A stretch of DNA of 64,000 nucleotides from Haloarcula mannanilytica (GCF_005406125.1 NZ_BIXZ01000002.1:124001-188000), one strand, 5' to 3'. Counted from the stretch's first letter, positions 1 to 64,000 are shown. Notes: generated by a model not told the origin, from the sequence alone. Numbers and translations are program-made.

Positions 1-1
1 G

Positions 2-346
2 ACCTACGCACTCGACGGCGACGGCCATCCCGACAGGGACGCCTATCCCGAACCGGGCAACTGGGGGCTGTTCCGCTCCGATGCGTCCGCACTTCCGGTG
101 GTCGATGACGCCGTCGATGCCGTTGTCTTCGATGCTCCCTACGGCCGGCAGTCTCGTATCGAAGGCGAACTCGCTCCGCTCATCTCTGGCGCGCTCGGCG
201 AAGCCGGCCGCGTCGCACAGCGGTGCGTGCTGGTCGCCGACCGCGACTGGCGCGAGGCCGCGACCGGCGCGGGCTGGACCGTCACCGACTACTTCCAGCG
301 TCGGGTCCATCGTTCACTTATCAGGCACGTACACGTCCTCGAGTGA
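2..346 (+). CDS. tRNA (guanine10-N2)-dimethyltransferase, 3' end (partial)
   Basis: The open frame runs in from the left edge and ends at TGA 344-346. Only the last 114 residues are visible. They contain FDAPYGRQS, which fits the catalytic (D/N)PPY-type motif of amino-methyltransferases in the Trm11/TrmG10 group. These enzymes use an N-terminal THUMP domain, here outside the window, to methylate G10 of tRNA. The visible end has the Rossmann strand order expected after motif IV (LVADRDW, then a C-terminal strand RSLIRHVHVLE). The assignment rests on this motif and tail alone, so another N2-guanine RNA methyltransferase is possible. Confidence 0.75.
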   Translation, partial: TYALDGDGHPDRDAYPEPGNWGLFRSDASALPVVDDAVDAVVFDAPYGRQSRIEGELAPLISGALGEAGRVAQRCVLVADRDWREAATGAGWTVTDYFQRRVHRSLIRHVHVLE

Positions 347-435
347 ACAGATGTCCAACTCGGCTGGACGAATGTCCGTATTCTTCTGTCTATGAGCAAG
401 GTTTATCCCATGACACGTGGTAATGAGTACCAAGT

Positions 436-591
436 ATGCCAACGTGGTCAGACCCCGCCCCATGTGACGACGATGAACAGCTGTTTGAATGTCCAGACTG
501 CGGGAAGCGGCTCTGTAGCGACCGCTCGACAGTGACCTGTGACCGGTGTGAGACGGAGATGCAGAATCTCAGCGTCCCGCGACCGGAGTAA
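436..591 (+). CDS. Small rubrerythrin-like zinc-binding protein
   Basis: A 51-residue protein with two CxxC knuckles, CPDC (residues 19-22) and CDRC (35-38), and an acidic N-terminus. It matches the small haloarchaeal proteins annotated as rubrerythrin-like or small zinc-finger proteins. Such proteins fold around one zinc ion, and their partners are mostly unknown. It is too short for usual ORF cut-offs. Support comes from the paired cysteines, GC-rich third positions and the clean start and stop. It lies alone between the tRNA methyltransferase and the convergent dephospho-CoA kinase gene. Confidence 0.75.
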   Translation: MPTWSDPAPCDDDEQLFECPDCGKRLCSDRSTVTCDRCETEMQNLSVPRPE

Positions 592-612
592 ACGCCGTCG
601 CGGTTCTACAGG

Positions 613-1149
613 CTATTCCAAGAACGATAGCGCACGCGCCGTGTCGCCGTCCATCCGCTCCAGCAGGTCTCGAACCCGGTCCCGGGCTGTCTCGTCACAG
701 TCGACCAGCACCATCCCCTCGTCAGGCTGGCCGTACACGACGCTGGCACCGGCCGGCGCGGCCAGCACTGCGGGGAGCGTGGCGAGGTCCTCCTCGCCAT
801 CGACATCGAGAAGCGTGGTTTCGTCGCTGTCAATACCATCTCGGAGCGCATCCAGCAGCGCGTTGGTGAGCGTCGCGGCCGGATTGTCGACCGAGAACGT
901 CCGGTCGAAGCCAGCGATAGCCGCCGACACGTCCGCGTCGACGGCCGAACGCTTGGTCCGCTCGTCGACCAGCGCGAGGTCCGGGACGCGGCCGGCCTCG
1001 ATGAGGTGGTACGTGACCATGTCGCCGACGGCGATAATCGGGTCGCCGGCGTCAGCGAGCAGCGCCGCTGTCTCGGTGTAAATCCGGCCGAGTGGCTCTT
1101 TCAGCTCGTGCCGAAGGTCACTCGGGAGTTCGAGAACAACGTCGGACAC
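613..1149 (-). CDS. GTP-dependent dephospho-CoA kinase (DUF359)
   Basis: This 178-residue protein matches the archaeal DUF359 family. Members phosphorylate dephospho-CoA to CoA with GTP, replacing bacterial CoaE as the last step of CoA synthesis. Typical features are the N-terminal LRHELKEPLGRIY segment, the conserved VGDMVTYHLIEAGRVPDLALVDERTKR block (residues 42-67) and a C-terminal part with GASVVYGQPDEGMVLV. It is the last gene of a minus-strand run that begins at aIF2 gamma, and it starts one base after the Spt4 stop. Archaea often keep it next to the Rpo7-Spt4 pair, which supports the assignment. Confidence 0.9.
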   Translation of the reverse strand: MSDVVLELPSDLRHELKEPLGRIYTETAALLADAGDPIIAVGDMVTYHLIEAGRVPDLALVDERTKRSAVDADVSAAIAGFDRTFSVDNPAATLTNALLDALRDGIDSDETTLLDVDGEEDLATLPAVLAAPAGASVVYGQPDEGMVLVDCDETARDRVRDLLERMDGDTARALSFLE

Positions 1150-1150
1150 G

Positions 1151-1348
1151 TTAGCGGACTTTCAGCGCGTACTTGCCCGGCTCGGTCACTTCCATCTCTT
1201 TGGCGATGTCGGAGCGCTCCGGATGCGCGATGACGACGTAGCCGGCCCAGTCCTCGGTCAGTGCGGTGCCGCCACAGGCCTCACACTGGCTCTCGATCTC
1301 CGCGCCCTGGACGCGGTGGCAGTCGCGACAGACGAGTCGGTCCGCCAT
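1151..1348 (-). CDS. spt4: Transcription elongation factor Spt4
   Basis: A 65-residue zinc protein with the pairs CRDC (7-10) and CEAC (22-25), followed by the Spt4 core that pairs with the NGN domain of Spt5. The Spt4/5 clamp closes over the RNA polymerase cleft and raises processivity. Older annotations call it RNA polymerase subunit E''. Its start overlaps the stop of the Rpo7 gene by one base, so the two are co-transcribed and probably translationally coupled. Length and gene order are standard for Euryarchaeota. Confidence 0.93.
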   Translation of the reverse strand: MADRLVCRDCHRVQGAEIESQCEACGGTALTEDWAGYVVIAHPERSDIAKEMEVTEPGKYALKVR

Positions 1349-1926
1349 CAGCTATCACCGGCTTCCGCCGTGCCTTCGCGGCGCTCGCGCTCCTCCTGGA
1401 GCCAGCCGTGCTTGCCCAGGCCGACCTGTTTCGCCGTCAGGCCGATCTTTGAGTCCCGCGGGTTGCGCTCGTCGATGCTCTTGGTGACGATGCGCGCCCG
1501 GACGGCGTCGCCGACGGTGAGCGTCCGGTTGGACTCCCGTGAGGCGAGTTGCTGGTTCTCCTCGTCGTAGGCCAGATACTCGTCGGAGATCTGGGAGACG
1601 TGGAGCAGGCCATCGACCGGCCCGATGCCGATGAAGGCCCCGAAGTTGACGACTTCGACGACCTCTCCATCGACCACTTCCTGCATCTGTGGATCGAACG
1701 TGAGCGCGTCGAACTCGGCCTCGTAGTAGACACCGGGCTTGTTCGGCAGCACGGCTCCAGTTCCGATGTCGTGGACCTCGATGACGGAGACAACGCTGCC
1801 GACATCCTCGTCCATTCGACCTTCGAGTTTCTCTTGCAGGAGCCGTTTGACCAGCCCCGGACTGACCTCCGCCAGAAAGCGTGGCGGGACTTCGACCGTA
1901 TCGCGTAGGCGTACCCGTTTATACAT
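1348..1926 (-). CDS. rpoE1: DNA-directed RNA polymerase subunit Rpo7 (E')
   Basis: This 192-residue protein has the two-domain Rpo7/RPB7 layout. An N-terminal tip domain begins MYKRVRLRDTVEVPP, and an S1/OB domain starts near residue 80 (VDGEVVEVVNFGAFIGIG). Rpo7 forms the stalk of RNA polymerase with Rpo4, which is not in this window. The stalk binds nascent RNA and helps open the promoter. The gene follows the PIN-domain gene by only a few bases and overlaps spt4, giving the usual archaeal information-processing operon. The C-terminal tail is highly charged, as is common in halophiles. Confidence 0.95.
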   Translation of the reverse strand: MYKRVRLRDTVEVPPRFLAEVSPGLVKRLLQEKLEGRMDEDVGSVVSVIEVHDIGTGAVLPNKPGVYYEAEFDALTFDPQMQEVVDGEVVEVVNFGAFIGIGPVDGLLHVSQISDEYLAYDEENQQLASRESNRTLTVGDAVRARIVTKSIDERNPRDSKIGLTAKQVGLGKHGWLQEERERREGTAEAGDS

Positions 1927-1929
1927 GTG

Positions 1930-2304
1930 TTATGGTTGAGTGATACCCAGTTTGTTCCGGCCCCTTAAACTAATTACTGGAACGCCCGCGTCCAGCAGGC
2001 GTCGTTTGAGGGGGGTGTCGTTCGTGACCGCGTGTGTCGCATCGTCCGTCTGTGCCAGTTCGAGGACGGCATCATCCGCGTAGTCCGCCGTCGTCTCCCG
2101 GACCGTACAGCGGTCGAGTAGGTCCTGCCCGACTGAGGCGGCGGTCGCCTCCGCACCGGCCCCGTCGGCCAGTTTCGCCAGTTCATCGCGGACGGCGGCG
2201 GGCGCGACATACTCAGTTGCGTCAATGACCCGTTCGAGTTCCTCGAACAGCCGCACGTTACATTCGACCGGCATCATCAAGGCGTTCGTGTCAAGCACGA
2301 TCAT
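1930..2304 (-). CDS. PIN-domain nuclease, Fcf1/Utp24-like
   Basis: A 124-residue PIN domain starting [12 protein letters not shown], with the first acidic residue D5. Further acidic sites are in VRDEL and in the late VTNDTPLKRRLLD segment. PIN domains are metal-dependent RNases. This archaeal type, kept next to aIF2 gamma, resembles Fcf1/Utp24, which cleaves pre-rRNA, rather than a toxin. No antitoxin gene is adjacent, which also argues against VapC. I chose ATG at 2304 because it overlaps the aIF2 gamma stop as TGATG. A longer frame begins upstream but lies inside the aIF2 gamma gene. Confidence 0.85.
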   Translation of the reverse strand: MIVLDTNALMMPVECNVRLFEELERVIDATEYVAPAAVRDELAKLADGAGAEATAASVGQDLLDRCTVRETTADYADDAVLELAQTDDATHAVTNDTPLKRRLLDAGVPVISLRGRNKLGITQP

Positions 2305-3533
2305 CACCGCAGCGTGCCGACGCCGATGAGCCGCCACCGAGCGCCGACACGGCGGTTGATGGCGATTTTCGAGCCCGAGGCCGCACAGACCGGGCGTTTG
2401 AGCGCGACTTCACATTCCTCGTCGCGCGCGCTCGTGACCGAGCCAACCGTGGTGGCGGTGCCGATAGTCAGCATCAGCGGTTCGCCGGTCGAAATTTCCT
2501 CGACCTCGCCGCCGTCGTCGCCGACGATGCGTTCGAGGAGGTCCACGTCCATCGTGAACGTCTCGTGGACCGGCGGGAGGCTGCCGGGCGGGCCGGCGAC
2601 CTGGCCGGCGAGCGCGTCGCCTTTCGTGATCGACGGGTCGAGTCCGGTGCCGACGCCGAGCAGGCCGCCGGGCGTGACCGTGTCCACGAAGTCGCCGCCG
2701 GACTGCAGCGAGCGGACCGTCGTCGTCACGGGCTGCCACTCCGTCTGGCCACCTTCCTCGACCTCGCGGCCGGGACGGAGTTCGATTTCGTCGTCCACTT
2801 CGAGTTGGCCGCTGACGAGCGAGCCGCCCAGCACGCCGCCCATCAGGTCGTCCCAGGTCGTGCCGGGACGGTTGATGTCGAAGGAACGCGCGACCATCAT
2901 GCGGGCGTCCACGTCGGGATCCCGTTCCGGCGTCGGAATCTCAGACTGGATGGCCTCGATGAGCAGGTCGATGTTGGCTTCCTGGCCCGCGCTGATGGGG
3001 ACGATAGGAGCGCCTTTGGCGACGGTGCCCTCGACGAACTCCTGAATCTGCTCGTAGTTCTGCATCGCCCGCTCCTCGTCGACGAGGTCGACCTTGTTCT
3101 GGGCGATGACGATGTTGTCGATGCCGATGATGTCGAGCGCGCTCAGGTGCTCCTCGGTCTGGGCCTGTGGGACGGGCTCAGTCGCCGAGATGACGAGAAC
3201 GGCCCCGTCCATGATGGCCGCGCCGGACAGCATCGTCGCCATGAGCGTCTCGTGACCGGGCGCGTCCACGAACGACACCGTCCGGAGGTGGTCGGTGTCG
3301 ACATCGTGGTCCTCGCAGTGCTCGTCGACGGTAAACGCCTCCGGCTCCTCGGCCTCCGGGCAGCGACGGAAGGTCGCGTCGGCGTAGCCGAGTCGGATAG
3401 AGATACCGCGCTTCATCTCCTCGGAGTGCTGGTCGGTCCATTCGCCGGACAGCGCCTGTACGAGCGTCGTCTTCCCGTGGTCGACGTGTCCGACGAGTCC
3501 GATGTTCACCTCCGGTTGTTTGTTCGATGTCAT
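2304..3533 (-). CDS. eif2g: Translation initiation factor aIF2 subunit gamma
   Basis: A 409-residue GTPase with G1 GHVDHGKT (15-22), G3 DAPGH, G4 NKVD and the aIF2 gamma/SelB-type domains 2 and 3. It carries Met-tRNAi to the small ribosomal subunit as the core of the aIF2 trimer. The start [15 protein letters not shown] matches family N-termini. The frame stays open far upstream, but that extension is antisense to DUF5787 and is not coding. A TATA-like TTTAT lies near 3573-3579, about 40 nt upstream, so this is probably the first gene of the operon running down to the dephospho-CoA kinase. Confidence 0.96.
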
Positions 3534-3572
3534 TTCGAGAGTAATCTTGGTGGAGTTTCGCCGCGTGCAACT

Positions 3573-3579
3573 GATAAAC
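3573..3579 (-). promoter_or_regulatory. TATA-like box of the aIF2 gamma operon
   Basis: Read on the minus strand, this short site contains TTTAT, about 40 nt before the aIF2 gamma start. It is the only good TATA match in the 231-nt gap between aIF2 gamma and DUF5787. The gap shows no other gene. Confidence 0.45.
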
Positions 3580-3764
3580 CTACTGTTTGCGCCCCGCCGA
3601 GCCCGTTTCAGTCGCCGATTTGGTCCCTGATGACGGCGTCTCACGGGCTCGTGGCGACACGTTCCGTAAGCCCGGAACTCACGCTGGCGGCGTTGAGCCG
3701 TCTCTTCGTCGGCGCGCGGGAGCCGGGCGCGGGGCTTTTGCCCGTCCCGGCCCTGCCTCAGATT

Positions 3765-4715
3765 GTGTGGGAGTTCGACTTCGAACTGGCGCTGTGTGCC
3801 CACCTCGAACGCGAGGGCCGGCTGGTGAGCCGCCAGCTCGGCGGGGCCGTCCACGGCCGACGAGTGCTCGACACCGTCGTCGTCGAACCGGGCCCCGAGT
3901 TCGAGGAACGGGCGGCGATTACTCCCAAGCGGCTTCCGACGGCCGCCATCGAGAGCGATGTGGGGCCGGGCCGCGCCCGCTACTGGAAGGACGCCTTTGA
4001 CTGTCACCCCGACCGCGCCGAGCGGGCCGTCGAACTGGCGGTCGAGCGGGGCTTTTTCGAGCGCGAACGCCGCGGCGGCCGGACGTACGTCCGCCAGACG
4101 GCACGGTATCCGGACTGGTTCGACGGGATTGTCGCCATCGAGAACAAGCCGGACCTGGACCGGCCCGGCGACCTGGAATCCCAATTGCGGACCGACGTGT
4201 CGCTGGCGCTCGCGGACCGCGTCGTGCTGGCGACGACCTCCTACGTCACGGGTGCTCACCTCAATCGCATTCCCGAGGAGGTCGGTGTCTGGCGGTTCGA
4301 CCCCGAGAACGGGACGCTCGACGTTCGGCGGGAAGCGACGCCGCTGCCGACCGACGACGCGGGTGTCGAACTCCTCGACGAGCAGCCAATGCGGACCGAT
4401 GTCCGTACGGTCAGCACCGCGGAGAAGGCCCGTGCGCGTCGAAAGCTCGCCGAGCGGGCTTACGGCAAGGGGTGGCGGAGCTTCGACTACCCGGGGTGTG
4501 ACCGTTGTTCGCCCGACAGCGACGGCATCCCGTACTGTCAGTGGAAGGGCCGCGCTGTCCGCGCGAGCGACGAGTGCGGCCCGGACTGTGAGGGCTACGC
4601 GGCGGCTGACCCACCGGCCGTCGACGGCGACTCGCTCCGGGCCGAGCGGACGCCCTGGCGGGCGGACCCGGACGGGTGCAGACGGCGTCAGTCGGGACTG
4701 GACCGGTTCGGCTAG
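3765..4715 (+). CDS. DUF5787 family protein, possible PD-(D/E)XK nuclease with Cys cluster
   Basis: A 316-residue haloarchaeal protein of unassigned function that I recognise as DUF5787. The middle holds the strand [11 protein letters not shown] (D120, E126, K128), a D-x5-E-x-K pattern like PD-(D/E)XK nucleases, followed by a Q/R-containing helix and the strand DRVVLATT. The C-terminus has cysteines at 245, 248, 258, 271 and 275, which could bind zinc or an iron-sulfur cluster. I chose GTG 3765 because a CTTTTG TATA-like box lies about 28 nt upstream and the family begins at this [13 protein letters not shown] block. The frame is open much further upstream, but that part is antisense to aIF2 gamma. 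Confidence 0.75.
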
Positions 4716-5008
4716 CGGTCGCTGTCCGACGACGCCTCGTCGTCGGACGGGACGCCCCCGTCGCCAGCCGTCGGGCGGCCGTGCTGTTCGTAGTTGTCCT
4801 CGGTCACTGCCGGTGCCTCGGTGGCGACCTGGGCCGCGTGGTTCGTTCTGGCCTGGTAGTTCGCCGCGGCCGCGATGCCGATACAGGCCATCAGGCCGAC
4901 GACGAGTACCCAGTCGATGTGGCCCACGATGACCCGCTGGGTGGCGATTGCGAGGATGCCGCCGGCCAGCGACAGCCCACCGACCTCCGCAATGCCGCGC
5001 CTGTCCAT
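4712..5008 (-). CDS. Small membrane protein, two TM helices
   Basis: This 98-residue protein has two hydrophobic helices, about residues 10-28 and 33-51, then an acidic, disordered C-terminal tail rich in D, S and E. Nothing in it points to an enzyme or transporter family, and I do not recognise it. Its last bases overlap the convergent 3' end of the DUF5787 gene by 4 nt. It is probably monocistronic, with its own start just after an AT-rich stretch near 5015-5040. Confidence 0.65.
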
Positions 5009-5070
5009 AGAGTGGCATTATCAGCCATGGCCTATAAATTACGGCTCGTTTCACGCAGCCGAATCCACCG

Positions 5071-5946
5071 TCAGAGCGTGAACCGCTCGCCGTCAAGGCC
5101 GATATCGTCGGCAAAGGCTCTGTCTGCGGGGACGTAGTGGGCGGTGTGGACAATGCGGTAGTCGTCGGCCTCGATGTCAGAGGCGAAGTCCCGCGCGCCG
5201 GGCAGGGTCATGTGTTTCGTGCCGAAGGTCCGCGGAACACCGTCCGCCGTGAAGTGGTCCCCGCCCTTGGGGTGGTACTCGCAGGCCTCCGGGTGGACGA
5301 TGCCCTCGACGAGCGCGAGGTCAGCGCCGGTCAGGGCGGCTTTCGAGCGCTCGGGCACGTCGTAGCAGGTGTCCCCTGAAATCGACAGCACCGCACCGGT
5401 CTGTGGCTCCTCGATTCGCAGGCCGTAACACAAAAGCGGCGGGTGCGTGACCGGGACCAGCGTCACCTCGAAGCCGGCGACGGTGAACGGCTCGAAGGGG
5501 GTCTGTGCGTGGACCGACACCGTATCGAGGTAGTCATAGCGGCTTCGGACGCCCTCGGCGACGCTCTCGCCGGTCACCGGGTCCGTCTCGTTTGCGGCGT
5601 GGACCGGCAGTTCGTCGAACAGCCGGTAGGCGTTGCCGAGGCCGTCGAGGTGGTCGAAGTGGACGTGCGTGACGATAGCCGCGTCCGGCAGCGGGACCGA
5701 TTCGCGGAGGAACTGGTGGCGAAAGTCCGGGCTCAGGTCGATGAGCAGCGACTCGTCCGTCACATCGTTTTGCAGCGCCACGGAGAACCGCGACCGCTCA
5801 ATGCCCCCGGTCGGGTCGATGCCGCGCTCACGGACGCGAGCGCGGAGTTCTTCGTCGGGGTCGCGCGCCCGTTCACAGGTGTCACAGTCGCACTGGACAG
5901 TCGGCGTCCCCGTCGTGTCACCGGTTCCGAGCAGCGTGACCTCCAT
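5071..5946 (-). CDS. MBL-fold metallohydrolase, PhnP-like
   Basis: A 291-residue metallo-beta-lactamase fold protein. The metal-binding motif is [10 protein letters not shown], with further ligands in SISGDTCYD and the C-terminal HTAHY. The N-terminus has [10 protein letters not shown] followed by CDCDTCERA. This cysteine motif is typical of the PhnP/lipoyltransferase-like branch, where cysteines bind a structural zinc. PhnP proteins hydrolyse cyclic phosphodiesters, but no phosphonate genes lie nearby, so the substrate is open. I chose ATG 5946 because [10 protein letters not shown] is the usual start; an upstream extension is Arg/Gly-rich and antisense. Confidence 0.82.
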
Positions 5947-5990
5947 CACCAACAGGTCAGAGGGCGACCCGCCTAAGCCCCTCGCTTTCG

Positions 5991-6263
5991 TTACTCGCCA
6001 GTCAGGTCCGCCGGGTCGACGCCCTGTCGCTCTAGCGTCGCCGCCAGCAGGGACCGGGCGCGGTCGTCGGAGAGGTCGTCGAACAGGCAGTCGAGAAAGC
6101 CCTCCAGCAATGCCGGCCGAATACGCAGGTCGACGTACTCGACCTGTTTCTCGGCGATAACCACGTCTACGTCCCACTCGCCTTCCTCGGGGTCAGTCAT
6201 GCGAACGTCGACCCACGACTCGGCGGGGTCGTCTGTCTCGGTGAACACGTCGTCGTCAGCCAT
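5991..6263 (-). CDS. Conserved haloarchaeal hypothetical protein
   Basis: A 90-residue acidic protein with no membrane segment or cysteine motif. It has a central beta-rich part (WVDVRMTDPEEGEWDVDVVIAEKQVEYVDLRI) and a helical C-terminus ending in a short DPADLTGE tail. I do not recognise a named domain. It lies 44 nt upstream of the PhnP-like gene on the same strand and may be transcribed with it. Confidence 0.7.
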   Translation of the reverse strand: MADDDVFTETDDPAESWVDVRMTDPEEGEWDVDVVIAEKQVEYVDLRIRPALLEGFLDCLFDDLSDDRARSLLAATLERQGVDPADLTGE

Positions 6264-6336
6264 GGCTACATCGAATGGTTCCTAAGTTGATAAGTAAATC
6301 GGACACAGCGACGGCGAGAGCTGGACGGGACGCCGC

Positions 6337-7686
6337 TCAGTGGTCGTGATCGTGGTCGTGGTCACTGCCGCCGTCACCGGAGAAGCCGCCGCTCCCGGCC
6401 ACGAGCGCGTCGGCGTCGCCGTCCATCATGTCCATGTTTTTCAGGTTGTCCCGCTCCTCGAAGTCGATGATGGCGTCCTCGAGGTCCTGCTGGGTCAGCG
6501 TGGTCCGCTCCTCGGTCAGCGCGTTGAGGACGGCCTCGCGGAGCACGAGCCGGAGGTCGCTCCCGGTCAGCCCCTCGGTCAGCTCCGCCAGCGTCTCCGG
6601 GTCGAAGTCGTCGATGTCCATCTGCCGGGTGACGATGCGGAGGATGTCCGCGCGCATGCTGTGGTCCGGTTTGGGGAAGTTAACGATCTCGTCGAAGCGC
6701 CGCCAGGCGGCGGCGTCGAGCTGGTCGGGGTGGTTCGTCGCGCCGATGAGCAACACCTCGTCCTGGATGAGCGAGATCTCGTCGATGCTCTTGAGCAGGG
6801 TGTTGACGGCGCGCTTGATGGCGGCGTGTTCGTCGGAAGAGCGGGTCTTGGCGACGAAGTCGAACTCGTCCATGAAGAGGATACATGGCGAGAGCCGCTT
6901 TGCGACCTCGAACACCTTCTCGACGTTCTTGGCCGTCTCGCCGAGGTACTGGCTCGTGATCATCGACAGTTTCACCTCGACAAAGGGGAGGTCGAGGTCG
7001 TGGGCGAGCGCACGGGCAACGCTGGTCTTGCCGGTCCCCGGCGGGCCGACGAACAGCAGTTTCCCGATTTCCCGCAGGCCGATGCGGGCGAGGTAGTCGC
7101 GGTGCTCGATAGCCTTGACGATCTTCTGTATCTCGTCTTCCTGGTCGGTCGTCAACACCAGGTCATCAAGCGTCATCTCCACCTCTTCGGGGGCGCGCAC
7201 GTCCACGAGGTCCAGCATCTCCTCGTCGTCCTCGTCGTCGGTGTCGAACGCCTCCTCCAGTTTGGCGTCGATGAACGCGCGGTCGGCCCGCGACGGACGG
7301 TTCTGCTCGCGGGCGCGTTCGTAGTCAGCGCCCTCGATCTGGTCCTCGAAGGCCTTGGTCAGGACCGGGTTGTCCTCCAGGTCCGCGGCGTCGACCCGTT
7401 CGAGGAACCACTCTTCGGCGAGGTCACGATCCGTCATTGAGATGCTCCCCGAGAAGTCGTCGCGGTCTGTGAACATCAGGCCGGAGATGGCCGCCCAGGG
7501 CCGCTCGACGCCGGTGGCTTCGCTCGCAGTCGTGTTGGTGACCGACAGCGGTCGCTCGATCTCGCCGTCGCTCCAGAACACGGACCGGTACGAGGCCGGC
7601 AGGTCATCGGGCTCTAGGTCCCGCCGCTCGCTGTAGATAGTGGCCGTCAGCAGAAACTCGACGACATCCAGTTCCGGATTGCTCAT
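6337..7686 (-). CDS. AAA-family ATPase with His/Asp-rich tail
   Basis: A 449-residue single-AAA ATPase. Walker A is GPPGTGKT (214-221) and Walker B is ILFMDEF (269-275). Sensor 1 is at GATNHP, and AWRRFDEIV gives the arginine-finger region. The 170-residue N-terminal region has no recognised domain. The last residues alternate His and Asp (HDHDHDH), a possible metal-binding tail. The family is common in haloarchaea and related to proteasome-ATPase/Cdc48-type proteins, but with only one AAA module. I chose ATG 7686 (MSNPELD). No substrate-defining neighbour is present. Confidence 0.85.
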   Translation of the reverse strand: MSNPELDVVEFLLTATIYSERRDLEPDDLPASYRSVFWSDGEIERPLSVTNTTASEATGVERPWAAISGLMFTDRDDFSGSISMTDRDLAEEWFLERVDAADLEDNPVLTKAFEDQIEGADYERAREQNRPSRADRAFIDAKLEEAFDTDDEDDEEMLDLVDVRAPEEVEMTLDDLVLTTDQEDEIQKIVKAIEHRDYLARIGLREIGKLLFVGPPGTGKTSVARALAHDLDLPFVEVKLSMITSQYLGETAKNVEKVFEVAKRLSPCILFMDEFDFVAKTRSSDEHAAIKRAVNTLLKSIDEISLIQDEVLLIGATNHPDQLDAAAWRRFDEIVNFPKPDHSMRADILRIVTRQMDIDDFDPETLAELTEGLTGSDLRLVLREAVLNALTEERTTLTQQDLEDAIIDFEERDNLKNMDMMDGDADALVAGSGGFSGDGGSDHDHDHDH

Positions 7687-7777
7687 TCCCACTGATGTTA
7701 CCACGCGACCGGTATAAGTCACTCGAAGCCCCGGTGGTCGACACCAGGGTAATATACCCCCTCTGTGTATTTCTAAC

Positions 7778-9406
7778 GTGGCAACTGATAACGCATTAAT
7801 TTCAGTATACCGGAACCGCATCGGCGAGCCGACAACCGACGACGAGGTCTACGGCTACTGGCTGTTCGTCATCGGCATCGTGCTCGGTATCGTGGGCTTA
7901 CTGCTGTTTTATCTGACAGCGTCCCGCAGCACGCCGCGACAGTTCGGCTATCTGCTGGGAGCTATCGGCCTCATACTGCTGTTTGCGGGGCCGACGATCA
8001 GGCTCCCGCTGACACGCCGGGGCCTGATACTCACCTATCTCGGTGCCGTGGTTGGACTGGTCGCAATGGTGTGGTTCACCACGTTCTACCCGTCGAACTG
8101 GACCGGTCCCGAGGGGAACCCGGCGGTGACGCTGTACATCGTCGGCCTCGGGCTGATGGCCGTCGGAGCGGTCGTCTCGCCGCTGTTGACCGGCCGGAAG
8201 GAAGCCTACGACGAAGCCGTTCGGACGGCCCAGGAAGCTACTGAACTGGCCGACCAGTCCACACAGGACGCTGAGCGGGCTTCACGAGATGCCGACCGGG
8301 CGTCACGGGACGCACAGCAACAGTCCCAGGTCGCCGAGCAGGCGACCCGCGAACGGGACACGCTAGCCGAGCAGTTGGCGACTAGCGAGAGCGCCCGCGA
8401 GGAACTGGCGACGGTCACGGAAGCGACCGAGGCCGAACTCGCCGCGGCCCACGCGACAATCGCGGCTGCGATGGACAGCAAGGCAACGTTCGAACTGTAC
8501 GAGGATTCGAGCGGGAAGTACCGCTGGCGGCTCCGCCACCGGAATTCGAACATCATCGCCGACAGCGCGCAGGGGTACTCCTCGCGCCAGAAGGCGATGC
8601 AGGGGCTTCGCAGCGTGCAGTCCAACGCCGCCGGCGGGGCCGTCGTCTTCTTCGAGGACGCGACCGAGGACGACACCGCCGAGGACGTACCGGTCGTGCC
8701 GGCCCCCGAAAGCGACGCCACGTTCGAACTGTTCGAAGACAATGCCGGCGAGTTCCGCTGGCGCTTGCGACACGACAACGGCAACATCCTCGCCGACGGC
8801 GGCGAGGGGTACGCCTCGAAGTCGAACGTCCGCCGGGCGCTGCAAAGCGTCCGCAGCTACGTCCCCGGTGCGGCCTACCTCAAGATCGACCCGGTCGCCT
8901 ACGAGGTGTACGCCGACGCCGCCGGCCAGTTCCGCTGGCGCTTGCTCCACCGCAACGGTAACATCCTCGCCGACAGCGGCGAGGGGTACAGTTCCCGGTC
9001 CAACGCCCGGCGAGCGGCCCGCCGGGTGAGCGAACTCGCGCCCGACGCCGAGGTCGACGACGGCTTCGAGGTGTACGAAGACAATGCCGAGGAGTGGCGC
9101 TGGCGACTGCGGGCGGACAACGGCGAACTCGTCGCCGACAGTGGCGAAGGCTATGCGAACCGATCGAAAGCCATGGACGCCGTCGAGCGGGTCCAGTCCT
9201 ACGCCGCCGACGCCGACCTGCTGGAAATCGGCAGCGCCGCCTTTGAAGTGTACGAGGATAAAGGCGAGGAGTGGCGCTGGCGGCTCCGCCACCGCAACGG
9301 CGAAATCATCGCCGACTCAGGCGAGGGCTACGCCGAGCGCAACAAAGCCATCGCAGCCATCGAGCGGGTCAAGCGCCACGCGCCCGGCGCGCCAGACGAA
9401 GAGTAG
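7778..9406 (+). CDS. Membrane protein with five DUF1508 (YegP-like) repeats
   Basis: A 542-residue protein with about four TM helices (residues 27-46, 57-72, 83-101, 116-135). A coiled coil full of DA(E/D)RASRDA-type repeats follows (about 145-230). Five DUF1508 repeats then begin near 236, 314, 373, 429 and 487, each with the core (F/W)RWRL...NG(N/E)(I/L)(I/L)AD. DUF1508 domains are small beta-alpha modules, often in pairs, of unknown function. The N-terminus anchors the array to the membrane, and the repeats are probably cytoplasmic. GTG 7778 fits a TATAC box at about 7752, 26 nt upstream. Confidence 0.85.
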   Translation: MATDNALISVYRNRIGEPTTDDEVYGYWLFVIGIVLGIVGLLLFYLTASRSTPRQFGYLLGAIGLILLFAGPTIRLPLTRRGLILTYLGAVVGLVAMVWFTTFYPSNWTGPEGNPAVTLYIVGLGLMAVGAVVSPLLTGRKEAYDEAVRTAQEATELADQSTQDAERASRDADRASRDAQQQSQVAEQATRERDTLAEQLATSESAREELATVTEATEAELAAAHATIAAAMDSKATFELYEDSSGKYRWRLRHRNSNIIADSAQGYSSRQKAMQGLRSVQSNAAGGAVVFFEDATEDDTAEDVPVVPAPESDATFELFEDNAGEFRWRLRHDNGNILADGGEGYASKSNVRRALQSVRSYVPGAAYLKIDPVAYEVYADAAGQFRWRLLHRNGNILADSGEGYSSRSNARRAARRVSELAPDAEVDDGFEVYEDNAEEWRWRLRADNGELVADSGEGYANRSKAMDAVERVQSYAADADLLEIGSAAFEVYEDKGEEWRWRLRHRNGEIIADSGEGYAERNKAIAAIERVKRHAPGAPDEE

Positions 9407-9470
9407 GAGAGCCCGCTTTTCACCGTAAACACCCGCAGGACACCGATTCTCTGATATGTAGAATAGCCGA

Positions 9471-9480
9471 ATTAATTAAA
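9471..9480 (+). promoter_or_regulatory. TATA box of the PNPOx-like gene
   Basis: The AT-rich block ATTAATTAAA stands out in GC-rich surroundings, about 27 nt before ATG 9507. This is the usual spacing for a leaderless haloarchaeal promoter. Confidence 0.65.
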
Positions 9481-9506
9481 CATATTTCAGCCGAAGTTGT
9501 GCATAT

Positions 9507-9977
9507 ATGACAGTATCCGCGCTCGAAGCGGCCGGACTCACGCGCATGGACGACGGCGAAATTAGGTCGTTCCTGTCGAACCGGCGGGTTGGCGTGCTGG
9601 GACTGCCGACCGACGACGGGCCGTACATGATTCCGCTGTCGTTCGGGTATGACGAGAATCGGACGCTGTATTTCACGTTCGTCGGCGGCCCGTCGAGTCG
9701 CAAGCAGACGCTGGCCGAACAGGCCGACACTGCCTGTGTGCTGGCCTACGCCGTCGAGTCCCTGTTTCACTGGGAGAGCGTTCGCCTGAACGGGACAATC
9801 GATGCCGTCCCGGAATCCGAGTGGGACGACCTCGCGGCGGTACTCGATTCGGCGTGGCGGCCGGAACTGTTCGAAACGGCTATCGAAGCGGGCGATATCG
9901 CCGTCTACCGGTTCCACGTCGACGAGCAGGAGGGCGTCAGGCACGCCGGCCTGCCGCCGGGATTCGAACCGGAGTGA
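9507..9977 (+). CDS. Pyridoxamine 5'-phosphate oxidase-like flavin-binding protein
   Basis: A 156-residue split-barrel protein of the PNPOx-like/nitroimidazole-resistance group. It has the RVGVLGLPTDDGPYMIPLSF strand pair, followed by LYFTFVGG and the RKQTLAEQADTACVLAY block seen in this family. Members bind FMN or F420 and reduce small molecules or store flavin. The true substrate cannot be read from sequence. A strong TATA box (ATTAATTAAA, 9471-9480) lies about 27 nt upstream, giving a leaderless transcript from ATG 9507. Confidence 0.85.
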   Translation: MTVSALEAAGLTRMDDGEIRSFLSNRRVGVLGLPTDDGPYMIPLSFGYDENRTLYFTFVGGPSSRKQTLAEQADTACVLAYAVESLFHWESVRLNGTIDAVPESEWDDLAAVLDSAWRPELFETAIEAGDIAVYRFHVDEQEGVRHAGLPPGFEPE

Positions 9978-10087
9978 TATCACTGCTCAACCACAGCGGT
10001 GAATGGTTGGGTCGGTCGGCCGACAACAGTTCCCCCGCTGTCGGGAGTTTGTGAGGTTTTAACACAGCCCGAGACGTTCCGTTGTCC

Positions 10088-11221
10088 ATGCCCACACCCG
10101 TTATCGTGGATGCGGTCAGAACGCCCCAGGGAAAGGAGGACGGCGCGCTCGCCGGCGTCCGGAGCGAGGACCTCTCGGTCCCGCTTGTCAATCAACTGCT
10201 CGCTTCGACTGGCGTCGAGTCCGACGAGGTCGACGACCTGCTGTGGGGGTGTGCCCAGCAGCGCGGCGAGCAGGGCAACAACATGGCCCGCGTCATCTCC
10301 TTACTGTCGGATTTGGGCGAGAGCGTCCCCGCATCGACCATCAACCGCTGGTGTGCCTCCTCCGCTGAAGCCATCATGCGGGCCGCCGACGCTATCGCGG
10401 CCGGCCAGCGCGACGTGCTCATCGCCGGCGGCGTCGAGTCGATGTCCCGTGTGAGCATGGGCGAGAACACCCACAACGTCCATCCGCGGCTGGCCGAACA
10501 CTACAACATCGGCGAACTCCAGATGGGAATGACCGCCGAGAAGGTCGCCGACGAGATGGAAGTCGCCCGGCAAGAGCAGGACGAGTACGCGCTCCGGAGC
10601 CACCAGCGGGCCGCCGACGCGACGGATTCGGGCCGCTTCGACGACGAACTCGTCCCTATCGACACCGAAGAGGGCCGCATCGAGGAAGACGAGGGCATCC
10701 GCCGAGACACCGACATGGAGACGCTCTCGGGGCTGCCGACGGTGTTCAAATCCGACGGCACGGTGACGCCGGGCAACGCCTCACAGGTCTCCGACGGCGC
10801 GGCGGGGCTCATGGTCACCTCACGCGAGTTCGCCAAGGACCGCGGCCTCGACATTCTGGCGGAGATCGGTTCCCACGAAGTCGCCGGCGTCGACCCGACC
10901 GTGATGGGGATCGGTCCGGTCCCTGCTGTCCGTAAACTCACCGAACGGACCGACCGCGAGACCGAGGACTACGACCTCGTGGAACTCAACGAGGCCTTCG
11001 CCTCGCAGTGTCTGTACTGCAAGCGCGAACTCGGCTTCGACGACGACAGCTACAACGTCAACGGCGGCGCAATCGCCATCGGCCACCCGCTCGGGGCCTC
11101 CGGCGCACGCCTTCCAGTAACGCTCATTCACGAAATGAACCGCCGCGGCGCGGAACTGGGCCTAGCGACGGAGTGTGTCGGCTTCGGCCAGGGCGCAGCC
11201 ATCGAGTTCCGGCTCCCCTGA
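10088..11221 (+). CDS. Acetyl-CoA C-acyltransferase (thiolase)
   Basis: A 377-residue thiolase. The acyl-enzyme cysteine is C89 (INRWCASS). H333 lies in AIGHPLGASG, and the second cysteine C363 in ECVGFGQG, where family members more often read CIGGGQG. The enzyme joins or cleaves acyl-CoA units in fatty acid or polyhydroxyalkanoate metabolism. No DUF35 OB-fold partner or beta-oxidation gene lies beside it, so direction and substrate are open. ATG 10088 fits a TTTTAAC box near 10055-10062; an in-frame TTG two codons earlier is less likely. Confidence 0.92.
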   Translation: MPTPVIVDAVRTPQGKEDGALAGVRSEDLSVPLVNQLLASTGVESDEVDDLLWGCAQQRGEQGNNMARVISLLSDLGESVPASTINRWCASSAEAIMRAADAIAAGQRDVLIAGGVESMSRVSMGENTHNVHPRLAEHYNIGELQMGMTAEKVADEMEVARQEQDEYALRSHQRAADATDSGRFDDELVPIDTEEGRIEEDEGIRRDTDMETLSGLPTVFKSDGTVTPGNASQVSDGAAGLMVTSREFAKDRGLDILAEIGSHEVAGVDPTVMGIGPVPAVRKLTERTDRETEDYDLVELNEAFASQCLYCKRELGFDDDSYNVNGGAIAIGHPLGASGARLPVTLIHEMNRRGAELGLATECVGFGQGAAIEFRLP

Positions 11222-11287
11222 CCGCGATAGCACGGTTTTGCGGGCCGATCACAGAGCGCGCGAAAAGTACAATATCAATAGAAGGAG

Positions 11288-11755
11288 CTAATCGGCAGCC
11301 ACGTCACCGGCTGTCGTCGCCTCGGCGGGACGCGTCAGCGAGTGGACGTAGTCGTCGAGGTCGAGCGCGAAGGTGGCGTCAGTCGGGAGGTCGAGCCACG
11401 AGAACTCGAACTCCGCGCCGCGTTCCTCGCCCGTTCCGGTGACGGTGTGGACCCAGTGGTCGCGGGGCTCGTGAACGGGAAGATGATAGAACGACCGCAC
11501 GTACCGTTTCGGGGGTGATTCACGGCGGTTCCAGACATCGGTAGCGATGTGTTGCAGACCCTTGAACGAGGCCAGGCCGCTCTCCTCGACAGCCTCGCGC
11601 TGGACGGCGACCCGCGGTTGCTCGCCCGGTTCGACGGTCCCTTTCGGGATCTGGAGGCCGTCGTGGCCGGGCCCCTCAAACACCAGGAGTTCAGACCCGT
11701 TTCTGGTGATGTAGGCACAGGCTTTCTTGACGTACGTAGCCCGCTGTGGATGCAT
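11288..11755 (-). CDS. NUDIX hydrolase
   Basis: This 155-residue protein contains a complete Nudix box from G39: GTVEPGEQP, then REAVEESGL, matching GX5EX7REUXEEXGU. It would hydrolyse a nucleoside diphosphate linked to another group, with magnesium bound by the box glutamates. The specificity region gives no clear match to a named subfamily. The minus-strand TATA box CTATATG at 11778-11784 lies about 23-29 nt before ATG 11755, so the message is probably leaderless. Confidence 0.88.
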   Translation of the reverse strand: MHPQRATYVKKACAYITRNGSELLVFEGPGHDGLQIPKGTVEPGEQPRVAVQREAVEESGLASFKGLQHIATDVWNRRESPPKRYVRSFYHLPVHEPRDHWVHTVTGTGEERGAEFEFSWLDLPTDATFALDLDDYVHSLTRPAEATTAGDVAAD

Positions 11756-11800
11756 ACCGTTCGATAGCTATGGGAGACATATAGTAGTACCCACATATCT

Positions 11801-11819
11801 ACCTAGAATCATATTAGGT
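11801..11819. promoter_or_regulatory. Short inverted repeat upstream of the NUDIX gene
   Basis: ACCTA (11801-11805) and TAGGT (11815-11819) form a 5-bp dyad in an AT-rich stretch, upstream of the NUDIX TATA box. It could be an operator or activator site. It lies in the 216-nt gap between the NUDIX and thioesterase genes, which otherwise shows only their promoters. Confidence 0.3.
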
Positions 11820-11971
11820 CATCGGGGGGCAGAAAGGTGTCAGTCGACCACGACACTGCGGTACCAAGCGACCCACGGGGTGCGCGAGATGACCAGCGCG
11901 AACCAGACCACGGTCGGCCCGTTGCTGGCTGTTCTCGGGAGCTTATCAGACTCGGTTCCGTGAAGGTAGGC

Positions 11972-12424
11972 ATGAGTCTCCAGTCGATGTTCAACGACAT
12001 CCCGTTTGTCAAGCGGTTAGGGATGGAGATCACGGCGGTCGAGGACGGCGCTGCGGTGGGCGAACTCCCGTTGCAGGACAGCCATTCCTCGAACCCCGAA
12101 TCGATGATCGCACACGGCGGCGTCACATACTCGCTCGTCGACACCGTCGGCGGGGCCGCGGTCGTCTCACAGTCAGGCACCGTGTCGCCGACGGTCGACA
12201 TGCGAATCGATTACCTCGCGCCGGCGACTGCCGACCTCCGGGCCGAGGCGGAGGTTGTCCGGAACGGTGGGAGCGTCGCCGTCGTGGATGTCGAGGTGTA
12301 CGACGCCGACGACCATCACATTGCGAGCGCTCGCGGGACGTACAAAACGGACGGCGAGCGCGGCGAGTCGCCGTGGACGAAAGGCGTCGACGAGTCGGCG
12401 GTCAAACAGCTGACCGACGATTAA
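11972..12424 (+). CDS. PaaI-type hotdog thioesterase
   Basis: A 150-residue hotdog-fold protein with MIAHGGVTYSLVDTVGG (the HGG motif of the PaaI group) and SPTVDMRIDYLAPA. PaaI-like enzymes hydrolyse aromatic or acyl-CoA thioesters. ATG 11972 was chosen over upstream in-frame starts because a CTTAT box lies 26 nt upstream and family proteins begin just before the FVKRLGMEI block. The 3' end overlaps the convergent antiporter gene by 4 bases, with the two stop codons interlocked. Confidence 0.87.
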   Translation: MSLQSMFNDIPFVKRLGMEITAVEDGAAVGELPLQDSHSSNPESMIAHGGVTYSLVDTVGGAAVVSQSGTVSPTVDMRIDYLAPATADLRAEAEVVRNGGSVAVVDVEVYDADDHHIASARGTYKTDGERGESPWTKGVDESAVKQLTDD

Positions 12425-14328
12425 TCGCCGTTACTGACCATCTGCATCCCGTCGCGCACGGACTCCCGACGACCCAGCAGCGTCACCATGTCGCCCGCTT
12501 CGAGGACGTAGTCGGCCGTCGGTACCTCCGCGTGCTCGTGGCCTTCGCCGCTGACGAGCGCGACCAGACAGGCGTCGGGCAGCATCGGCCCGACCTCGCG
12601 GATCGACTTGCCGATGAGGTCCGGGTTCGTGACCTCGACTTCCTGAACGTCACCACTGCGACCGATGTCGGTCATCCAGTGGGCGATAGCCGGGCGCTCG
12701 ATCTGGTTGTCGATGGCCCATGCCGTCGCCATCGCCGAGGAGATAGTCCGAACCCCGAGGTCCTCGAAGGCCTCGACGTTGTCCGGGTTGTTCGCGCGGG
12801 CGATGACTCGTTCGACGCCGAACTTCGAACTCGCTAGCTGTGACACCAGCAGGTTCGCGTCGTCGTCACCAGTCGCCGCGACGACGGTCTTGGCGTTTTC
12901 AGCCCCGGCCGACCGTAACATGTCGGTGTCGGTGCCGTCGCCGATTTCGACGGCGTAGCCCTCGTTGCGGGCTCGTTCGACTATCGCTTCGTCCTGTTCG
13001 ATGATGACGACGTTCTCGCCCCGGTCTTCGAGGCGTGCGGCGAGCGCTCGGCCCACCTGTCCGCCGCCGACGATGATGACTCGCATTGGTATCACATCCA
13101 GTTTTTCCGCGATGAACCGCGCCAGCCCGCCCTCGAACAGGGCGGTCGCAAAGATGACAAGGAAGACAGTCCCCAGCAGGATATCCGCCTGGGTCCCCAG
13201 CAGTTCGGCCTGTGCCCCGCCGACCTCCTCGGCCGCGGCGTTCAGTTCGACGGCAAACAGCGTGGCGACGGACGCCGGGATGATTCCGCGTGGCCCGACG
13301 AAGCTGACGAACAGCTTCTCGTTAGTGGTGAATCGGTCGCCGACGGCCGAAACGAACACCAGCAGCGGCCGGATGACCAGCGCGACGGCGAGGACGACGA
13401 TGATGCCCGACAGCCCAACGTCAATAAGCGACGCAAGCTCCAGTTGAGCCGCCAGCGCGATGAACACGAACGACAGCACCAGCAGCGTGATGTCGCCCTT
13501 GAACTCCTCGATGTCCTCCTCGTAGGGATGGTCGACGTTGCCAAGCGCCATCCCCGCCGTCGCGGCGGCGGCGACGCCGGCCTCGGTGGCTATCGTGTTC
13601 GCGCCCGCGTAGGCGATGAGCGCCCCGGCAAGCACGAGCAGCCGGGAGTTCCGCGGCGCGTCACCGGGCGAGAGGTCGACGTACTGGAGGAGGTAGTAGA
13701 CCACGCCGGCGACAAGGAGGCCGACGAGCAGCCCCGTCCCCAGTCGGAGCGAGAACGCCCGTAACAGGCCCTCGCTGGACGCCGCTGGATTGACCGTCTC
13801 GAAGATGACGACGGCGATGATGGCCGCAGTTACGTCGTTGACGATGCCTTCCGTCTCCAGCGCGGCGGCGACCCGGTCCCGGACGGGGACGACATCGAGA
13901 ATTGGGGTGATGACGGTCGGGCCGGTCGCGACCAGCAGCGCACCGATGAGAAAGGCGAGGTTCCAGGAGACGGCCGCGGAGCTGAATGCGAACTTGACGA
14001 CGATAGCAGTACCCACGAGGGCGATAGCCGCGCCGACGGTAACGAGCCTGAACGTCGCGGCCGGGGCCTCGCGCAGGCGGTCGAATCGAAGGTGGTAGGC
14101 CCCCTCGAAGACGATGATTGCGACCGCCAAGCCGACGATTGCTGACAGCGCCCCGCCGAAGGTCCCGTCGCCGATAATGCGCAGTCCGGGCTGGCCGATA
14201 ATGACCCCCACCAGCAGATAGAAGATGATGCTGGGCACGCGCAGCCGTGCGGCGAGGACCTGTGCGAGGACGCCGAGTCCGATGATGCCGGCGACGAGCG
14301 GAATCAGTAGCCCCGAGCTACCAGCCAC
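12421..14328 (-). CDS. Cation:proton antiporter with TrkA-N and TrkA-C domains
   Basis: This protein of about 635 residues has some 12 TM helices of the CPA1/CPA2 exchanger type, including GPTVITPILDVV and EGIVNDVTAAIIAVV. A TrkA-N Rossmann domain (MRVIIVGGGQVGRALA) follows, then a TrkA-C domain (TNPDLIGKSIREVGP). It probably exchanges Na+ or K+ for protons under control of bound NAD(H) or a nucleotide. I chose GTG 14328 (VAGSSGLLIP); a longer ATG start at 14382 adds a charged stretch not typical of the family. Confidence 0.88.
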   Translation of the reverse strand: MAGSSGLLIPLVAGIIGLGVLAQVLAARLRVPSIIFYLLVGVIIGQPGLRIIGDGTFGGALSAIVGLAVAIIVFEGAYHLRFDRLREAPAATFRLVTVGAAIALVGTAIVVKFAFSSAAVSWNLAFLIGALLVATGPTVITPILDVVPVRDRVAAALETEGIVNDVTAAIIAVVIFETVNPAASSEGLLRAFSLRLGTGLLVGLLVAGVVYYLLQYVDLSPGDAPRNSRLLVLAGALIAYAGANTIATEAGVAAAATAGMALGNVDHPYEEDIEEFKGDITLLVLSFVFIALAAQLELASLIDVGLSGIIVVLAVALVIRPLLVFVSAVGDRFTTNEKLFVSFVGPRGIIPASVATLFAVELNAAAEEVGGAQAELLGTQADILLGTVFLVIFATALFEGGLARFIAEKLDVIPMRVIIVGGGQVGRALAARLEDRGENVVIIEQDEAIVERARNEGYAVEIGDGTDTDMLRSAGAENAKTVVAATGDDDANLLVSQLASSKFGVERVIARANNPDNVEAFEDLGVRTISSAMATAWAIDNQIERPAIAHWMTDIGRSGDVQEVEVTNPDLIGKSIREVGPMLPDACLVALVSGEGHEHAEVPTADYVLEAGDMVTLLGRRESVRDGMQMVSNGD

Positions 14329-14421
14329 AGTTGGCCTCCATCTGTCCGGGCTATCGCGTTGCCCTCGTATAAACGCACTCACTCAGCGGACGACAGACCA
14401 GGCATCAGTTGCGGGGTCCGG

Positions 14422-15369
14422 TCACCGGTTCCGGCTGACCGGGAACTTCACGCGGTCGGGGTGTTCGTTGAACCGCTCCAGAATGTCCTCGTACAGCGCG
14501 TTCCGCATCCGAGTGCCGCGCCGGGGATGGACGAGAGATCGGAGTCGAAGCTCGACCCACGACTCCCCCTGCGTGACGTTGACCGTCGGCTGTTCGTTCA
14601 CGTCGAGTTCGACCGGCGTCTCCGCGAGGCGGTCGCGGTACTCGCGGACCTGTTTGGCCATCTCGTCGCCGAGGTGGTCGGTCGCCACGTCGACCATCAC
14701 CTCCGACGCGAACTGCAGGTCGGTCTCGTAGGCGACCTGCATCGAGAGCTCGTTCCAGACGTACTGGACGCCCTCGCCGTAGAAGTTGACGACGCGGGAG
14801 GACAACACCGTGCTGTTTGGCACGGTCACGATGCGGCCCGACGGCTGGTTCGAGGACACGAGGTCGCCGTCGATCTCCCACACCTCCGTGACGAAGAAAT
14901 CGACCGCGACCACGTCGCCGCGCATCTCCTCGATGGCGATGCGGTCGCCCACCTGGTAGGGCCGCTTGGTCATGATGTACAGCCAGCCGATGAGCGAGAA
15001 CAGCGGCTGTTGCAGCGCGAACGTGACCGCGAACCCGAGCACACCCAGCGAGAACAGCACGCTCACCCACTCCCGGGTGACGACGCCGAACACCGCGACC
15101 ATCCCGAGGATGCCGAAGGTCAGCCGGAGGACGTTTCGCACGTCGTGCTGGCGGCGCTTGTTCTGGGTGTGGTCCATTAGGTACGTCCGACAGACGGTGT
15201 ACCCGCCGTACGTGGCGAGTAGAATCGACGCCAGGGTGAGCGCCAGCAGCGTTAGCGGTTCCAGTTCCACGCCAGGAATCTGCTCGTCAATGCCGAACCG
15301 ACTCACGAACCGCGACCCCGCGTACAGGACGAGCGCACAGAGCAGCGACAGGTAGCCAGTTCGGCGCAT
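14422..15369 (-). CDS. Small-conductance mechanosensitive channel (MscS family)
   Basis: A 315-residue MscS-type channel. It has three N-terminal TM helices, then the pore helix region with SLGVLGFAVTFALQQPL and the beta domain PYQVGDRIAIEEMRGDVVAVD. The VPNSTV motif and a C-terminal alpha/beta domain complete it. Such channels open on membrane tension to release solutes during hypo-osmotic shock, an evident need for a halophile. ATG 15369 (MRRTGYLS) places the first TM helix right at the N-terminus; an upstream ATG is possible. Confidence 0.9.
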   Translation of the reverse strand: MRRTGYLSLLCALVLYAGSRFVSRFGIDEQIPGVELEPLTLLALTLASILLATYGGYTVCRTYLMDHTQNKRRQHDVRNVLRLTFGILGMVAVFGVVTREWVSVLFSLGVLGFAVTFALQQPLFSLIGWLYIMTKRPYQVGDRIAIEEMRGDVVAVDFFVTEVWEIDGDLVSSNQPSGRIVTVPNSTVLSSRVVNFYGEGVQYVWNELSMQVAYETDLQFASEVMVDVATDHLGDEMAKQVREYRDRLAETPVELDVNEQPTVNVTQGESWVELRLRSLVHPRRGTRMRNALYEDILERFNEHPDRVKFPVSRNR

Positions 15370-15403
15370 ACTACGACACTGTTGTCTGGCCTTTAGAATC
15401 TCC

Positions 15404-16312
15404 CTACTCCTCGCGGTTGTCAAGCGCCACGAGCACGCCGCGGACGTTCAGGCGCATCTCGGCGCGGCCTTTCCGCTCGCCCCAGAGGTCGGTGTCGGCC
15501 CGCTCGACGAAGTAGTCGATGACCGCCTCGTCGTCGTCGAGTTCCGCGCGTTTGCGCTCGACCTCGGCGACCCACTTGGGCAGGATTTCCGCGTAGGTCT
15601 CCAACTTGTCGCCGGTCTCCGCGGGGCCGTAGTGGCCGAACATGAGAATTTCGGGGTCGAGGTCCTGCAGCATCGCCACGTCATCGAGTGCCTCGTCGAG
15701 CGTGAAGTTAATCGGCGGCGTCGTGACGTGCATCTCGTCGGTCGACGGCGTGTAGATGCCGGCGGCGTCGGCGGTGAACACACCGTCGACGGCGGGGTCG
15801 TAGAAGACGACCTGATGCGGGGCGTGGCCCGGCGCGTACATCACGTCGAGGGAGTGGTCGCCTAGATCGATTTCGTCGCCGTCGGTCAGCGTCTCGATGC
15901 GGTCCTCGGAGATCGGGACCGGCTTGCCGTAGAACTCGATCTGGTCGCCGACGGCGTGTTTGGTCCCCTCCCAGAGCCGCTCAGGGTCGACGAGATGGCG
16001 CTTCCCGGCCTCGTGGACGTACACCGTCGCGTTCGGACAGTCCTCGGCGAGGTAGCCGGCACCGCCGGCGTGGTCCAGGTGGACGTGGGTCGCAGCGATG
16101 ACTTCCAGGTCCTCGGGCTCGATGCCGACCGACTCCATCGCCGAGAGGATGTTCTCGTGGCGCGCACCGATACCGGTGTCGACAAGCGCCGGTCGCTCGG
16201 CGTCGATGATATAGACGGACCCGTACTCGGGTACGTCGTACATCCCGGTGTCGACGTAGTGGACATCTGTGCAGTCCCCGACCGTTACCTCGTAAACGTC
16301 ACCAATTCCCAT
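15404..16312 (-). CDS. MBL-fold metallohydrolase
   Basis: A 302-residue metallo-beta-lactamase protein with the motif THVHLDHAGG. Later ligands lie in YAPGHAPHQ, DGVFTADAAG and MFGHYGPAE. The layout resembles glyoxalase II-like or alkyl-degrading hydrolases with a C-terminal helical region, but the substrate cannot be told. ATG 16312 (MGIGDVYEVTVGD) is the natural start; upstream sequence in frame looks non-coding. It is transcribed divergently from the universal stress protein gene. Confidence 0.85.
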   Translation of the reverse strand: MGIGDVYEVTVGDCTDVHYVDTGMYDVPEYGSVYIIDAERPALVDTGIGARHENILSAMESVGIEPEDLEVIAATHVHLDHAGGAGYLAEDCPNATVYVHEAGKRHLVDPERLWEGTKHAVGDQIEFYGKPVPISEDRIETLTDGDEIDLGDHSLDVMYAPGHAPHQVVFYDPAVDGVFTADAAGIYTPSTDEMHVTTPPINFTLDEALDDVAMLQDLDPEILMFGHYGPAETGDKLETYAEILPKWVAEVERKRAELDDDEAVIDYFVERADTDLWGERKGRAEMRLNVRGVLVALDNREE

Positions 16313-16419
16313 ACTCTCTCTCGTGACCGGCGGGGGCAAAACCGTTGTGCCGAGGCTGTCGTGACAGTCCAGTGTGAGGAAGCACAAGAGAGTTCCCCGC
16401 TACCGAGAAACACAGCAGT

Positions 16420-16863
16420 ATGTACGACGCTGTGCTCGTCCCGACCGACGGTTCCGATGGGTCCGCCACTGCGGCCGAACACGCCATCGATCTCGCAGAG
16501 CGCCACGACGCAGATCTACACGCGCTACACGTCCTCGAAACCGAGCAGGTGGTCGACCAGATTCCGGATTTCGAGGACAGCAGCATCTTCGACCGCCTCG
16601 CCGACGCCGGCCAGCAGGCTGTCGACGACCTACGCGAACAGGCCGAAGACAGCGACATCGACACCGTCACCACGGCGGTCGAGCAGGGCGTTGCTCACGA
16701 GGAAGTGGTGGAGTACGTCAAGCGCCACGACATCGACGTAGTTGTGATGGCAACGGAGGGACGGACCGGGCCGTCCCGGGAACTCATCGGCAGCGTCACC
16801 GAGTCGGTCGTTCGGGCCTCGCCGGTGCCGGTACTCGCAGTCAAGGTCGGCGGCGAGCCATAG
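16420..16863 (+). CDS. Universal stress protein (UspA family)
   Basis: A 147-residue single Usp domain. It starts MYDAVLVPTDGSDGS and ends with ATEGRTGPSRELIGS, matching the ATP-binding G-x2-G-x9-G(S/T) pattern. The conserved VPVLAVK strand follows. Haloarchaea carry many Usp copies, often dimeric and ATP-binding, with unclear signalling roles. The gene stands alone, 107 nt from the divergent MBL gene. Confidence 0.92.
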   Translation: MYDAVLVPTDGSDGSATAAEHAIDLAERHDADLHALHVLETEQVVDQIPDFEDSSIFDRLADAGQQAVDDLREQAEDSDIDTVTTAVEQGVAHEEVVEYVKRHDIDVVVMATEGRTGPSRELIGSVTESVVRASPVPVLAVKVGGEP

Positions 16864-16938
16864 CGGGAGACCAACAGGTCGGCAACAGCCCACCGCTGGA
16901 CCGACACGCCTAATTTCTGCCGTCGAGAACCGTCGTTC

Positions 16939-18321
16939 ATGTTATCGAGACAGTTCGTCCGGGAGCACCCCGAGACGGTCCGTGACGCCATTGAGCGGAA
17001 GGGAGTCACGGGCGTGGACCTCGACGAGATTCTGGAAATCGACGCGGAGTGGCGGGAACTGAAAGCCGAAGGCGACGGCCTCCGACAGGAACGGAACGAA
17101 GTGTCGAGCAAAATCGGCCAGCTGAAACAGGAGGGCAAGGAGGAGGAAGCCCAGGAAGCCATCGACCGCTCCCAGGAGCTGAAAGACGAGTTGCAGGACG
17201 TTGAGGAGCGGGCCGACGAACTGGAGTCCCAGCTTGAAGACGCGCTGCTGGAACTGCCGAACATTCCCCACGAGTCGGTGCCGACCGGCGAGGACGAATC
17301 GGACAACGTCGAGCGCTACCGCGAGGGGTTCGACGATCTGCGGGACCTGCCCGACGAAGTGATTCCCCACTACGACCTCGGCGAGGACCTGGACTTACTC
17401 GACTTCGAGCGTGGGGCGAAGGTGTCCGGCGGCGGCTACCAGTTCATCAAGGGCGAGGGCGCACGGTTAGAGCACGCCCTCATCCAGTTCATGCTCGATG
17501 TCCACCGCGAGCAGGAGTACGTCGACGTGCTCCCGCCGATTCCGGTCAACTCCGATTCGATGGAAGGGACCGGCCAGCTGCCGAAGTTCGCCGAGGACGC
17601 CTACCGCGTCGGGGCGCGACAGGACGACGACTACGACAGCGACGACCTGTGGCTCCTGCCGACGGCGGAGGTGCCGGTCACCAACATGTACCGCGACGAG
17701 ATCCTGCTGGACGACGACCTCCCGGTCAAACACCAGGCGTTCTCGCCGAACTTCCGCCGGGAGGCCGGCGAACACGGGACCGAGACGCGGGGGTACGTCC
17801 GCGTCCACCAGTTCCACAAGGTCGAACTTGTCAACTTCGTCCGGCCGGAGAACAGCTACGACCGGCTGGAGAGCCTGCTGGACGAGGCTGCCGAAGTGCT
17901 CGACCGCCTCGACCTGCCCTACCGCGTGCTGGACATGTGTACCGGCGACATGGGCTTTACCCAGGCCAAGAAGTACGACATCGAGGTGTGGGCCCCCGGC
18001 GACGACATGGAAGACGGTCCGGACTGCGGGGGCCGCTGGCTCGAAGTCTCCTCGGTGTCGAACTTCGAGGACTTCCAGGCCCGGCGGGCCGGCCTTCGCT
18101 ACCGCCCCGAGCGCCACGAATCGGCCGACTACCTCCACACGCTGAACGGCTCCGGGCTGGCCGTGCCCCGCGTCCTCGTCGCCATCATGGAGTACTACCA
18201 GAACGACGACGGTACCATCACCGTGCCCGAGCCGCTCCGCCCGTACATGGGCGGCCAGGAGGTCATCGAGGGCTCCGAAAAGATCGGCGAGAGCGCCGTC
18301 GGGGCCGGCGAGAAGGAGTAA
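16939..18321 (+). CDS. serS: Seryl-tRNA synthetase
   Basis: A 460-residue class II synthetase of the common (non-methanogen) type. It has an N-terminal coiled-coil tRNA-binding arm (about residues 35-105). The catalytic core shows motif 2 FRREAGEHGTETRGYVRVHQF and motif 3 near GSGLAVPRVLVAIMEYYQ. It charges tRNA-Ser and tRNA-Sec. A TAATTT box near 16912 lies about 27 nt before ATG 16939. Length is normal. Confidence 0.96.
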   Translation: MLSRQFVREHPETVRDAIERKGVTGVDLDEILEIDAEWRELKAEGDGLRQERNEVSSKIGQLKQEGKEEEAQEAIDRSQELKDELQDVEERADELESQLEDALLELPNIPHESVPTGEDESDNVERYREGFDDLRDLPDEVIPHYDLGEDLDLLDFERGAKVSGGGYQFIKGEGARLEHALIQFMLDVHREQEYVDVLPPIPVNSDSMEGTGQLPKFAEDAYRVGARQDDDYDSDDLWLLPTAEVPVTNMYRDEILLDDDLPVKHQAFSPNFRREAGEHGTETRGYVRVHQFHKVELVNFVRPENSYDRLESLLDEAAEVLDRLDLPYRVLDMCTGDMGFTQAKKYDIEVWAPGDDMEDGPDCGGRWLEVSSVSNFEDFQARRAGLRYRPERHESADYLHTLNGSGLAVPRVLVAIMEYYQNDDGTITVPEPLRPYMGGQEVIEGSEKIGESAVGAGEKE

Positions 18322-18429
18322 GTCGCCGTCCGTCGGACTCGGCCAGCATCCTGAGTCCCTGTTTGCGGCGTGTTACACGAGATCATATTTCAATACACTA
18401 TTACGTTTTTTCGACGGCACCGTCGAGGT

Positions 18430-19137
18430 ATGCCGGACGACGCCTTCGGACAGATGGTGCTGGACTTCCACCGCGACGACCTCGCGGAACGGCCCCGCTA
18501 TCGCCGCGACGACGACGATCTGACCGAGGCGCATCTGGCGGGCTACTTCGAGCCGCCAGCAGAATGGCATCCCACCGAGCGGGACCTGTTCTCGGCAGTG
18601 ACAGGGCGGGTCCTCGATGCCGGCTGTGGCGTTGGCCGACACGCGCTCGCGTTGCAGGAGCGGGGCCACGACGTGCTGGCGGTCGACCGGAGTCCAGGAG
18701 GCGTCGCGGTCGCCCGCGAGCGCGGGGTCGCCAATCCTGTTGTCGGTGACCTCCGGCGGCCGCCTGGCGACGGGTTCGACACGGTTGTCGTGCTGGGCAA
18801 GCAACTCGGCCTCGGCAGTTCGCTGGCCGACCTCCGGACGACGCTCGCAGTACTGGCGACGGTAACGCGACCCGGCGGCCGTCTCGTGGCCGACATGGAC
18901 ACGCTCGACCGGGCGGACCCGGAGACTGACGCAGCCCATCCTGTCCAGCCCGGTGTCGCCTACCGGACCTTCCGCGTCGAGTACGACGGACTGGCGGGGC
19001 CGTGGACCGACCTGTTGCTGGTCACGCCGCCGCAGTTACGCACCGCGGTCAGCGAGACACCGTGGACCGTGGCTAGACTCGTCGGGACCGAATGCGACGG
19101 GTCGGCCTACGGCGTTCGGCTGTCGCTGCCAGAGTAG
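18430..19137 (+). CDS. Class I SAM-dependent methyltransferase
   Basis: A 235-residue Rossmann methyltransferase. Motif I is RVLDAGCGVGRHALALQERG (SAM-binding GxGxG-like loop), followed by DVLAVDRS and a motif II-like DTVVVLGKQLGLGSS. The acceptor is not evident. ATG 18430 follows a T-rich TATA-like stretch (ACGTTTTTT, about 18401-18412) and a short CGACGG/CCGTCG dyad (18413-18426) that could be an operator. It lies alone between serS and a convergent NTF2-like gene. Confidence 0.85.
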   Translation: MPDDAFGQMVLDFHRDDLAERPRYRRDDDDLTEAHLAGYFEPPAEWHPTERDLFSAVTGRVLDAGCGVGRHALALQERGHDVLAVDRSPGGVAVARERGVANPVVGDLRRPPGDGFDTVVVLGKQLGLGSSLADLRTTLAVLATVTRPGGRLVADMDTLDRADPETDAAHPVQPGVAYRTFRVEYDGLAGPWTDLLLVTPPQLRTAVSETPWTVARLVGTECDGSAYGVRLSLPE

Positions 19138-19166
19138 CGAAACAGCGAGTCCGGGAGTAGGCAGGC

Positions 19167-19547
19167 TCAGCGCGTGTACGTCTCGATGCGCTCGATGTCG
19201 TCACCGACGAAAGTGAACACGTCCACGAAGCCGACGATGCGCTCACCGTCGGCATCGAGCAGGCGGCCGCGGACGACGATTTCGTCGGTTTCCGGTTCGT
19301 CACCGTCGGCCGGTTCCTCCCTCCCGCTCTCCGGGGAGTGATAGAGCCCGTCAAGCGGGTGTGTGGTGTCCGTCTGCGGTCGCTCCTCGCGCATGAACCG
19401 CACGAACCGCTCACGGCCCTCGATGGTCCGGTCGGGGCGGTCGTGGACGAACGACGGGGCCAGCAGCGAGGTCAACTGGTCGTAGTCGTCGCCGTCGATG
19501 GCGTCGTAGTAGGCCCGTGCGCGCTGAAGGAGAGCAGGTCGCGTCAC
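19167..19547 (-). CDS. NTF2-like (SnoaL-fold) protein
   Basis: This 126-residue protein has the cone-shaped NTF2-like layout. N-terminal helices (ALLQRARAYYDAIDGDDYDQL) lead into strands with SFVHDRPDRTIEGRERFVRFMRE and the C-terminal RIVGFVDVFTFVGDDIERIETYTR. Such proteins are small enzymes or binding pockets. Its ATG overlaps the stop of the peroxiredoxin gene as ATGA, so the two are translated together, which may link it to redox or stress chemistry. Confidence 0.8.
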   Translation of the reverse strand: MTRPALLQRARAYYDAIDGDDYDQLTSLLAPSFVHDRPDRTIEGRERFVRFMREERPQTDTTHPLDGLYHSPESGREEPADGDEPETDEIVVRGRLLDADGERIVGFVDVFTFVGDDIERIETYTR

Positions 19548-21217
19548 GTGTCCGATTCGGGGTCGGCGGATGTGTCTCTGTCGCTCGCTGCATCGGATTT
19601 CTCGTCGTTCACTTCCGGGACAGTGCCGTCGTCATCCGCTGCCTCTCCCACATCGCCGTCATCAGCAGCCGTCGGATCAGCTAGGTCCAGTTCGGCCGAT
19701 TCGTCTGTTTCCGGCCCGGACGAGGAGTCAGCATCGGACAGCCGGTCGGCGCTCGGCCGCTCGCCGTCCGGCATGTCCTGCGCTGCGGAGTCGTCGTCCT
19801 CTGTCCCCCCCACAGTGTCAGGCGGCGCTTCGACCATCACCGTCGGGGCCGCGTCTATGGAATCCGTGGACTCGCTCTCGGCTTCGCTTTCGGCCAGTTC
19901 GGCCTGGATCTCCTCGATATCGGTGTCGTCGACCTCCGAGAGTTCGCCCTCCCCCTCGGGCGACGACACCGAGTCCGGTGCGTCGGCCGCCGCCTCGTTA
20001 GGGCCGTCCGCGGTCGATTGATCCGTGGGCGTGGTCGCTTCGCCGGGCGATCCCGCTGAATTCGACAGCTGTTCGGCTGTCTCCGCCGGTGTCGTCTCGT
20101 CGGCTGCGTCTGCCGTCGTCCCATCGCTCGCGTCTCGCATCTCCTCGGCCGCGTCCGCGGCATCGCTCGACGATGTCGAGTCCAGCGCTGACTCGGCGGC
20201 CGAGGACCCCGTCTCCGACAGTTCGGTGCTGTCCCGTTCGACCGCCTCGTCGATATCCACGTCGAGGGAGGTGTCTCCCTCCGCCTCGTCCTGTGGGAGA
20301 TATGCCGGCCGGTCGTCGGCCGATTCCGTTTCGAGCGTCTCAAGCTCGGGCGGCCACGGATCGTCGGGGTCGGGGGGTTCCTCGTAGCCACGGGCCGTTT
20401 CCAGCGGCCCCTCAGCGTCGTCCCGGAGCGCCTGGCCCTCCGCCCCGCTGCCGCTGGAGTAGGCGCGGGCGGCCTGGGCGAGCCAGTCGCTGGCCTGCCA
20501 CAGCGAGTTCGCCTTGGTCTTTGCGTCCTCGTAAATCGGTTTCAATGAGTCGTCGTCGACGAATCGGACGGCGGTATCGAAGTGGTCCGCGGCGTCCTCG
20601 AACTCCTCGCGGGCCTGCTGGAAGTCCCCCTGTGCGACCATCCACTCCGAGTCGCGGAAGCCGCTCATCGCCGCAGTAAAGGCTCGCCGACCCTCGGTGT
20701 AGTGGGCGTGGCCGACGCGGTAGCGGGCGAAGGCGGTGTCGTCGCCGCCGGTGTCCGCGATGGCGTCCTTTATTTCCCCCACGCGGGGGAGCTGCTGCAT
20801 GTCCTCGGTACACCAGAAATACTGCACCTCGCCGTCGTGGTCGATGACGACGACGGCCCGCTCGATGAGTTGCTGGCCGATGGCGTCCACGAAGTCGATG
20901 CCGTACTCGCGGGCGACCTCGTGGTCGGTATCGGACAGCAGCGGGATGTGCAGGTCGTAGCGGTCGGCGAAAGCCCGGTGGCTGTACACCGAGTCCGGGC
21001 TGATACCCAGGATAGTCACGTCCTTCTGCATCGTAAAGAGGTCGAGTTCGTCAAGGTCACAGGCGGTGTCGTCACAGGCCGGGTTGAAATCCGCCGGGTA
21101 GAACGCGAGGATGACCACGTCCTCACCGAGATAGTCGGACAGCGCGACCTGCTTTCGTTCGCCGTCGACTAGCGCCGGCAGTTCGAACCGCGGTGCCGCC
21201 GTCCCCTCTGAAAGCAC
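19544..21217 (-). CDS. Peroxiredoxin (BCP/PrxQ type) with long acidic C-terminal extension
   Basis: A 557-residue protein. Residues 1-150 are a peroxiredoxin with peroxidatic C48 and probable resolving C53 (FNPACDDTAC), the five-residue spacing of BCP/PrxQ. A helical segment follows (about 165-285: ARYRVGHAHYTEGRRAF, QQAREEFEDAADHFDTAVRF), resembling a TPR-like repeat region. The last 270 residues are almost pure D, E, S, A and T, presumably disordered. Normal Prx are about 150-160 residues, so this is a fusion. No frameshift is seen, and GC bias holds throughout. Confidence 0.85.
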   Translation of the reverse strand: MLSEGTAAPRFELPALVDGERKQVALSDYLGEDVVILAFYPADFNPACDDTACDLDELDLFTMQKDVTILGISPDSVYSHRAFADRYDLHIPLLSDTDHEVAREYGIDFVDAIGQQLIERAVVVIDHDGEVQYFWCTEDMQQLPRVGEIKDAIADTGGDDTAFARYRVGHAHYTEGRRAFTAAMSGFRDSEWMVAQGDFQQAREEFEDAADHFDTAVRFVDDDSLKPIYEDAKTKANSLWQASDWLAQAARAYSSGSGAEGQALRDDAEGPLETARGYEEPPDPDDPWPPELETLETESADDRPAYLPQDEAEGDTSLDVDIDEAVERDSTELSETGSSAAESALDSTSSSDAADAAEEMRDASDGTTADAADETTPAETAEQLSNSAGSPGEATTPTDQSTADGPNEAAADAPDSVSSPEGEGELSEVDDTDIEEIQAELAESEAESESTDSIDAAPTVMVEAPPDTVGGTEDDDSAAQDMPDGERPSADRLSDADSSSGPETDESAELDLADPTAADDGDVGEAADDDGTVPEVNDEKSDAASDRDTSADPESDT

Positions 21218-21272
21218 ACCTTATACAACCAAGGCCGGCTATAACAGTGTTTGCACGCGATCACGGAACGAG

Positions 21273-21280
21273 TCGCTTTT
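21273..21280 (+). promoter_or_regulatory. TATA box fixing the Tsr3 start
   Basis: CTTTTATC lies about 26 nt before GTG 21305. This spacing supports the GTG start over the longer upstream frame. Confidence 0.6.
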
Positions 21281-21304
21281 ATCCGCTACGGTGCTAGCTC
21301 TCGT

Positions 21305-21820
21305 GTGGAACTGCACGTCCGGTACGAGGGCGACGACGACCCCGACAAATGTAGCGCGCGGAAACTGGCCCGCATGGACGAGGCCGAACTCCACCGCGCG
21401 ACCCGGTCGACGCCGCCCGGCATCGTGCTCAACCCCTTCGCCGAGCAGGCGCTGTCTCCAGCGGACCGGCCGACCGCCGGCGACGGCGCTCGCCACAGCC
21501 GACTGGTCGCGCTCGACTGCTCCTGGGAAACCGCCGAACGCGAGGCGTTCGACCTCGAAGGGATTCACCGCTCGCTCCCCTTCCTCGTCGCCGGCAATCC
21601 GGTCAACTACGGGACAGCCTTTCAGTTGAACACCGTCGAGGCCTTCGCCGGCGCGCTCGTCATCCTCGGGGAACGCGACCACGCCGAACGAATCCTCTCG
21701 ACGTTCTCCTGGGGCCACACCTTCCTAGAACTGAACGAGGAACCGCTGGAACGGTACGCGAACTGCGATGATTCGGGCGACATCATCGACGTGCAGGACG
21801 ACTACCTCGCCGAGGAGTAG
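21305..21820 (+). CDS. Tsr3-like 18S/16S rRNA aminocarboxypropyltransferase (DUF367)
   Basis: A 171-residue SPOUT-like protein. It has the family marks [12 protein letters not shown] near the N-terminus, [28 protein letters not shown] and [23 protein letters not shown]. Tsr3 transfers the aminocarboxypropyl group of SAM to a pseudouridine in the small-subunit rRNA (hypermodified helix 31 site). The GTG 21305 start follows a TATA box at the right distance and places the D/C-rich segment near residue 11, as in other archaea. It is divergent from the peroxiredoxin. Confidence 0.9.
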
Positions 21821-21934
21821 TCACCGGGGCGTTGCTGGTTTCTCGTGGAGCGGCGCATCACAGTGTGGACAGGCCCGCCGTGCGTGTGCCTCCAGCACGT
21901 CGTCGATGCGTTCTCCGCAGGCTTGGCACCGCAT
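21821..21934 (-). CDS. Small CPxC-type zinc-finger protein
   Basis: A 37-residue protein beginning MRCQACGERIDDVLEAH, with a second knuckle CPHCD at residues 22-26. Two CxxC pairs can bind one zinc. Its stop abuts the convergent Tsr3 gene. It is far below usual ORF cut-offs, yet the cysteine spacing and codon use are those of the small zinc-finger proteins common in haloarchaea. No function is known. Confidence 0.7.
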   Translation of the reverse strand: MRCQACGERIDDVLEAHARRACPHCDAPLHEKPATPR

Positions 21935-21989
21935 ACTATTAGTTAGTATTCGAACAATAATGTAGCTTCGCCCTCACCTCTCAGGGTGC

Positions 21990-23308
<1,319 letters not shown>

Positions 23309-23359
23309 TTTTCGGAATCAATTGCCGCCGGCGACCGGTGGCAGTTCGTCGCCACTCCC

Positions 23360-24265
23360 TTACCGGTCGGTGTAGCCTTCGTCGGCCGAGCGACGGTCGA
23401 GCGTCGCCATGCGGACCGACGCGTGCGAGACGATGAGTTCCAGCAGTTTTTCGTCCTCTGCAGCCACGGTTGTATCGTCCGTCGCAAGCGAGATAACGAC
23501 CGTCGTCGCGTCCTCGTCGTCCAGGACGACCGCCGACACGCAGCCGGTGACGGACTCGGGGAAGTCAACGGGGAACGGCCGCTCGTGAACGGCAATCTCG
23601 CCCTGTTGCTGTGTCCGGACCGCCCGCGCGAACGCGCCGACAACATCGACCGGTACGGTTCGGATCGTGTTTGCGAGCGCCATCGAGTTGTCGTCGCTGA
23701 TGCGGATGACGGCCGTCTCTTCCATTCCGGTCATCGTGCTGAACGCCTCGACGACGTATGCCGCGACGCCGTCGACGCTGGGCGCACTGGCGATGGCGCG
23801 CCCGTAGTTGTTCACGTCCGCCGCCTTCCCGGCGAAGGCCTCGATGCGGTCGCGCTCGGCTTCGAGTTCGCGGAGCCGACTGCGACTCCGTGCGTCGTAC
23901 AGACCGACGAGAACGCCCGCCAACGCGCCGACGGTGACGAGGTCCACGATCAGAAACGACGCCCGGGCGAGCGAGCCGGTCGTCACGCGCTGGCTGAACA
24001 ACAGCAACGCCGCCACGGCGGCAAAAGCCACCGTCCCACCGGCGGCCCACGCGGCCACCCGGGACGTTGCTCCTTCGGGTGTCGTGTCCCGAGCCAGCCA
24101 GACACCCGCGTACGCTATCGCGAGCGCCATCGCCGCGAAGGGGAGCGCATCGACCGCGACCGCCACCGGAATCCGGGTCTGCTGGACCGCGTGCAGAACC
24201 TGCATCCCGGCCAGCACGACGCCAGACAGCGCCAGCGCCGCCCCGGTCACGAGTCGTTGGTTCAT
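23360..24265 (-). CDS. Membrane protein with C-terminal GAF-like domain
   Basis: A 301-residue protein starting MNQRLVTGAALALSG. Four TM helices lie in the first 130 residues. A short coiled coil (RSRLRELEAERDRIEAFAGK) follows, then a cytoplasmic alpha/beta domain with GMEETAVIRISDDNS and SAVVLDDEDATTVVISLATDD that looks like a GAF sensor domain. There is no kinase or output domain. It could sense a ligand or redox state and act through a partner. The GAF call is by pattern only. Confidence 0.7.
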   Translation of the reverse strand: MNQRLVTGAALALSGVVLAGMQVLHAVQQTRIPVAVAVDALPFAAMALAIAYAGVWLARDTTPEGATSRVAAWAAGGTVAFAAVAALLLFSQRVTTGSLARASFLIVDLVTVGALAGVLVGLYDARSRSRLRELEAERDRIEAFAGKAADVNNYGRAIASAPSVDGVAAYVVEAFSTMTGMEETAVIRISDDNSMALANTIRTVPVDVVGAFARAVRTQQQGEIAVHERPFPVDFPESVTGCVSAVVLDDEDATTVVISLATDDTTVAAEDEKLLELIVSHASVRMATLDRRSADEGYTDR

Positions 24266-24314
24266 GTGCCCGAATATCATCCTGGTAAGTAGAGCGTTAC
24301 GCCGCGCTGGACGG

Positions 24315-24926
24315 TCACTCGTCGGGATACTTCGGTTCGCGGCGCTCTGCCCGTTCGAGGGCGCGCTCGACGATTTCGCGGACATCGCCGTGGAAGACGC
24401 CGCCATGCCCCGAGTACATGTGTTCGACGCCGTCAGGCATGCGAGTGAGGATATCCTCGATGCTCTCGATGAGGCGCTCGCGGGACTGGCCGGGGCGGTC
24501 GGTGCGGCCGAAGGAGCCGTCGTCGAACGCGCCGTCGTCGTGGACGACTACGTCGCCCGAAAACAGCGACGCCTCGGAGACGAGCGAGACGTGGTCGTCG
24601 GCGTGGCCCGGGGTGTAGACGACTTCGCATTCCTCGTCGCCGACTGTGAGGGTGTCACCGTCGGCGAGTTCGTGGTCCCGGCGCGGGTGGGAGCCGTAGG
24701 CATACAGCGGCGCATCGAAAGCGTCGAGGACGGCGTCGAGTTGCTGGACGTGGTCGCCGTGCTGGTGGGTTACCACGACGGCGTCAAGCGTGTCAGTGTG
24801 TTCGCGAATTACGTCGACGACGCCGTCCATCGCGCCAGCGTCGACCAGCGTCGTCCGCTCGCCGGTCGCGAGATAGGCGTTGCAGGTGAACGTCTCGGCT
24901 TCGGCGGTGACATTGTGAACGTCCAT
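24315..24926 (-). CDS. MBL-fold hydrolase, glyoxalase II-like
   Basis: A 203-residue short metallo-beta-lactamase with THQHGDHVQQ, YTPGHADDHVSL, LFSGDVVVHDD and the final MYSGHGG motif. It is about the size of a glyoxalase II core without its C-terminal domain. The substrate is probably a thioester or similar. ATG 24926 (MDVHNVTAEAETFTCN) was chosen because the upstream frame lacks family similarity. It precedes the divergent DUF5786-DUF99 operon. Confidence 0.85.
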   Translation of the reverse strand: MDVHNVTAEAETFTCNAYLATGERTTLVDAGAMDGVVDVIREHTDTLDAVVVTHQHGDHVQQLDAVLDAFDAPLYAYGSHPRRDHELADGDTLTVGDEECEVVYTPGHADDHVSLVSEASLFSGDVVVHDDGAFDDGSFGRTDRPGQSRERLIESIEDILTRMPDGVEHMYSGHGGVFHGDVREIVERALERAERREPKYPDE

Positions 24927-24974
24927 ACACGCACCCTGTGGCGCGGTCCGCTTGAGTGTACTGTCCGCCGGCAG

Positions 24975-24989
24975 CCTGTCCGGGACAGG
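24975..24989. promoter_or_regulatory. Perfect 15-bp palindrome between MBL and DUF5786 genes
   Basis: Two 7-bp arms, CCTGTCC and GGACAGG, surround one base. The site lies in the 160-nt divergent gap, about 50 nt before the MBL start. It could be an operator for the MBL gene or a short hairpin. Confidence 0.35.
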
Positions 24990-25086
24990 ACGCCTCGGTT
25001 CACAGATGTCGGCATATATCAATTATCAAATACGATAGAGTCGCCGAGTGATTTTTTACTACGTACGTCATAGTTGTACACGTACC

Positions 25087-25272
25087 ATGGGGTTCGGGAG
25101 CTACGACGAATCGGAACAAGACAACCAGGAGTACGACACAGATTTCGAGGACGAGGACGGCCTCGATGCTGAAGAAAACGCCCACGAGGGCGATATCGAG
25201 TTCGAGTTTACGGCGTCGAACGACGAACTGCTCGATAGACTGGAGGACATCAAAGACAACGAGAACACGTGA
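25087..25272 (+). CDS. DUF5786 family protein
   Basis: A 61-residue, very acidic protein, MGFGSYDESEQDNQEYD, that I recognise as the haloarchaeal DUF5786 family. The C-terminal part IEFEFTASNDELLDRLEDIKD is likely the ordered segment. No function is known. It overlaps the start of the DUF99 gene by four bases (GTGA), so the two are translationally coupled, a pairing often kept in haloarchaea. Confidence 0.85.
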   Translation: MGFGSYDESEQDNQEYDTDFEDEDGLDAEENAHEGDIEFEFTASNDELLDRLEDIKDNENT

Positions 25273-25820
25273 AATCCGGGGCACGGGCCCTCGGCGTTGC
25301 GGAGTCGTATCGGGACGAAACCAGTCAGTTCGCTGGCGTCGTCGTTCGCGCCAGTCGAGTTGCCGACGGTTTTGTTTTTAGCGCTGCAACGGTCGGCGGG
25401 AGCGACGCGACCGACACGGTGTGTGCGATGGTCGACCACCTGGACCGCGAGGACATCCGCTACCTGCTTGTGGCGGGTATCGCACCGGCGTGGTTCAACG
25501 TGCTCGACCTGCGGCGGATTCACGACCGCACCGACCTACCGGTCGTCTCGGTCACCTTCGAGTCTTCGCCGGGACTTGAGAAGGCCATCCGCGAGGCGTT
25601 CGACGACCCCGATGTCGTACGGGACCGGCTGGCGACCTATCGCGCCCAGCCGGAGCGCCGGTCGGTGACGGTCAACGACGAGACGGTGTACGTCCGGAGC
25701 GTCGGCCTCGATGACAGCGCCGCTGCGGATGTCGTCCGGGCGTTCACGCCGGCGGGCGGTCGCCCGGAGCCGCTCCGAGTCGCCAGGCTGGCGGCGCGGG
25801 GCCTTGTCGAGATGGAGTAG
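25269..25820 (+). CDS. DUF99 family protein (endonuclease V-like fold)
   Basis: A 183-residue DUF99 protein with GVAESYRDETSQFAGVVVRA near the N-terminus and the family block VAGIAPAWFNVLDLRRIHDRTDLPVVSVTFE. DUF99 shares a fold with endonuclease V (RNase H-like), with acidic residues that could bind metal, but no activity is established. GTG 25269 is fixed by overlap with the DUF5786 stop. Confidence 0.88.
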   Translation: MKSGARALGVAESYRDETSQFAGVVVRASRVADGFVFSAATVGGSDATDTVCAMVDHLDREDIRYLLVAGIAPAWFNVLDLRRIHDRTDLPVVSVTFESSPGLEKAIREAFDDPDVVRDRLATYRAQPERRSVTVNDETVYVRSVGLDDSAAADVVRAFTPAGGRPEPLRVARLAARGLVEME

Positions 25821-25885
25821 CCGACCAGGTCCGAACGTTCCGGCGGACCGCTGCGTTTGAGAGCCCCCGGCGCAAACGACGAGAC

Positions 25886-26473
25886 ATGGAGCAGATGGAC
25901 GGACTCGATGTCGTCGGCTGCGAGCGCTGTGACGACCTCTGTGACTCGCGCTCGCGGATCGTCAACGGCGTCGGCCCCGCTGACGCGGACCTGCTGTTCG
26001 TCGGGGAGGCCCCCGGCGCGAACGAGGACGAACAGGGCGAACCGTTCGTCGGCCGGAGCGGCGACGTGCTCGACGATGGGTTGCGCGAGGCTGGCCTCGA
26101 CCGGGGCGACGTGCGCATCACGAACTGCGTGCGGTGTCGCCCGCCGGACAACCGCGATCCGCGGAAAGGCGAACTCACGAACTGTCGGGACTATCTGGAG
26201 ACCGAAATCGACCGCGTCAACCCCGAGGTGGTCGTCACGCTCGGGAAAGTCCCGGCCGAACACCTGCTTGAGCGCGACGTGGCCGTCACCGGCGAGGCGG
26301 GCGAGGTGTTCGACATTACGGTCGCCGGCCAGCCGCGACGCGTCCTCGTCTCCGTCCACCCCGCGGCGACGCTGTACGATCCCAGCCAGAAAGAGACGTT
26401 CGAGGCGGCGCTTGCGACCGCTGCGGAGTTCACTGACGCACAGAGCGGCCAGTCACGACTCGGCGAGTTTTAA
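25886..26473 (+). CDS. Uracil-DNA glycosylase, family 4 (Fe-S type)
   Basis: A 195-residue UDGa-like enzyme. Motif A is GEAPGANEDEQGEPFVGR (40-57) and motif B contains HPAA. Cysteines at 12, 15, 84 and 100 match the 4Fe-4S ligands of the family. It removes uracil from DNA in base-excision repair, an important task in a GC-rich, sun-exposed halophile. ATG 25886 is the usual start just before the first cysteine pair. Confidence 0.93.
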   Translation: MEQMDGLDVVGCERCDDLCDSRSRIVNGVGPADADLLFVGEAPGANEDEQGEPFVGRSGDVLDDGLREAGLDRGDVRITNCVRCRPPDNRDPRKGELTNCRDYLETEIDRVNPEVVVTLGKVPAEHLLERDVAVTGEAGEVFDITVAGQPRRVLVSVHPAATLYDPSQKETFEAALATAAEFTDAQSGQSRLGEF

Positions 26474-26496
26474 AACGGACGAGTGGTCTGAGAGCG

Positions 26497-26865
26497 TTAC
26501 GCCGTCGCGATGTCCATGGCTTCCGGCCTCGTGTCCACCAGCGAAATATCGACGCCGGGGATCTCGCCGACCTTGCTCTTGAGCGCCATCTTCTTGATGT
26601 CCTCCGAGACGATTATCCAGTTCGTGATGCCGAACTCTTTGCCCGCTTCGGCGGCCTCCTGAGCCCGTGCGAACACGTCGTTGTTCAGCGACCCCTCCAT
26701 CTGGAGATTCGAGATATGTGTGTCGACCGCCGACTGTGATGCGAGTTCCTCGAACCGCTCGTTGACTTTCGCGAATATCTCGTCGGTCAGTTCCATGTCG
26801 GCCGGAAATTCAGCTATGAGAACGTTCTCTTCGACGTACAGAACGTTTGTAATATCTACCATCAC
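26497..26865 (-). CDS. Conserved hypothetical protein, possible STAS-like fold
   Basis: A 122-residue protein, MVDITNVLYVEENVLIAEFP, with alternating strands and helices. A segment FARAQEAAEAGKEFGITNWIIVSEDIKK could match a SpoIIAA/STAS fold (central sheet plus helices), though this is by eye. Codon choice is a little less GC-rich than neighbours. A second ATG starts one codon later. A T/A-rich region (ATGAATAAAACC, 26881-26892) upstream gives a minus-strand TATA box. Confidence 0.7.
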   Translation of the reverse strand: MMVDITNVLYVEENVLIAEFPADMELTDEIFAKVNERFEELASQSAVDTHISNLQMEGSLNNDVFARAQEAAEAGKEFGITNWIIVSEDIKKMALKSKVGEIPGVDISLVDTRPEAMDIATA

Positions 26866-27023
26866 CAGTTGTATGGGGTAGATGAATAAAACCAGAATGG
26901 CATATTCTCAGAATTGAGATTTCCAGTGCGGGCGGGTCTGGGGCTGCAGTCAGACGCACACAGTTTGTGCCGAACCTTGCGCGAACAGGAAGTCACTTAC
27001 CCCCGGTTCGCCTACGAGACCGT

Positions 27024-27671
27024 ATGAGTGTGAGACAGACGACCGCGGACGTGGTCGTCGTCGACTACGGACTGGGGAACCTCCGGAGCGTCACGCGCGG
27101 CCTCGAACGCGCCGGCGCGGACGTGACCCTCTCTGAGGACCCGGCGGAGTTCGACGCGGCCGACGGCATCGTCCTGCCCGGCGTCGGGGCCTTCTCCGAG
27201 GGGATGGACAACGCCGGCCCGTTCCGCGAGGCGCTGGTCGAACAGGCCGAGGCCGGCACGCCACTCTTTGGCATCTGCCTCGGAATGCAGATGCTGCTGA
27301 CGACGAGCGAGGAGGCCGACCACGAGGGGCAGGGCGACGCCGAAGGGCTGGACCTCATTCCCGGGAAGAACGTCCGGTTCAGCCGCGACCAGACCGTGCC
27401 ACACATGGGCTGGAACGAACTCGACGTGACGCGGGACCACCCGCTGGTCGAGGGGGTCGACGGCGAGCACGCCTACTTCGTCCACTCCTACTACGCCGTC
27501 CCCGACGACGAGGCCGCGACGGTGGCGACGACGGACTACGGGACGGACTTCGCCTCTATCGTCGCCAACGACGCCGGCAACGTCTTCGGCACGCAGTTCC
27601 ACCCGGAGAAATCGGGCGAGACGGGGCTTCGCATCCTCCGGAACTACGTCGACTACTGCCTCGATAGCTGA
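27024..27671 (+). CDS. hisH: Imidazole glycerol phosphate synthase, glutaminase subunit
   Basis: A 215-residue class I glutamine amidotransferase. The nucleophile is C85 in GICLGMQML, and the triad is completed by H193 and E195 in QFHPEKSGETG. It feeds ammonia to HisF in histidine synthesis. HisF is not adjacent; haloarchaeal his genes are usually scattered. ATG 27024 (MSVRQTTADVVVVDYGLGN) lies after a CACTTACC TATA-like site. The frame is open further upstream but without family similarity. Confidence 0.95.
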   Translation: MSVRQTTADVVVVDYGLGNLRSVTRGLERAGADVTLSEDPAEFDAADGIVLPGVGAFSEGMDNAGPFREALVEQAEAGTPLFGICLGMQMLLTTSEEADHEGQGDAEGLDLIPGKNVRFSRDQTVPHMGWNELDVTRDHPLVEGVDGEHAYFVHSYYAVPDDEAATVATTDYGTDFASIVANDAGNVFGTQFHPEKSGETGLRILRNYVDYCLDS

Positions 27672-27694
27672 GAACCTATTCGGGATTCGTTCGT

Positions 27695-28540
27695 ATGTCC
27701 ACAGCGGATTCTGTCGTTCTGCTCACCGGCGCAGCGTCGGGCATCGGAGCGGCGACGGCACGAGCGTTCGCCGATGACGGCTGGACAGTCTACGCGACGG
27801 ACATCGACAGCGAGTTTCCAGCGGACATCCGCGAGCGCTGTCGCTGTCTCGAACTCGACGTGACCGACGACGAACAGATTCAGGCCGTCGTTGACCGAAT
27901 CATCGCGGAGACCGGACGGCTCAACTGCCTGGTGAACAACGCGGGCTACGGGGTCGCTGGGCCGGTCGAAGACGTTTCCAGCGACGACGTTCGCGAGCAG
28001 TTCGACGTGCTGGTCCACGGCCCACATCGCCTCGCACAGGCAGCATTACCCGAGATGCGCGAACACGGCGGACGCATCATCACGCTCTCCAGCGTGCTGG
28101 GCCACACTGCCTCGCCCGGACTTGGCGCGTATTCGGCCGGCAAAGCCGCCGTCGAGTCCCTGACCGACGCGCTGCGAATCGAAGTCGCCGGAGCGGACGA
28201 CATCCACGTCTCGCTCGTCGAACCGGCATGGGTCGACACCGGCTTCGCCGACAGCGCGCTTGAAAACCTCGGTGACGAGGCCCGGACGCCGACCTACGAC
28301 CGGACGTACGACGCGCTCGAAACCGGCTGGGTCCTCACCGGCGGGCCGCTGGCGACGACGCCGGAGGCCGTCGCCGAGACGGTCCTGTCGGCGGCGACTG
28401 ACGCCCCGCCGAAGGCCCGCTACCCCGTCGGAGCCTTCGCCACGTTCGTCCGCTGGACCCACTGGCTCCCGGCGCGACTCCAGGACCCAATTCACCGCGG
28501 GTTTGGTCGAGCGAGCGCGTTTCTGGGGCGGTGGCTATGA
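27695..28540 (+). CDS. SDR-family oxidoreductase
   Basis: A 281-residue classical short-chain dehydrogenase. It has the cofactor loop TGAASGIG (11-18), NNAG (81-84), catalytic S132/S133 and Y146-x3-K150. D36 after the second strand (ATDIDS) favours NAD(H). The C-terminal segment with hydrophobic residues is longer than minimal SDRs. It overlaps the following acetoacetate decarboxylase-like gene by ATGA, so both may act on one small carbonyl or acyl substrate. Confidence 0.9.
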   Translation: MSTADSVVLLTGAASGIGAATARAFADDGWTVYATDIDSEFPADIRERCRCLELDVTDDEQIQAVVDRIIAETGRLNCLVNNAGYGVAGPVEDVSSDDVREQFDVLVHGPHRLAQAALPEMREHGGRIITLSSVLGHTASPGLGAYSAGKAAVESLTDALRIEVAGADDIHVSLVEPAWVDTGFADSALENLGDEARTPTYDRTYDALETGWVLTGGPLATTPEAVAETVLSAATDAPPKARYPVGAFATFVRWTHWLPARLQDPIHRGFGRASAFLGRWL

Positions 28541-29271
28541 CGCAACTGGCCGACGGCGACCGGGTTCGCCTGTCGACCGGACACGAAGTGACGCTCCCGC
28601 TGGTCACCGAGGCGACCATCGCCGGTGCAGTGCTCCCGGCGCGCTACGACGTTGCCGAGTCGCTGCTGCCCGATGGACTGACGCCGGTCCAGCCGACGGC
28701 CCGCCGGGCCGCAGTCGTGCTCCTCTGTGTCGAGTACCATCGCATCGGCGACGACGCGATGGCCCCCTACGACGAGTTCGCCGTGATGATTGCGTCGACG
28801 GCAAAAGAGTGGCAGCCACCGCTGGTCCCACTGCTGACCCGCACGGCCGGCAGCTACATCTGGTCGCTCCCCGTCACAACCGAGCCCGCGCGCGCCCTCG
28901 GCGACGAGATCTGGGGCTATCCGAAGACGGTCGCCGACATCACCCACCGCGACGACGCAACTCGCCGCGAGACAACGGTCATAGAGGACGGCGACCGCGT
29001 AGCGACGGTCGGCATCGACTGGCCCCGGGCCTGGGAGCGTCGAGAACGAACCGAGAGCTACGCAGTTCGGGCGGGCCGACTCGAACGGACGCCAATCGAG
29101 TTCCAGGGGAAACTGGGGGTCGCACCGCTGAGCCGTCGCGTCGACGTGGACTTGGGCAACCACGAGCGTGCCGACACGCTCCGCTCGCTCGATATGGGTT
29201 CGCGGTCTGTGCTTCGGTTCTCGCTGGAGGGAGAGATCGCGTATGGCGCTGGGCGAGCGGTGGAGCGGTAG
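28537..29271 (+). CDS. Acetoacetate decarboxylase family protein
   Basis: A 244-residue ADC-fold protein. The segment EIWGYPKTVADI contains K130, aligning with the Schiff-base lysine of acetoacetate decarboxylase (EIGFPKKLA in bacteria). The N-terminal strands and ARYDVAESLLPDGLTPV match the family. ADC-like proteins can be decarboxylases or aldolase-dehydratases. The product is likely metabolic and coupled to the SDR gene by the 4-nt overlap. A long repeat and hairpin region follows the stop. Confidence 0.85.
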   Translation: MTQLADGDRVRLSTGHEVTLPLVTEATIAGAVLPARYDVAESLLPDGLTPVQPTARRAAVVLLCVEYHRIGDDAMAPYDEFAVMIASTAKEWQPPLVPLLTRTAGSYIWSLPVTTEPARALGDEIWGYPKTVADITHRDDATRRETTVIEDGDRVATVGIDWPRAWERRERTESYAVRAGRLERTPIEFQGKLGVAPLSRRVDVDLGNHERADTLRSLDMGSRSVLRFSLEGEIAYGAGRAVER

Positions 29272-29340
29272 CGGGGCGGTAAAGTGCAGTCACAGTAGCG
29301 GAGCGGTAAAGTGCAGTCACAGTAGCGGAGCGGTAGCAGT
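29267..29340. repeat. 27-bp tandem direct repeat, 2.7 copies
   Basis: A 27-bp unit (AGTAGCGGAGCGGTAAAGTGCAGTCAC by segments: copy near 29267-29293, full copy 29294-29320, partial 29321-29340) follows the acetoacetate decarboxylase-like gene, its first bases touching the stop codon. Copy 1 differs by one base. It looks like replication slippage rather than a CRISPR array, because no spacers separate the copies. Confidence 0.85.
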
Positions 29341-29348
29341 CCCGGCAT

Positions 29349-29476
29349 ACCGCGCCGCAGGCGCGGTTTCCCCGGACGCGAACGGAGTGAGCGTCCGGCC
29401 TTTTTCGCCCACGTTTTTCGAGGAGCCGTCCCCGCAGCGAGCGAAGCGAGCGAGGAACGGCGACGCTGAAAAAGGT
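29349..29476. terminator. Double hairpin, bidirectional terminator region
   Basis: Stem 1 (ACCGCGCC 29349-29356 with GGCGCGGT 29360-29367) and stem 2 (CCGGACGC 29372-29379 with GCGTCCGG 29391-29398) are followed by TTTTT at 29401. A third region of GAGCGAAGCGAGCG-type sequence (29437-29454) is followed on the minus strand by a T-run (29469-29473). Together these could end both the plus-strand SDR/ADC operon and the minus-strand SWIM gene. Archaeal termination mostly relies on the T-run. Confidence 0.6.
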
Positions 29477-29480
29477 GGTA

Positions 29481-29834
29481 CTACAGAAACTCCCGGACCT
29501 CCGAATACCACATGTCGTGTTCGTCGACGGCGTCGATGGCCTCGGCGATGCGAACAGCGATAGCGTGCCAGCAAAGCTGGTCGGGGTCCTCGGGGTCGAG
29601 GTTGTACTCGCTGTCGGCGCAGGTACAGCCGCCGTCCTCGACGATGTACTCGTCGTCGTGGCCGACGACGACGGTGAAATCGCGGTACTGCTTGACCCGG
29701 CTCTCGCCGACGGCCTCGATGGCCTGATGGCCGCGGTCGTCGTGAACGTCGACGATAGCCGACACTGCATCGGGGGTCAGCTCCCCGGCAGCTTCGAGGT
29801 CGGCCACCCACTCCTCGACTCCGGTCACATCCAT
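29481..29834 (-). CDS. SWIM zinc-finger protein
   Basis: A 117-residue protein. Residues about 69-91 hold C-x-C ... C-x-H (CTCADSE, then LCWHAIA), the SWIM zinc-finger pattern. SWIM domains bind DNA, RNA or proteins and occur in Shu2-type recombination factors and Swi2/Snf2 proteins. The rest is short helices, and the protein is too small to be an enzyme. No partner gene is adjacent. ATG 29834 is the only good start. Confidence 0.8.
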   Translation of the reverse strand: MDVTGVEEWVADLEAAGELTPDAVSAIVDVHDDRGHQAIEAVGESRVKQYRDFTVVVGHDDEYIVEDGGCTCADSEYNLDPEDPDQLCWHAIAVRIAEAIDAVDEHDMWYSEVREFL

Positions 29835-29968
29835 GCTACGGAAAGGGGTGACAAAACGGCGTCGGCTTCAGCAGCCACATCCCGGCTGCCTGGCGGGCGA
29901 CGGCGGGGAGTTATCAATGCTTGTACTGTGCCCAGAAGGATAAACACGGAGTGCAGATTTGTTCCGGC

Positions 29969-31651
29969 ATGAACCTCGATCTCCCGTGGCTGGCGCTTGG
30001 CTCGTTTGCCTCGGGGGTCGGCTCGCTGTATCTGCTGGCACAGCTCCGGGCACACTGGGGCAAGCCCGGCGCGCAGTGGTTCGTCGCGACCATCGTCACG
30101 CAGACGGTCTGGTGTTTCAGCTACGGCGCGGCACTGCTGGTGTTCGACTCGACAGTGCGCCTCGCTCTTGAGATGGTGTCCTGGCTGGGAATTATCTGGA
30201 TCGGCTTTTGCTTTCTCTCCTTTGCGCTTGGATACACCGGCCGGACGAACGTCCTCGAAAGTGGCTGGTACCGGGGACTGGCGGTGCTGCCGCTCGGCGG
30301 AACGGCGCTCATCGTCACGAACCCGATTCACACCGTGGTCTGGCAGGGGTTCCGGGTCGTGCCGACCGCCGGGAGCGCCGGAGCCGACTACGCCGTCTTG
30401 CCGGCCGGACTACTCATCATCATCGTCGCGATGCTGTTCGTCAGTTTCGGGACGTTGCTGGTGTTCGATACGGTCGTCAGCTACGGCCCGCTGTACCGGC
30501 GCGAGGCGCTAGCAGTCGGGCTGAGTCCGATACCGCCCGGGGCCGCGGTGTTGCTGTGGGCCGGCGGCATCGGGCCGACTCCAACCATGAATCTGACACC
30601 GCTCCTGTTCCTGCCCCACATCGTCTTGGACCTGTACGCGTTCGTCCGGAGCAACATGTTCGAGTTCCACCCGGCGACCAGGCGGGCCGGCGAGCGGGCG
30701 GCCATCCACGACATCGCCACGCCGGTCGCCATCGTCGACGAACTGGGGCGGGTCGTGAACCTCAACCCCGCCGCCGAGGAAATGCTCGCCGTCGACAAGC
30801 GCGAGGCGCTGACGGAGCCACTGAACAGCTTCCTGTCCGGCGACGACATCGCACCCGACGGCGGGAGTTCACGGGTATCCATCGAGGCCGGGGGCCGCCA
30901 CCGCGAGTTCAAAGTCCGACAGACGGCGCTGCGCGACGAGGCGGGGACGCAACTGGGCTACACGGTCGTCTTTCAGGACATCACCGACGAAATCCGTCGG
31001 GAGCGTCGCCTCGAAGTACTCAATCGCTTCCTCAGACACAACGTCCGCAACGAGAGCGTCGTCATCCAGGCCCGGGCAGAGCTACTGGCGGCGGAACTCG
31101 ACGGCGAGCAGGCCGATCACGCGGCGACCATCGAGCGGTCAGTCGGTCGCCTGGTCGACTCCGGCCAGAAGGCCCGGACCCTCGCCGAAGCGGGATCGGA
31201 TGATGCCGGACTCGAATCCGTCGCACTGGCCGATCTCGCTGCCGAGGTCGTATCGACCGCCCGCGACGAGTACGGCGGCTCGGTCACTGTCGAAATACCC
31301 GACGACCTCCGACTGACGACCCAGCCCGCCCTGCTGGAGATTCTGCTTACGAACCTCGTCGAGAACGCCCTCCAGCACGTCCCGGACGCCGCCGTCACCG
31401 TTGGTGCGACGACAGAGGGCGACGATATCGTTCTGACCGTCAGCGACAACGGCCCGGGCATCCCCGAGCACGAACTCGGCGTGCTGGAGCGAGGCCGCGA
31501 GACAGACCTGAACCACGGCAGCGGTATCGGCCTCTGGCTCGTCCGCTGGACGACCACGACGCTGGAGGGCGACCTCGCGTTCGACACGAACGATGGGACG
31601 ATAGTAACCGTTCGGCTGCCTCGGGAGCGGAGCGCCGCCCAAGCGGCGTGA
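29969..31651 (+). CDS. Sensor histidine kinase with 7TM N-terminal domain and PAS domain
   Basis: A 560-residue kinase. Seven TM helices (about residues 5-225) form the 7TM histidine-kinase sensor domain. A PAS domain follows (VAIVDELGRVVNLNPAAEEML), then an H-box with H357 in FLRHNVRNE. The ATPase end has NLVENALQH (N box), DNGPGIPE (G1) and GSGIGLWLV (G2). No response regulator lies nearby, so it is an orphan, as is usual in haloarchaea. ATG 29969 follows a GATAAAC TATA box about 27 nt upstream. Confidence 0.92.
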   Translation: MNLDLPWLALGSFASGVGSLYLLAQLRAHWGKPGAQWFVATIVTQTVWCFSYGAALLVFDSTVRLALEMVSWLGIIWIGFCFLSFALGYTGRTNVLESGWYRGLAVLPLGGTALIVTNPIHTVVWQGFRVVPTAGSAGADYAVLPAGLLIIIVAMLFVSFGTLLVFDTVVSYGPLYRREALAVGLSPIPPGAAVLLWAGGIGPTPTMNLTPLLFLPHIVLDLYAFVRSNMFEFHPATRRAGERAAIHDIATPVAIVDELGRVVNLNPAAEEMLAVDKREALTEPLNSFLSGDDIAPDGGSSRVSIEAGGRHREFKVRQTALRDEAGTQLGYTVVFQDITDEIRRERRLEVLNRFLRHNVRNESVVIQARAELLAAELDGEQADHAATIERSVGRLVDSGQKARTLAEAGSDDAGLESVALADLAAEVVSTARDEYGGSVTVEIPDDLRLTTQPALLEILLTNLVENALQHVPDAAVTVGATTEGDDIVLTVSDNGPGIPEHELGVLERGRETDLNHGSGIGLWLVRWTTTTLEGDLAFDTNDGTIVTVRLPRERSAAQAA

Positions 31652-31764
31652 ATGTGGAAATCACGCTGACGGTTCGCCGCCGTGCCGAATGCGATTGCAC
31701 CCACCATAGTATCACTCGAAGCAAGTCCGAACCGCTCAAGTAGCGCAGTCGCCTCTAGACGACT

Positions 31765-33810
31765 GTGTCACAGCAGGCCGCACAGGTAGAGACGCTGTTC
31801 CTCCACGAACACGGCGAGGAGTTCCGCGTCGCCGCCCACCGGGACGGCGAGCGGCTCTTCCACGGCATCCTCGAACTCAAGGAGACCGACGCCGGCCCCC
31901 GCCCGCGCCGGCTCCGGATCAAGGACGGGACCAGCGAGGAGCTTCGCTCGCCGGACCAGTTCGTCGAGCTCGCCCGCCGTGCGGCCCGCATTCGCATTTC
32001 TGAGCAGACCGCCCCGCTCGCGCGGGATCGCATCCACGAGATGCTCGACGCCTACCAGATCGAGGCCAAGGTCGTCCGGACCTGCCGGCTGTGTGCCTCC
32101 GACGGGCGCTACTCGCCGATTACTAGCGAGACGGCCATCGAGTCCGACGACGAGACCATTTGCCCGGCGTGCGCTCGCCAGCAGCTCGACCGCGAACTCG
32201 CGTTCAAAGGCAGTATCAGCGGCGACGCCCGCGACCGCCTCGAAGAGCTCCTGCTCGAAGTGCAGGACCTCGACCGCGTGACGAACCTCCTGTCGGGCCA
32301 ACTGGACCCGGATCTGACGAAGTTCGACGAGATTTCCGCGACCGTCGACGAGGTCGACCCCGTCCGCGTCGACTCGCTGGACCTCCATCCGGGGATGCAG
32401 GAGCACCTCGAATCCCGGTTCGACACCCTGCTGCCGGTCCAGAGTCTCGCCGTCGAACACGGCGCAACCGAGGGCCGCGACCAACTCGTCGTGAGCGCGA
32501 CGGCGACGGGGAAGACGCTCATCGGCGAGATGGCCGGCATCGACCGCGTGCTGAACGGCAAGGGGACGATGCTATTTCTCGTTCCGCTTGTCGCCCTAGC
32601 GAACCAGAAGTACGAGCAGTTCCAGGACCGCTACGGCGATATGGTCGACGTGTCCCTGCGCGTGGGCGCGAGCCGTATCGCCGACGAGGGTGGTCGCTTC
32701 GACCCTGAGGCCGATGTCATCGTCGGGACCTACGAAGGCATCGACCACGCGCTCCGGACCGGCAAGGACCTCGGCACCGTCGGCACCGTCGTCATCGACG
32801 AGGTGCATACGCTCGGCGAGGACGAGCGAGGTCACCGGCTCGACGGCCTGATTTCCCGGCTGAAGTATTACTGTGAATCCGGGGGGTCACCCGACAGCGG
32901 CGACACCCAGTGGATTTACCTCTCGGCGACGGTCGGTAACCCCGGCCAACTGGCCGACCAGCTCCGGGCGACGCTCATCGAATTCGAGGAGCGGCCGGTG
33001 CCTATCGAGCGCCACGTCACGTTCGCCGACGGGCGCGAGAAAATCGAGACCGAAAAGAAGCTCGTCAAGCGCGCCTTCGACAACAAATCCAGCAAAGGCT
33101 ATCGCGGTCAGACGATCATCTTCACGAACTCACGGCGTCGCTGTCACCAGATCTCGCGGAAACTGGAGTACAGTTCCGCACCGTACCACGCTGGGCTGGA
33201 CAACCGGAAGCGCCAGCGGGTCGAGCGGCAGTTCGCCGACCAGGACCTCGCGGCGGTCGTGACGACGGCAGCCCTCGCGGCGGGGGTCGACTTCCCGGCC
33301 TCGCAGGTCATCTTCGACTCGCTGGCGATGGGTATCGAGTGGCTCACCGTCCAGGAGTTCAGCCAGATGCTCGGCCGGGCCGGCCGCCCGGACTACCACG
33401 ACAAGGGGACCGTCTACATGCTGGTCGAACCGGACTGCTCGTACCACAACAGCATGGAGATGACCGAAGACGAGGTGGCGTTCAAGCTCCTGAAAGGCGA
33501 AATGGAGCCGGTCATCACCCGCTACGACGAGGGCGCGGCCGTCGAGGAGACGCTGGCGAACGTCACCGTCGCCGGCAATCAGGCCAAGCGGCTCAACGAC
33601 CGGATGGTCGGCGAGGTGCCGACCAAGCACGCCCTTGGGAAGCTGCTTGAGTACGAGTTCATCGACGGCCTCTCGCCGACGCCACTCGGTAGAGCGGTGA
33701 CCCGACACTTCCTCGCGCCCGACGAGGCGTTCCAGTTGCTCGACGGCATCCGCAAGGGACAGCACCCCTACGAGATCGTCGCCGACATGGAACTGCGCGA
33801 CGAGCATTAG
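31765..33810 (+). CDS. Ski2-like DEAD/DEAH-box helicase with N-terminal zinc domain
   Basis: A 681-residue helicase. The N-terminal part (1-200) has a CRLC (107-110) and CPAC (133-136) zinc site. Helicase motifs are I SATATGKT (244-251), II DEVH (345-348), III SAT, and VI QMLGRAGRPDY (from 534). It resembles Ski2/Hel308-type superfamily 2 enzymes but lacks the full Hel308 C-terminal ratchet, so it could act on RNA or DNA. GTG 31765 is chosen from the MSQQAAQVETLFLHEHGEE family N-terminus. Confidence 0.88.
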   Translation: MSQQAAQVETLFLHEHGEEFRVAAHRDGERLFHGILELKETDAGPRPRRLRIKDGTSEELRSPDQFVELARRAARIRISEQTAPLARDRIHEMLDAYQIEAKVVRTCRLCASDGRYSPITSETAIESDDETICPACARQQLDRELAFKGSISGDARDRLEELLLEVQDLDRVTNLLSGQLDPDLTKFDEISATVDEVDPVRVDSLDLHPGMQEHLESRFDTLLPVQSLAVEHGATEGRDQLVVSATATGKTLIGEMAGIDRVLNGKGTMLFLVPLVALANQKYEQFQDRYGDMVDVSLRVGASRIADEGGRFDPEADVIVGTYEGIDHALRTGKDLGTVGTVVIDEVHTLGEDERGHRLDGLISRLKYYCESGGSPDSGDTQWIYLSATVGNPGQLADQLRATLIEFEERPVPIERHVTFADGREKIETEKKLVKRAFDNKSSKGYRGQTIIFTNSRRRCHQISRKLEYSSAPYHAGLDNRKRQRVERQFADQDLAAVVTTAALAAGVDFPASQVIFDSLAMGIEWLTVQEFSQMLGRAGRPDYHDKGTVYMLVEPDCSYHNSMEMTEDEVAFKLLKGEMEPVITRYDEGAAVEETLANVTVAGNQAKRLNDRMVGEVPTKHALGKLLEYEFIDGLSPTPLGRAVTRHFLAPDEAFQLLDGIRKGQHPYEIVADMELRDEH

Positions 33811-33891
33811 CGGTGACCGCACCCGCCCAGACCTGTCGGCCGAGTATCCTTTCGGCGTACATTCTTGTAGCGGCACGTACTTCCGGTGCCC

Positions 33892-35988
33892 ATGGGCCTG
33901 TTCGATACGATCCGTCGCGCCGTCGGTGGCGATAGCTCGTCGACCGACGGGGACGAGCAGGCGGCCGGGGACAGCCGGGCGTCCGACGACGGGCCGGAAC
34001 TGCTTGATACGGCGGAGCTTGATCCGGCAACGTTCCGAGAGTTCGCCGAGGATGTCGTCGAGGGCGCGGACCCGCTGACGTTCGATCCCGATGCGCTCGC
34101 GCGCCTCGATACGGCCATCGAGGAGAGTTACGACGGCAAAACCGTGGGCGATGACGCGGACGCGACGACCTACACCGAGAACACGGTTCGGTTCGGGAGC
34201 TATCTCGGCGAACTCCTCGTGCGAGCCTACGACGGCGAGTGGGTCCAGTCAGACGGCCGGTGGGGCGTCGCCGTTGCCGGACCGGACGACGAGGTGGGCG
34301 TCGCGGTGTTCGACGTGGCCGCTCGCTCCTTTGGCGGCGAACCGGTGTTTGCAGCCGTCGTGGCGCGCCTGGAGTCCGAACTGGCACTCGATACTGCACA
34401 GGAGGGCGACGACGATGAGCGAGCGGGGCCGGACACAGAGACCGATGCCGATAGCGCCGTCTCCGAGCCGACGCGGGTCATTCGCCGCGTCGACGACGGC
34501 CAAGCTGACGAGCCCGCCGACGCCGCCGAACCGACGGCGACAGACGAGCGAGACGAAATGGCTGCCGCCGACACTGTTGATTCGGAGTCGTCTCAGGCCG
34601 TCGAGACGGAGCCGACCCGCGTCGTCAGTCGAGTCGAACCTGAATCGGACGGCGACGACCGGCCCGAGGACACTGCTCCCACGCCCGTCGTCAGTCGGGT
34701 CGCGGAGGACGAGGGTGCATCGGACGACGCCGTAGACGCTGAGAGCGATAAGGATGCAGGCCCCGGTGCGGTTGGTTCAGATACCGACGACATCGAACCA
34801 TCGGGTGCTGAAATCGCCGGCGAGGAATCGACTGTCGACTCGGACGACGCGGAGACTGCCGAACAGTCTCCCGATGCCGCTGCCGGCGAGGAATTACCGG
34901 GAGCGGTGCCGGCTGCGGAGACAGCGGCCGACTTCTCCGACGATGACCCGGCTGTCGACGTGGCCGACGCTGCCGATGAGACCGCTGAGACAGCCACGGC
35001 CGACGACGGGGCTTCCGAGGCCGACGAACCGGAGCGGGCCACAGCGGACCCGGCGGCGGAAGCGCCGGCACCTGAGACGCCCGCCGAGGAGTCAGCCGAC
35101 GGATTCCACGGCGAGGACCGAGCTATCGACGCAACCCCTGGGGAAGCGCCGACCGACACAGCCGACGATGGGGCGGCCGAGGAATGTACCGAGGACGCGT
35201 CAACGCTCGACAGTTCGTCGGACGGGTCATCGGCCGCGGCTCCGGACTCGGAGCCGACCCCAGAGACCGACGTTGCCGACCCGGCTGACGCGGCGAGGGC
35301 CGCCGATGCGACGGAGCCGGACAACGCACCGGCAGCCGTTGATACTACCGAAGCAGAGTCCGACGCGGGGGAACCGTCGGATGGCGGTTCCGTCGCGTCA
35401 TCCCCTACCGACGACAGTGCTATGACCGACACCAGCGAGCAGGCAGCGCCACCCGATACTGCCGACGAAACGGCTGCTACCGCGGTCGCTGACGACAGCG
35501 AACAGCCCGCCCCTACCGACGGAGACGCCGATTCGGCCGCTGGCTCGGAACCCAACTGGGAGCCCGGAACGACCCGGGCAGAACACGCCGAGACCGCTGT
35601 CGAGTTCGCCGACTTCTGGGGCGAGCACGGACTCGATTTCTCGCCGGCCTCGCTTTCGCGCCTCGACGACCTGGTCGATGCAGAGTGGGACGACGAGCGC
35701 TTCGCCGAAACGACGTTCGGGAGCGACGACTCCTTCGACGACCGCGCGTTCACCAGCGTCGTACAGGAACTGGGCGGCTACTTCGGCGAGGTGCTCGTCC
35801 GGCAACTCGGCGGTGAATGGACCGACGAGACGGACCACGAGGCGGCCGTCATCGTCGGCGGGCCGGCCGGACAGTTCGCCGTCCCCGTCTTCGATGTCGC
35901 GATAACGTCGCTCAGAAAGCAGGCGGTGTTCGGCCGGAGCTACGACGCTCTGCTCGAAGACCTTGGACGCAACGGGCCGACGCGGTGA
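33892..35988 (+). CDS. Acidic protein with two related domains and a long disordered linker
   Basis: A 698-residue protein. An N-terminal domain (about 40-170) and a C-terminal domain (about 560-698) share the pattern LGEYxGELLVR...GEW...VAV.GP...VFDVA.xS(F/L), so they are duplicates. The 390-residue linker is almost all D, E, A, S, T and P. It holds three short repeats (PTRVIRRV, PTRVVSRV, PTPVVSRV) near its start. Function is unknown; the linker would keep the two domains far apart. ATG 33892 is preferred over an in-frame GTG two codons earlier. Confidence 0.8.
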   Translation: MGLFDTIRRAVGGDSSSTDGDEQAAGDSRASDDGPELLDTAELDPATFREFAEDVVEGADPLTFDPDALARLDTAIEESYDGKTVGDDADATTYTENTVRFGSYLGELLVRAYDGEWVQSDGRWGVAVAGPDDEVGVAVFDVAARSFGGEPVFAAVVARLESELALDTAQEGDDDERAGPDTETDADSAVSEPTRVIRRVDDGQADEPADAAEPTATDERDEMAAADTVDSESSQAVETEPTRVVSRVEPESDGDDRPEDTAPTPVVSRVAEDEGASDDAVDAESDKDAGPGAVGSDTDDIEPSGAEIAGEESTVDSDDAETAEQSPDAAAGEELPGAVPAAETAADFSDDDPAVDVADAADETAETATADDGASEADEPERATADPAAEAPAPETPAEESADGFHGEDRAIDATPGEAPTDTADDGAAEECTEDASTLDSSSDGSSAAAPDSEPTPETDVADPADAARAADATEPDNAPAAVDTTEAESDAGEPSDGGSVASSPTDDSAMTDTSEQAAPPDTADETAATAVADDSEQPAPTDGDADSAAGSEPNWEPGTTRAEHAETAVEFADFWGEHGLDFSPASLSRLDDLVDAEWDDERFAETTFGSDDSFDDRAFTSVVQELGGYFGEVLVRQLGGEWTDETDHEAAVIVGGPAGQFAVPVFDVAITSLRKQAVFGRSYDALLEDLGRNGPTR

Positions 35989-36021
35989 GCGACATGACTC
36001 CGGCGAGGGGCCTCGCTGTTG

Positions 36022-36195
36022 TTAGTCAGACCGGGGCAGGATCGACGTGCTCCCACAGTCGGGACACTCGTCGTGGTCCGTATAGAGGAGCGTGTCACAC
36101 TCGATACACCGGTGGGTGGCTTCGTCGTCGGATGCGTTCCCGACCTCCTGTTTCAGCTCCTCGACTTTTCGACCGAGGTCGTTGAAAAGGCTCAT
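36022..36195 (-). CDS. Small zinc-ribbon protein
   Basis: A 57-residue protein with an N-terminal amphipathic helix (MSLFNDLGRKVEELKQEV) and a zinc ribbon: CIEC (30-33) and CPDCG (44-48). It lies between the convergent two-domain acidic protein gene and the divergent transporter gene. Haloarchaea have many such micro-zinc proteins with no assigned role. Start and stop are unambiguous. Confidence 0.78.
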   Translation of the reverse strand: MSLFNDLGRKVEELKQEVGNASDDEATHRCIECDTLLYTDHDECPDCGSTSILPRSD

Positions 36196-36299
36196 TACTA
36201 CTCATTCGGCCTCCACGGGGATAAACGTCGGCGGCCGAAGTCGGGCTGTGAACGCGCCGCCGTCGCAAACGACCCATCCTTTTGTCACTGGGGGCGGAG

Positions 36300-38210
36300 A
36301 TGCCAGACGTGTCGCTGCCACCTGTCACGCCGGGAATGTTGTTCGTGTTCGCGGTCATCATCGCGGCGCTGGTGCTGTTTGCGACCGAGGCCCTGCCCGT
36401 CGACGTGACCGCTATCGGCGTCATGGTCGCGCTGATGCTGGCCGAACCGGTGACGGTGCTCGCAGCTGATGTCGGCCTGCTCGCCGAGCCGGTGTACGTG
36501 TTACACCAGCCCGGCGACGGCATCTCGCCGCTTGACCGCGGGCTCTCTGGTTTTGCCTCGACGGCGACGATAACAGTGCTGGCGATGTTCATCCTCTCCG
36601 ACGGCGTCCAGCGGACCGGCATCATCCAGATTCTCGGCGCGAAAATCGCCTCGCTGACCGGGGACAGCGAAACGAAACAGCTCGGTGCGACCGTCGGGCT
36701 GGTCGCGCCCATCTCCGGGTTCATCAACAACACCGCCGCTGTCGCCATTCTTCTGCCGATGGTGACCGACATCGCGCACAAGGGAAAGGTTTCGCCCTCG
36801 AAACTGCTTTTGCCGCTGTCCTACGCCTCGATGTTCGGCGGCATGCTGACGCTCATCGGTACCTCGACGAACATCCTCGCCTCGCAGATATCGGCTGAAC
36901 TGATCGGTCGCCCGTTCAGCATGTTCGAGTTCACCCAGCTCGGCGTCATCGTGACTATCGTCGGGACGATCTATCTGCTCACTGTCGGGCGCTATCTGGT
37001 ACCCTCGCGCATCCCGGCCAAGGAAGACCTCACCGAGGAATTCGAGATGGGCGAGTACCTCACCGAGGTCGTCGTCCGCGAGGACTCCCCGCTCATCGGT
37101 CGGACGGTTGGCGAGGCGCTGTCGGCGTCCGAGTTCGATGTCGATGTCGTCCAACTGGTGCGTGGCGGGCGGACGTTCCTCGAACCGCTCGGTCAGAAAG
37201 CCATCCGAGCCGGCGACGTGTTCGCCGTTCGGACGGATCGGGACACACTTGTCGACCTCCTCGACGCCGAAGGACTCGATATGATTCCCGAGGTCGAGGT
37301 CGACGAGGCGGAACTGGAGGCCGCCAACGAGCGAAAGAACCTCGTCGAACTCGTCGTCGCCCCCGGCTCCTCGCTCATCGGCGAGACGCTCGTCTCCACG
37401 AACTTCCGCCAGCGCTACGACGCGACGGTGCTTGCCCTTCGCCACGGGCAAGAGCTGTACCGCCAGCGGATGGACCACGTCAAACTCCGCATCGGCGATA
37501 CGCTCCTGGTGCAGGCCACCCCGGAGAGCATCGAGCGACTCAACCGCAACAACGACTTCATCGTGGCCCAGGAGGTCCAGCGGCCGGACTTCCGGCGAAC
37601 GAAGATCCCCGTCGCGGTCGGCATCGTCGCCGCCGTCGTCGGCGTCGCGGCGCTGACCCCGATCCACATCGTCATCTCGGCGCTGGGCGGCGCGCTGGCG
37701 ATGGTGCTTTCCGGCTGTCTCCGCCCACAGGAACTGTACGACGCCGTCCAGTGGGACGTTATCTTCCTGCTCGCGGGCGTCATCCCGCTGGGCATCGCCC
37801 TGCAGGAGACCGGCGGTGCCGACTTGCTCGCGGACCTGTTTGTCATGGGTGCCGGCAGCGTCCTCACTGCCGGGGGCGGCCTCGCCGTTGTCCTCGGACT
37901 CATGTATCTCGTCACGGCGCTTTTGACGAACATCATCTCGAACAACGCCTCGGTCGTCCTGATGATCCCCGTCGCCATCGAGACCGCCCAGCAACTGAAC
38001 GCCAACGCCTTCGCGTTCGTCCTCGGCGTCACCTTCGCCGCCTCGACGGCGTTCATGACGCCGGTGGGCTACCAGACGAACCTCCTCGTCTACGGTCCCG
38101 GTGGCTACCGCTTTACCGACTACCTGAAGGTCGGCGCGCCGCTCCAGGCCGTCTTCGCCGTCGTGACGACGCTGGGCATCGCGTACTTCTGGGGCCTCGC
38201 TCCCGCGTGA
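36300..38210 (+). CDS. SLC13/DASS-type transporter with two TrkA-C domains
   Basis: A 636-residue membrane protein of the ion transporter superfamily. An N-terminal half has SGFINNTAAVAILLPMV, and a C-terminal half has NIISNNASVVLMIPVAIE (SNT/NNA signatures of DASS carriers). The cytosolic middle holds two TrkA-C (RCK-C) domains (SPLIGRTVGEALSAS and SSLIGETLVSTNFRQ). It probably moves dicarboxylate, sulfate or phosphate with Na+. ATG 36300 follows a CCTTTT TATA-like box about 20 nt upstream. Confidence 0.9.
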   Translation: MPDVSLPPVTPGMLFVFAVIIAALVLFATEALPVDVTAIGVMVALMLAEPVTVLAADVGLLAEPVYVLHQPGDGISPLDRGLSGFASTATITVLAMFILSDGVQRTGIIQILGAKIASLTGDSETKQLGATVGLVAPISGFINNTAAVAILLPMVTDIAHKGKVSPSKLLLPLSYASMFGGMLTLIGTSTNILASQISAELIGRPFSMFEFTQLGVIVTIVGTIYLLTVGRYLVPSRIPAKEDLTEEFEMGEYLTEVVVREDSPLIGRTVGEALSASEFDVDVVQLVRGGRTFLEPLGQKAIRAGDVFAVRTDRDTLVDLLDAEGLDMIPEVEVDEAELEAANERKNLVELVVAPGSSLIGETLVSTNFRQRYDATVLALRHGQELYRQRMDHVKLRIGDTLLVQATPESIERLNRNNDFIVAQEVQRPDFRRTKIPVAVGIVAAVVGVAALTPIHIVISALGGALAMVLSGCLRPQELYDAVQWDVIFLLAGVIPLGIALQETGGADLLADLFVMGAGSVLTAGGGLAVVLGLMYLVTALLTNIISNNASVVLMIPVAIETAQQLNANAFAFVLGVTFAASTAFMTPVGYQTNLLVYGPGGYRFTDYLKVGAPLQAVFAVVTTLGIAYFWGLAPA

Positions 38211-38265
38211 CACGGGCGACTCGCAACGAAACGCTTTACTCGCTGTCGGGTCGAGAGGGTGGTAC

Positions 38266-38338
38266 GGGATCGTGGGGTAGCTTGGTAACCTTCGGGCCTT
38301 GGGTGCCCGTCCCCTCGGTTCAAATCCGAGCGATCCCA
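38266..38338 (+). tRNA. tRNA-Pro (TGG anticodon)
   Basis: A 73-nt cloverleaf. The acceptor stem is GGGATCG with CGATCCC plus discriminator A. The D arm is GGG...CC. The anticodon stem CGGGC/GCCCG encloses the loop CTTGGGT, giving anticodon TGG. The T stem CTCGG/CCGAG encloses TTCAAAT. No CCA is encoded and there is no intron. The T arm and 3' end recur 120 bp downstream (see the repeat entry). Confidence 0.95.
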
Positions 38339-38459
38339 TATTACTGTCGCGAACAACACCGTGAGCGACAGTCATCGGTGCGCTCGGATTTGAAGCAGAC
38401 CAGGCGCGCGCAGCCGTAGCGAGCACGTCTGGGCGTAGTTCAAATCCGAGCGATCCCAT
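38318..38459. repeat. Duplicated tRNA-Pro 3' end, with an inverted third copy
   Basis: The 22 bases at 38318-38339 (T arm to 3' end plus one base) recur exactly at 38438-38459. A 14-base inverted copy of the same T arm lies at 38381-38394, able to pair with either direct copy. The 98 bp between the direct copies have no gene. A stem ACTGTCGC/GCGACAGT (38343-38350, 38365-38372) directly follows the tRNA. Such tRNA 3' end repeats are typical attachment-site scars of tRNA-targeting integrases, though no integrase is present. Confidence 0.8.
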
Positions 38460-38562
38460 CTCTGGACGAAATCGAGCAGCCGTTTTTGAAGCTTCGACTG
38501 TCGGCTTGCCAGAATGGCGGTTTTGAGGGATTAGCGGGTCCGCCGCGGCGACTTCGCGGTAC

Positions 38563-38605
38563 AGTTCCGGGTTCCGAAGTAGAGAGAACCCAAATTTTGG
38601 GAACT
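38563..38605. promoter_or_regulatory. Nested inverted repeats upstream of the Tat lipoprotein gene
   Basis: AGTTCC and GGGTTC (38563-38574) are mirrored by GAACCC (38586-38591) and GGAACT (38600-38605). A separate perfect palindrome CCCAAA-T-TTTGGG spans 38589-38601. The arms overlap, so two alternative hairpins or a two-site operator are possible. It lies about 60-100 nt before the lipoprotein ATG, just upstream of an AT-rich TATA region (38625-38643). Confidence 0.5.
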
Positions 38606-38664
38606 GGAAGGTATCTGATGATAACTATTATTATATTTATATAGCGATATGAATTTGCCTTACC

Positions 38665-39375
38665 ATGCGTCAGATATCCAGACGACAGATACTCCGAGCC
38701 GCGTGTGTGGGAGCGGTCGCGCTCGCCGGTTGTAGTAGCGATCAGGCGAATGAGTCAGGTGCGACTGAGAGTGACGGCGGCGGTGCCGAAACACCCGAGG
38801 GATCGACTGATGAGATGGAGACGGATACCCCGACAGACAGCGGAGGGCAGCCACAGTTCGGGCAGACAGCCCGGTTCCCGGAGTCGTATGCGATGACGAT
38901 GACGACGGAATCGGAGGGCCAGACCGTCGAGATGACTGGCCGGTTCTACGAAGGCGATATGTACGTGACATTCGAGCAGCAAGGGCAGCAGATGGAACTG
39001 TACCACATCGGGGATACGACCTACACCGTTGCCGGCGGACAGTGTATCATGGGGACGATGCAACAGGGGATGGACCGCGAGGATGTCGACCCCAGTGAGT
39101 TCTCCGACCGGGCAGAGCAGAACCCGGATATCACACCAGTCGGTCGAGAGACCATCGACGGCGACGAGGTCCTGGTGTATGAACTCTCACAGAGCGGGAC
39201 CGACGAGCCAGTCACGTATTATATCCTCGCAGACTCCGGCTACCCGCGCCGCATCGAGACCGGGCGGACGCGCTGGGACTTCCACTCGTGGGGAGATGTC
39301 GACCCGATTCAGGAACCTGACGCGGACTGCCAGTCGATGCCTAGTGGTGGTATGACGGCCAACAGCGGGAACTGA
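38665..39375 (+). CDS. Tat-exported lipoprotein of unknown function
   Basis: A 236-residue secreted protein. The N-terminus has RRQILRAACVGAVALAGC, combining a twin-arginine motif and a lipobox with cysteine 23. A low-complexity acidic linker follows. The rest (from about residue 65) is beta-rich, with TTESEGQTVEMTGRFYEGDMYV and VTYYILADSGYPRRIETG, reminiscent of LolA-type or related lipid-binding beta-sheet folds. The role is unknown. Strong TATA sequence (TATATTTATATA, about 38630-38642) lies 25-35 nt upstream. Confidence 0.78.
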   Translation: MRQISRRQILRAACVGAVALAGCSSDQANESGATESDGGGAETPEGSTDEMETDTPTDSGGQPQFGQTARFPESYAMTMTTESEGQTVEMTGRFYEGDMYVTFEQQGQQMELYHIGDTTYTVAGGQCIMGTMQQGMDREDVDPSEFSDRAEQNPDITPVGRETIDGDEVLVYELSQSGTDEPVTYYILADSGYPRRIETGRTRWDFHSWGDVDPIQEPDADCQSMPSGGMTANSGN

Positions 39376-39459
39376 CAGCGCAACGACCACGCAGCCGTCC
39401 ACTTCCACCCCGGTTTGCGAACCTTCTTAGGCAAGTGGGCATAACCACAGTGCACTCAG

Positions 39460-41556
39460 ATGGCGACCGCCGAGAACACCGAACTCATCGACCGCTTCGA
39501 GGAGTTCTACCGCAACTACTACCGCAACGAGATCGGTGAGCTCGCCCAGAAATATCCCAACGACCAGAAGTCGCTGTACATCGACTGGGACGACCTCTAT
39601 CGCTTCGACCCGGACCTGGCCGACGACTACCGCACCAAGCCCGAGCAGATACAGGAGTACGCCGAGGAGGCCCTGCGACTGTACGACCTCCCGGTCGACG
39701 TGTCGCTCGGGCAGGCCCACGTCCGCGTCCGAAACCTCCCTGATTCGGAGGATATCCGTGACCTGCGCCACGAACACCACGGCAACCTCGTCGCCGTCCG
39801 TGGGATCATCCGGAAAGCGACCGACGTGCGCCCGAAGGTCATCGAGGCGGCCTTCGAGTGCCAGCGCTGTGGCACGCTCACGCGCATCCCCCAGACCGCC
39901 GGCGACTTTCAAGAACCTCACGACTGCCAGGGCTGTGAACGCCAGGGGCCGTTCCGGCTCAACACCGACCAATCGCAGTTCATCGACGCCCAGAAGCTCC
40001 GCGTGCAGGAATCACCCGAGGGCCTGCGCGGCGGCGAGACGCCCCAGTCCATCGACATCAACATCGAGGACGATATCACCGGCGAGGTGACCGCCGGCGA
40101 CCACGTCCGCGTGACCGGCATCCTCAAACTCGACCAGCGGGGCAACGACAACGAAAAGTCCCCGATGTTCGACATCTATATGGAGGGCGTCAGCGTCGAA
40201 ATTGAGGACGAGCAGTTCGAGGACATGGAGATCACCGACGCCGACAAGAAGGAAATCGTCGAACTGTCGAACGAACCCGACATCTACGACAAGATGGTCG
40301 GGGCCATCGCTCCCTCCATCTACGGCTACGAGAAGGAGAAGCTCGCGATGATGCTCCAGCTCTTCTCGGGCGTGACCAAGGAGCTTCCTGACGGATCTCG
40401 AATACGTGGCGACCTCCATATGTTGCTGATAGGAGACCCAGGAACCGGTAAATCTCAGATGCTATCATATATAGAGAATATCGCACCACGCTCCGTCTAC
40501 ACCTCCGGGAAGGGGTCGTCGAGCGCGGGGCTGACCGCCGCGGCCGTGCGCGACGACTTCGGCGACGGCCAACAGTGGACGCTGGAAGCCGGTGCGCTCG
40601 TGCTCGCCGACCAGGGCATCGCCGCTATCGACGAACTCGATAAGATGAGCCCGGAGGACCGCTCAGCGATGCACGAAGCGCTGGAGCAGCAGCGTATCAG
40701 CGTCTCCAAGGCGGGAATCAACGCAACACTCAAATCTCGCTGTTCGCTGCTGGGCGCGGCCAACCCCAAGTACGGGCGCTTCGATCAGTACGAGCCCATC
40801 GGGGAGCAGATCGACCTCGAACCGGCGCTTATCTCCCGGTTTGACCTCATCTTCACCGTGACGGACAAGCCCGACGAGGAGAAAGACCGCAACCTCGCCG
40901 AGCACATCATCCAGACCAACTACGCCGGCGAACTCCACACCCACCGGACGGAGAACCCGACCTCGAACTTCAGCGAGGAGGAGGTCGGCACCGTCACCGA
41001 GGAGGTCGCACCGACCATCGAACCGGACCTGCTCAGAAAGTACGTCGCCTACGCCAAGCGTAACTGCTTCCCGACGATGACTGAGGAGGCGAAAAGCCGC
41101 ATCGAGGACTTCTACGTCGACCTACGGATGAAAGGCCAGGACGAGGACGCGCCAGTGCCGGTCACCGCCCGGAAACTGGAGGCGCTGGTCCGATTGGCCG
41201 AGGCTTCTGCGCGTATTCGCCTCTCGGACACCGTCGACGAGGCCGACGCCGACCGCGCGGTCGACATCGCTCACTATTGCCTGAAAGAAATCGGCGTCGA
41301 CCCCGAGACCGGCGAGTTCGACGCCGACGTGGTCGAGACGGGCCAATCGAAGACCCAGCGCGACCGCATCCAGAACATCAAGGGCATCATCTCGGACATC
41401 GAGGACGAGTACGACGAGGGCGCACCCGCCGACGTGGTCATCGAGCGCGCCGAGGAGGTCGGTATCGACGAGTCCAAGGCCGAACACGAGATCGACAAGC
41501 TAAAACAGAAAGGCGAGGTGTACGAGCCTCGAACGGACCACCTCCGGACGACCTGA
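39460..41556 (+). CDS. mcm: Replicative DNA helicase MCM
   Basis: A 698-residue MCM protein. N-terminal domains include a zinc finger (CQRC and CQGC) and the OB fold. The AAA+ core has Walker A GDPGTGKS (325-332), Walker B IAAIDELDKM and the arginine finger SRFDLIF. A C-terminal winged helix ends the protein. It forms the hexameric replication helicase. No intein is present, although inteins occur at sites near this P-loop in other haloarchaeal MCMs. Codons 309-343, over the P-loop, are AT-rich and unlike the rest (separate entry). ATG 39460 follows a CATAACC box. Confidence 0.96.
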   Translation: MATAENTELIDRFEEFYRNYYRNEIGELAQKYPNDQKSLYIDWDDLYRFDPDLADDYRTKPEQIQEYAEEALRLYDLPVDVSLGQAHVRVRNLPDSEDIRDLRHEHHGNLVAVRGIIRKATDVRPKVIEAAFECQRCGTLTRIPQTAGDFQEPHDCQGCERQGPFRLNTDQSQFIDAQKLRVQESPEGLRGGETPQSIDINIEDDITGEVTAGDHVRVTGILKLDQRGNDNEKSPMFDIYMEGVSVEIEDEQFEDMEITDADKKEIVELSNEPDIYDKMVGAIAPSIYGYEKEKLAMMLQLFSGVTKELPDGSRIRGDLHMLLIGDPGTGKSQMLSYIENIAPRSVYTSGKGSSSAGLTAAAVRDDFGDGQQWTLEAGALVLADQGIAAIDELDKMSPEDRSAMHEALEQQRISVSKAGINATLKSRCSLLGAANPKYGRFDQYEPIGEQIDLEPALISRFDLIFTVTDKPDEEKDRNLAEHIIQTNYAGELHTHRTENPTSNFSEEEVGTVTEEVAPTIEPDLLRKYVAYAKRNCFPTMTEEAKSRIEDFYVDLRMKGQDEDAPVPVTARKLEALVRLAEASARIRLSDTVDEADADRAVDIAHYCLKEIGVDPETGEFDADVVETGQSKTQRDRIQNIKGIISDIEDEYDEGAPADVVIERAEEVGIDESKAEHEIDKLKQKGEVYEPRTDHLRTT
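40384..40488 (+). other. Low-GC codon tract across the MCM P-loop
   Basis: In these 35 codons 22 end in A or T, including three ATA, CGA, CTA, TCA, TAT and AAA. Codons on each side almost always end in G or C. The protein sequence stays fully conserved (IGDPGTGKSQML). The boundaries are sharp. This suggests gene conversion from a lower-GC donor at the known intein insertion region rather than drift. Confidence 0.85.
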
Positions 41557-41557
41557 T

Positions 41558-41830
41558 ATGGACCGGATCTCCGCGCTCCGCAACATCGAGGAGGCCCTGG
41601 CCGAGTTCGAGGCCGGGTCGCAGTCGCTGGCTGATCTTGAACGGGACGTTCGCGGAACACTGCGGACCTACGCGACGGAGTTCGAGGGGGACTTACAGGC
41701 CTACCGGGCCAGTGGTGGGACCGCAGTGGACGGTCTCGTCGTCCTTGCGCCGTCGGAGACAGCGGCCCGCGAGCGGGTGCAAGACCTCGTCTCGGACACC
41801 GGGGAGTTCACCGTCACAGCCGTCGAATAG
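41558..41830 (+). CDS. Conserved haloarchaeal protein downstream of MCM (DUF7854-like)
   Basis: A 90-residue protein, MDRISALRNIEEALAEFEAG, with an N-terminal helix and a C-terminal alpha/beta part (GLVVLAPSETAARERVQDLV). It begins 1 nt after the MCM stop, so it is co-transcribed with the helicase. I believe this family is numbered DUF7854, but could not check. No function is known; the tight linkage suggests a role with MCM or replication. Confidence 0.72.
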   Translation: MDRISALRNIEEALAEFEAGSQSLADLERDVRGTLRTYATEFEGDLQAYRASGGTAVDGLVVLAPSETAARERVQDLVSDTGEFTVTAVE

Positions 41831-41964
41831 GATTGTACCGCTGTAGCTGCTGTCGGCGTATTCTACAGGACGTACCGTAGTGCTCACTCTCGGGTCCGAC
41901 GGCTACCATATTTTCTGCTTCATCCGCCCATATATTCACTCCATTCTAAATTCAATTCAATAAA

Positions 41965-41974
41965 ATTATATAGT
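41965..41974 (+). promoter_or_regulatory. TATA region of the DUF7855-MinD run
   Basis: An AATTATATAG-like stretch within an AT-rich island (about 41935-41985) lies about 30 nt before GTG 41996. The 165-nt gap between the MCM-linked gene and this promoter shows no gene. The island is unusually AT-rich for the window. Confidence 0.55.
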
Positions 41975-41995
41975 AATAATACTAATCCCCAGCTA

Positions 41996-42331
41996 GTGCT
42001 ACTCGTCGTTACCTACTCCCGGACGGCACGCACGGACCTGCGGAACATCTGTCGTGCCCACGAGGACTGTGTCGTTCGACAGTTCGGGAGAGCAGCGTTG
42101 TTCTCCGGAACCGAGTTCGGGGCCTTCCAGGCGCTCCGACTCTACGAGAAACACGGGCTCGACGTTCAGATCGAGCGCGTCGAGCCGTTCGAGCCGTCGG
42201 ATGTCCCGGAACACGTCCGCAAAGCGGCCGAGAGCTACGAGGCGCGGGAGGAACCGGCGACACCATACAAGCGGTTCGCGTCAGGGCGTGACCTTCCGGA
42301 CCCGGACCAACTCCGAGGCGTCGATCTGTGA
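41996..42331 (+). CDS. Conserved haloarchaeal protein (DUF7855-like)
   Basis: A 111-residue protein. The N-terminal half, MLLVVTYSRTARTDLRNICRAHEDCVVRQFG, then ALFSGTEFGAFQALRLYEKHGLDVQIERV, suggests a small alpha/beta domain. The C-terminus is an extended tail with PYKRFASGRDLPDPDQLRG. I do not recognise a function. GTG 41996 is supported by the TATA box; its TGA overlaps the next GTG start by 4 nt, the first of several couplings in this run. Confidence 0.72.
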   Translation: MLLVVTYSRTARTDLRNICRAHEDCVVRQFGRAALFSGTEFGAFQALRLYEKHGLDVQIERVEPFEPSDVPEHVRKAAESYEAREEPATPYKRFASGRDLPDPDQLRGVDL

Positions 42332-43137
42332 AGCTGCGCGTCACTGAAACCACGTACGCGGGTACTGTCATCGACCTCCGAACACGAGCAGTCGACGGGA
42401 AAGCTATCGCCGCGAGTATCCGCGGGCAGCGAACCCTCCCGATCGTATCCTGTCCGGAGCCGCCGTCCGTGTACGCCTACGCCGGACACGTCCACCCGTC
42501 GATGGGACTGCGAACGCGGACCGCGCTCGCGGCCGCCGCCAGGTCACTGGGGCATGAGACACCACAGGACGACGCGATTGCGGACTGCCGGGAGCGACTG
42601 GCCGAGCTCGATTGTTCGACGCCAGACCTCCCCGAGCCAGTCGATCCGGTGTCGGACGTGACGATCGATGGCCTACAGGAGGCGGTTGCCACCCACCGCG
42701 GCCGCCTCACCGCTCGACGGGCCGTCGGTGCGGATGACGGGGCAGTGCAGGCTGACCTCCGGGATGCCGCGATGGAACTGAGCGAACGGGAGACGCGACG
42801 GGCTGCCGCCAGGGAGACACGCGAACTCCGGCGCGAGCAGGCCCGCGCCTACCGCGACACGCTGGAGGAGCGGCGACGGCTTTCCGACGAGCTGGCCAAC
42901 CGCCGGCGGTGCGCTCGGGCGACCCTCGTCGACCGGCTCTCCGATGCGTTCAGTCAAGCAATCGCAACCGTTCCGGGATCAGTTCCGGATAATCCGTTCG
43001 ACGCTGACCCTGTGACAGCCGCCCTGGCCGTACTCCGGGTCGCCCGAACACCAGCGCCGGTTGTCCTTGAAACGGACCGGTTCAGCTCACCGACGGCTGC
43101 GTCGGACTGCCTGGATGCGCCTCTCGTTCGCTGCTGA
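42328..43137 (+). CDS. Conserved haloarchaeal protein with central coiled coil (DUF7856-like)
   Basis: A 269-residue protein. An N-terminal beta-rich segment leads to VYAYAGHVHPSMGLRTRTALAAAARSLG. A long helical coiled-coil region (about 140-200, with RDAAMELSERETRRAAARETRELRREQ) and a C-terminal alpha/beta part with DPVTAALAVLRVARTPAPVVLETD follow. The overall layout, a core plus coiled coil, suggests a structural or scaffolding role. GTG 42328 overlaps the preceding stop. No named family beyond the haloarchaeal DUF is known to me. Confidence 0.72.
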   Translation: MKLRVTETTYAGTVIDLRTRAVDGKAIAASIRGQRTLPIVSCPEPPSVYAYAGHVHPSMGLRTRTALAAAARSLGHETPQDDAIADCRERLAELDCSTPDLPEPVDPVSDVTIDGLQEAVATHRGRLTARRAVGADDGAVQADLRDAAMELSERETRRAAARETRELRREQARAYRDTLEERRRLSDELANRRRCARATLVDRLSDAFSQAIATVPGSVPDNPFDADPVTAALAVLRVARTPAPVVLETDRFSSPTAASDCLDAPLVRC

Positions 43138-43169
43138 CTTTTAAATCGGAAGGCCGGGCCACCGTCCCT

Positions 43170-43946
43170 ATGGTTACGTTCGACTGCCGCGCCAAGCGAG
43201 TCGACGGCGTGACGCTCGTCACGGCGACCGTCGGCGACATCGCTGCACCGACTCGGATTACCGTCCGGAACTGTCTCGACGGCCCCCTCTGGCCACCGAG
43301 ACAGCAGGGTGTCCCCGAAGCCGGCTGGAGCGAGGAGGGCTTTGAAGGGGTCGTTGGCCCGGGCACACACGCGCTCGGGTATGCGACGCCGGCTCCCCCA
43401 GCCGACCAGCCGGCGGAGTTGGTCGGGGCCGAGCCCGCTTCCGAAGATGCCCCAGCCGATGAGCGACTCGACTCCGAGGACGCTGTGGTCAGGGAACTCG
43501 GCGACCCGGCACCGCCTGCGGACGCAGTGCCTGCGGGCGAGCCGGGGGAGGCGGCTGCTGCGGAGGGTCGCCAGCCGGACATACCCTCGGTCGAGGGAGG
43601 CGACAGGCAGGCGGACCGACAGCCAGCGGTTGTTCAACCGTCAGGCCGATCAAGGGCTGCTTCCGGTCGGCGGTCGGAGCAGCAGCTCCCTGCGGCTGTC
43701 TCTCAGTGGCTCGACACCGTTGCTCGGCGCGTCGACCGTGCCGAGCGGCTGGACGGGGCGGACTCCCTGTCGGCAGCGACGGCTGCGGTTCGCGCGGCGG
43801 ACGGTCTGTCGGGCGTCCGGGCAGTCGCCACACGCGGTGCTGCGGACGAACGGATGCTCCGGGCACTGGCCCGCCGGGCCGAACAGCTCGCGGACCGACG
43901 GGCGGCCGCTACGGTGCCGACCGAGACGCTGTCCCGCCTCGCATGA
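43170..43946 (+). CDS. Conserved haloarchaeal protein (DUF7857-like)
   Basis: A 258-residue protein. A conserved N-terminal beta domain (FDCRAKRVDGVTLVTATVGD, NCLDGPLWPPRQQGVPE and EGVVGPGTHALGYATP) occupies about residues 1-75. A disordered Ala/Pro/Glu linker (75-175) and a helical C-terminal domain (AAVSQWLDTVARRVDRAERL) follow. It overlaps the MinD gene by ATGA, making the two translationally coupled, so this is the best candidate for a MinD partner. Confidence 0.75.
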   Translation: MVTFDCRAKRVDGVTLVTATVGDIAAPTRITVRNCLDGPLWPPRQQGVPEAGWSEEGFEGVVGPGTHALGYATPAPPADQPAELVGAEPASEDAPADERLDSEDAVVRELGDPAPPADAVPAGEPGEAAAAEGRQPDIPSVEGGDRQADRQPAVVQPSGRSRAASGRRSEQQLPAAVSQWLDTVARRVDRAERLDGADSLSAATAAVRAADGLSGVRAVATRGAADERMLRALARRAEQLADRRAAATVPTETLSRLA

Positions 43947-44659
43947 TTGTGGCGGTCACCGGCGGTAAAGGAGGTGTCGGCAAATCGACCATCGCGTACA
44001 ACCTCGCGGCGGAACTCGACAGCGTAGGACGCGCTGACAGCAGTGCCTCGCACCCGAGCGCGAACCCGGGGAGCGTTGTCGTCGACAGCGACCTCGGGAT
44101 GGCGGACCTGCCGTCCAGTCGCGGACCCGACCTGCACGACGTGCTTGCCGGCCGCGCCGACCCCCACGAAGCGATCCGCGAGGGCGGCCCCGTGACCGTT
44201 ATTCCCTGCGGGCGGACGCTGGCCGGCGCTCGGAGCGCGGATCTACAGGCACTCACAGATGTATTCGCCGCGCTGGAGCGGACCTACCGCTGGGTCGTCG
44301 TCGACTCGCCGGCCGGGCTACACGCCGATGTCGGCCTGCCCCTCGCAGCCGCCGACGCCGCGCTACTCGTGACGACGCCCGAGAGCGCGGCCCTCGCCGA
44401 CGCGCTCCGGGTCCGGGCATTGGCCCGCGAACTCGACGCCGGACTCTGCCGGGTCGTCCTCAACCGGGCCGGTCCGAACCCCGCGACCGAAGCCGTCGCG
44501 GACCGGTTCGGTGCGCCGGCTGTCGCGATTCCCGAGAGCGAACCGCTAGCGACGGCACAGTCCCACGGACAGCCGCTTCGAGAAACAGCGCCGGACGCGC
44601 CAGCGAGACAATCGCTCGAAACGCTCGCCGACGCCGTTTATTCCTGTAGCTCGGTGTAA
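43943..44659 (+). CDS. MinD/ParA-family ATPase
   Basis: A 238-residue deviant-Walker P-loop ATPase with GGKGGVGKST (7-16), a DSDLGMADL switch and DSPAGLHADV (Walker B). It lacks an obvious C-terminal amphipathic membrane helix. An insertion between the P-loop and second strand (RADSSASHPSANPG) is unusual. MinD/ParA proteins position structures by dimerising on a surface in an ATP-dependent way. Overlap with the DUF7857-like gene and the TFB gene places it in the conserved MCM-linked run. Confidence 0.88.
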   Translation: MIVAVTGGKGGVGKSTIAYNLAAELDSVGRADSSASHPSANPGSVVVDSDLGMADLPSSRGPDLHDVLAGRADPHEAIREGGPVTVIPCGRTLAGARSADLQALTDVFAALERTYRWVVVDSPAGLHADVGLPLAAADAALLVTTPESAALADALRVRALARELDAGLCRVVLNRAGPNPATEAVADRFGAPAVAIPESEPLATAQSHGQPLRETAPDAPARQSLETLADAVYSCSSV

Positions 44660-45498
44660 GTCCCACGCAACGTGACCGGCGTCACGTCTGCCACATCCGC
44701 CGCCTCGGCCTGGGTAAGCGCTACGTCTTGCTCCTGGGCCGCGGTGTAAAGACAGGCCGCGGCAACACCCGCGGGATTGCGGCCGCTGACGAGGCTGCGG
44801 TCCTGTGCTTCGTCGACGAGTTGCTCGGCGCGCTGACGGACCGCCGTCGGCAGGTCCAGCGTCGTCGCAAACCGGGGGACGTACTCGCGTGGGTCTATCG
44901 GGCCGGTCGGCAGCCCGAGTTCTCTGTTCAGCGCGTCGTAGGCCGCGCGAAGCTCCGCCTGGGTCGCCTTGGCGACAGTACAGAGTTCGTCGATAGTCCG
45001 GGCAACCCCTTCGGTCCGGCAGGTGGCGTAGATGGCCGCGGCTGCGAACCCTTCCAGCGTTCGCCCCTGAAGTAGATCTTCCTTCTGTGCGGATTCGAAC
45101 AGCACGCAGGCCCGGTCCCGAATCGCGTCCGAGAGCGCCATCGACCCGATGATGCGACGGATCTCGGTGAAGGCATACACCTTGTTGCGCTCGCGTTTCG
45201 AGCTGATCTGTGCGCGGTTGTGTTCGCGGCGGAGGCGGGCGAACTGCCGGCGCTTGCGCCCTTTCAACCGTGTCGACCGACCGATCTTCGTCGAGAGGCC
45301 GCGGTCGTGACGACTCCGTGTCAGCGGCGCGCCCGTGCGTGCCCGATCCGTGTCATCATCGTCGAAGGAGCGCCACTCCGGCCCGGGGTCGATGGCGTCC
45401 TCACCGACGACTAATCCACAGCTGCCACAGACCGACTCGACGCCCTGCTGTTTGACCGACCCGTTACACTCCGGACATTGCGTCACCGTCGTGCTCAT
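44638..45498 (-). CDS. tfb: Transcription initiation factor TFB
   Basis: A 286-residue TFIIB homologue. The zinc ribbon has C8, C11, C24 and C27. The B-reader/linker contains PLTRSRHDRGLSTKIG, then two cyclin folds. It bridges TBP-DNA and RNA polymerase. Haloarchaea have several TFBs with different promoter sets, and this one may be a specialised copy. Its 3' end overlaps the convergent MinD gene by 22 nt. It is in the opposite direction to the rest of the run. Confidence 0.93.
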   Translation of the reverse strand: MSTTVTQCPECNGSVKQQGVESVCGSCGLVVGEDAIDPGPEWRSFDDDDTDRARTGAPLTRSRHDRGLSTKIGRSTRLKGRKRRQFARLRREHNRAQISSKRERNKVYAFTEIRRIIGSMALSDAIRDRACVLFESAQKEDLLQGRTLEGFAAAAIYATCRTEGVARTIDELCTVAKATQAELRAAYDALNRELGLPTGPIDPREYVPRFATTLDLPTAVRQRAEQLVDEAQDRSLVSGRNPAGVAAACLYTAAQEQDVALTQAEAADVADVTPVTLRGTYTELQE

Positions 45499-45668
45499 GT
45501 TTCCACCTACGGTCGGATGGAGGGTTAAAAAACCGATTCAGCAGCGGGTATTCGGCCGGTTTTCGCTGAAATTGCCTACCGGTTACCGGTAGGTAAATAC
45601 TGGTGGATGTGGTGGTGCGTGTCGAGATACCGACACCATTAAATTCCGCAGATAAGAACCGTATTTTA

Positions 45669-46163
45669 ATGGCATTGTCGGACATCGCCGCCGGCGTCGA
45701 GGTCACGACTTACCAGCGCGACCGCGGCGTCGCCGCTGTCGATGAGACGGACGCGCCGCTCTCGGAGCGGCTGGCTCCGGTCGCCGACGAATTGCCGTGT
45801 TCGGCAGCGACAGCGGCGACGGTCATCGAAGCCTACGCAGCCGGTAAGAGTGTCGGCGATGCGGGCCGTGCCGCCGGTATTGCGCCCGTGACCGCCGCCA
45901 AGACGCTCCATCTCGTCGGCGAGCAAGTGTCCCCGGTTGGTCCGCAAGGGCGTGAGATACTCACCGATTGGCTCGCCGGGGACCTCTCACGGAGCGACGC
46001 TATCGCACTCGCCGGCGTGACCGAGCGGGAGTTTGCCCTGGCGGCGTACATCGAAACCCACGAGCCGCTGCCGGCGGCCCGGGATGCGGTGGAGGGCGCG
46101 CTTACAACTGAGGAACGGGACCCGTTAGGGGAGACGATGAGCGACATCGGCGAGCTACTGTGA
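45669..46163 (+). CDS. Conserved haloarchaeal protein (DUF7858-like), helix-turn-helix features
   Basis: A 164-residue, mostly helical protein. Residues about 48-75 (VIEAYAAGKSVGDAGRAAGIAPVTAAKTLHL) and 106-125 (SDAIALAGVTEREFALAAYI) resemble HTH-like repeats. The N-terminus MALSDIAAGVEVTTYQRDRGVA is shared with TFB-adjacent proteins. It is divergent from TFB and could act on transcription. ATG 45669 is chosen because a TTAAATT box lies about 27 nt upstream. Its last codons are included in the tandem repeat that follows. Confidence 0.75.
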   Translation: MALSDIAAGVEVTTYQRDRGVAAVDETDAPLSERLAPVADELPCSAATAATVIEAYAAGKSVGDAGRAAGIAPVTAAKTLHLVGEQVSPVGPQGREILTDWLAGDLSRSDAIALAGVTEREFALAAYIETHEPLPAARDAVEGALTTEERDPLGETMSDIGELL

Positions 46164-46287
46164 GTCTTTGGGCACTGTACTCTCGCTGAGGTCGGGAGTG
46201 AGCGACATCGGCGAGCTACTGTGAATCTTTGGGCACTGTACTCTCGCCGAGATCGGGAGTGAGCGACATCGGCGAGCTACTGTGAGT
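46138..46287. repeat. 61-bp tandem repeat capturing the gene 3' end, 2.4 copies
   Basis: Copies start at 46138, 46199 and 46260 (the last partial to about 46287). The unit includes the final codons of the upstream gene (SDIGELL and TGA). Copies 1 and 2 differ at about three positions. The 61-nt period is not a multiple of three, so the downstream copies do not extend the protein. This is a recent slippage or recombination duplication in the 188-nt gap before the GCS-like gene. Confidence 0.9.
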
Positions 46288-46351
46288 ATGCAGAACTCGG
46301 TCCCGACCTCTCTGGGGCACGCTTAACACTCGTGACTGCAAACCCGGTGAT

Positions 46352-47872
46352 ATGTCGGCTTCGGAACTGGCAGACCGGGTGGCCGAGGCGCTCACGGTGG
46401 ACACCGAGGCGTTCAACGACAGGGCTCGCGAGGAGGCCGAAGCGCTCAAGTCCGCGGTTCGTGACGGTACCTTCGACAACACGGAAGCAATCGTCGGAAT
46501 GGAACTGGAGCTGTATGCCGTCGATGACCAGACCGACGCGCTCCAGCGGGTCCCCCGCCAGTTGCTCGAACTCATCGGGTTCGAGAAGGAACTCGGGCTG
46601 CACAACGCGGAGATGCAGACGAGCCCGCAGCCGCTGAACACCCACGGGCTGGCGGCCCAGCGCAACGAACTGAAGGCGTCGCTGATGCCGGCCCAGCAGC
46701 GGGTCCGCAACGAGGGCATCCGCCTCGTCTCCGATGGGATGTGGACTGTCCCGCCCGCGGGCGAGACGGCCCGGGAGTACCTCTGTGACTGCGTCGAACA
46801 GAGCGGCGTTCGCATCGGGACGAACATGTCGGACTCCGTTCGCTATCACACGATGGCGAACACGGACTACCCCTCGGCCTTCGAGATCGACGCGCCACAC
46901 GTCTCGCTGCAGGCCGAGACGGTGATGCCGGAGTCGCTCATCACCTCGATTCAGCCCCACTATCAGATTCCCCACGCTCCGGACCTGCCGGAGTATTTCA
47001 GCTACGCGCTCCGTATCGCCGCGCCGCTGCTGGCGCTTGGCGTCAACTCCCCGTTTTTCCCGCCGGACCTGTACGACGACGCGCCCGACCCGGAAATCGT
47101 CGCCGGCGCGAACATGGAGAACCGCATCGGCGTCTTCGAGTCGGTGCTCAATCCACCCGACAGTGATTCGACGCCGCCGAAAGTCTGTTTCCCGCCGGAT
47201 TTCGACTCCGTCGAGGATGCTATCGACGACATCGTCGCGGACGACACCATCGTTCCGGTCGACCTGCAGTCCGGGACCCGCTTCGACGACGATTTCGTCC
47301 ACTTCCGGCACAAACACGGCTCCTACTGGCGGTGGGTCAGGCCGGTGTTCGAAGGGGCGACACGGTCGGCGGCCAACGCCCGCATCGAGTTCCGCCCGCT
47401 GGCCGCACAGCCGACGGTCGACGATGCCATCGGCTTCGCAGCCGTCTTCGCCGGCCTGATGGAGAGCCTGCCGCGGCTCGAACACCCCATCCGCTCGCTG
47501 GACTGGGAGACAGCGAAGAAGAACTTCTACACCGCCGCGCGGAACGGCCTCCGGGCGAAAATCGAGTGGATTACCGCCGATGGGGCGACGACGACTAGCA
47601 CCCAGGAGATATACGGCGAACTGTTCGAACACGCGCGCGAGGGTCTCGAACAGCGCGGCCTCTCGGCGGAGGAGGCCCACAGCTACATCCGGCCGCTACG
47701 CGAGCGCGTCGACCGCCGGCTTACGCCCGCCCGCTGGAAACACGACTACGTCCGTCGCCGTGTCGAGGAGAACGTCCCGCTTGCCGAAGCCATCTGGGGG
47801 ATGCAGGCCACCTACATCCGCCACCAGGAGGAGACGCTGCTTGACGGCAGTTTCGTCGACTGGTTCGAGTGA
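46352..47872 (+). CDS. Glutamate-cysteine ligase-like protein (GCS2-like)
   Basis: A 506-residue protein with GMELELYAVDD, HNAEMQTSPQPLNTHG, SDGMWTVPP and RIEFRPLAAQP. These match the carboxylate-amine ligase/GCS2 superfamily, in which glutamates bind Mg-ATP and substrate. Haloarchaea use gamma-glutamylcysteine as their main thiol, made by a GshA of this fold. This may be that enzyme or a paralogue with another amine substrate. Length is a little over the family norm. Confidence 0.8.
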   Translation: MSASELADRVAEALTVDTEAFNDRAREEAEALKSAVRDGTFDNTEAIVGMELELYAVDDQTDALQRVPRQLLELIGFEKELGLHNAEMQTSPQPLNTHGLAAQRNELKASLMPAQQRVRNEGIRLVSDGMWTVPPAGETAREYLCDCVEQSGVRIGTNMSDSVRYHTMANTDYPSAFEIDAPHVSLQAETVMPESLITSIQPHYQIPHAPDLPEYFSYALRIAAPLLALGVNSPFFPPDLYDDAPDPEIVAGANMENRIGVFESVLNPPDSDSTPPKVCFPPDFDSVEDAIDDIVADDTIVPVDLQSGTRFDDDFVHFRHKHGSYWRWVRPVFEGATRSAANARIEFRPLAAQPTVDDAIGFAAVFAGLMESLPRLEHPIRSLDWETAKKNFYTAARNGLRAKIEWITADGATTTSTQEIYGELFEHAREGLEQRGLSAEEAHSYIRPLRERVDRRLTPARWKHDYVRRRVEENVPLAEAIWGMQATYIRHQEETLLDGSFVDWFE

Positions 47873-47976
47873 GGTCAGTCGTCGGTCGCCGAGGCTGGTC
47901 TGTTTTTATAATCAGACCCGCGAAAGCGATGGATGTCGGTCGATACCGACTGCAACCGGTATTTATGAAGTCGGTT

Positions 47977-48234
47977 TCACTCTTCAGTCTCGTCGCTGTC
48001 TTCGGACTCCGCTTCGTCCGCGTGCTCCTCGTCGGTCTCGTCTTCGTCCTCGCTCTCTGCGAACTCGACTTCGGCTTCCAGTTCGATTTCGACGCCGCTG
48101 CCTTCCAGTTCGGCCTCGAACTCCGCCATGTCCTCGACTTCGGCTTCCAGTTCCGCGGTGTCCACTTCCACTTCGACTTCCACTTCGACGGATACGTCGT
48201 CTCGGTCCATACCGACGTTCTGCAGGGCTGACAT
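47977..48234 (-). CDS. Highly acidic repetitive small protein
   Basis: An 85-residue protein beginning MSALQNVGMDRDDVSVEVEV. Alternating V/E and L/E residues (VEVEVEVDTAELEAEVED, EFEAELEGSGVEIELEAE) suggest beta strands with one acidic face. A fully acidic tail follows. A start at M9 is also possible. No family is recognised. It lies between the GCS-like and Rieske genes and could be real or a chance frame in biased sequence; GC bias favours coding. Confidence 0.55.
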   Translation of the reverse strand: MSALQNVGMDRDDVSVEVEVEVEVDTAELEAEVEDMAEFEAELEGSGVEIELEAEVEFAESEDEDETDEEHADEAESEDSDETEE

Positions 48235-48307
48235 AACTCAGTTTTGCAACCGGCATGCTGCGACCGAAGTCGACATCGCTATGTGTGTCAGCCGACGACC
48301 AGTTGCT

Positions 48308-48865
48308 ATGAGTGACCCCGTGGACGTGACCGTCGACACCGACAACGAGTCGGAATCGGTCCGGATCCACGACGACGACGGCGAAGTCGAGGCCGGCGGT
48401 GCGACTGTTCGGTTCAGTTTCTCCGGCACTGATGGCGGGCAGTCCGACGACGGCACCGACAGCGACGAACAGCCACCAGACGGGACCGATGAAGCGCCGA
48501 CCGGCGACGACCCGCGACACATCGCCGAACTCGACGCGGTCCCGACCGACAGCACGCTCGTGTTCGAGGCGCGCGATGGTCGGCGCGGCGTCAACTGCAT
48601 CCTGCACCGCTCGGGTGACGCCGTCGTCGCCTGGCGCAACTCCTGTCCCCACCGTCCCGAGGTCCCGCTCGACCCGGGCCGGGGCGCAATCGTACGGGGC
48701 GACCAGCTGGTGTGTCACAAACACGGCGCGCAGTTCGAACCCGACGACGGTATCTGCACGCACGGTCCCTGTGCCGGCGACGCCCTGGACGGTATTGAAG
48801 TCTCGGTTCGGGACGGGGACGTGTACCTCACTGACGAGCGATTCGAGCGAGCCGAACGGCGCTGA
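48308..48865 (+). CDS. Rieske [2Fe-2S] ferredoxin-like protein
   Basis: A 185-residue protein. An acidic, flexible N-terminal part (1-65) precedes a Rieske domain with SCPHRPEVPL (C-x-H) and LVCHKHGAQFE (C-x2-H). It would carry one electron through a 2Fe-2S cluster, as in soluble oxygenase ferredoxins. No oxygenase is adjacent. ATG 48308 is chosen; the frame is open upstream but that part lies in the divergent gap and lacks coding bias. Confidence 0.85.
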   Translation: MSDPVDVTVDTDNESESVRIHDDDGEVEAGGATVRFSFSGTDGGQSDDGTDSDEQPPDGTDEAPTGDDPRHIAELDAVPTDSTLVFEARDGRRGVNCILHRSGDAVVAWRNSCPHRPEVPLDPGRGAIVRGDQLVCHKHGAQFEPDDGICTHGPCAGDALDGIEVSVRDGDVYLTDERFERAERR

Positions 48866-48916
48866 CACGCGCCGTCGAGGCATTCTTCTGCGTTTGTCTC
48901 TCGGCGACCAGAGCCG

Positions 48917-50404
48917 TCAGTCGTCGGCCACGGCCGGGTCGCTGCCGGTCCGTGGGTCGGCATCGCGCCACGTCCCCCGGAGGAACCAGGCGGCTGCGAG
49001 GCCGGCCGCGAGAACGTTCGAGACGGCGAAGGCCAGCCAGATACCCTGCTCGGCCAGCGAGTACGCGAAGATATCGACGACTCGGGGGCCGAGCCACGCC
49101 GGGACAGCGACCGGTCGGGAGGCGACCCAGGCGACCGGCAAGCGGATGACGCCGAGCATGGTCACAGCCAGCGCCGCCGAGGTGAGCGTCTTGCCAGCCC
49201 CGCGGAACCCGCCGGAGTAGGCCCGGACAATGCCGATAAAGCCGAAGGTCGGGGCGACCCACTGGAGGAAATCGGCCCCGATGCGGACGACTTCGGGGTC
49301 GTCGCTGAACACGCTGACGACGGTCGGCGCGGCGAAGATGGTAATCGCACCAAGGACGGTGAGGATGACGAACGACACCTTCGCAGCGAAGTGGTTCGCC
49401 GCCGCGGCACGGTCGGGCCGCTCGGCCCCGAGGTTCTGGCCGGTCATCGTCTCGACGCCGCGGTCCATCGCGATGGCGGGCATGAACACCAGCGAGAACA
49501 CGCGGATGCCGACGCCAAAGGCCGCGACGACTGTTACTGAGAACGTCCCGACGATGAACAGCATGGCGTTGACCGACAGCGCCCGGCCGGTTCCCTCGAC
49601 GGAGGCCGGAACCCCCAGTCTGAGCAGTTTCCGGAGGTACTCCAGGTCGGGAGCCATGTCACCGAGGCGGATTCGGATGCCCCGTGTGCCCGAGAGCAGG
49701 ATACCGATACCGACGACTAACGCCACGCCGCGGGAGAAAATGGTCGCGACGGCCGCGCCGACGACGCCCATCTCGGGGAACGGTCCCCAACCGAAGATGA
49801 GGAATGGGTCGATGACAATGTTGAGCACGACGGTCCCGAACATCACCAGCATCGGCGTGATGGTGTCGCCGGCCCCCCGCATCAGCGAGATGAACACGAA
49901 GAAGCCGAACATCGCCGTCAGGCCGAGCGAAACGACCTGCAGGTACCCCGTCGCGCCAGGGAGAACCTCGCTAGATGCGCCCAGCAGCGACAGGAAGTCC
50001 TCGACGAAGAAGTAGCCGGTCGCGCCCAGCAGCACGGACCCGATGAGCGCGAACGTCACGGTCTGGGAGGCGGCGTACTCGGCCTCACGGTGTTCCTCGG
50101 CCCCGGTGTGCTGGGCGACCAAGACACTGCCGGCCACCGACAGCCCCATCCCGAGCGAGATAAGCAGGAAAATCATCGGGAAGGCAAAGGAGATGGCCGC
50201 AAGCGCCGTCGTGGAGTACTGACCGAGCCAGAACGTATCGGCCAGGTTGTACGCCACCTGCAGCAGGTTCGTGATGACGATGGGAAAAGAAAGAAAGAGC
50301 AGGGGCTTGCCGATGTCGCCGCTTGTCAGGTCCAGTTCCTCCTGGCCCTTGAACAGATTTCCGAGTCGCGCGCCGAGACGACCCAGCCGCTCCCGGACGC
50401 TCAC
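48917..50404 (-). CDS. MATE family efflux transporter
   Basis: A 495-residue MATE protein with twelve TM helices in two six-helix halves, including DIGKPLLFLSFPIVITNLLQ and RKLLRLGVPASVEGT. MATE proteins export cationic drugs or metabolites using Na+ or H+. GTG 50404 overlaps the stop of the TetR-family gene (GTGA), so the pair is one operon and the regulator probably controls the pump. An upstream in-frame ATG would extend into the regulator gene. Confidence 0.9.
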   Translation of the reverse strand: MSVRERLGRLGARLGNLFKGQEELDLTSGDIGKPLLFLSFPIVITNLLQVAYNLADTFWLGQYSTTALAAISFAFPMIFLLISLGMGLSVAGSVLVAQHTGAEEHREAEYAASQTVTFALIGSVLLGATGYFFVEDFLSLLGASSEVLPGATGYLQVVSLGLTAMFGFFVFISLMRGAGDTITPMLVMFGTVVLNIVIDPFLIFGWGPFPEMGVVGAAVATIFSRGVALVVGIGILLSGTRGIRIRLGDMAPDLEYLRKLLRLGVPASVEGTGRALSVNAMLFIVGTFSVTVVAAFGVGIRVFSLVFMPAIAMDRGVETMTGQNLGAERPDRAAAANHFAAKVSFVILTVLGAITIFAAPTVVSVFSDDPEVVRIGADFLQWVAPTFGFIGIVRAYSGGFRGAGKTLTSAALAVTMLGVIRLPVAWVASRPVAVPAWLGPRVVDIFAYSLAEQGIWLAFAVSNVLAAGLAAAWFLRGTWRDADPRTGSDPAVADD

Positions 50405-50997
50405 GCTTCGACCTCCGGTTGGCCGTTCAGGAGATGCGTCTCGACGTACTCTCGGAGCGTCTTCCGGGTGCACTCGACCGGTCGGCCAGTCGTGACGCGC
50501 TCGGTCGCGGCCCCGGTCAACACGGTGACGATGAACCGGGCGGTGTCCTCGGCGTCGAGGTCGGCTTTGAACGTCCCGTCGTCGATCCCGTCTTCGAGGA
50601 TCGCTTGGAGTTCGTCGACGAGGTAATCGTCGAACTTCGTGAGTCGCTCGCGGAAGCCCTGCTCGTAGGGCGCGTGGGCTCGAATCTCCAGAATGGCCGT
50701 CCCGAACTCCTCGCTCCCGTCGTCGGGCTTGTCCAGCACCGAATCGATGAGCGTCAGCAGACGTTCGTGTGGGTTCTCACCCTCGGGGTTCTCGATCCGG
50801 TCGACGAACCCCTCATAGAGGTATTCGAGGAATGCACAGAGGAGGTCGTGCTTGCTGTCGTAGTGGTAGTGGAGGGCGGCCTTGCTCTTCTCGGCCTCGT
50901 CGGCGATGTCCTGCATCGTCAGATCGGCATACCCGTGCGTACACAGCGCACGGTAGGTCGCGTCCATAATATCGTCGGCCGTGTCGCCGTCGTTCAT
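50401..50997 (-). CDS. TetR/AcrR-family transcriptional regulator
   Basis: A 198-residue repressor. The N-terminal HTH (YADLTMQDIADEAEKSKAALHYHYDSKHDLL) is typical. The C-terminal ligand domain has LDAEDTARFIVTVLTGAATE. It probably represses itself and the MATE gene it overlaps. A short palindrome just upstream of its start (see operator entry) is a likely binding site. Length and layout are standard. Confidence 0.92.
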   Translation of the reverse strand: MNDGDTADDIMDATYRALCTHGYADLTMQDIADEAEKSKAALHYHYDSKHDLLCAFLEYLYEGFVDRIENPEGENPHERLLTLIDSVLDKPDDGSEEFGTAILEIRAHAPYEQGFRERLTKFDDYLVDELQAILEDGIDDGTFKADLDAEDTARFIVTVLTGAATERVTTGRPVECTRKTLREYVETHLLNGQPEVEA

Positions 50998-51011
50998 TAC
51001 GTGTGACTAAC

Positions 51012-51025
51012 TGACTGGTCAGTCA
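51012..51025. promoter_or_regulatory. Putative TetR operator
   Basis: TGACT (51012-51016) and AGTCA (51021-51025) form a dyad with four bases between. It lies about 15-28 nt upstream of the TetR start, over the core promoter, which is where a TetR repressor would block transcription. Confidence 0.55.
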
Positions 51026-51111
51026 AGAACGCTGCGGTCGCCGGTGGTCCATGCTGGTTGGACACACGGCTATGGAGCTGAGTAGCACCGACTGCAGAAG
51101 CGCGATCGCGA

Positions 51112-51567
51112 CTACTGCAGGTCGAGGTCGAACTGCTCGTGCTCGCTGGCGGCGTTGAGCACGACTGAAGTGTTCGACTCCTTGATCTCGGGGTCGGTGA
51201 GCAGTTCCTTGATCTGGGCGTTCATGCCGTCGGTGTCAGTGAACTTCCCGACCGCGATGATGTCGTAGTCGCCGGTGACCTCGTACACCGAGATCATCTG
51301 CTTGTGCTCTTTGAGGTCGTCCGTGACCTCCGGGAGCGAGGACCCCTCGACCTTGAGCTGGATGATGGCCGTCACGTCGTAGCCGAGCTTGTCGTAGTCG
51401 ACCTTCGGCGTGTAGCCGTTGATGATCCCCTCGTCTTCGAGATCGGAGAGGTGATTCGAGACTGTCGTCACTGATACGTCAAGGTCCTCACCCAGGCTTC
51501 GGAGGCTGGCGCGGCCATCCCCCAGCAGGGCATTCACTAGCTCTCGGTCGAGATTTTCGTACGTCAT
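51112..51567 (-). CDS. lrp: Lrp/AsnC-family transcriptional regulator
   Basis: A 151-residue Lrp-type protein. The winged-helix N-terminus is [35 protein letters not shown]. The C-terminal RAM ligand-binding domain has [13 protein letters not shown]. It is divergent from glnA. In Halobacterium an Lrp beside glnA is known to regulate it. A minus-strand TATA box (TTCTAAAC, 51591-51598) lies about 25 nt before ATG 51567. Confidence 0.92.
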
Positions 51568-51693
51568 TACATCCGAAAACGCCCCCCAGGGTTTAGAATT
51601 TTACGAATGTCCAAATGTAAGCGAAAGCACCGAAACCTTTGCGCAAATCAGCAGGGTTTTAGTAGTAGCCCCGTTCCTATCTGGTGTCCAAAG

Positions 51694-53049
51694 ATGACAA
51701 GCGAACTCTCAGCGGAGGCAGAGGAGGTACTCGAGGAGATCGAAGAGAAGAACGTCGACTTCCTTCGGCTCCAGTTCACCGACATTCTCGGTACAATCAA
51801 GAACGTCTCGATTACGGCCGATCAGGCGGAGAAAGCGTTCACAGAGGGGATTTACTTCGACGGCTCCTCGATCAACGGCTTCGTCCGGATTCAGGAGTCC
51901 GACATGCGTCTGGACCCGGACCCGTCGACGTTCTCCGTGCTCCCGTGGAGAGAGAACGTCGAAGGCGGCTCCAGTGCCCGACTCATCTGTGACGTGATCG
52001 ACACGTCGACCGGCAAGCCGTTCTCCGGTGACCCGCGTGGCGTCCTCAAGCGCGCCATCGACCGCGCCGAAGAGATGGGCTATACGGTCAACGCCGCACC
52101 CGAGCCCGAGTTCTTCCTGTTCGAGGAAGACGAAGAGGGCCGTGCGACGACCAAGACCAACGACGCCGGCGGCTACTTCGACCTCGCGCCGAAGGACCTC
52201 GCTTCCGACGTTCGCCGTGACATCATCTACGGCCTCGAAGACATGGGCTTCGACATCGAAGCGTCCCACCACGAGGTCGCTCAGGGCCAGCACGAGATCA
52301 ACTTCACCTACGACGACGCCCTCTCGACGGCCGACAACGTCGCCACCTTCCGCTCCGTCGTTCGCGCCATCGCGGCTGAACACGACCTGCACGCGACGTT
52401 CATGCCGAAGCCGATCCCGAAGATCAACGGCTCCGGGATGCACACGCACCTTTCGCTGTTCACCGAGGACGGCGAGAACGCGTTCCACGACGAAGACGAC
52501 GAGTTCAACCTCTCCGAGACGGCAAAGAGCTTCACCGCCGGTATCCTCGAACACGCGCCGGCCATCGCGGCCGTGGCGAACCCGACCGTGAACTCCTACA
52601 AGCGTCTGGTCCCTGGCTACGAGGCACCCGTCTACGTCGCCTGGTCCGACCGCAACCGCTCGGCGCTCATCCGCAAGCCGGCCGCCCGCACGCCGGCCGC
52701 AAGCCGTATCGAGGCTCGCTTCCCCGACCCATCGTGTAACCCGTACCTCGCCTTCGCCGCGCTCATCCACGCCGGTCTCGACGGTGTCGAGAAAGACCTC
52801 GACTGCGACGACCCGGTCCGCGAGAACATCTACGAGTTCGACGAGGCGAAACGCGAGGAGTACGGCATCACCACGCTGCCAGAGAACCTCGGCGAAGCCG
52901 TCGACGAACTCGAAAACGACGAGGTCATCAAGGACGCGCTCGGCGAGCACGTCTTCGAGAACTTCGTCGAGGCCAAGCGCGAGGAGCACAAGGAGTACCT
53001 GGTCGACGTTTCCGACTGGGAAATCGACCGCTACCTCGAGAAGTTCTAA
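51694..53049 (+). CDS. glnA: Glutamine synthetase, type I
   Basis: A 451-residue GS I-beta/alpha-like enzyme with DGSSINGF, the catalytic NxNxxKR-type segment [17 protein letters not shown] and the metal-binding [13 protein letters not shown]. It joins ammonia to glutamate with ATP. There is no adenylylation-site evidence, and control is likely by Lrp from the divergent gene. ATG 51694 ([16 protein letters not shown]) follows a GTTTTAGTA box about 30 nt upstream. A second long frame on the opposite strand is an artefact of codon bias. Confidence 0.96.
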
Positions 53050-53954
53050 GCGGCAGCCGTCTCAGTATTTTTCGCGAGTTGCTCACCGGCCAGCGGCAGC
53101 GCCAGCAGGAGGGCGGTCCCGAGCGCGGCAAGGGGTGTGACAGCGACCGGCGTCGGGTGCAGGCCGAACGTCACTCCGAGGAACGACCCGACTGTCAGGA
53201 CGCCGAGGACTGTTGTGACCGCGACGCCACGGCGCGTCGGCTCCGGAATCCTGTCGCCAAACAGCACCCAGACCACGGCCCCACCGACGGCGATACCCAG
53301 CGCACCCGCGGTGTTGCGGGAGACGCCGGCAACGACCAGCCCGGCCACAGCGACGGCGGCGGCGAGTCCGAACACCCGCTCGGGCGTTTCGAGCACGCCA
53401 AGCGCCAGTGCGAGCGCCGCGCCGGCGACGGCAAAGCCAGCGAGGATATCGACGAGGTAGTGAACGCCGATCACCAGCCGGGAGAGGCCGATGAGGGCGA
53501 TGATCGTTCCGGCGACGGCCACGCGGCCGCGCCGCGTTCCGACCCGGAGTGCCCATGCGAACCCGCCCCAGACAAGCAGGGAGAGGGTGGCGTGGCCGCT
53601 GGGGAAGCCGTACCCCTCGCCAGTCGCCATCGACGCATAGATGTCCCGGAGCGCCACCGGGAGCAGGGTCGCATGGGTGGCCGTCCCGGCACCGGGGGGG
53701 CGCGGGAGTCCGAGCAGGCCCTTCAGGGAGACGACGAGGGCGACCCCGACGGCGAGCAGCGCCACCAGCATCGCCGTTCGGTCGCGGGTGAGGCCCTGAC
53801 CGAGCTTCGGCGTCCAGGGCCCCAGCCAGTACAGCAGGCCACAGGCCAGAAAGGTAAACCAGAAATCACCCAGTTGCGTGATGAAGGCGAACAGCACGAC
53901 GACTGCGCCAGGCAGCGCCGACAGCACCTCCGTCACGCCGACAGTCCGTATCAC
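53046..53954 (-). CDS. PAP2-family membrane phosphatase
   Basis: A 302-residue protein with about eight TM helices. The phosphatase motifs are KGLLGLPRP (KxxxxxxRP), GFPSGHA (PSGH) and [12 protein letters not shown] (SRxxxxxHxxxD). It probably dephosphorylates a lipid phosphate, such as undecaprenyl or dolichyl diphosphate or phosphatidate. GTG 53954 overlaps the stop of the YihY gene (GTGA), giving a two-gene operon. Confidence 0.88.
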
Positions 53955-55186
53955 TGTCGCCAGTCGCGTATACGGTCGATGAGCCGTCCGGGCATGCCGG
54001 TGGCCGTAAGCGTCACGCCGACCGCAATCATCACGGTGTAAAGCCCCAGCGTCGAGAGCCAGATGACCAGCATCGCCAGGACGGCGTACAGGCCCTTCAG
54101 ATAGTAGAACGCACCGAGGGTCATGATCGTGCCGTACAGTAAGACGATGTAGGGACCCCACTGCCGGGCGTGGCCCCGGCGCATCCGGCGGCGGACGTAC
54201 TGCTTGAGGTCCGACCGCACTTCGTCGCGGTGCAGCGTCCGCCCTTCGATGTCCTCGCGGAACGACTCGAACTCCTCGCGGAGCTCCCTGAGTTCCTCGT
54301 CGGTCAGTTCGTCGGTTGTCGCTCCGGGCGTGTCAGCGCCGGCTGGCGGCGGCGTGTCGGTCTCGTCAGCGTCCTCACTCATCGCTTTGCCGGACCGTCG
54401 GTGCGATACCTGTTGTAGTTGCCGGTCCGAGAGCGCCGCGTTGACCGCCGCGCCCACGAGGAGGACCTGGCCGGCGAAGTAAAACCACGTCACAAGCAAG
54501 AGGACCGCGCCGATGACGCCATACACCTGGTAGCTGTCGGCCTGTGACGCGTACACGTTGAACCCCGTGCCCAGCAGCGTCCAGCCGATGCCGGCAAACA
54601 CTGCGCCGGGAACGGCGCTGCGTATCGTCATCTCCTGGTCGGGAAACAGGTAGTACAGCGGGAGGAAGGCGACCGTCAGGACGGGAACGAGTGCAAGCCC
54701 GCCGAGAGCGACCTGCAGACCGAAGACCGTCCCGAGCGCGCCGATGACGCCGAGTCCGACCAGTGCGATGCCGATGCCACCCAGTGCTGCCAGTCCGTCG
54801 ATGAGTTCGCCGACAATCGAATCAGGGCCCGCTGTCCCGTAGACGCGACTGAAGGCCGTATCCAGCCCGCGGAACACCTTGAGCGCGCTCCACAGCGTGA
54901 CGCCGACACCGAGAACCGTCGCGCCGCCGCGACCGGCCCCACTAGTCAGCGCGTCCTCAAGTAACGTCGACGCCGTCGGTGAGAGTACGTCCCCCGCGGC
55001 CGCCACGATGCTGTCGGCGAAGGCCTCCCCGCCCACCAGCGTGCCGACGACCAGCGTCAGCAACAACAGCGGCAGGAGCGAGACGAACATGTAGTAGGCG
55101 ATACCGGCGGCGAGAAAGGAGACCTCCTCCTCCTGGACGGTGCGGACGACGTGTCGAGCGACGGAAACGGCGCGTGTGCGGTCCAC
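53951..55186 (-). CDS. YihY/BrkB-family membrane protein
   Basis: This 411-residue protein has a six-TM YihY core (RTVQEEEVSFLAAGIAYYMFVSLLPLLLL, SALKVFRGLDTAFSRVY and YASQADSYQVYGVIGAVLLLVTWFYF). A charged coil then leads to two or three extra TM helices at the C-terminus. YihY proteins are old misnomers for RNase BN; their true role is unclear, perhaps lipid or solute transport. The C-terminal extension is a haloarchaeal addition. Confidence 0.85.
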   Translation of the reverse strand: MDRTRAVSVARHVVRTVQEEEVSFLAAGIAYYMFVSLLPLLLLTLVVGTLVGGEAFADSIVAAAGDVLSPTASTLLEDALTSGAGRGGATVLGVGVTLWSALKVFRGLDTAFSRVYGTAGPDSIVGELIDGLAALGGIGIALVGLGVIGALGTVFGLQVALGGLALVPVLTVAFLPLYYLFPDQEMTIRSAVPGAVFAGIGWTLLGTGFNVYASQADSYQVYGVIGAVLLLVTWFYFAGQVLLVGAAVNAALSDRQLQQVSHRRSGKAMSEDADETDTPPPAGADTPGATTDELTDEELRELREEFESFREDIEGRTLHRDEVRSDLKQYVRRRMRRGHARQWGPYIVLLYGTIMTLGAFYYLKGLYAVLAMLVIWLSTLGLYTVMIAVGVTLTATGMPGRLIDRIRDWRQ

Positions 55187-55258
55187 GCGAGCACGTCAGG
55201 AGGGAGGGACAAATATACTGTCGACTGACTGATGTCACGTCCCTGTCGACGCCAGCCG

Positions 55259-56695
55259 TTAATCATCAAGCGCCGCATCGGGTCGGTAGGCCCGACTGAC
55301 GACTCGCCACGTCCCGGAGCGGAAGCGGTAGTAGGTCACTGCCGCGGGAACGGCGGTTTCGACCACCAGTGAGGCGTACAGCGCGAGCGTTCCCAGCGGC
55401 GTGACGTAGCCGAGATACGCCATTGGGAGCGCAAACAGGTACATCCCGGCCAACTGGGAGTAAAACGGCCAGCGCGTGTCGCCGCTGGCCCGCAACGGGC
55501 CGACCGAGCCGCCGTCGACGCCCCGGAACACGACGCTCGCACACGCGACGGCCACGAACACCGTCACAAGCGGGAGCACTGTCGGGTCCGAGACGAACAG
55601 GCGGGCGATGCCCCGCGAGAACGGGAGCAGCGCCGCCGCAACGACGACGTACACGCCGATGCTCAGCCGAAGCACCGTCCGCGCCCAGACGGTCGCTTCG
55701 GCCTCGTCGTTGTCGCCAAGCGCCTGCCCGACGAGACTGCTCGATGCGAGACTCAGTCCCCAGTTCGGCGTGTCAAGCAGCGCCCGGACGCGAAGCGCCA
55801 CGACGTAGGCCGACACCACGCCCGGCCCGAACAGGCCGACGATGAACAGCCGGGGGAACTGCGCCCCGGTCCGCGCGAGGTTAGCCCCCACCAGCGGCGC
55901 GCCGGTTTCCGCGAGATCCCACCCCAGTCCCCGGTCGAGGAACGGCCGCGATACCGGCACCCGGACCGGAAACGCACCGATTACCGGCAGGCCACCGCGG
56001 GCTAGCCCGACGGTGAACCCAGCCGTAACGAGTACGTTCGCGACGACCGTCCCCAGCGCCGCACCGACGACGCCGAGGTCGAAGCCGAAAATGAAGACGG
56101 CGTTCAACGCGATGTTGACGACTGCACCGCCGGCCCGCAACAGCATCGGCGACCAGGCGTCGTCGGCCCCGACGAGCGTCCGACTAGCGATGAGGTTCAG
56201 CGCGGCAAAGGGGACGCCGAGGGCGACGACGCGCAGGTAGTCCGTCCCGTAGCTGACGGCTTCGGACCCCGTTCCGACGAGGTCGACGAGCAGACTCGGC
56301 AGGACCCAGTACGCCGCCATCAGCGGGAGTGTCAGCCCCAGAACGATGGCGGCGCTTGTCGTGACAGTGACCGCCAGTTCCTCGTCGGCGTCGGCCCCGT
56401 AGCGCTGAGACACCATCCCGATTGTCCCCCCGGCGACGCCCCCGCCCAGCGCGAATACAAGCGCCCAGAACGGGGCCGCAAAGCCGACGCCGGCGATAGC
56501 CGTCGGGCCGAGTGCGAGGCCGACCATCGCCACGTCAGCCGTCGACTTCGACATCCGGGCCAGTCCGGTGACGATCCGGGGCCAGGAGAGGTCCGTCGCT
56601 CGGCGGACCCGCTCGCGCTCGACGAGACCAAACCGTGCGAGCAGGCCGCCGACGAACAGCAAGACGCCACGGACCGGGTTGTACGTGGAGGGCAC
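55259..56695 (-). CDS. MATE family efflux transporter (second copy)
   Basis: A 478-residue MATE protein with twelve predicted TM helices and the half-repeat motif AGVGFAAPFWALVFALGGG. It is only distantly like the 48917-50404 copy and has no regulator beside it, so it probably differs in substrate or control. It is transcribed convergently with no gene closely overlapping. The start at ATG 56695 gives a short basic leader before the first TM helix. Confidence 0.86.
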   Translation of the reverse strand: MPSTYNPVRGVLLFVGGLLARFGLVERERVRRATDLSWPRIVTGLARMSKSTADVAMVGLALGPTAIAGVGFAAPFWALVFALGGGVAGGTIGMVSQRYGADADEELAVTVTTSAAIVLGLTLPLMAAYWVLPSLLVDLVGTGSEAVSYGTDYLRVVALGVPFAALNLIASRTLVGADDAWSPMLLRAGGAVVNIALNAVFIFGFDLGVVGAALGTVVANVLVTAGFTVGLARGGLPVIGAFPVRVPVSRPFLDRGLGWDLAETGAPLVGANLARTGAQFPRLFIVGLFGPGVVSAYVVALRVRALLDTPNWGLSLASSSLVGQALGDNDEAEATVWARTVLRLSIGVYVVVAAALLPFSRGIARLFVSDPTVLPLVTVFVAVACASVVFRGVDGGSVGPLRASGDTRWPFYSQLAGMYLFALPMAYLGYVTPLGTLALYASLVVETAVPAAVTYYRFRSGTWRVVSRAYRPDAALDD

Positions 56696-56789
56696 GGTTT
56701 CGCCACCGCTTCGCGGCCGAGCCCGAAAGGTGTTAAGAAAGGGGTCCCGCTCTCCCAGGGTTTATACAGCATCGCCGCAACGACCGGAT

Positions 56790-57206
56790 ATGGAGACGGA
56801 AGCGGCCATCCGGCACGGGACGATGCGGGTGACGGCCCTGTTGCTCGTCGCGGCCGCGCTGGCTATCGGCCTCGGCGTCGCCGGCGTCGGTGCGTCCCTG
56901 CCGATTGTCGTTGCACTGCTGGTACTGGCTGCTGTCCTGTACGCTGCCCGTCCGGACGGGAACCGGCTCGGTCCCGTCGCCGGTGTCGACGTGGGCGGTA
57001 TCGTCCAGTCGCTGTGGCTCGCACCGCTCATTACGGCCCTGCCGCTGCTCGTCCGTCTGTCGGCCACGCCCGGCGAGATGCAGGCCATCGGCGGGCTGCT
57101 CGGCCTTGCTGGAATGGCGAACTACTTCCTGCGCCCGGTGTATCTGCTGGGCTACGACCTCGTGTCCGCGGTGAGCGAGAGTGCCGGACGGGCGAACGGT
57201 CGGTAG
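56790..57206 (+). CDS. Small membrane protein, four TM helices
   Basis: A 138-residue hydrophobic protein, METEAAIRHGTMRVTALLLV, with four TM helices (about 15-30, 33-50, 65-85 and 92-108). I do not recognise a family. ATG 56790 follows a TTTATAC TATA box (56761-56767) at 23-29 nt, a clear leaderless promoter. A longer upstream frame lies within the MATE antisense and is not coding. Confidence 0.75.
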   Translation: METEAAIRHGTMRVTALLLVAAALAIGLGVAGVGASLPIVVALLVLAAVLYAARPDGNRLGPVAGVDVGGIVQSLWLAPLITALPLLVRLSATPGEMQAIGGLLGLAGMANYFLRPVYLLGYDLVSAVSESAGRANGR

Positions 57207-57263
57207 ACATCTCTTCGACCCAGCTTTTCTCGTCAAAATTGTAGCCCGTGATTCGCGGTTCTG

Positions 57264-58367
57264 CTACTCTGCCGTCGCCTCGCGGATTTCTTCCACGTCG
57301 GCGTCCGTCTTGAACGTCGTGCCGCCGTAGTGCGTTCGGGAGGCCTCGTAGCCGGCGTCCCGGAGCTTCTCGATGAACTCGTCCATGGCTTCCGCGCCGC
57401 GACCCCAGCGCTTGCAGAGACGGTGCTGGTCGTAGTGGGTCGGCGTGTCGATCTCCGCCCTGAGCGTCGCCAGCAGTTCGTTCGCTTCCTCGGCGGTGCC
57501 CATCTCCTCGGTCAGGTGCTCGGCGACGGCGTCGACAAACGCGGGGTCGCAGGTCCGACCGAGCCAGATGGGGCCGGCCGTCTGGAGGTGCTTCTCACAG
57601 ACTGGACACGCTTCGGGCGCGTCGGCGATGAGGCCGTAGTCGTGGTCCCGCCAGAGGCAGTGCTGGCAGTGGTGGACGTAGCCCAGTTCGTCGATGCAGT
57701 CGTTAGCGACCTTCGCGCCGTGGTCGAACTCCAGATAGGTCCGGGCGTAGTGTTTCGTCGCGTGGCTGAGAATCGGCCGCGCGGCGATATCGTAGCGAGC
57801 GGCGGTGCGGACCATCGCCGACAGGAGGACGCGCATCCCCATCTCGGCGTGGAACTCGGTGTTTCGCGGGACCGCGCCGTACGACCGGACGCCGCTCTCG
57901 AAGTGGGCCCCACACAGCGGCGCGGTATCGGTGGCCGTCACACAGAGGAGGTGTTTGGTCCCCTGAACAGCGGCGTCGGCGAAGGGAATCGGCGTGCCGA
58001 AGGGGTCCACATCGACCACGTCGAACGCCTCCGAATGCATGAGCACGTTCGCGTCCGACCGCCGGACCGAAGCGGCGAGGTCGTTGCGTTCGAGGTTCCG
58101 CTCGCACAGCGCCGTCGCGTCGTCGTCGATGTCACACAGCGTCGTCTCCCAGTCGTTGGCCGCCGCGCGGACACCCCGGATGCCGCTTGCGGCGGTCGCG
58201 TCCAGATACGTCGACACGCGGGGGGTTCGCTCTCGATAGGCCCGCAGCGCCGCCACGGTGATGTCGCGGTTCAGCTCCTGAACGGGGTTGAAGAACACGT
58301 CCGCGCCCTTCCCCGCATCGGGCTGTTCCGGCACCGTGACCGTCACTCGGCCCTCACTGACGCGCAT
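57264..58367 (-). CDS. trm1: tRNA (guanine26-N2)-dimethyltransferase Trm1
   Basis: A 367-residue Trm1 with SAM motif [16 protein letters not shown], the catalytic DVDPFGTP (motif IV) and a C-terminal zinc region (HCQHCLW and CPVCEKH). It dimethylates G26 in many tRNAs. Length and order are standard for archaea. ATG 58367 begins [17 protein letters not shown], just 95 nt from the divergent site-2 protease gene. Confidence 0.95.
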
Positions 58368-58462
58368 ATGCCCCGGTCCGTGCGGGCGCCGTTAAGTCGT
58401 TCGAACCTGGTTGTCGGATCTGGCCAAGGGGGCTTAAGACCGTCCCCCGACTACCGACGGGT

Positions 58463-59668
58463 ATGCGCCGGTTCCGCATCGGGAGCGCGTTCGGGATCCC
58501 AATCCAGCTGGACCTGACGTTTCTCCTCGTGTTGCCGCTGTTCGCCTGGATTATCGGGACACAGATCGAACAGACGACCGAGCTGTTGAACGGGACGCTA
58601 AACGCCGGTCTGGACGCGGCCGTCCTCACCGACGGCGCGCTCGTGTGGGTGCTTGGCATCGGTGCGGCCGTCGGCCTGTTCACCGGCGTCGTCCTCCACG
58701 AACTCGGTCACTCCCTCGTGGCGATCCGCTATGGCTTCCCCATCGACTCCATCACACTCTGGCTGTTCGGCGGTATCGCCCAGCTCAGCGAGATGCCCGA
58801 AGACTGGAAACAGGAACTGGTCATCGCCATTGCCGGCCCCATCGTCAGCGTCGCCATCGGAGCCGTCTGTTTCGTCGCGTTCCAGATTCTCCCGAGTGGC
58901 GCGGGCGCGCCCGTCGAGTCAGCCCGGTTCATCCTCGGCTACCTCGCGCTGATGAACCTCGCGCTGGCGGCGTTCAACATGCTCCCGGGGTTCCCGATGG
59001 ACGGCGGCCGCGTCCTGCGTGCGCTGCTCGCCCGCAAACGGTCCTACGCCCGAGCCACCACTATCGCCGCCGAAGTTGGGAAGATATTCGCCGTCTTCCT
59101 CGGCCTCTTTGGCATCTTCGTCCTCGGAAATATCTTCCTCGCCGGTCTCGCCTTCTTCATCTACATCGGCGCAGCGGGCGAGTCCCGCCAGACCTCGATG
59201 CGGGCCGCGTTCGAGGGCATCACCGTCGCGGACGTGATGACGCCGGCGGACCACGTGACGACAGTGCCCGAGGACATGTCCGTCAGGGAGCTCATCCGAA
59301 CGATGTTCGAGGAGCGCCACACCGGCTATCCGGTTGAGCGCGACGGCGAGGTCGTCGGCCTCGTCACGCTCGAAGACGCCCGCGCCGTTCGGGAGGTCGA
59401 GCGCGAAGCCTACACCGTCGGGGACGTGATGACCACCGAAATCATCACCATCAGTCCGGACACTGACGTGATGGACGCGCTGACCTCGCTCCAGCAGAAC
59501 TCCGTCGGCCGCCTGCTCGTCACCGACGAGGACGGCTCCTTCGAGGGGCTGCTCACCCGGACGGACATCATGACGGCGCTCTCGATTATCAAATCCAGTG
59601 GGGATTTCGCCGCTATCGGCGAGACGGAGACTGAGACCGTCAGACCGGAGTCCAATATCGAGCGGTAG
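58463..59668 (+). CDS. Site-2 protease with two CBS domains
   Basis: A 401-residue intramembrane zinc metalloprotease. The active site has HELGH (79-83) and the N172-x-LPGFPMDGGR segment with D180. About six TM helices are followed by two CBS domains (from about 250) that bind adenine nucleotides and could gate cleavage. It may release membrane-anchored regulators. A GGGCTTAAGAC TATA-like region lies just upstream. This CBS-fused type is common in archaea. Confidence 0.9.
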   Translation: MRRFRIGSAFGIPIQLDLTFLLVLPLFAWIIGTQIEQTTELLNGTLNAGLDAAVLTDGALVWVLGIGAAVGLFTGVVLHELGHSLVAIRYGFPIDSITLWLFGGIAQLSEMPEDWKQELVIAIAGPIVSVAIGAVCFVAFQILPSGAGAPVESARFILGYLALMNLALAAFNMLPGFPMDGGRVLRALLARKRSYARATTIAAEVGKIFAVFLGLFGIFVLGNIFLAGLAFFIYIGAAGESRQTSMRAAFEGITVADVMTPADHVTTVPEDMSVRELIRTMFEERHTGYPVERDGEVVGLVTLEDARAVREVEREAYTVGDVMTTEIITISPDTDVMDALTSLQQNSVGRLLVTDEDGSFEGLLTRTDIMTALSIIKSSGDFAAIGETETETVRPESNIER

Positions 59669-59697
59669 CAGTTACGCCCCGGCGAGACGGAGTCCCG

Positions 59698-59976
59698 TTA
59701 CTCGTCGTCCAGCGCCGCGGCAATCGCTTCGAGTTCACCCTTCCGAAACGGCTGCTCCGCGTCCGCCGGGTCGTCATCGTCCCACTCGCCGATTTTCCAG
59801 AGGATCCTCGCTCGCATCTGTGGCTTCGACGGCAACCGATTCGTGTCGATGTCGTATCCCACAGCCTCGCAGATCGCCGCCAGGGCTTCCTTGGTGAAGG
59901 CAGTCGAAACCGGGCGCTCGTACCGGCCTACGGCCTGCCGTATCTCGTTTCGCAGCTCATCAACGGTCGGTGACAT
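59698..59976 (-). CDS. Small helical conserved protein
   Basis: A 92-residue acidic helical protein, MSPTVDELRNEIRQAVGRYERPVSTAFTKEALAAICEAVG, with LPSKPQMRARILWKIG near residue 48, somewhat like a SAP-type DNA-binding motif. I do not recognise a family. It lies 43 nt downstream of the HNH gene on the same strand, so it might accompany it. The frame is open upstream into the HNH region but without coding bias. Confidence 0.65.
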   Translation of the reverse strand: MSPTVDELRNEIRQAVGRYERPVSTAFTKEALAAICEAVGYDIDTNRLPSKPQMRARILWKIGEWDDDDPADAEQPFRKGELEAIAAALDDE

Positions 59977-60019
59977 AGGCGTACTGGCGGTGGGACTGAT
60001 TGTGTAGATTCCGGTCCGG

Positions 60020-60868
60020 TTACGCCGACGCGCCGCGGGCAGCAGGCGTGTCCAACCGCCGAATACCGGCCCGCCAGCGCAGTTCCGCCCGCGAGACACG
60101 GCCGAACTCCGCCCGACGGTGACAGCCCGGACACAGCGAAACGACGTTGTCAAGGGTATGTGCGTCCCGGACGGCAAGGGCTGGCATCGCAGCGAACAGC
60201 CGGACCGGCACGATGTGATGCACGTCCGGGTTCCGCCCCAGTTCGTCGTCGGCAGTCCCACACAGCACGCAGGCGTGGTCGTCCCGCTCCAAGGCTCGCT
60301 CGCGCACCGCCCGCCATCCCGGCCCATACTCGCCGACGCCACCACCGCGCCAGTTCGGGTGGCCGTCGCCGGTGAACGCCTCGGACAGCCACTCAGCGTG
60401 ACAGTCCCGGCTACAGAGGACGACTTCGCCTGTAACATCGCTCGGATACCGCTCAACGGAACGTTCACAGACGGAACAGTCGAAACTGAGCTTTCCCCCG
60501 TTCCAGTTTGGGTTGTCAGCGCCGGATATCTGTCGTGTATGTCGCCATTCGGCTGTTTCGACGCAGTCCGAGCAGTAACATCCCTCCTTCTCTGATGAGT
60601 AGTACGTGAACGTCGCGCCGCAGTTGTCACAGGTCGTCTCCACTTTCGCGTCCGAATAGTTCGGATTGTCCGCCCCTGAAAAGGACACTGCAGTGTCGCG
60701 GCACTCGTCAGAGCAGTAGCGCTTCTCGTATTCGGAGTAAAACCGGTCCGTACAGTGGTCACATTCCCGGTTCGGCAGACTCGTGCCGTGGACACTGCTG
60801 TGGTGAACGCCGAGTCCCCGTCTGGAGTCAAACGTGCGGTCACAGGAGGGGCAGTCGTGGTCTCCCAT
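60020..60868 (-). CDS. HNH endonuclease with several zinc knuckles
   Basis: A 282-residue protein. It starts with a C2H2-like finger (C6, C9, H22, H27). Three treble-clef/zinc-ribbon units follow (CDHC...CSDEC, CDNC...CSDC, CSVC...CSRDC), each ended by a short motif GADNPNY, GADNPNW or GDGHPNW. The C-terminus is an HNH core: CVLCG, HHIVPVRLF and LCPGCHRRAE. This resembles selfish or homing HNH enzymes. The middle coding part is less GC-rich than its neighbours. tRNA-His lies 104 nt away. Confidence 0.85.
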   Translation of the reverse strand: MGDHDCPSCDRTFDSRRGLGVHHSSVHGTSLPNRECDHCTDRFYSEYEKRYCSDECRDTAVSFSGADNPNYSDAKVETTCDNCGATFTYYSSEKEGCYCSDCVETAEWRHTRQISGADNPNWNGGKLSFDCSVCERSVERYPSDVTGEVVLCSRDCHAEWLSEAFTGDGHPNWRGGGVGEYGPGWRAVRERALERDDHACVLCGTADDELGRNPDVHHIVPVRLFAAMPALAVRDAHTLDNVVSLCPGCHRRAEFGRVSRAELRWRAGIRRLDTPAARGASA

Positions 60869-60972
60869 GCAAAAGTATCTCCTGTTGATACATTATAAAT
60901 CAACGGAGCAAGTGTTAGAGATAGGACCGCCGACATACCGAATCTGCCGAAATCGGCATATAGAAGGTCTAA

Positions 60973-61044
60973 GTCCGGGCGCGGGAATTGAACCCGCCTC
61001 TTAGCCACCACAAGGCTAAAGGATGCCACTACCCCAGCCCGGAC
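60973..61044 (-). tRNA. tRNA-His (GTG anticodon)
   Basis: Read on the minus strand, G-1 pairs with discriminator C73 around acceptor TCCGGGC/GCCCGGA, the tRNA-His identity pair. The anticodon stem TAGCC/GGCTA holds loop TTGTGGT, giving anticodon GTG. The T stem is GCGGG/CCCGC with TTCAATT. The length is 72 nt, with no intron and no encoded CCA. The 355-nt gap around it holds nothing else I can support. Confidence 0.95.
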
Positions 61045-61223
61045 ACGCTCGCTGAAGCATTCATAGATATTCCGCTGGAACAGAAATACGTTACGAATCC
61101 GAGAACCAGTGAGCCGTGAGAGCGCGTGACAGCGACGGCATATCGGCTCGGATAGGAACGACGGTCCGAGAGCCACCCGGTTCGAGACGCTTTTACAGCA
61201 CCACAGCGTAGTGAGGGGTACGC

Positions 61224-61676
61224 GTGGCCATCACGGACAAAATCTACGTCAAGAACCACCAGCGGCTCGCCTCCCAGTTGGAGACGAGCTTCCCCAAGGG
61301 GGCGTTCAAGGGCGCGACGCTTGACATCCTCTTCCAGGGCGACGGGCTGGCAAAGCTCGACGAAGCCTCCAGGGAGCGCGTGTTGGATTTCGCTGAGGAC
61401 TTCCTGGACTGTGACTGTGAGGCCAACCCCCACTGTGGCTGTGCCGAGCGAAAGTTCATCTCGTATCTGCTGGAACTGCGCGAGCAGGGGATGGGGCCGG
61501 ACGCCATCGTCGACGTGATGAGTGACGACTACATGCTGTATGCCTATCCGGGCGACGTGCTTTCCTTCCTCGATAACTCCGTCAGAACGCTCGAAGCCGT
61601 GGAAACACTGGCCGATGTCGACGGGCGCGACGACGTGGCCGAGGACGTGCAGCGCCTCCGTAATCGACTGGTGTAG
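61224..61676 (+). CDS. Conserved haloarchaeal protein with Cys motif
   Basis: A 150-residue helical protein, MAITDKIYVKNHQRLASQLETSFPKGAFKGATLDILFQGDG. A CDCEANPHCGC segment (about residues 64-74) could bind metal. The C-terminal half is helical, with DAIVDVMSDDYMLYAYPGDVLSFLDNSVRTLE. It is a widely kept haloarchaeal family of unknown function. GTG 61224 is fixed by the conserved MAITDKIYVKN start. Confidence 0.8.
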   Translation: MAITDKIYVKNHQRLASQLETSFPKGAFKGATLDILFQGDGLAKLDEASRERVLDFAEDFLDCDCEANPHCGCAERKFISYLLELREQGMGPDAIVDVMSDDYMLYAYPGDVLSFLDNSVRTLEAVETLADVDGRDDVAEDVQRLRNRLV

Positions 61677-61725
61677 CGACAGTGTCCGGACGGTCCGGGC
61701 AGTCAGCAAGGCGATATCGGGGCTG

Positions 61726-62286
61726 TCAGTCGGTCCGGACCAGTGTGTCGTCCGCGAGAAACCGCTGCAGCGTGTGTGCGTCGCCTTCCAGCGTCTTGAG
61801 GTGAACACACAGCAGTTCGCTCGTGGCGTTATCGCGGAACTGCTCAGCCAGATCGACGTGGTCGCGCATCTGGACGGCGAGCGTCGCGTAGCCGTCGAGG
61901 TCCCGTTCGAGCGAAGACCGGACATCGAAGCGGTGGGGCGTCTCGATGGTCATCGGAGCGTGTTGCCGGATGCCCATCGGTCCACAGACCGGGACACCAC
62001 CGAGTGCGTGGACGCGGATTGCGATGTCATCAGTCATCTCAGTGAGTCGGTCGGCGGCTGCTTCGAGGAACGTCGCGACGTCGTGCCACTCAGCTCCGTC
62101 GATGGTCCAGTAGTGTTTCCTGACCTGATTGAACAGGAGGTACAGCCCCGACAGTTCGGCGTTCAGGGCAGTCACTAGCCGTTCCGCAACGGCCGGCTCC
62201 AGTCGGACTTCGTTCGCTCGGACGGTGTCCCACTCCTGCCGGCGGTGGTCTGCACCGGGGTCCCGAAGGTGGGGCGTACTCGCCAT
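61726..62286 (-). CDS. Dps-like ferritin-fold protein (copy 1)
   Basis: A 186-residue four-helix protein of the Dps family. The family pattern LYLLFNQVRKHYWTIDG followed by TEMTDDIAIRVHALGG is clear. Compared with canonical Dps, the ferroxidase histidines and E62 appear substituted (K-H-Y-W instead of Y-H-W, and I at the Glu position), so iron oxidation may be weak or absent. It starts 2 nt after the stop of copy 2, making a tandem operon. Confidence 0.82.
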   Translation of the reverse strand: MASTPHLRDPGADHRRQEWDTVRANEVRLEPAVAERLVTALNAELSGLYLLFNQVRKHYWTIDGAEWHDVATFLEAAADRLTEMTDDIAIRVHALGGVPVCGPMGIRQHAPMTIETPHRFDVRSSLERDLDGYATLAVQMRDHVDLAEQFRDNATSELLCVHLKTLEGDAHTLQRFLADDTLVRTD

Positions 62287-62288
62287 GG

Positions 62289-62864
62289 TTAGTTACCCCC
62301 CGCTTCCCGGACGAGCGTGTCGTCGTCGAGGAACTGTTCGATTCTGTGGGCGTCGGTTTCGAGCGTCGTCAGGTGGTCACGCAGTCGCTCTGCCGTGCCC
62401 GAATCACCCATCTCCGTCGCGAGGGCCACGTGTTCTCGCATGCTCGCAACAAGTGTCGCGTACCCGTCGAGGTCCCCCGAAAGTGAGGCGCGGAGGTCGT
62501 AGAGGTCCTCGGCTTCCAGATGGACCTCGGCATGTTTCTGAATCGTCGGCGGTGTGTTCGGCGGGATACCGCCGAGTTCAACGATTCGAACCGCGAGGTC
62601 GTCGTTGATGTCACGAACGCGCTTGTACGCGTCCTTGAGAAACTCGGCGACATCGTGGAACTCGGCACCTTCGGCCGTCCAGTAGTGCTTCCGGAGGAGA
62701 TAGAAGAGATTGAACGAACTGGCGTGGTCGGTAGTGAGTGCGTCCACGGTCACCTCAGCGACATCGCTGTCGATGCGAAGGTCGTTCTCGTCAACCGTTC
62801 CCCACTCCTGGTGACGGACGCCGGTTTCGGGTTCACGGACCAGTCCGAGTTGGTTCTCCGTCAT
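62289..62864 (-). CDS. Dps-like ferritin-fold protein (copy 2)
   Basis: A 191-residue Dps-family protein about 40% like copy 1 by eye (FNLFYLLRKHYWTAEGAEFHDVAEF, then RDINDDLAVRIVELGG). The same changes at putative ferroxidase positions are present (KHYW; V for Glu). The two may form mixed dodecamers or bind DNA or heme rather than mineralise iron. A minus-strand TATA box (GTATAC, 62895-62900) lies about 31 nt upstream, and a large dyad lies further up. Confidence 0.82.
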   Translation of the reverse strand: MTENQLGLVREPETGVRHQEWGTVDENDLRIDSDVAEVTVDALTTDHASSFNLFYLLRKHYWTAEGAEFHDVAEFLKDAYKRVRDINDDLAVRIVELGGIPPNTPPTIQKHAEVHLEAEDLYDLRASLSGDLDGYATLVASMREHVALATEMGDSGTAERLRDHLTTLETDAHRIEQFLDDDTLVREAGGN

Positions 62865-62924
62865 CTGCTCACCTCGACCACAGTCCTGTGAGAGGTATAC
62901 GACTCATACTGTGACCTTGATTAT

Positions 62925-62969
62925 CCGACCACATAAATATTATCAGATAACCGATAATTTTTAGGTCGG
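62925..62969. promoter_or_regulatory. Nested dyad upstream of the Dps-like operon
   Basis: An outer pair CCGACC/GGTCGG (62925-62930, 62964-62969) encloses an inner pair ATTATC/GATAAT (62939-62944, 62953-62958), with 8 nt between the inner arms. It lies about 60-105 nt before copy 2 in an AT-rich 288-nt gap that has no other gene. Such a site fits a metal- or redox-responsive regulator (for example of the DtxR/SirR type), though none is identified. Confidence 0.5.
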
Positions 62970-63152
62970 CCGAAAGTATGCGATATGTTCACAATATACA
63001 AGCATCCGAGATATCGGCTGTCTAATCGCTATCTTCCGGCAGCACAGCGAGAAGCCCCGCCGGGTGCGTTATTTCAGCCGTAGAGGAAATATAATATATT
63101 CTACTAATTTACAATGAGATGCTATTCGAATGAGCGACACAGGATGTTGCCG

Positions 63153-63584
63153 TCAGAGGTCGTCGAAGCTGCCGATTCGGTAGGAGGCATCGTCCTCCTC
63201 ACCTTGGTCTAAGTCTTCGAGGTGGATGACCTCGTCCTGGTCCATCTCGTCGAGTTGCTGGCGGAGCTTCGTGACGTAGCGCTTGTGTTCTTCCAGTTGT
63301 TCGCGAAGGTGCTCGGCTTCGAGTTCAAGCCGTTCGTGCTCGCGGACGAAGCTTTTCGGCACCTCGACTTTCGGTGGGAAACTCTCGGTACTGGTCTCGG
63401 TCGCGTCGTCCTCGAACTCGTGTTCCGGGGCGACTTTCACCTGGCCATCGTGGGAAACAAGCGTGTCGACGTAGTCTCGGAAGACCGCAGACAGCGAGAT
63501 GTCGCGCTCCTCGGCGATCTCGCGGAGGGTTTCGAATTTGTCCTCGCTGACGCGAAAAGAGATAGTCTTGTTTTTGTTGCCCAT
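63153..63584 (-). CDS. Ribbon-helix-helix protein with coiled-coil tail
   Basis: A 143-residue protein. The N-terminus KTISFRVSEDKFETLREIAEERDISLSAVFRDYVDTLV is a ribbon-helix-helix DNA-binding domain. A C-terminal coiled coil (EHERLELEAEHLREQLEEHKRYVTKLRQQLDEMDQD) could form dimers or tetramers. It may be a chromosomal or regulatory DNA binder. ATG 63584 was chosen because the RHH begins there; upstream frame is non-coding. A TATA-like stretch near 63600-63615 serves this strand. Confidence 0.85.
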   Translation of the reverse strand: MGNKNKTISFRVSEDKFETLREIAEERDISLSAVFRDYVDTLVSHDGQVKVAPEHEFEDDATETSTESFPPKVEVPKSFVREHERLELEAEHLREQLEEHKRYVTKLRQQLDEMDQDEVIHLEDLDQGEEDDASYRIGSFDDL

Positions 63585-63718
63585 AGTTATGTGTAATTGT
63601 ATGAGCATCGTATTTAATCGTTTGTCAGACGCTACCGCGTCCGGCGGTCCGGCAGCCGTATCGACGGTGATCGAACCGCAGTGATTTAACAGCGGCCCGA
63701 CCCCGCTTCCGGACAGCG

Positions 63719-64000
63719 ATGGAAACAGACATCGACGCGACCGCACACCACTTCGGAATCATCGTCAGCGATCTGGATCGCGCCGTCGAGTTCTACCGCG
63801 ACGTGCTGGGACTCGAAGTCCTGACACGCTTCTCAGTCGGTGACGAAGCCTTTGGCACTGCCGTGGATATCGGGGGGGCCAGCGCCGAACTGGTCCACCT
63901 CGACGCCGGCGGCACACGCCTGGAACTGGCGACCTACGAGCCGGAAGACGAAGAGATGCCGGACCCGGACCTCAACCGGCCGGGGTCGACCCACCCCGGG
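63719..64000 (+). CDS. VOC-family (glyoxalase/dioxygenase-like) protein, 5' end
   Basis: A partial gene running off the right edge; 94 residues are visible. It starts METDIDATAHHFGIIVSDLDRAVEFYRDVLGLEV, the first beta-alpha-beta unit of a vicinal oxygen chelate domain. VDIGGASAELVHLDAGGTRLELATYEPE follows. The His in HHFG is a likely metal ligand. The reaction cannot be told from this half. A GATTTAAC TATA-like box lies about 30 nt upstream of ATG 63719. Confidence 0.85.
   Translation, partial: METDIDATAHHFGIIVSDLDRAVEFYRDVLGLEVLTRFSVGDEAFGTAVDIGGASAELVHLDAGGTRLELATYEPEDEEMPDPDLNRPGSTHPG

Follow-up and report, generated by a model that had tools for sequence, protein, structure and literature searches.

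A conserved haloarchaeal gene neighbourhood beside mcm contains a DUF7857-MinD1 gene pair and a palindrome between TFB and DUF7858

The window analysed here, i.e. the whole stretch of DNA under study, comprises 64,000 nucleotides of Haloarcula mannanilytica (GCF_005406125.1 NZ_BIXZ01000002.1:124001-188000); the genes of interest lie downstream of the replicative helicase gene mcm (39460-41556, plus strand; Pfam MCM, E 3.7e-93). After a gap of 2 nt, DUF7854 (41558-41830, plus strand; 90 aa; PF25252, E 1.1e-35) follows as the second gene of the mcm unit. It is succeeded on the same strand by DUF7855 (41996-42331; 111 aa; PF25253, E 1.5e-50) with DUF7856 (42328-43137; 269 aa; PF25254, E 5.2e-69), and by DUF7857 (43170-43946; 258 aa; PF25256, E 2.5e-32) with minD1 (43943-44659; 238 aa; KGGVGKST P-loop; TIGR01969, E 5.3e-38), an ATPase gene whose assignment to the MinD1 clade is also based on alignment, tree and gene overlap. 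The gene of the TFIIB-type initiation factor TFB (44638-45498; PF00382, E 2.6e-42) occupies the minus strand, and DUF7858, a candidate HTH regulator, is encoded on the plus strand (45669-46163; 164 aa; PF25257, E 7.6e-72). All genes named downstream of mcm in a first-pass annotation are present at their places (ORFs and Pfam), and its "-like" labels for DUF7855, DUF7856, DUF7857 and DUF7858 stand for true Pfam members (range of the DUFs in the window, families PF25252-25257: E 2.5e-32 to 7.6e-72). One start codon had to be corrected: DUF7858 begins at the ATG at 45669, not at 45603, because the Pfam match runs from residue 23, family members share this methionine and a TATA-like box is properly spaced. 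Defence-system models gave no match.

For the delimitation of transcription units, upstream regions of homologous loci were aligned (for DUF7855, an A/T run of at least 6 within -40 to -15 was scored). TATA-like A/T-rich signals were located about 25-33 bp upstream of DUF7855, DUF7857, TFB and DUF7858: DUF7855 is preceded by a 165-nt AT-rich gap with the TATA-like box ATAAAATTATATAG (41960-41973, plus strand) and by an A/T run in 31 of 40 loci; the TATA-like box TTTTAAAT (43139-43146, plus strand; TTTAAAT lies upstream of DUF7857) coincides with an A/T peak at -31 to -25 across 59 loci, 31 of which possess an A/T run; own TATA signals were present for TFB in 33 of 37 and for DUF7858 in 20 of 33 loci. 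Such a signal was virtually missing before DUF7854 (1/37), DUF7856 (1/32) and minD1 (0/58 loci). From the aligned upstream signals, the five units mcm-DUF7854, DUF7855-DUF7856, DUF7857-minD1, TFB and DUF7858 follow; one long operon is ruled out by the same signals. The single run of coupled genes that had been proposed for this locus is consequently resolved into five units, and TFB does not follow within it: being encoded on the opposite strand, it converges on minD1, with a 22-nt overlap of the 3' ends. The 4-nt overlaps reported earlier are real for DUF7855/DUF7856 (kept in 24 of 32 loci) and for DUF7857/minD1.

Conservation of this gene order across haloarchaea, set beforehand as a check on the first-pass annotation, reaches well beyond the genus: among 60 DUF7857-anchored loci drawn across haloarchaeal families, 30 displayed all eight genes in order, representing 24 genera and six families. 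The full gene set was also found in 34 of 80 named DUF7858-anchored loci, including Haloferax gibbonsii, H. prahovense, H. mucosum, Halogeometricum, Halobaculum and Haladaptatus. The eight-gene order is not a product of chance. Halorubrum has the block in two parts, mcm...minD1 and TFB-DUF7858-(ParA-like gene), nothing being lost, and in three genomes (G136, G142, G097) the genes are fully dispersed yet kept. DUF7857 occurs in 146 of 194 genomes of the class; DUF7858 was detected in 0 genomes outside the class (phylum sample), and among 14 control genomes H. volcanii was the sole carrier of any of DUF7856, DUF7857 and DUF7858. In a sample of 70 genomes chosen as negative or atypical, DUF7856 and DUF7858 were both held by the same 10; in several co-carriers (G136, G142, G097, G129) the two genes are far apart. 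G100 retains only remnants of both, since a single deletion joined the first part of DUF7856 to the last part of DUF7858; owing to this fusion event, the genome does not count as an independent case of their co-occurrence.

Within the locus, DUF7857 and minD1 hold together as a two-gene unit. Their 4-nt overlap is identical in 56 of 58 loci, with or without mcm nearby; the earlier description of a MinD with a tightly coupled partner is supported. A MinD1 profile separated the orthologues (at least 250 bits) from all other MinDs (at most 156), and MinD1 was absent from 47 of 48 genomes without a PF25256 match. The 48th (G129) was dropped as an exception, since a DUF7857 missed by Pfam sits upstream of its MinD1. 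Co-presence or co-absence of the two proteins hence fits 48 of 48 genomes, with one genus keeping DUF7857 alone; the absence counts do not equal independent losses, because many absences fall in one family. In three genomes (G183, G018, G054) the pair alone was lost, DUF7855/DUF7856, TFB and DUF7858 being retained.

All pair-linked MinDs formed one clade (support 100/100). With 130.6 bits against TIGR01969 (minD_arch), i.e. below the cut-off of 201.75, the window MinD belongs to a divergent sub-clade of the MinD-like ATPases and not a curated minD_arch member; the closest solved proteins are archaeal MinDs (1hyq, E 1.1e-40; 1g3q, E 3.8e-38). The deviant Walker A motif KGGxGK(S/T) is present (34 homologues: K9 invariant, K14 in at least 90%), and D48, D50 and the VVVD-PAG motif are conserved in the family alignment. 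The mcm-linked MinD1 ends soon after the last domain helix, with no obvious C-terminal membrane helix, and neither MinE nor MinC matches (Pfam, NCBIfam) were found within the cluster. According to the AF2 model, DUF7857 has an Ig-like sandwich at residues 1-89 (block means 89-98), connected through a disordered linker to a helical C-terminal domain (175-257); its fold relatives were generic Ig-like matches alone (Z below 7), and sequence searches with DUF7857, DUF7856 and DUF7858 gave no convincing solved relatives.

In family f3 and in some genomes of f1, the pair also occurs away from mcm, its DUF7857 being short there (about 120 aa). About a dozen of these second-copy loci adjoin a cluster that resembles type IV pilus genes (T2SSE ATPase, PilC-like (T2SSF-like) protein, DUF7310, DUF7311, DUF7283, HerA-like ATPase and a MinD-DUF7125 fusion), whereas no type IV/Tad-like pilus genes were found in the 20 kb around the window copy. 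In the tree, the pilus-linked MinDs fall together with the mcm-linked f3 copies, a placement that fits a copying of the pair from the mcm locus. Its occurrence away from mcm in pilus-like clusters argues that the helicase is unnecessary for whatever the pair does.

A second conserved feature is situated between TFB and DUF7858: a palindrome with the 23-bp consensus AACSTACCGGTNACCGGTASGTT, represented in the window by TTGCCTACCGGTTACCGGTAGGTAA (45572-45596, no strand), which lies at an equal distance of about 85 bp from both start codons. Of 113 loci, 106 contain its core ACCGGTNACCGGT with no more than 2 mismatches (shuffled control: 1/33). The palindrome centre is mostly positioned 72-76 or 82-86 bp before DUF7858, two preferred positions that differ by one helical turn (steps of about 10 bp). 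Six tested loci with TFB but without DUF7858 (four of family f3, one of f4, one of f1) had lost the site or retained it in decayed form (3 to 5 mismatches). DUF7858 has a weak HTH_28 match (E 0.009), and, judged from sequence, the palindrome is probably its operator, bound by DUF7858 itself as the simplest reading. A single match was present in the own genome at up to 1 mismatch, and most cluster-bearing genomes tested contained one to three (seven in G033). A multi-site role of the parS type is unsupported, there being one site in the own genome.

DUF7856 was modelled with high confidence (AF2, pLDDT 94) as a split alpha/beta globular part, the two halves of which are joined by a coiled-coil hairpin. 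SMC and Rad50 heads were its top fold matches, though weak ones (Foldseek E 0.015 at best; Rad50 9q9h: Z 9.5, rmsd 6.5 over 258 residues). Neither a Walker A motif nor an ABC signature was found in the DUF7856 alignment, and profile comparison with haloarchaeal SMC and Rad50 heads by hhalign gave probabilities below 5%. Absent motifs and the negative profile comparison led to rejection of DUF7856 as a true SMC/Rad50 protein; its predicted SMC-like architecture is a lead, not a membership.

The distance of the cluster to the main orc1 gene amounted to 45-434 kb (median 187 kb; 45 genomes), and in 23 complete chromosomes the cluster was always within about 20% of the half-chromosome from this gene, with the smc and pilB controls mostly farther (0.13-0.70). 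This origin proximity may be due to mcm or shared ancestry rather than to MinD1.

We infer by gene position that the window MinD is the orthologue of H. volcanii MinD1, because Haloferax species show an order identical to that of the window, with MinD five genes after mcm (HVO_0220 in H. volcanii). In that species MinD1 is HVO_0225; neither a function nor a partner of it is described in the two studies concerned (PMC11588486, PMC11621097). An H. volcanii strain deleted for all four minD genes divided and grew without defect, and its motility was not impaired beyond that of the minD2/minD4 double mutant (PMC11588486, PMC11621097). In view of this phenotype, the suggestion that the locus encodes a cell-cycle system is not supported; a cell-cycle reading of the cluster may apply, though it finds no direct support. 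A positioning role for the MinD system may be considered. In the library searched, no paper dealt with the DUFs or with HVO_0221, HVO_0223 and HVO_0224 (the last presumably DUF7857).

Several known systems resemble the pair in part. MinD2 of H. volcanii likewise has a conserved, small, co-transcribed partner of unknown function, but HVO_0596 is located downstream of minD2 and its deletion is without phenotype (PMC11588486), so that coupling alone can mislead. The paralogue MinD4, which positions archaella and chemosensory arrays, differs by an extended C-terminal tail that MinD1 lacks. FlhG/FleN and TadZ/CpaE are MinD-family ATPases that place appendage machines. The former are among the best solved matches of MinD1, although no FlhF adjoins it; the latter share pilus-gene linkage with the second-copy form of the pair alone and differ by an N-terminal receiver-like domain, whereas MinD1 begins directly at the P-loop. 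A further difference is that no pilus genes adjoin the mcm-linked copy. As to ParABS/SegAB, which possess a ParB- or SegB-like DNA-binding partner and centromere sites, the weak HTH match of DUF7858 and one palindromic site in the own genome were observed.

Two conserved functional units beside mcm, a DUF7857-minD1 switch with its partner and a TFB/DUF7858 pair sharing one palindrome, are the explanation we prefer, at about even chances of being correct. Translational coupling on a shared, probably leaderless, transcript would yield DUF7857 and MinD1 jointly; ATP would bring about dimerisation of MinD1 via its KGGVGK(S/T)T P-loop, and DUF7857, predicted as an Ig-like domain with, in many lineages, a disordered linker and helical tail, could attach to MinD1, serving as an adaptor, a link to cargo or a regulator of the ATPase; a conserved NRLDGPxWPPR surface is a candidate contact site. 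The two may jointly place a membrane- or nucleoid-associated machine; for the second copy, pilus-like assembly machinery is the leading candidate cargo. DUF7858 would bind the shared palindrome and thereby set its own level and that of the divergently transcribed TFB. Several observations run counter to this explanation. In genus g3 (checked in G036/L045), DUF7857 lies beside DUF7856 and MinD1 is missing; the short PF25256 match recurs in three sister genomes. The others are the undisturbed division and growth of the quadruple minD mutant, whose motility is no further reduced than by loss of minD2/minD4, the precedent of HVO_0596, the want of an obvious C-terminal membrane helix in the main form of MinD1 and the weakness of the HTH match of DUF7858.

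Alternatively, the neighbourhood may lack a shared process altogether and consist of ancestral haloarchaeal genes near mcm and the origin, of which only adjacent pairs are functionally linked. The five promoter-defined units, the split without loss in Halorubrum and the dispersed but retained genes of G136, G142 and G097 would agree with this view, and origin-proximal regions may simply be stable; however, six families preserve the order, DUF7856 and DUF7858 have a common distribution though they are not adjacent, and G100 lost the block by the single deletion that fused both end genes. On balance, an absence of any common process appears somewhat doubtful. A module for chromosome organisation or segregation near the main origin, associated with mcm, in which MinD1 would act ParA-like on the nucleoid, DUF7858 as site-specific DNA binder and DUF7856 as SMC-like coiled-coil protein, is unlikely. 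In its favour, the locus is closer to the origin than smc and pilB mostly are, Foldseek ranks SMC and Rad50 heads first for DUF7856, the 10 of 70 genomes that carry DUF7856 are exactly those that carry DUF7858, dispersed or not, and the palindrome offers a candidate specific site. Yet the SMC likeness is architectural only (motifs and hhalign being negative), the palindrome, in contrast to clustered parS sites, occurs once and in a promoter position, and pilus-like clusters far from the origin also contain the pair; in addition, the quadruple minD mutant grows normally, although polyploidy could mask a segregation defect.

A broader version, in which the origin-proximal cluster is a chromosome-positioning system with MinD1-DUF7857 as ParA-like motor and adaptor, DUF7855-DUF7856 as reduced SMC-like part and DUF7858 as site-specific DNA binder whose single palindrome would mark the locus, the pair having later been recruited to pilus-like machines in some lineages, must be regarded as decidedly improbable. 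Least credible is a NUBPL/Mrp-like assembly or cofactor-loading ATPase with DUF7857 as client or scaffold and no positioning at all, for which very little room is left: MinD1 matches PF10609 (NUBPL/ParA) as well as CbiA and has no evident membrane-targeting helix, but archaeal MinDs (1hyq, 1g3q) and FlhG/FleN far outscore the Fe-S carrier match, and the second copy is tied to appendage-type machinery.

New in the preferred reading of two functional units are the proposal of DUF7857 as MinD1 partner and the TFB/DUF7858 palindrome as a well-conserved candidate regulatory site. Conserved across haloarchaeal families, the palindrome supplies a concrete candidate DNA-binding protein, site and targets; if DUF7858 does control the dose of TFB, it would be a simple handle on the tuning of one of several haloarchaeal initiation factors. 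The fixed, co-inherited partner and the second copy in pilus-like clusters make MinD1 a testable two-protein system, for which the context of the pair suggests assays of surface structures and of DNA positioning in a polyploid background. As regards the two forms of MinD1, the pilus-linked one exceeds the mcm-linked one by about 10 residues and is slightly more basic.

A ParA/MinD-like protein of about 250 aa is encoded in the window's own genome at G000:C2:273000-273710 (L241:4992-5783). In most other genomes the gene lies 3′ of DUF7858, the candidate HTH regulator divergent from TFB, mostly in convergent orientation, but in the window's own genome the two are separated by approximately 100 kb. 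Both P-loop lysines were missing in 27 of the 27 copies examined, the usual sequence being ATGGAGTTR. The intergenic region between TFB and DUF7858 contained a 25-nt palindrome (window 45572-45596), which was kept in 106 of 113 haloarchaeal loci with helically phased spacing and had gone unremarked in the initial note. A tandem repeat (window 46138-46285; unit of 61 bp, 2.4 copies, 96% match) begins within the DUF7858 3′ end.

The MinD1 proteins of the window's genus (window 43943-44659) carry 17 extra residues ahead of switch I; in the window this insertion reads SVGRADSSASHPSANPG. According to the family alignment, it is absent from most other family members. In genome G100, a deletion removed DUF7857, minD1 and TFB; at the remaining scar (L234:9692-10381), the end of DUF7858 is joined in frame to the front of DUF7856. 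Upstream of mcm, a lipoprotein-like ORF (window 38665-39375) had no relatives among 60 sampled loci. At L063 and similar loci, a MinD domain is fused to DUF7125 (L063:5886-7214), for which HMMER also gave a KaiC-like match; the DUF7857-MinD pair, in its second copy, lies beside the fusion gene, as do pilus-like genes.
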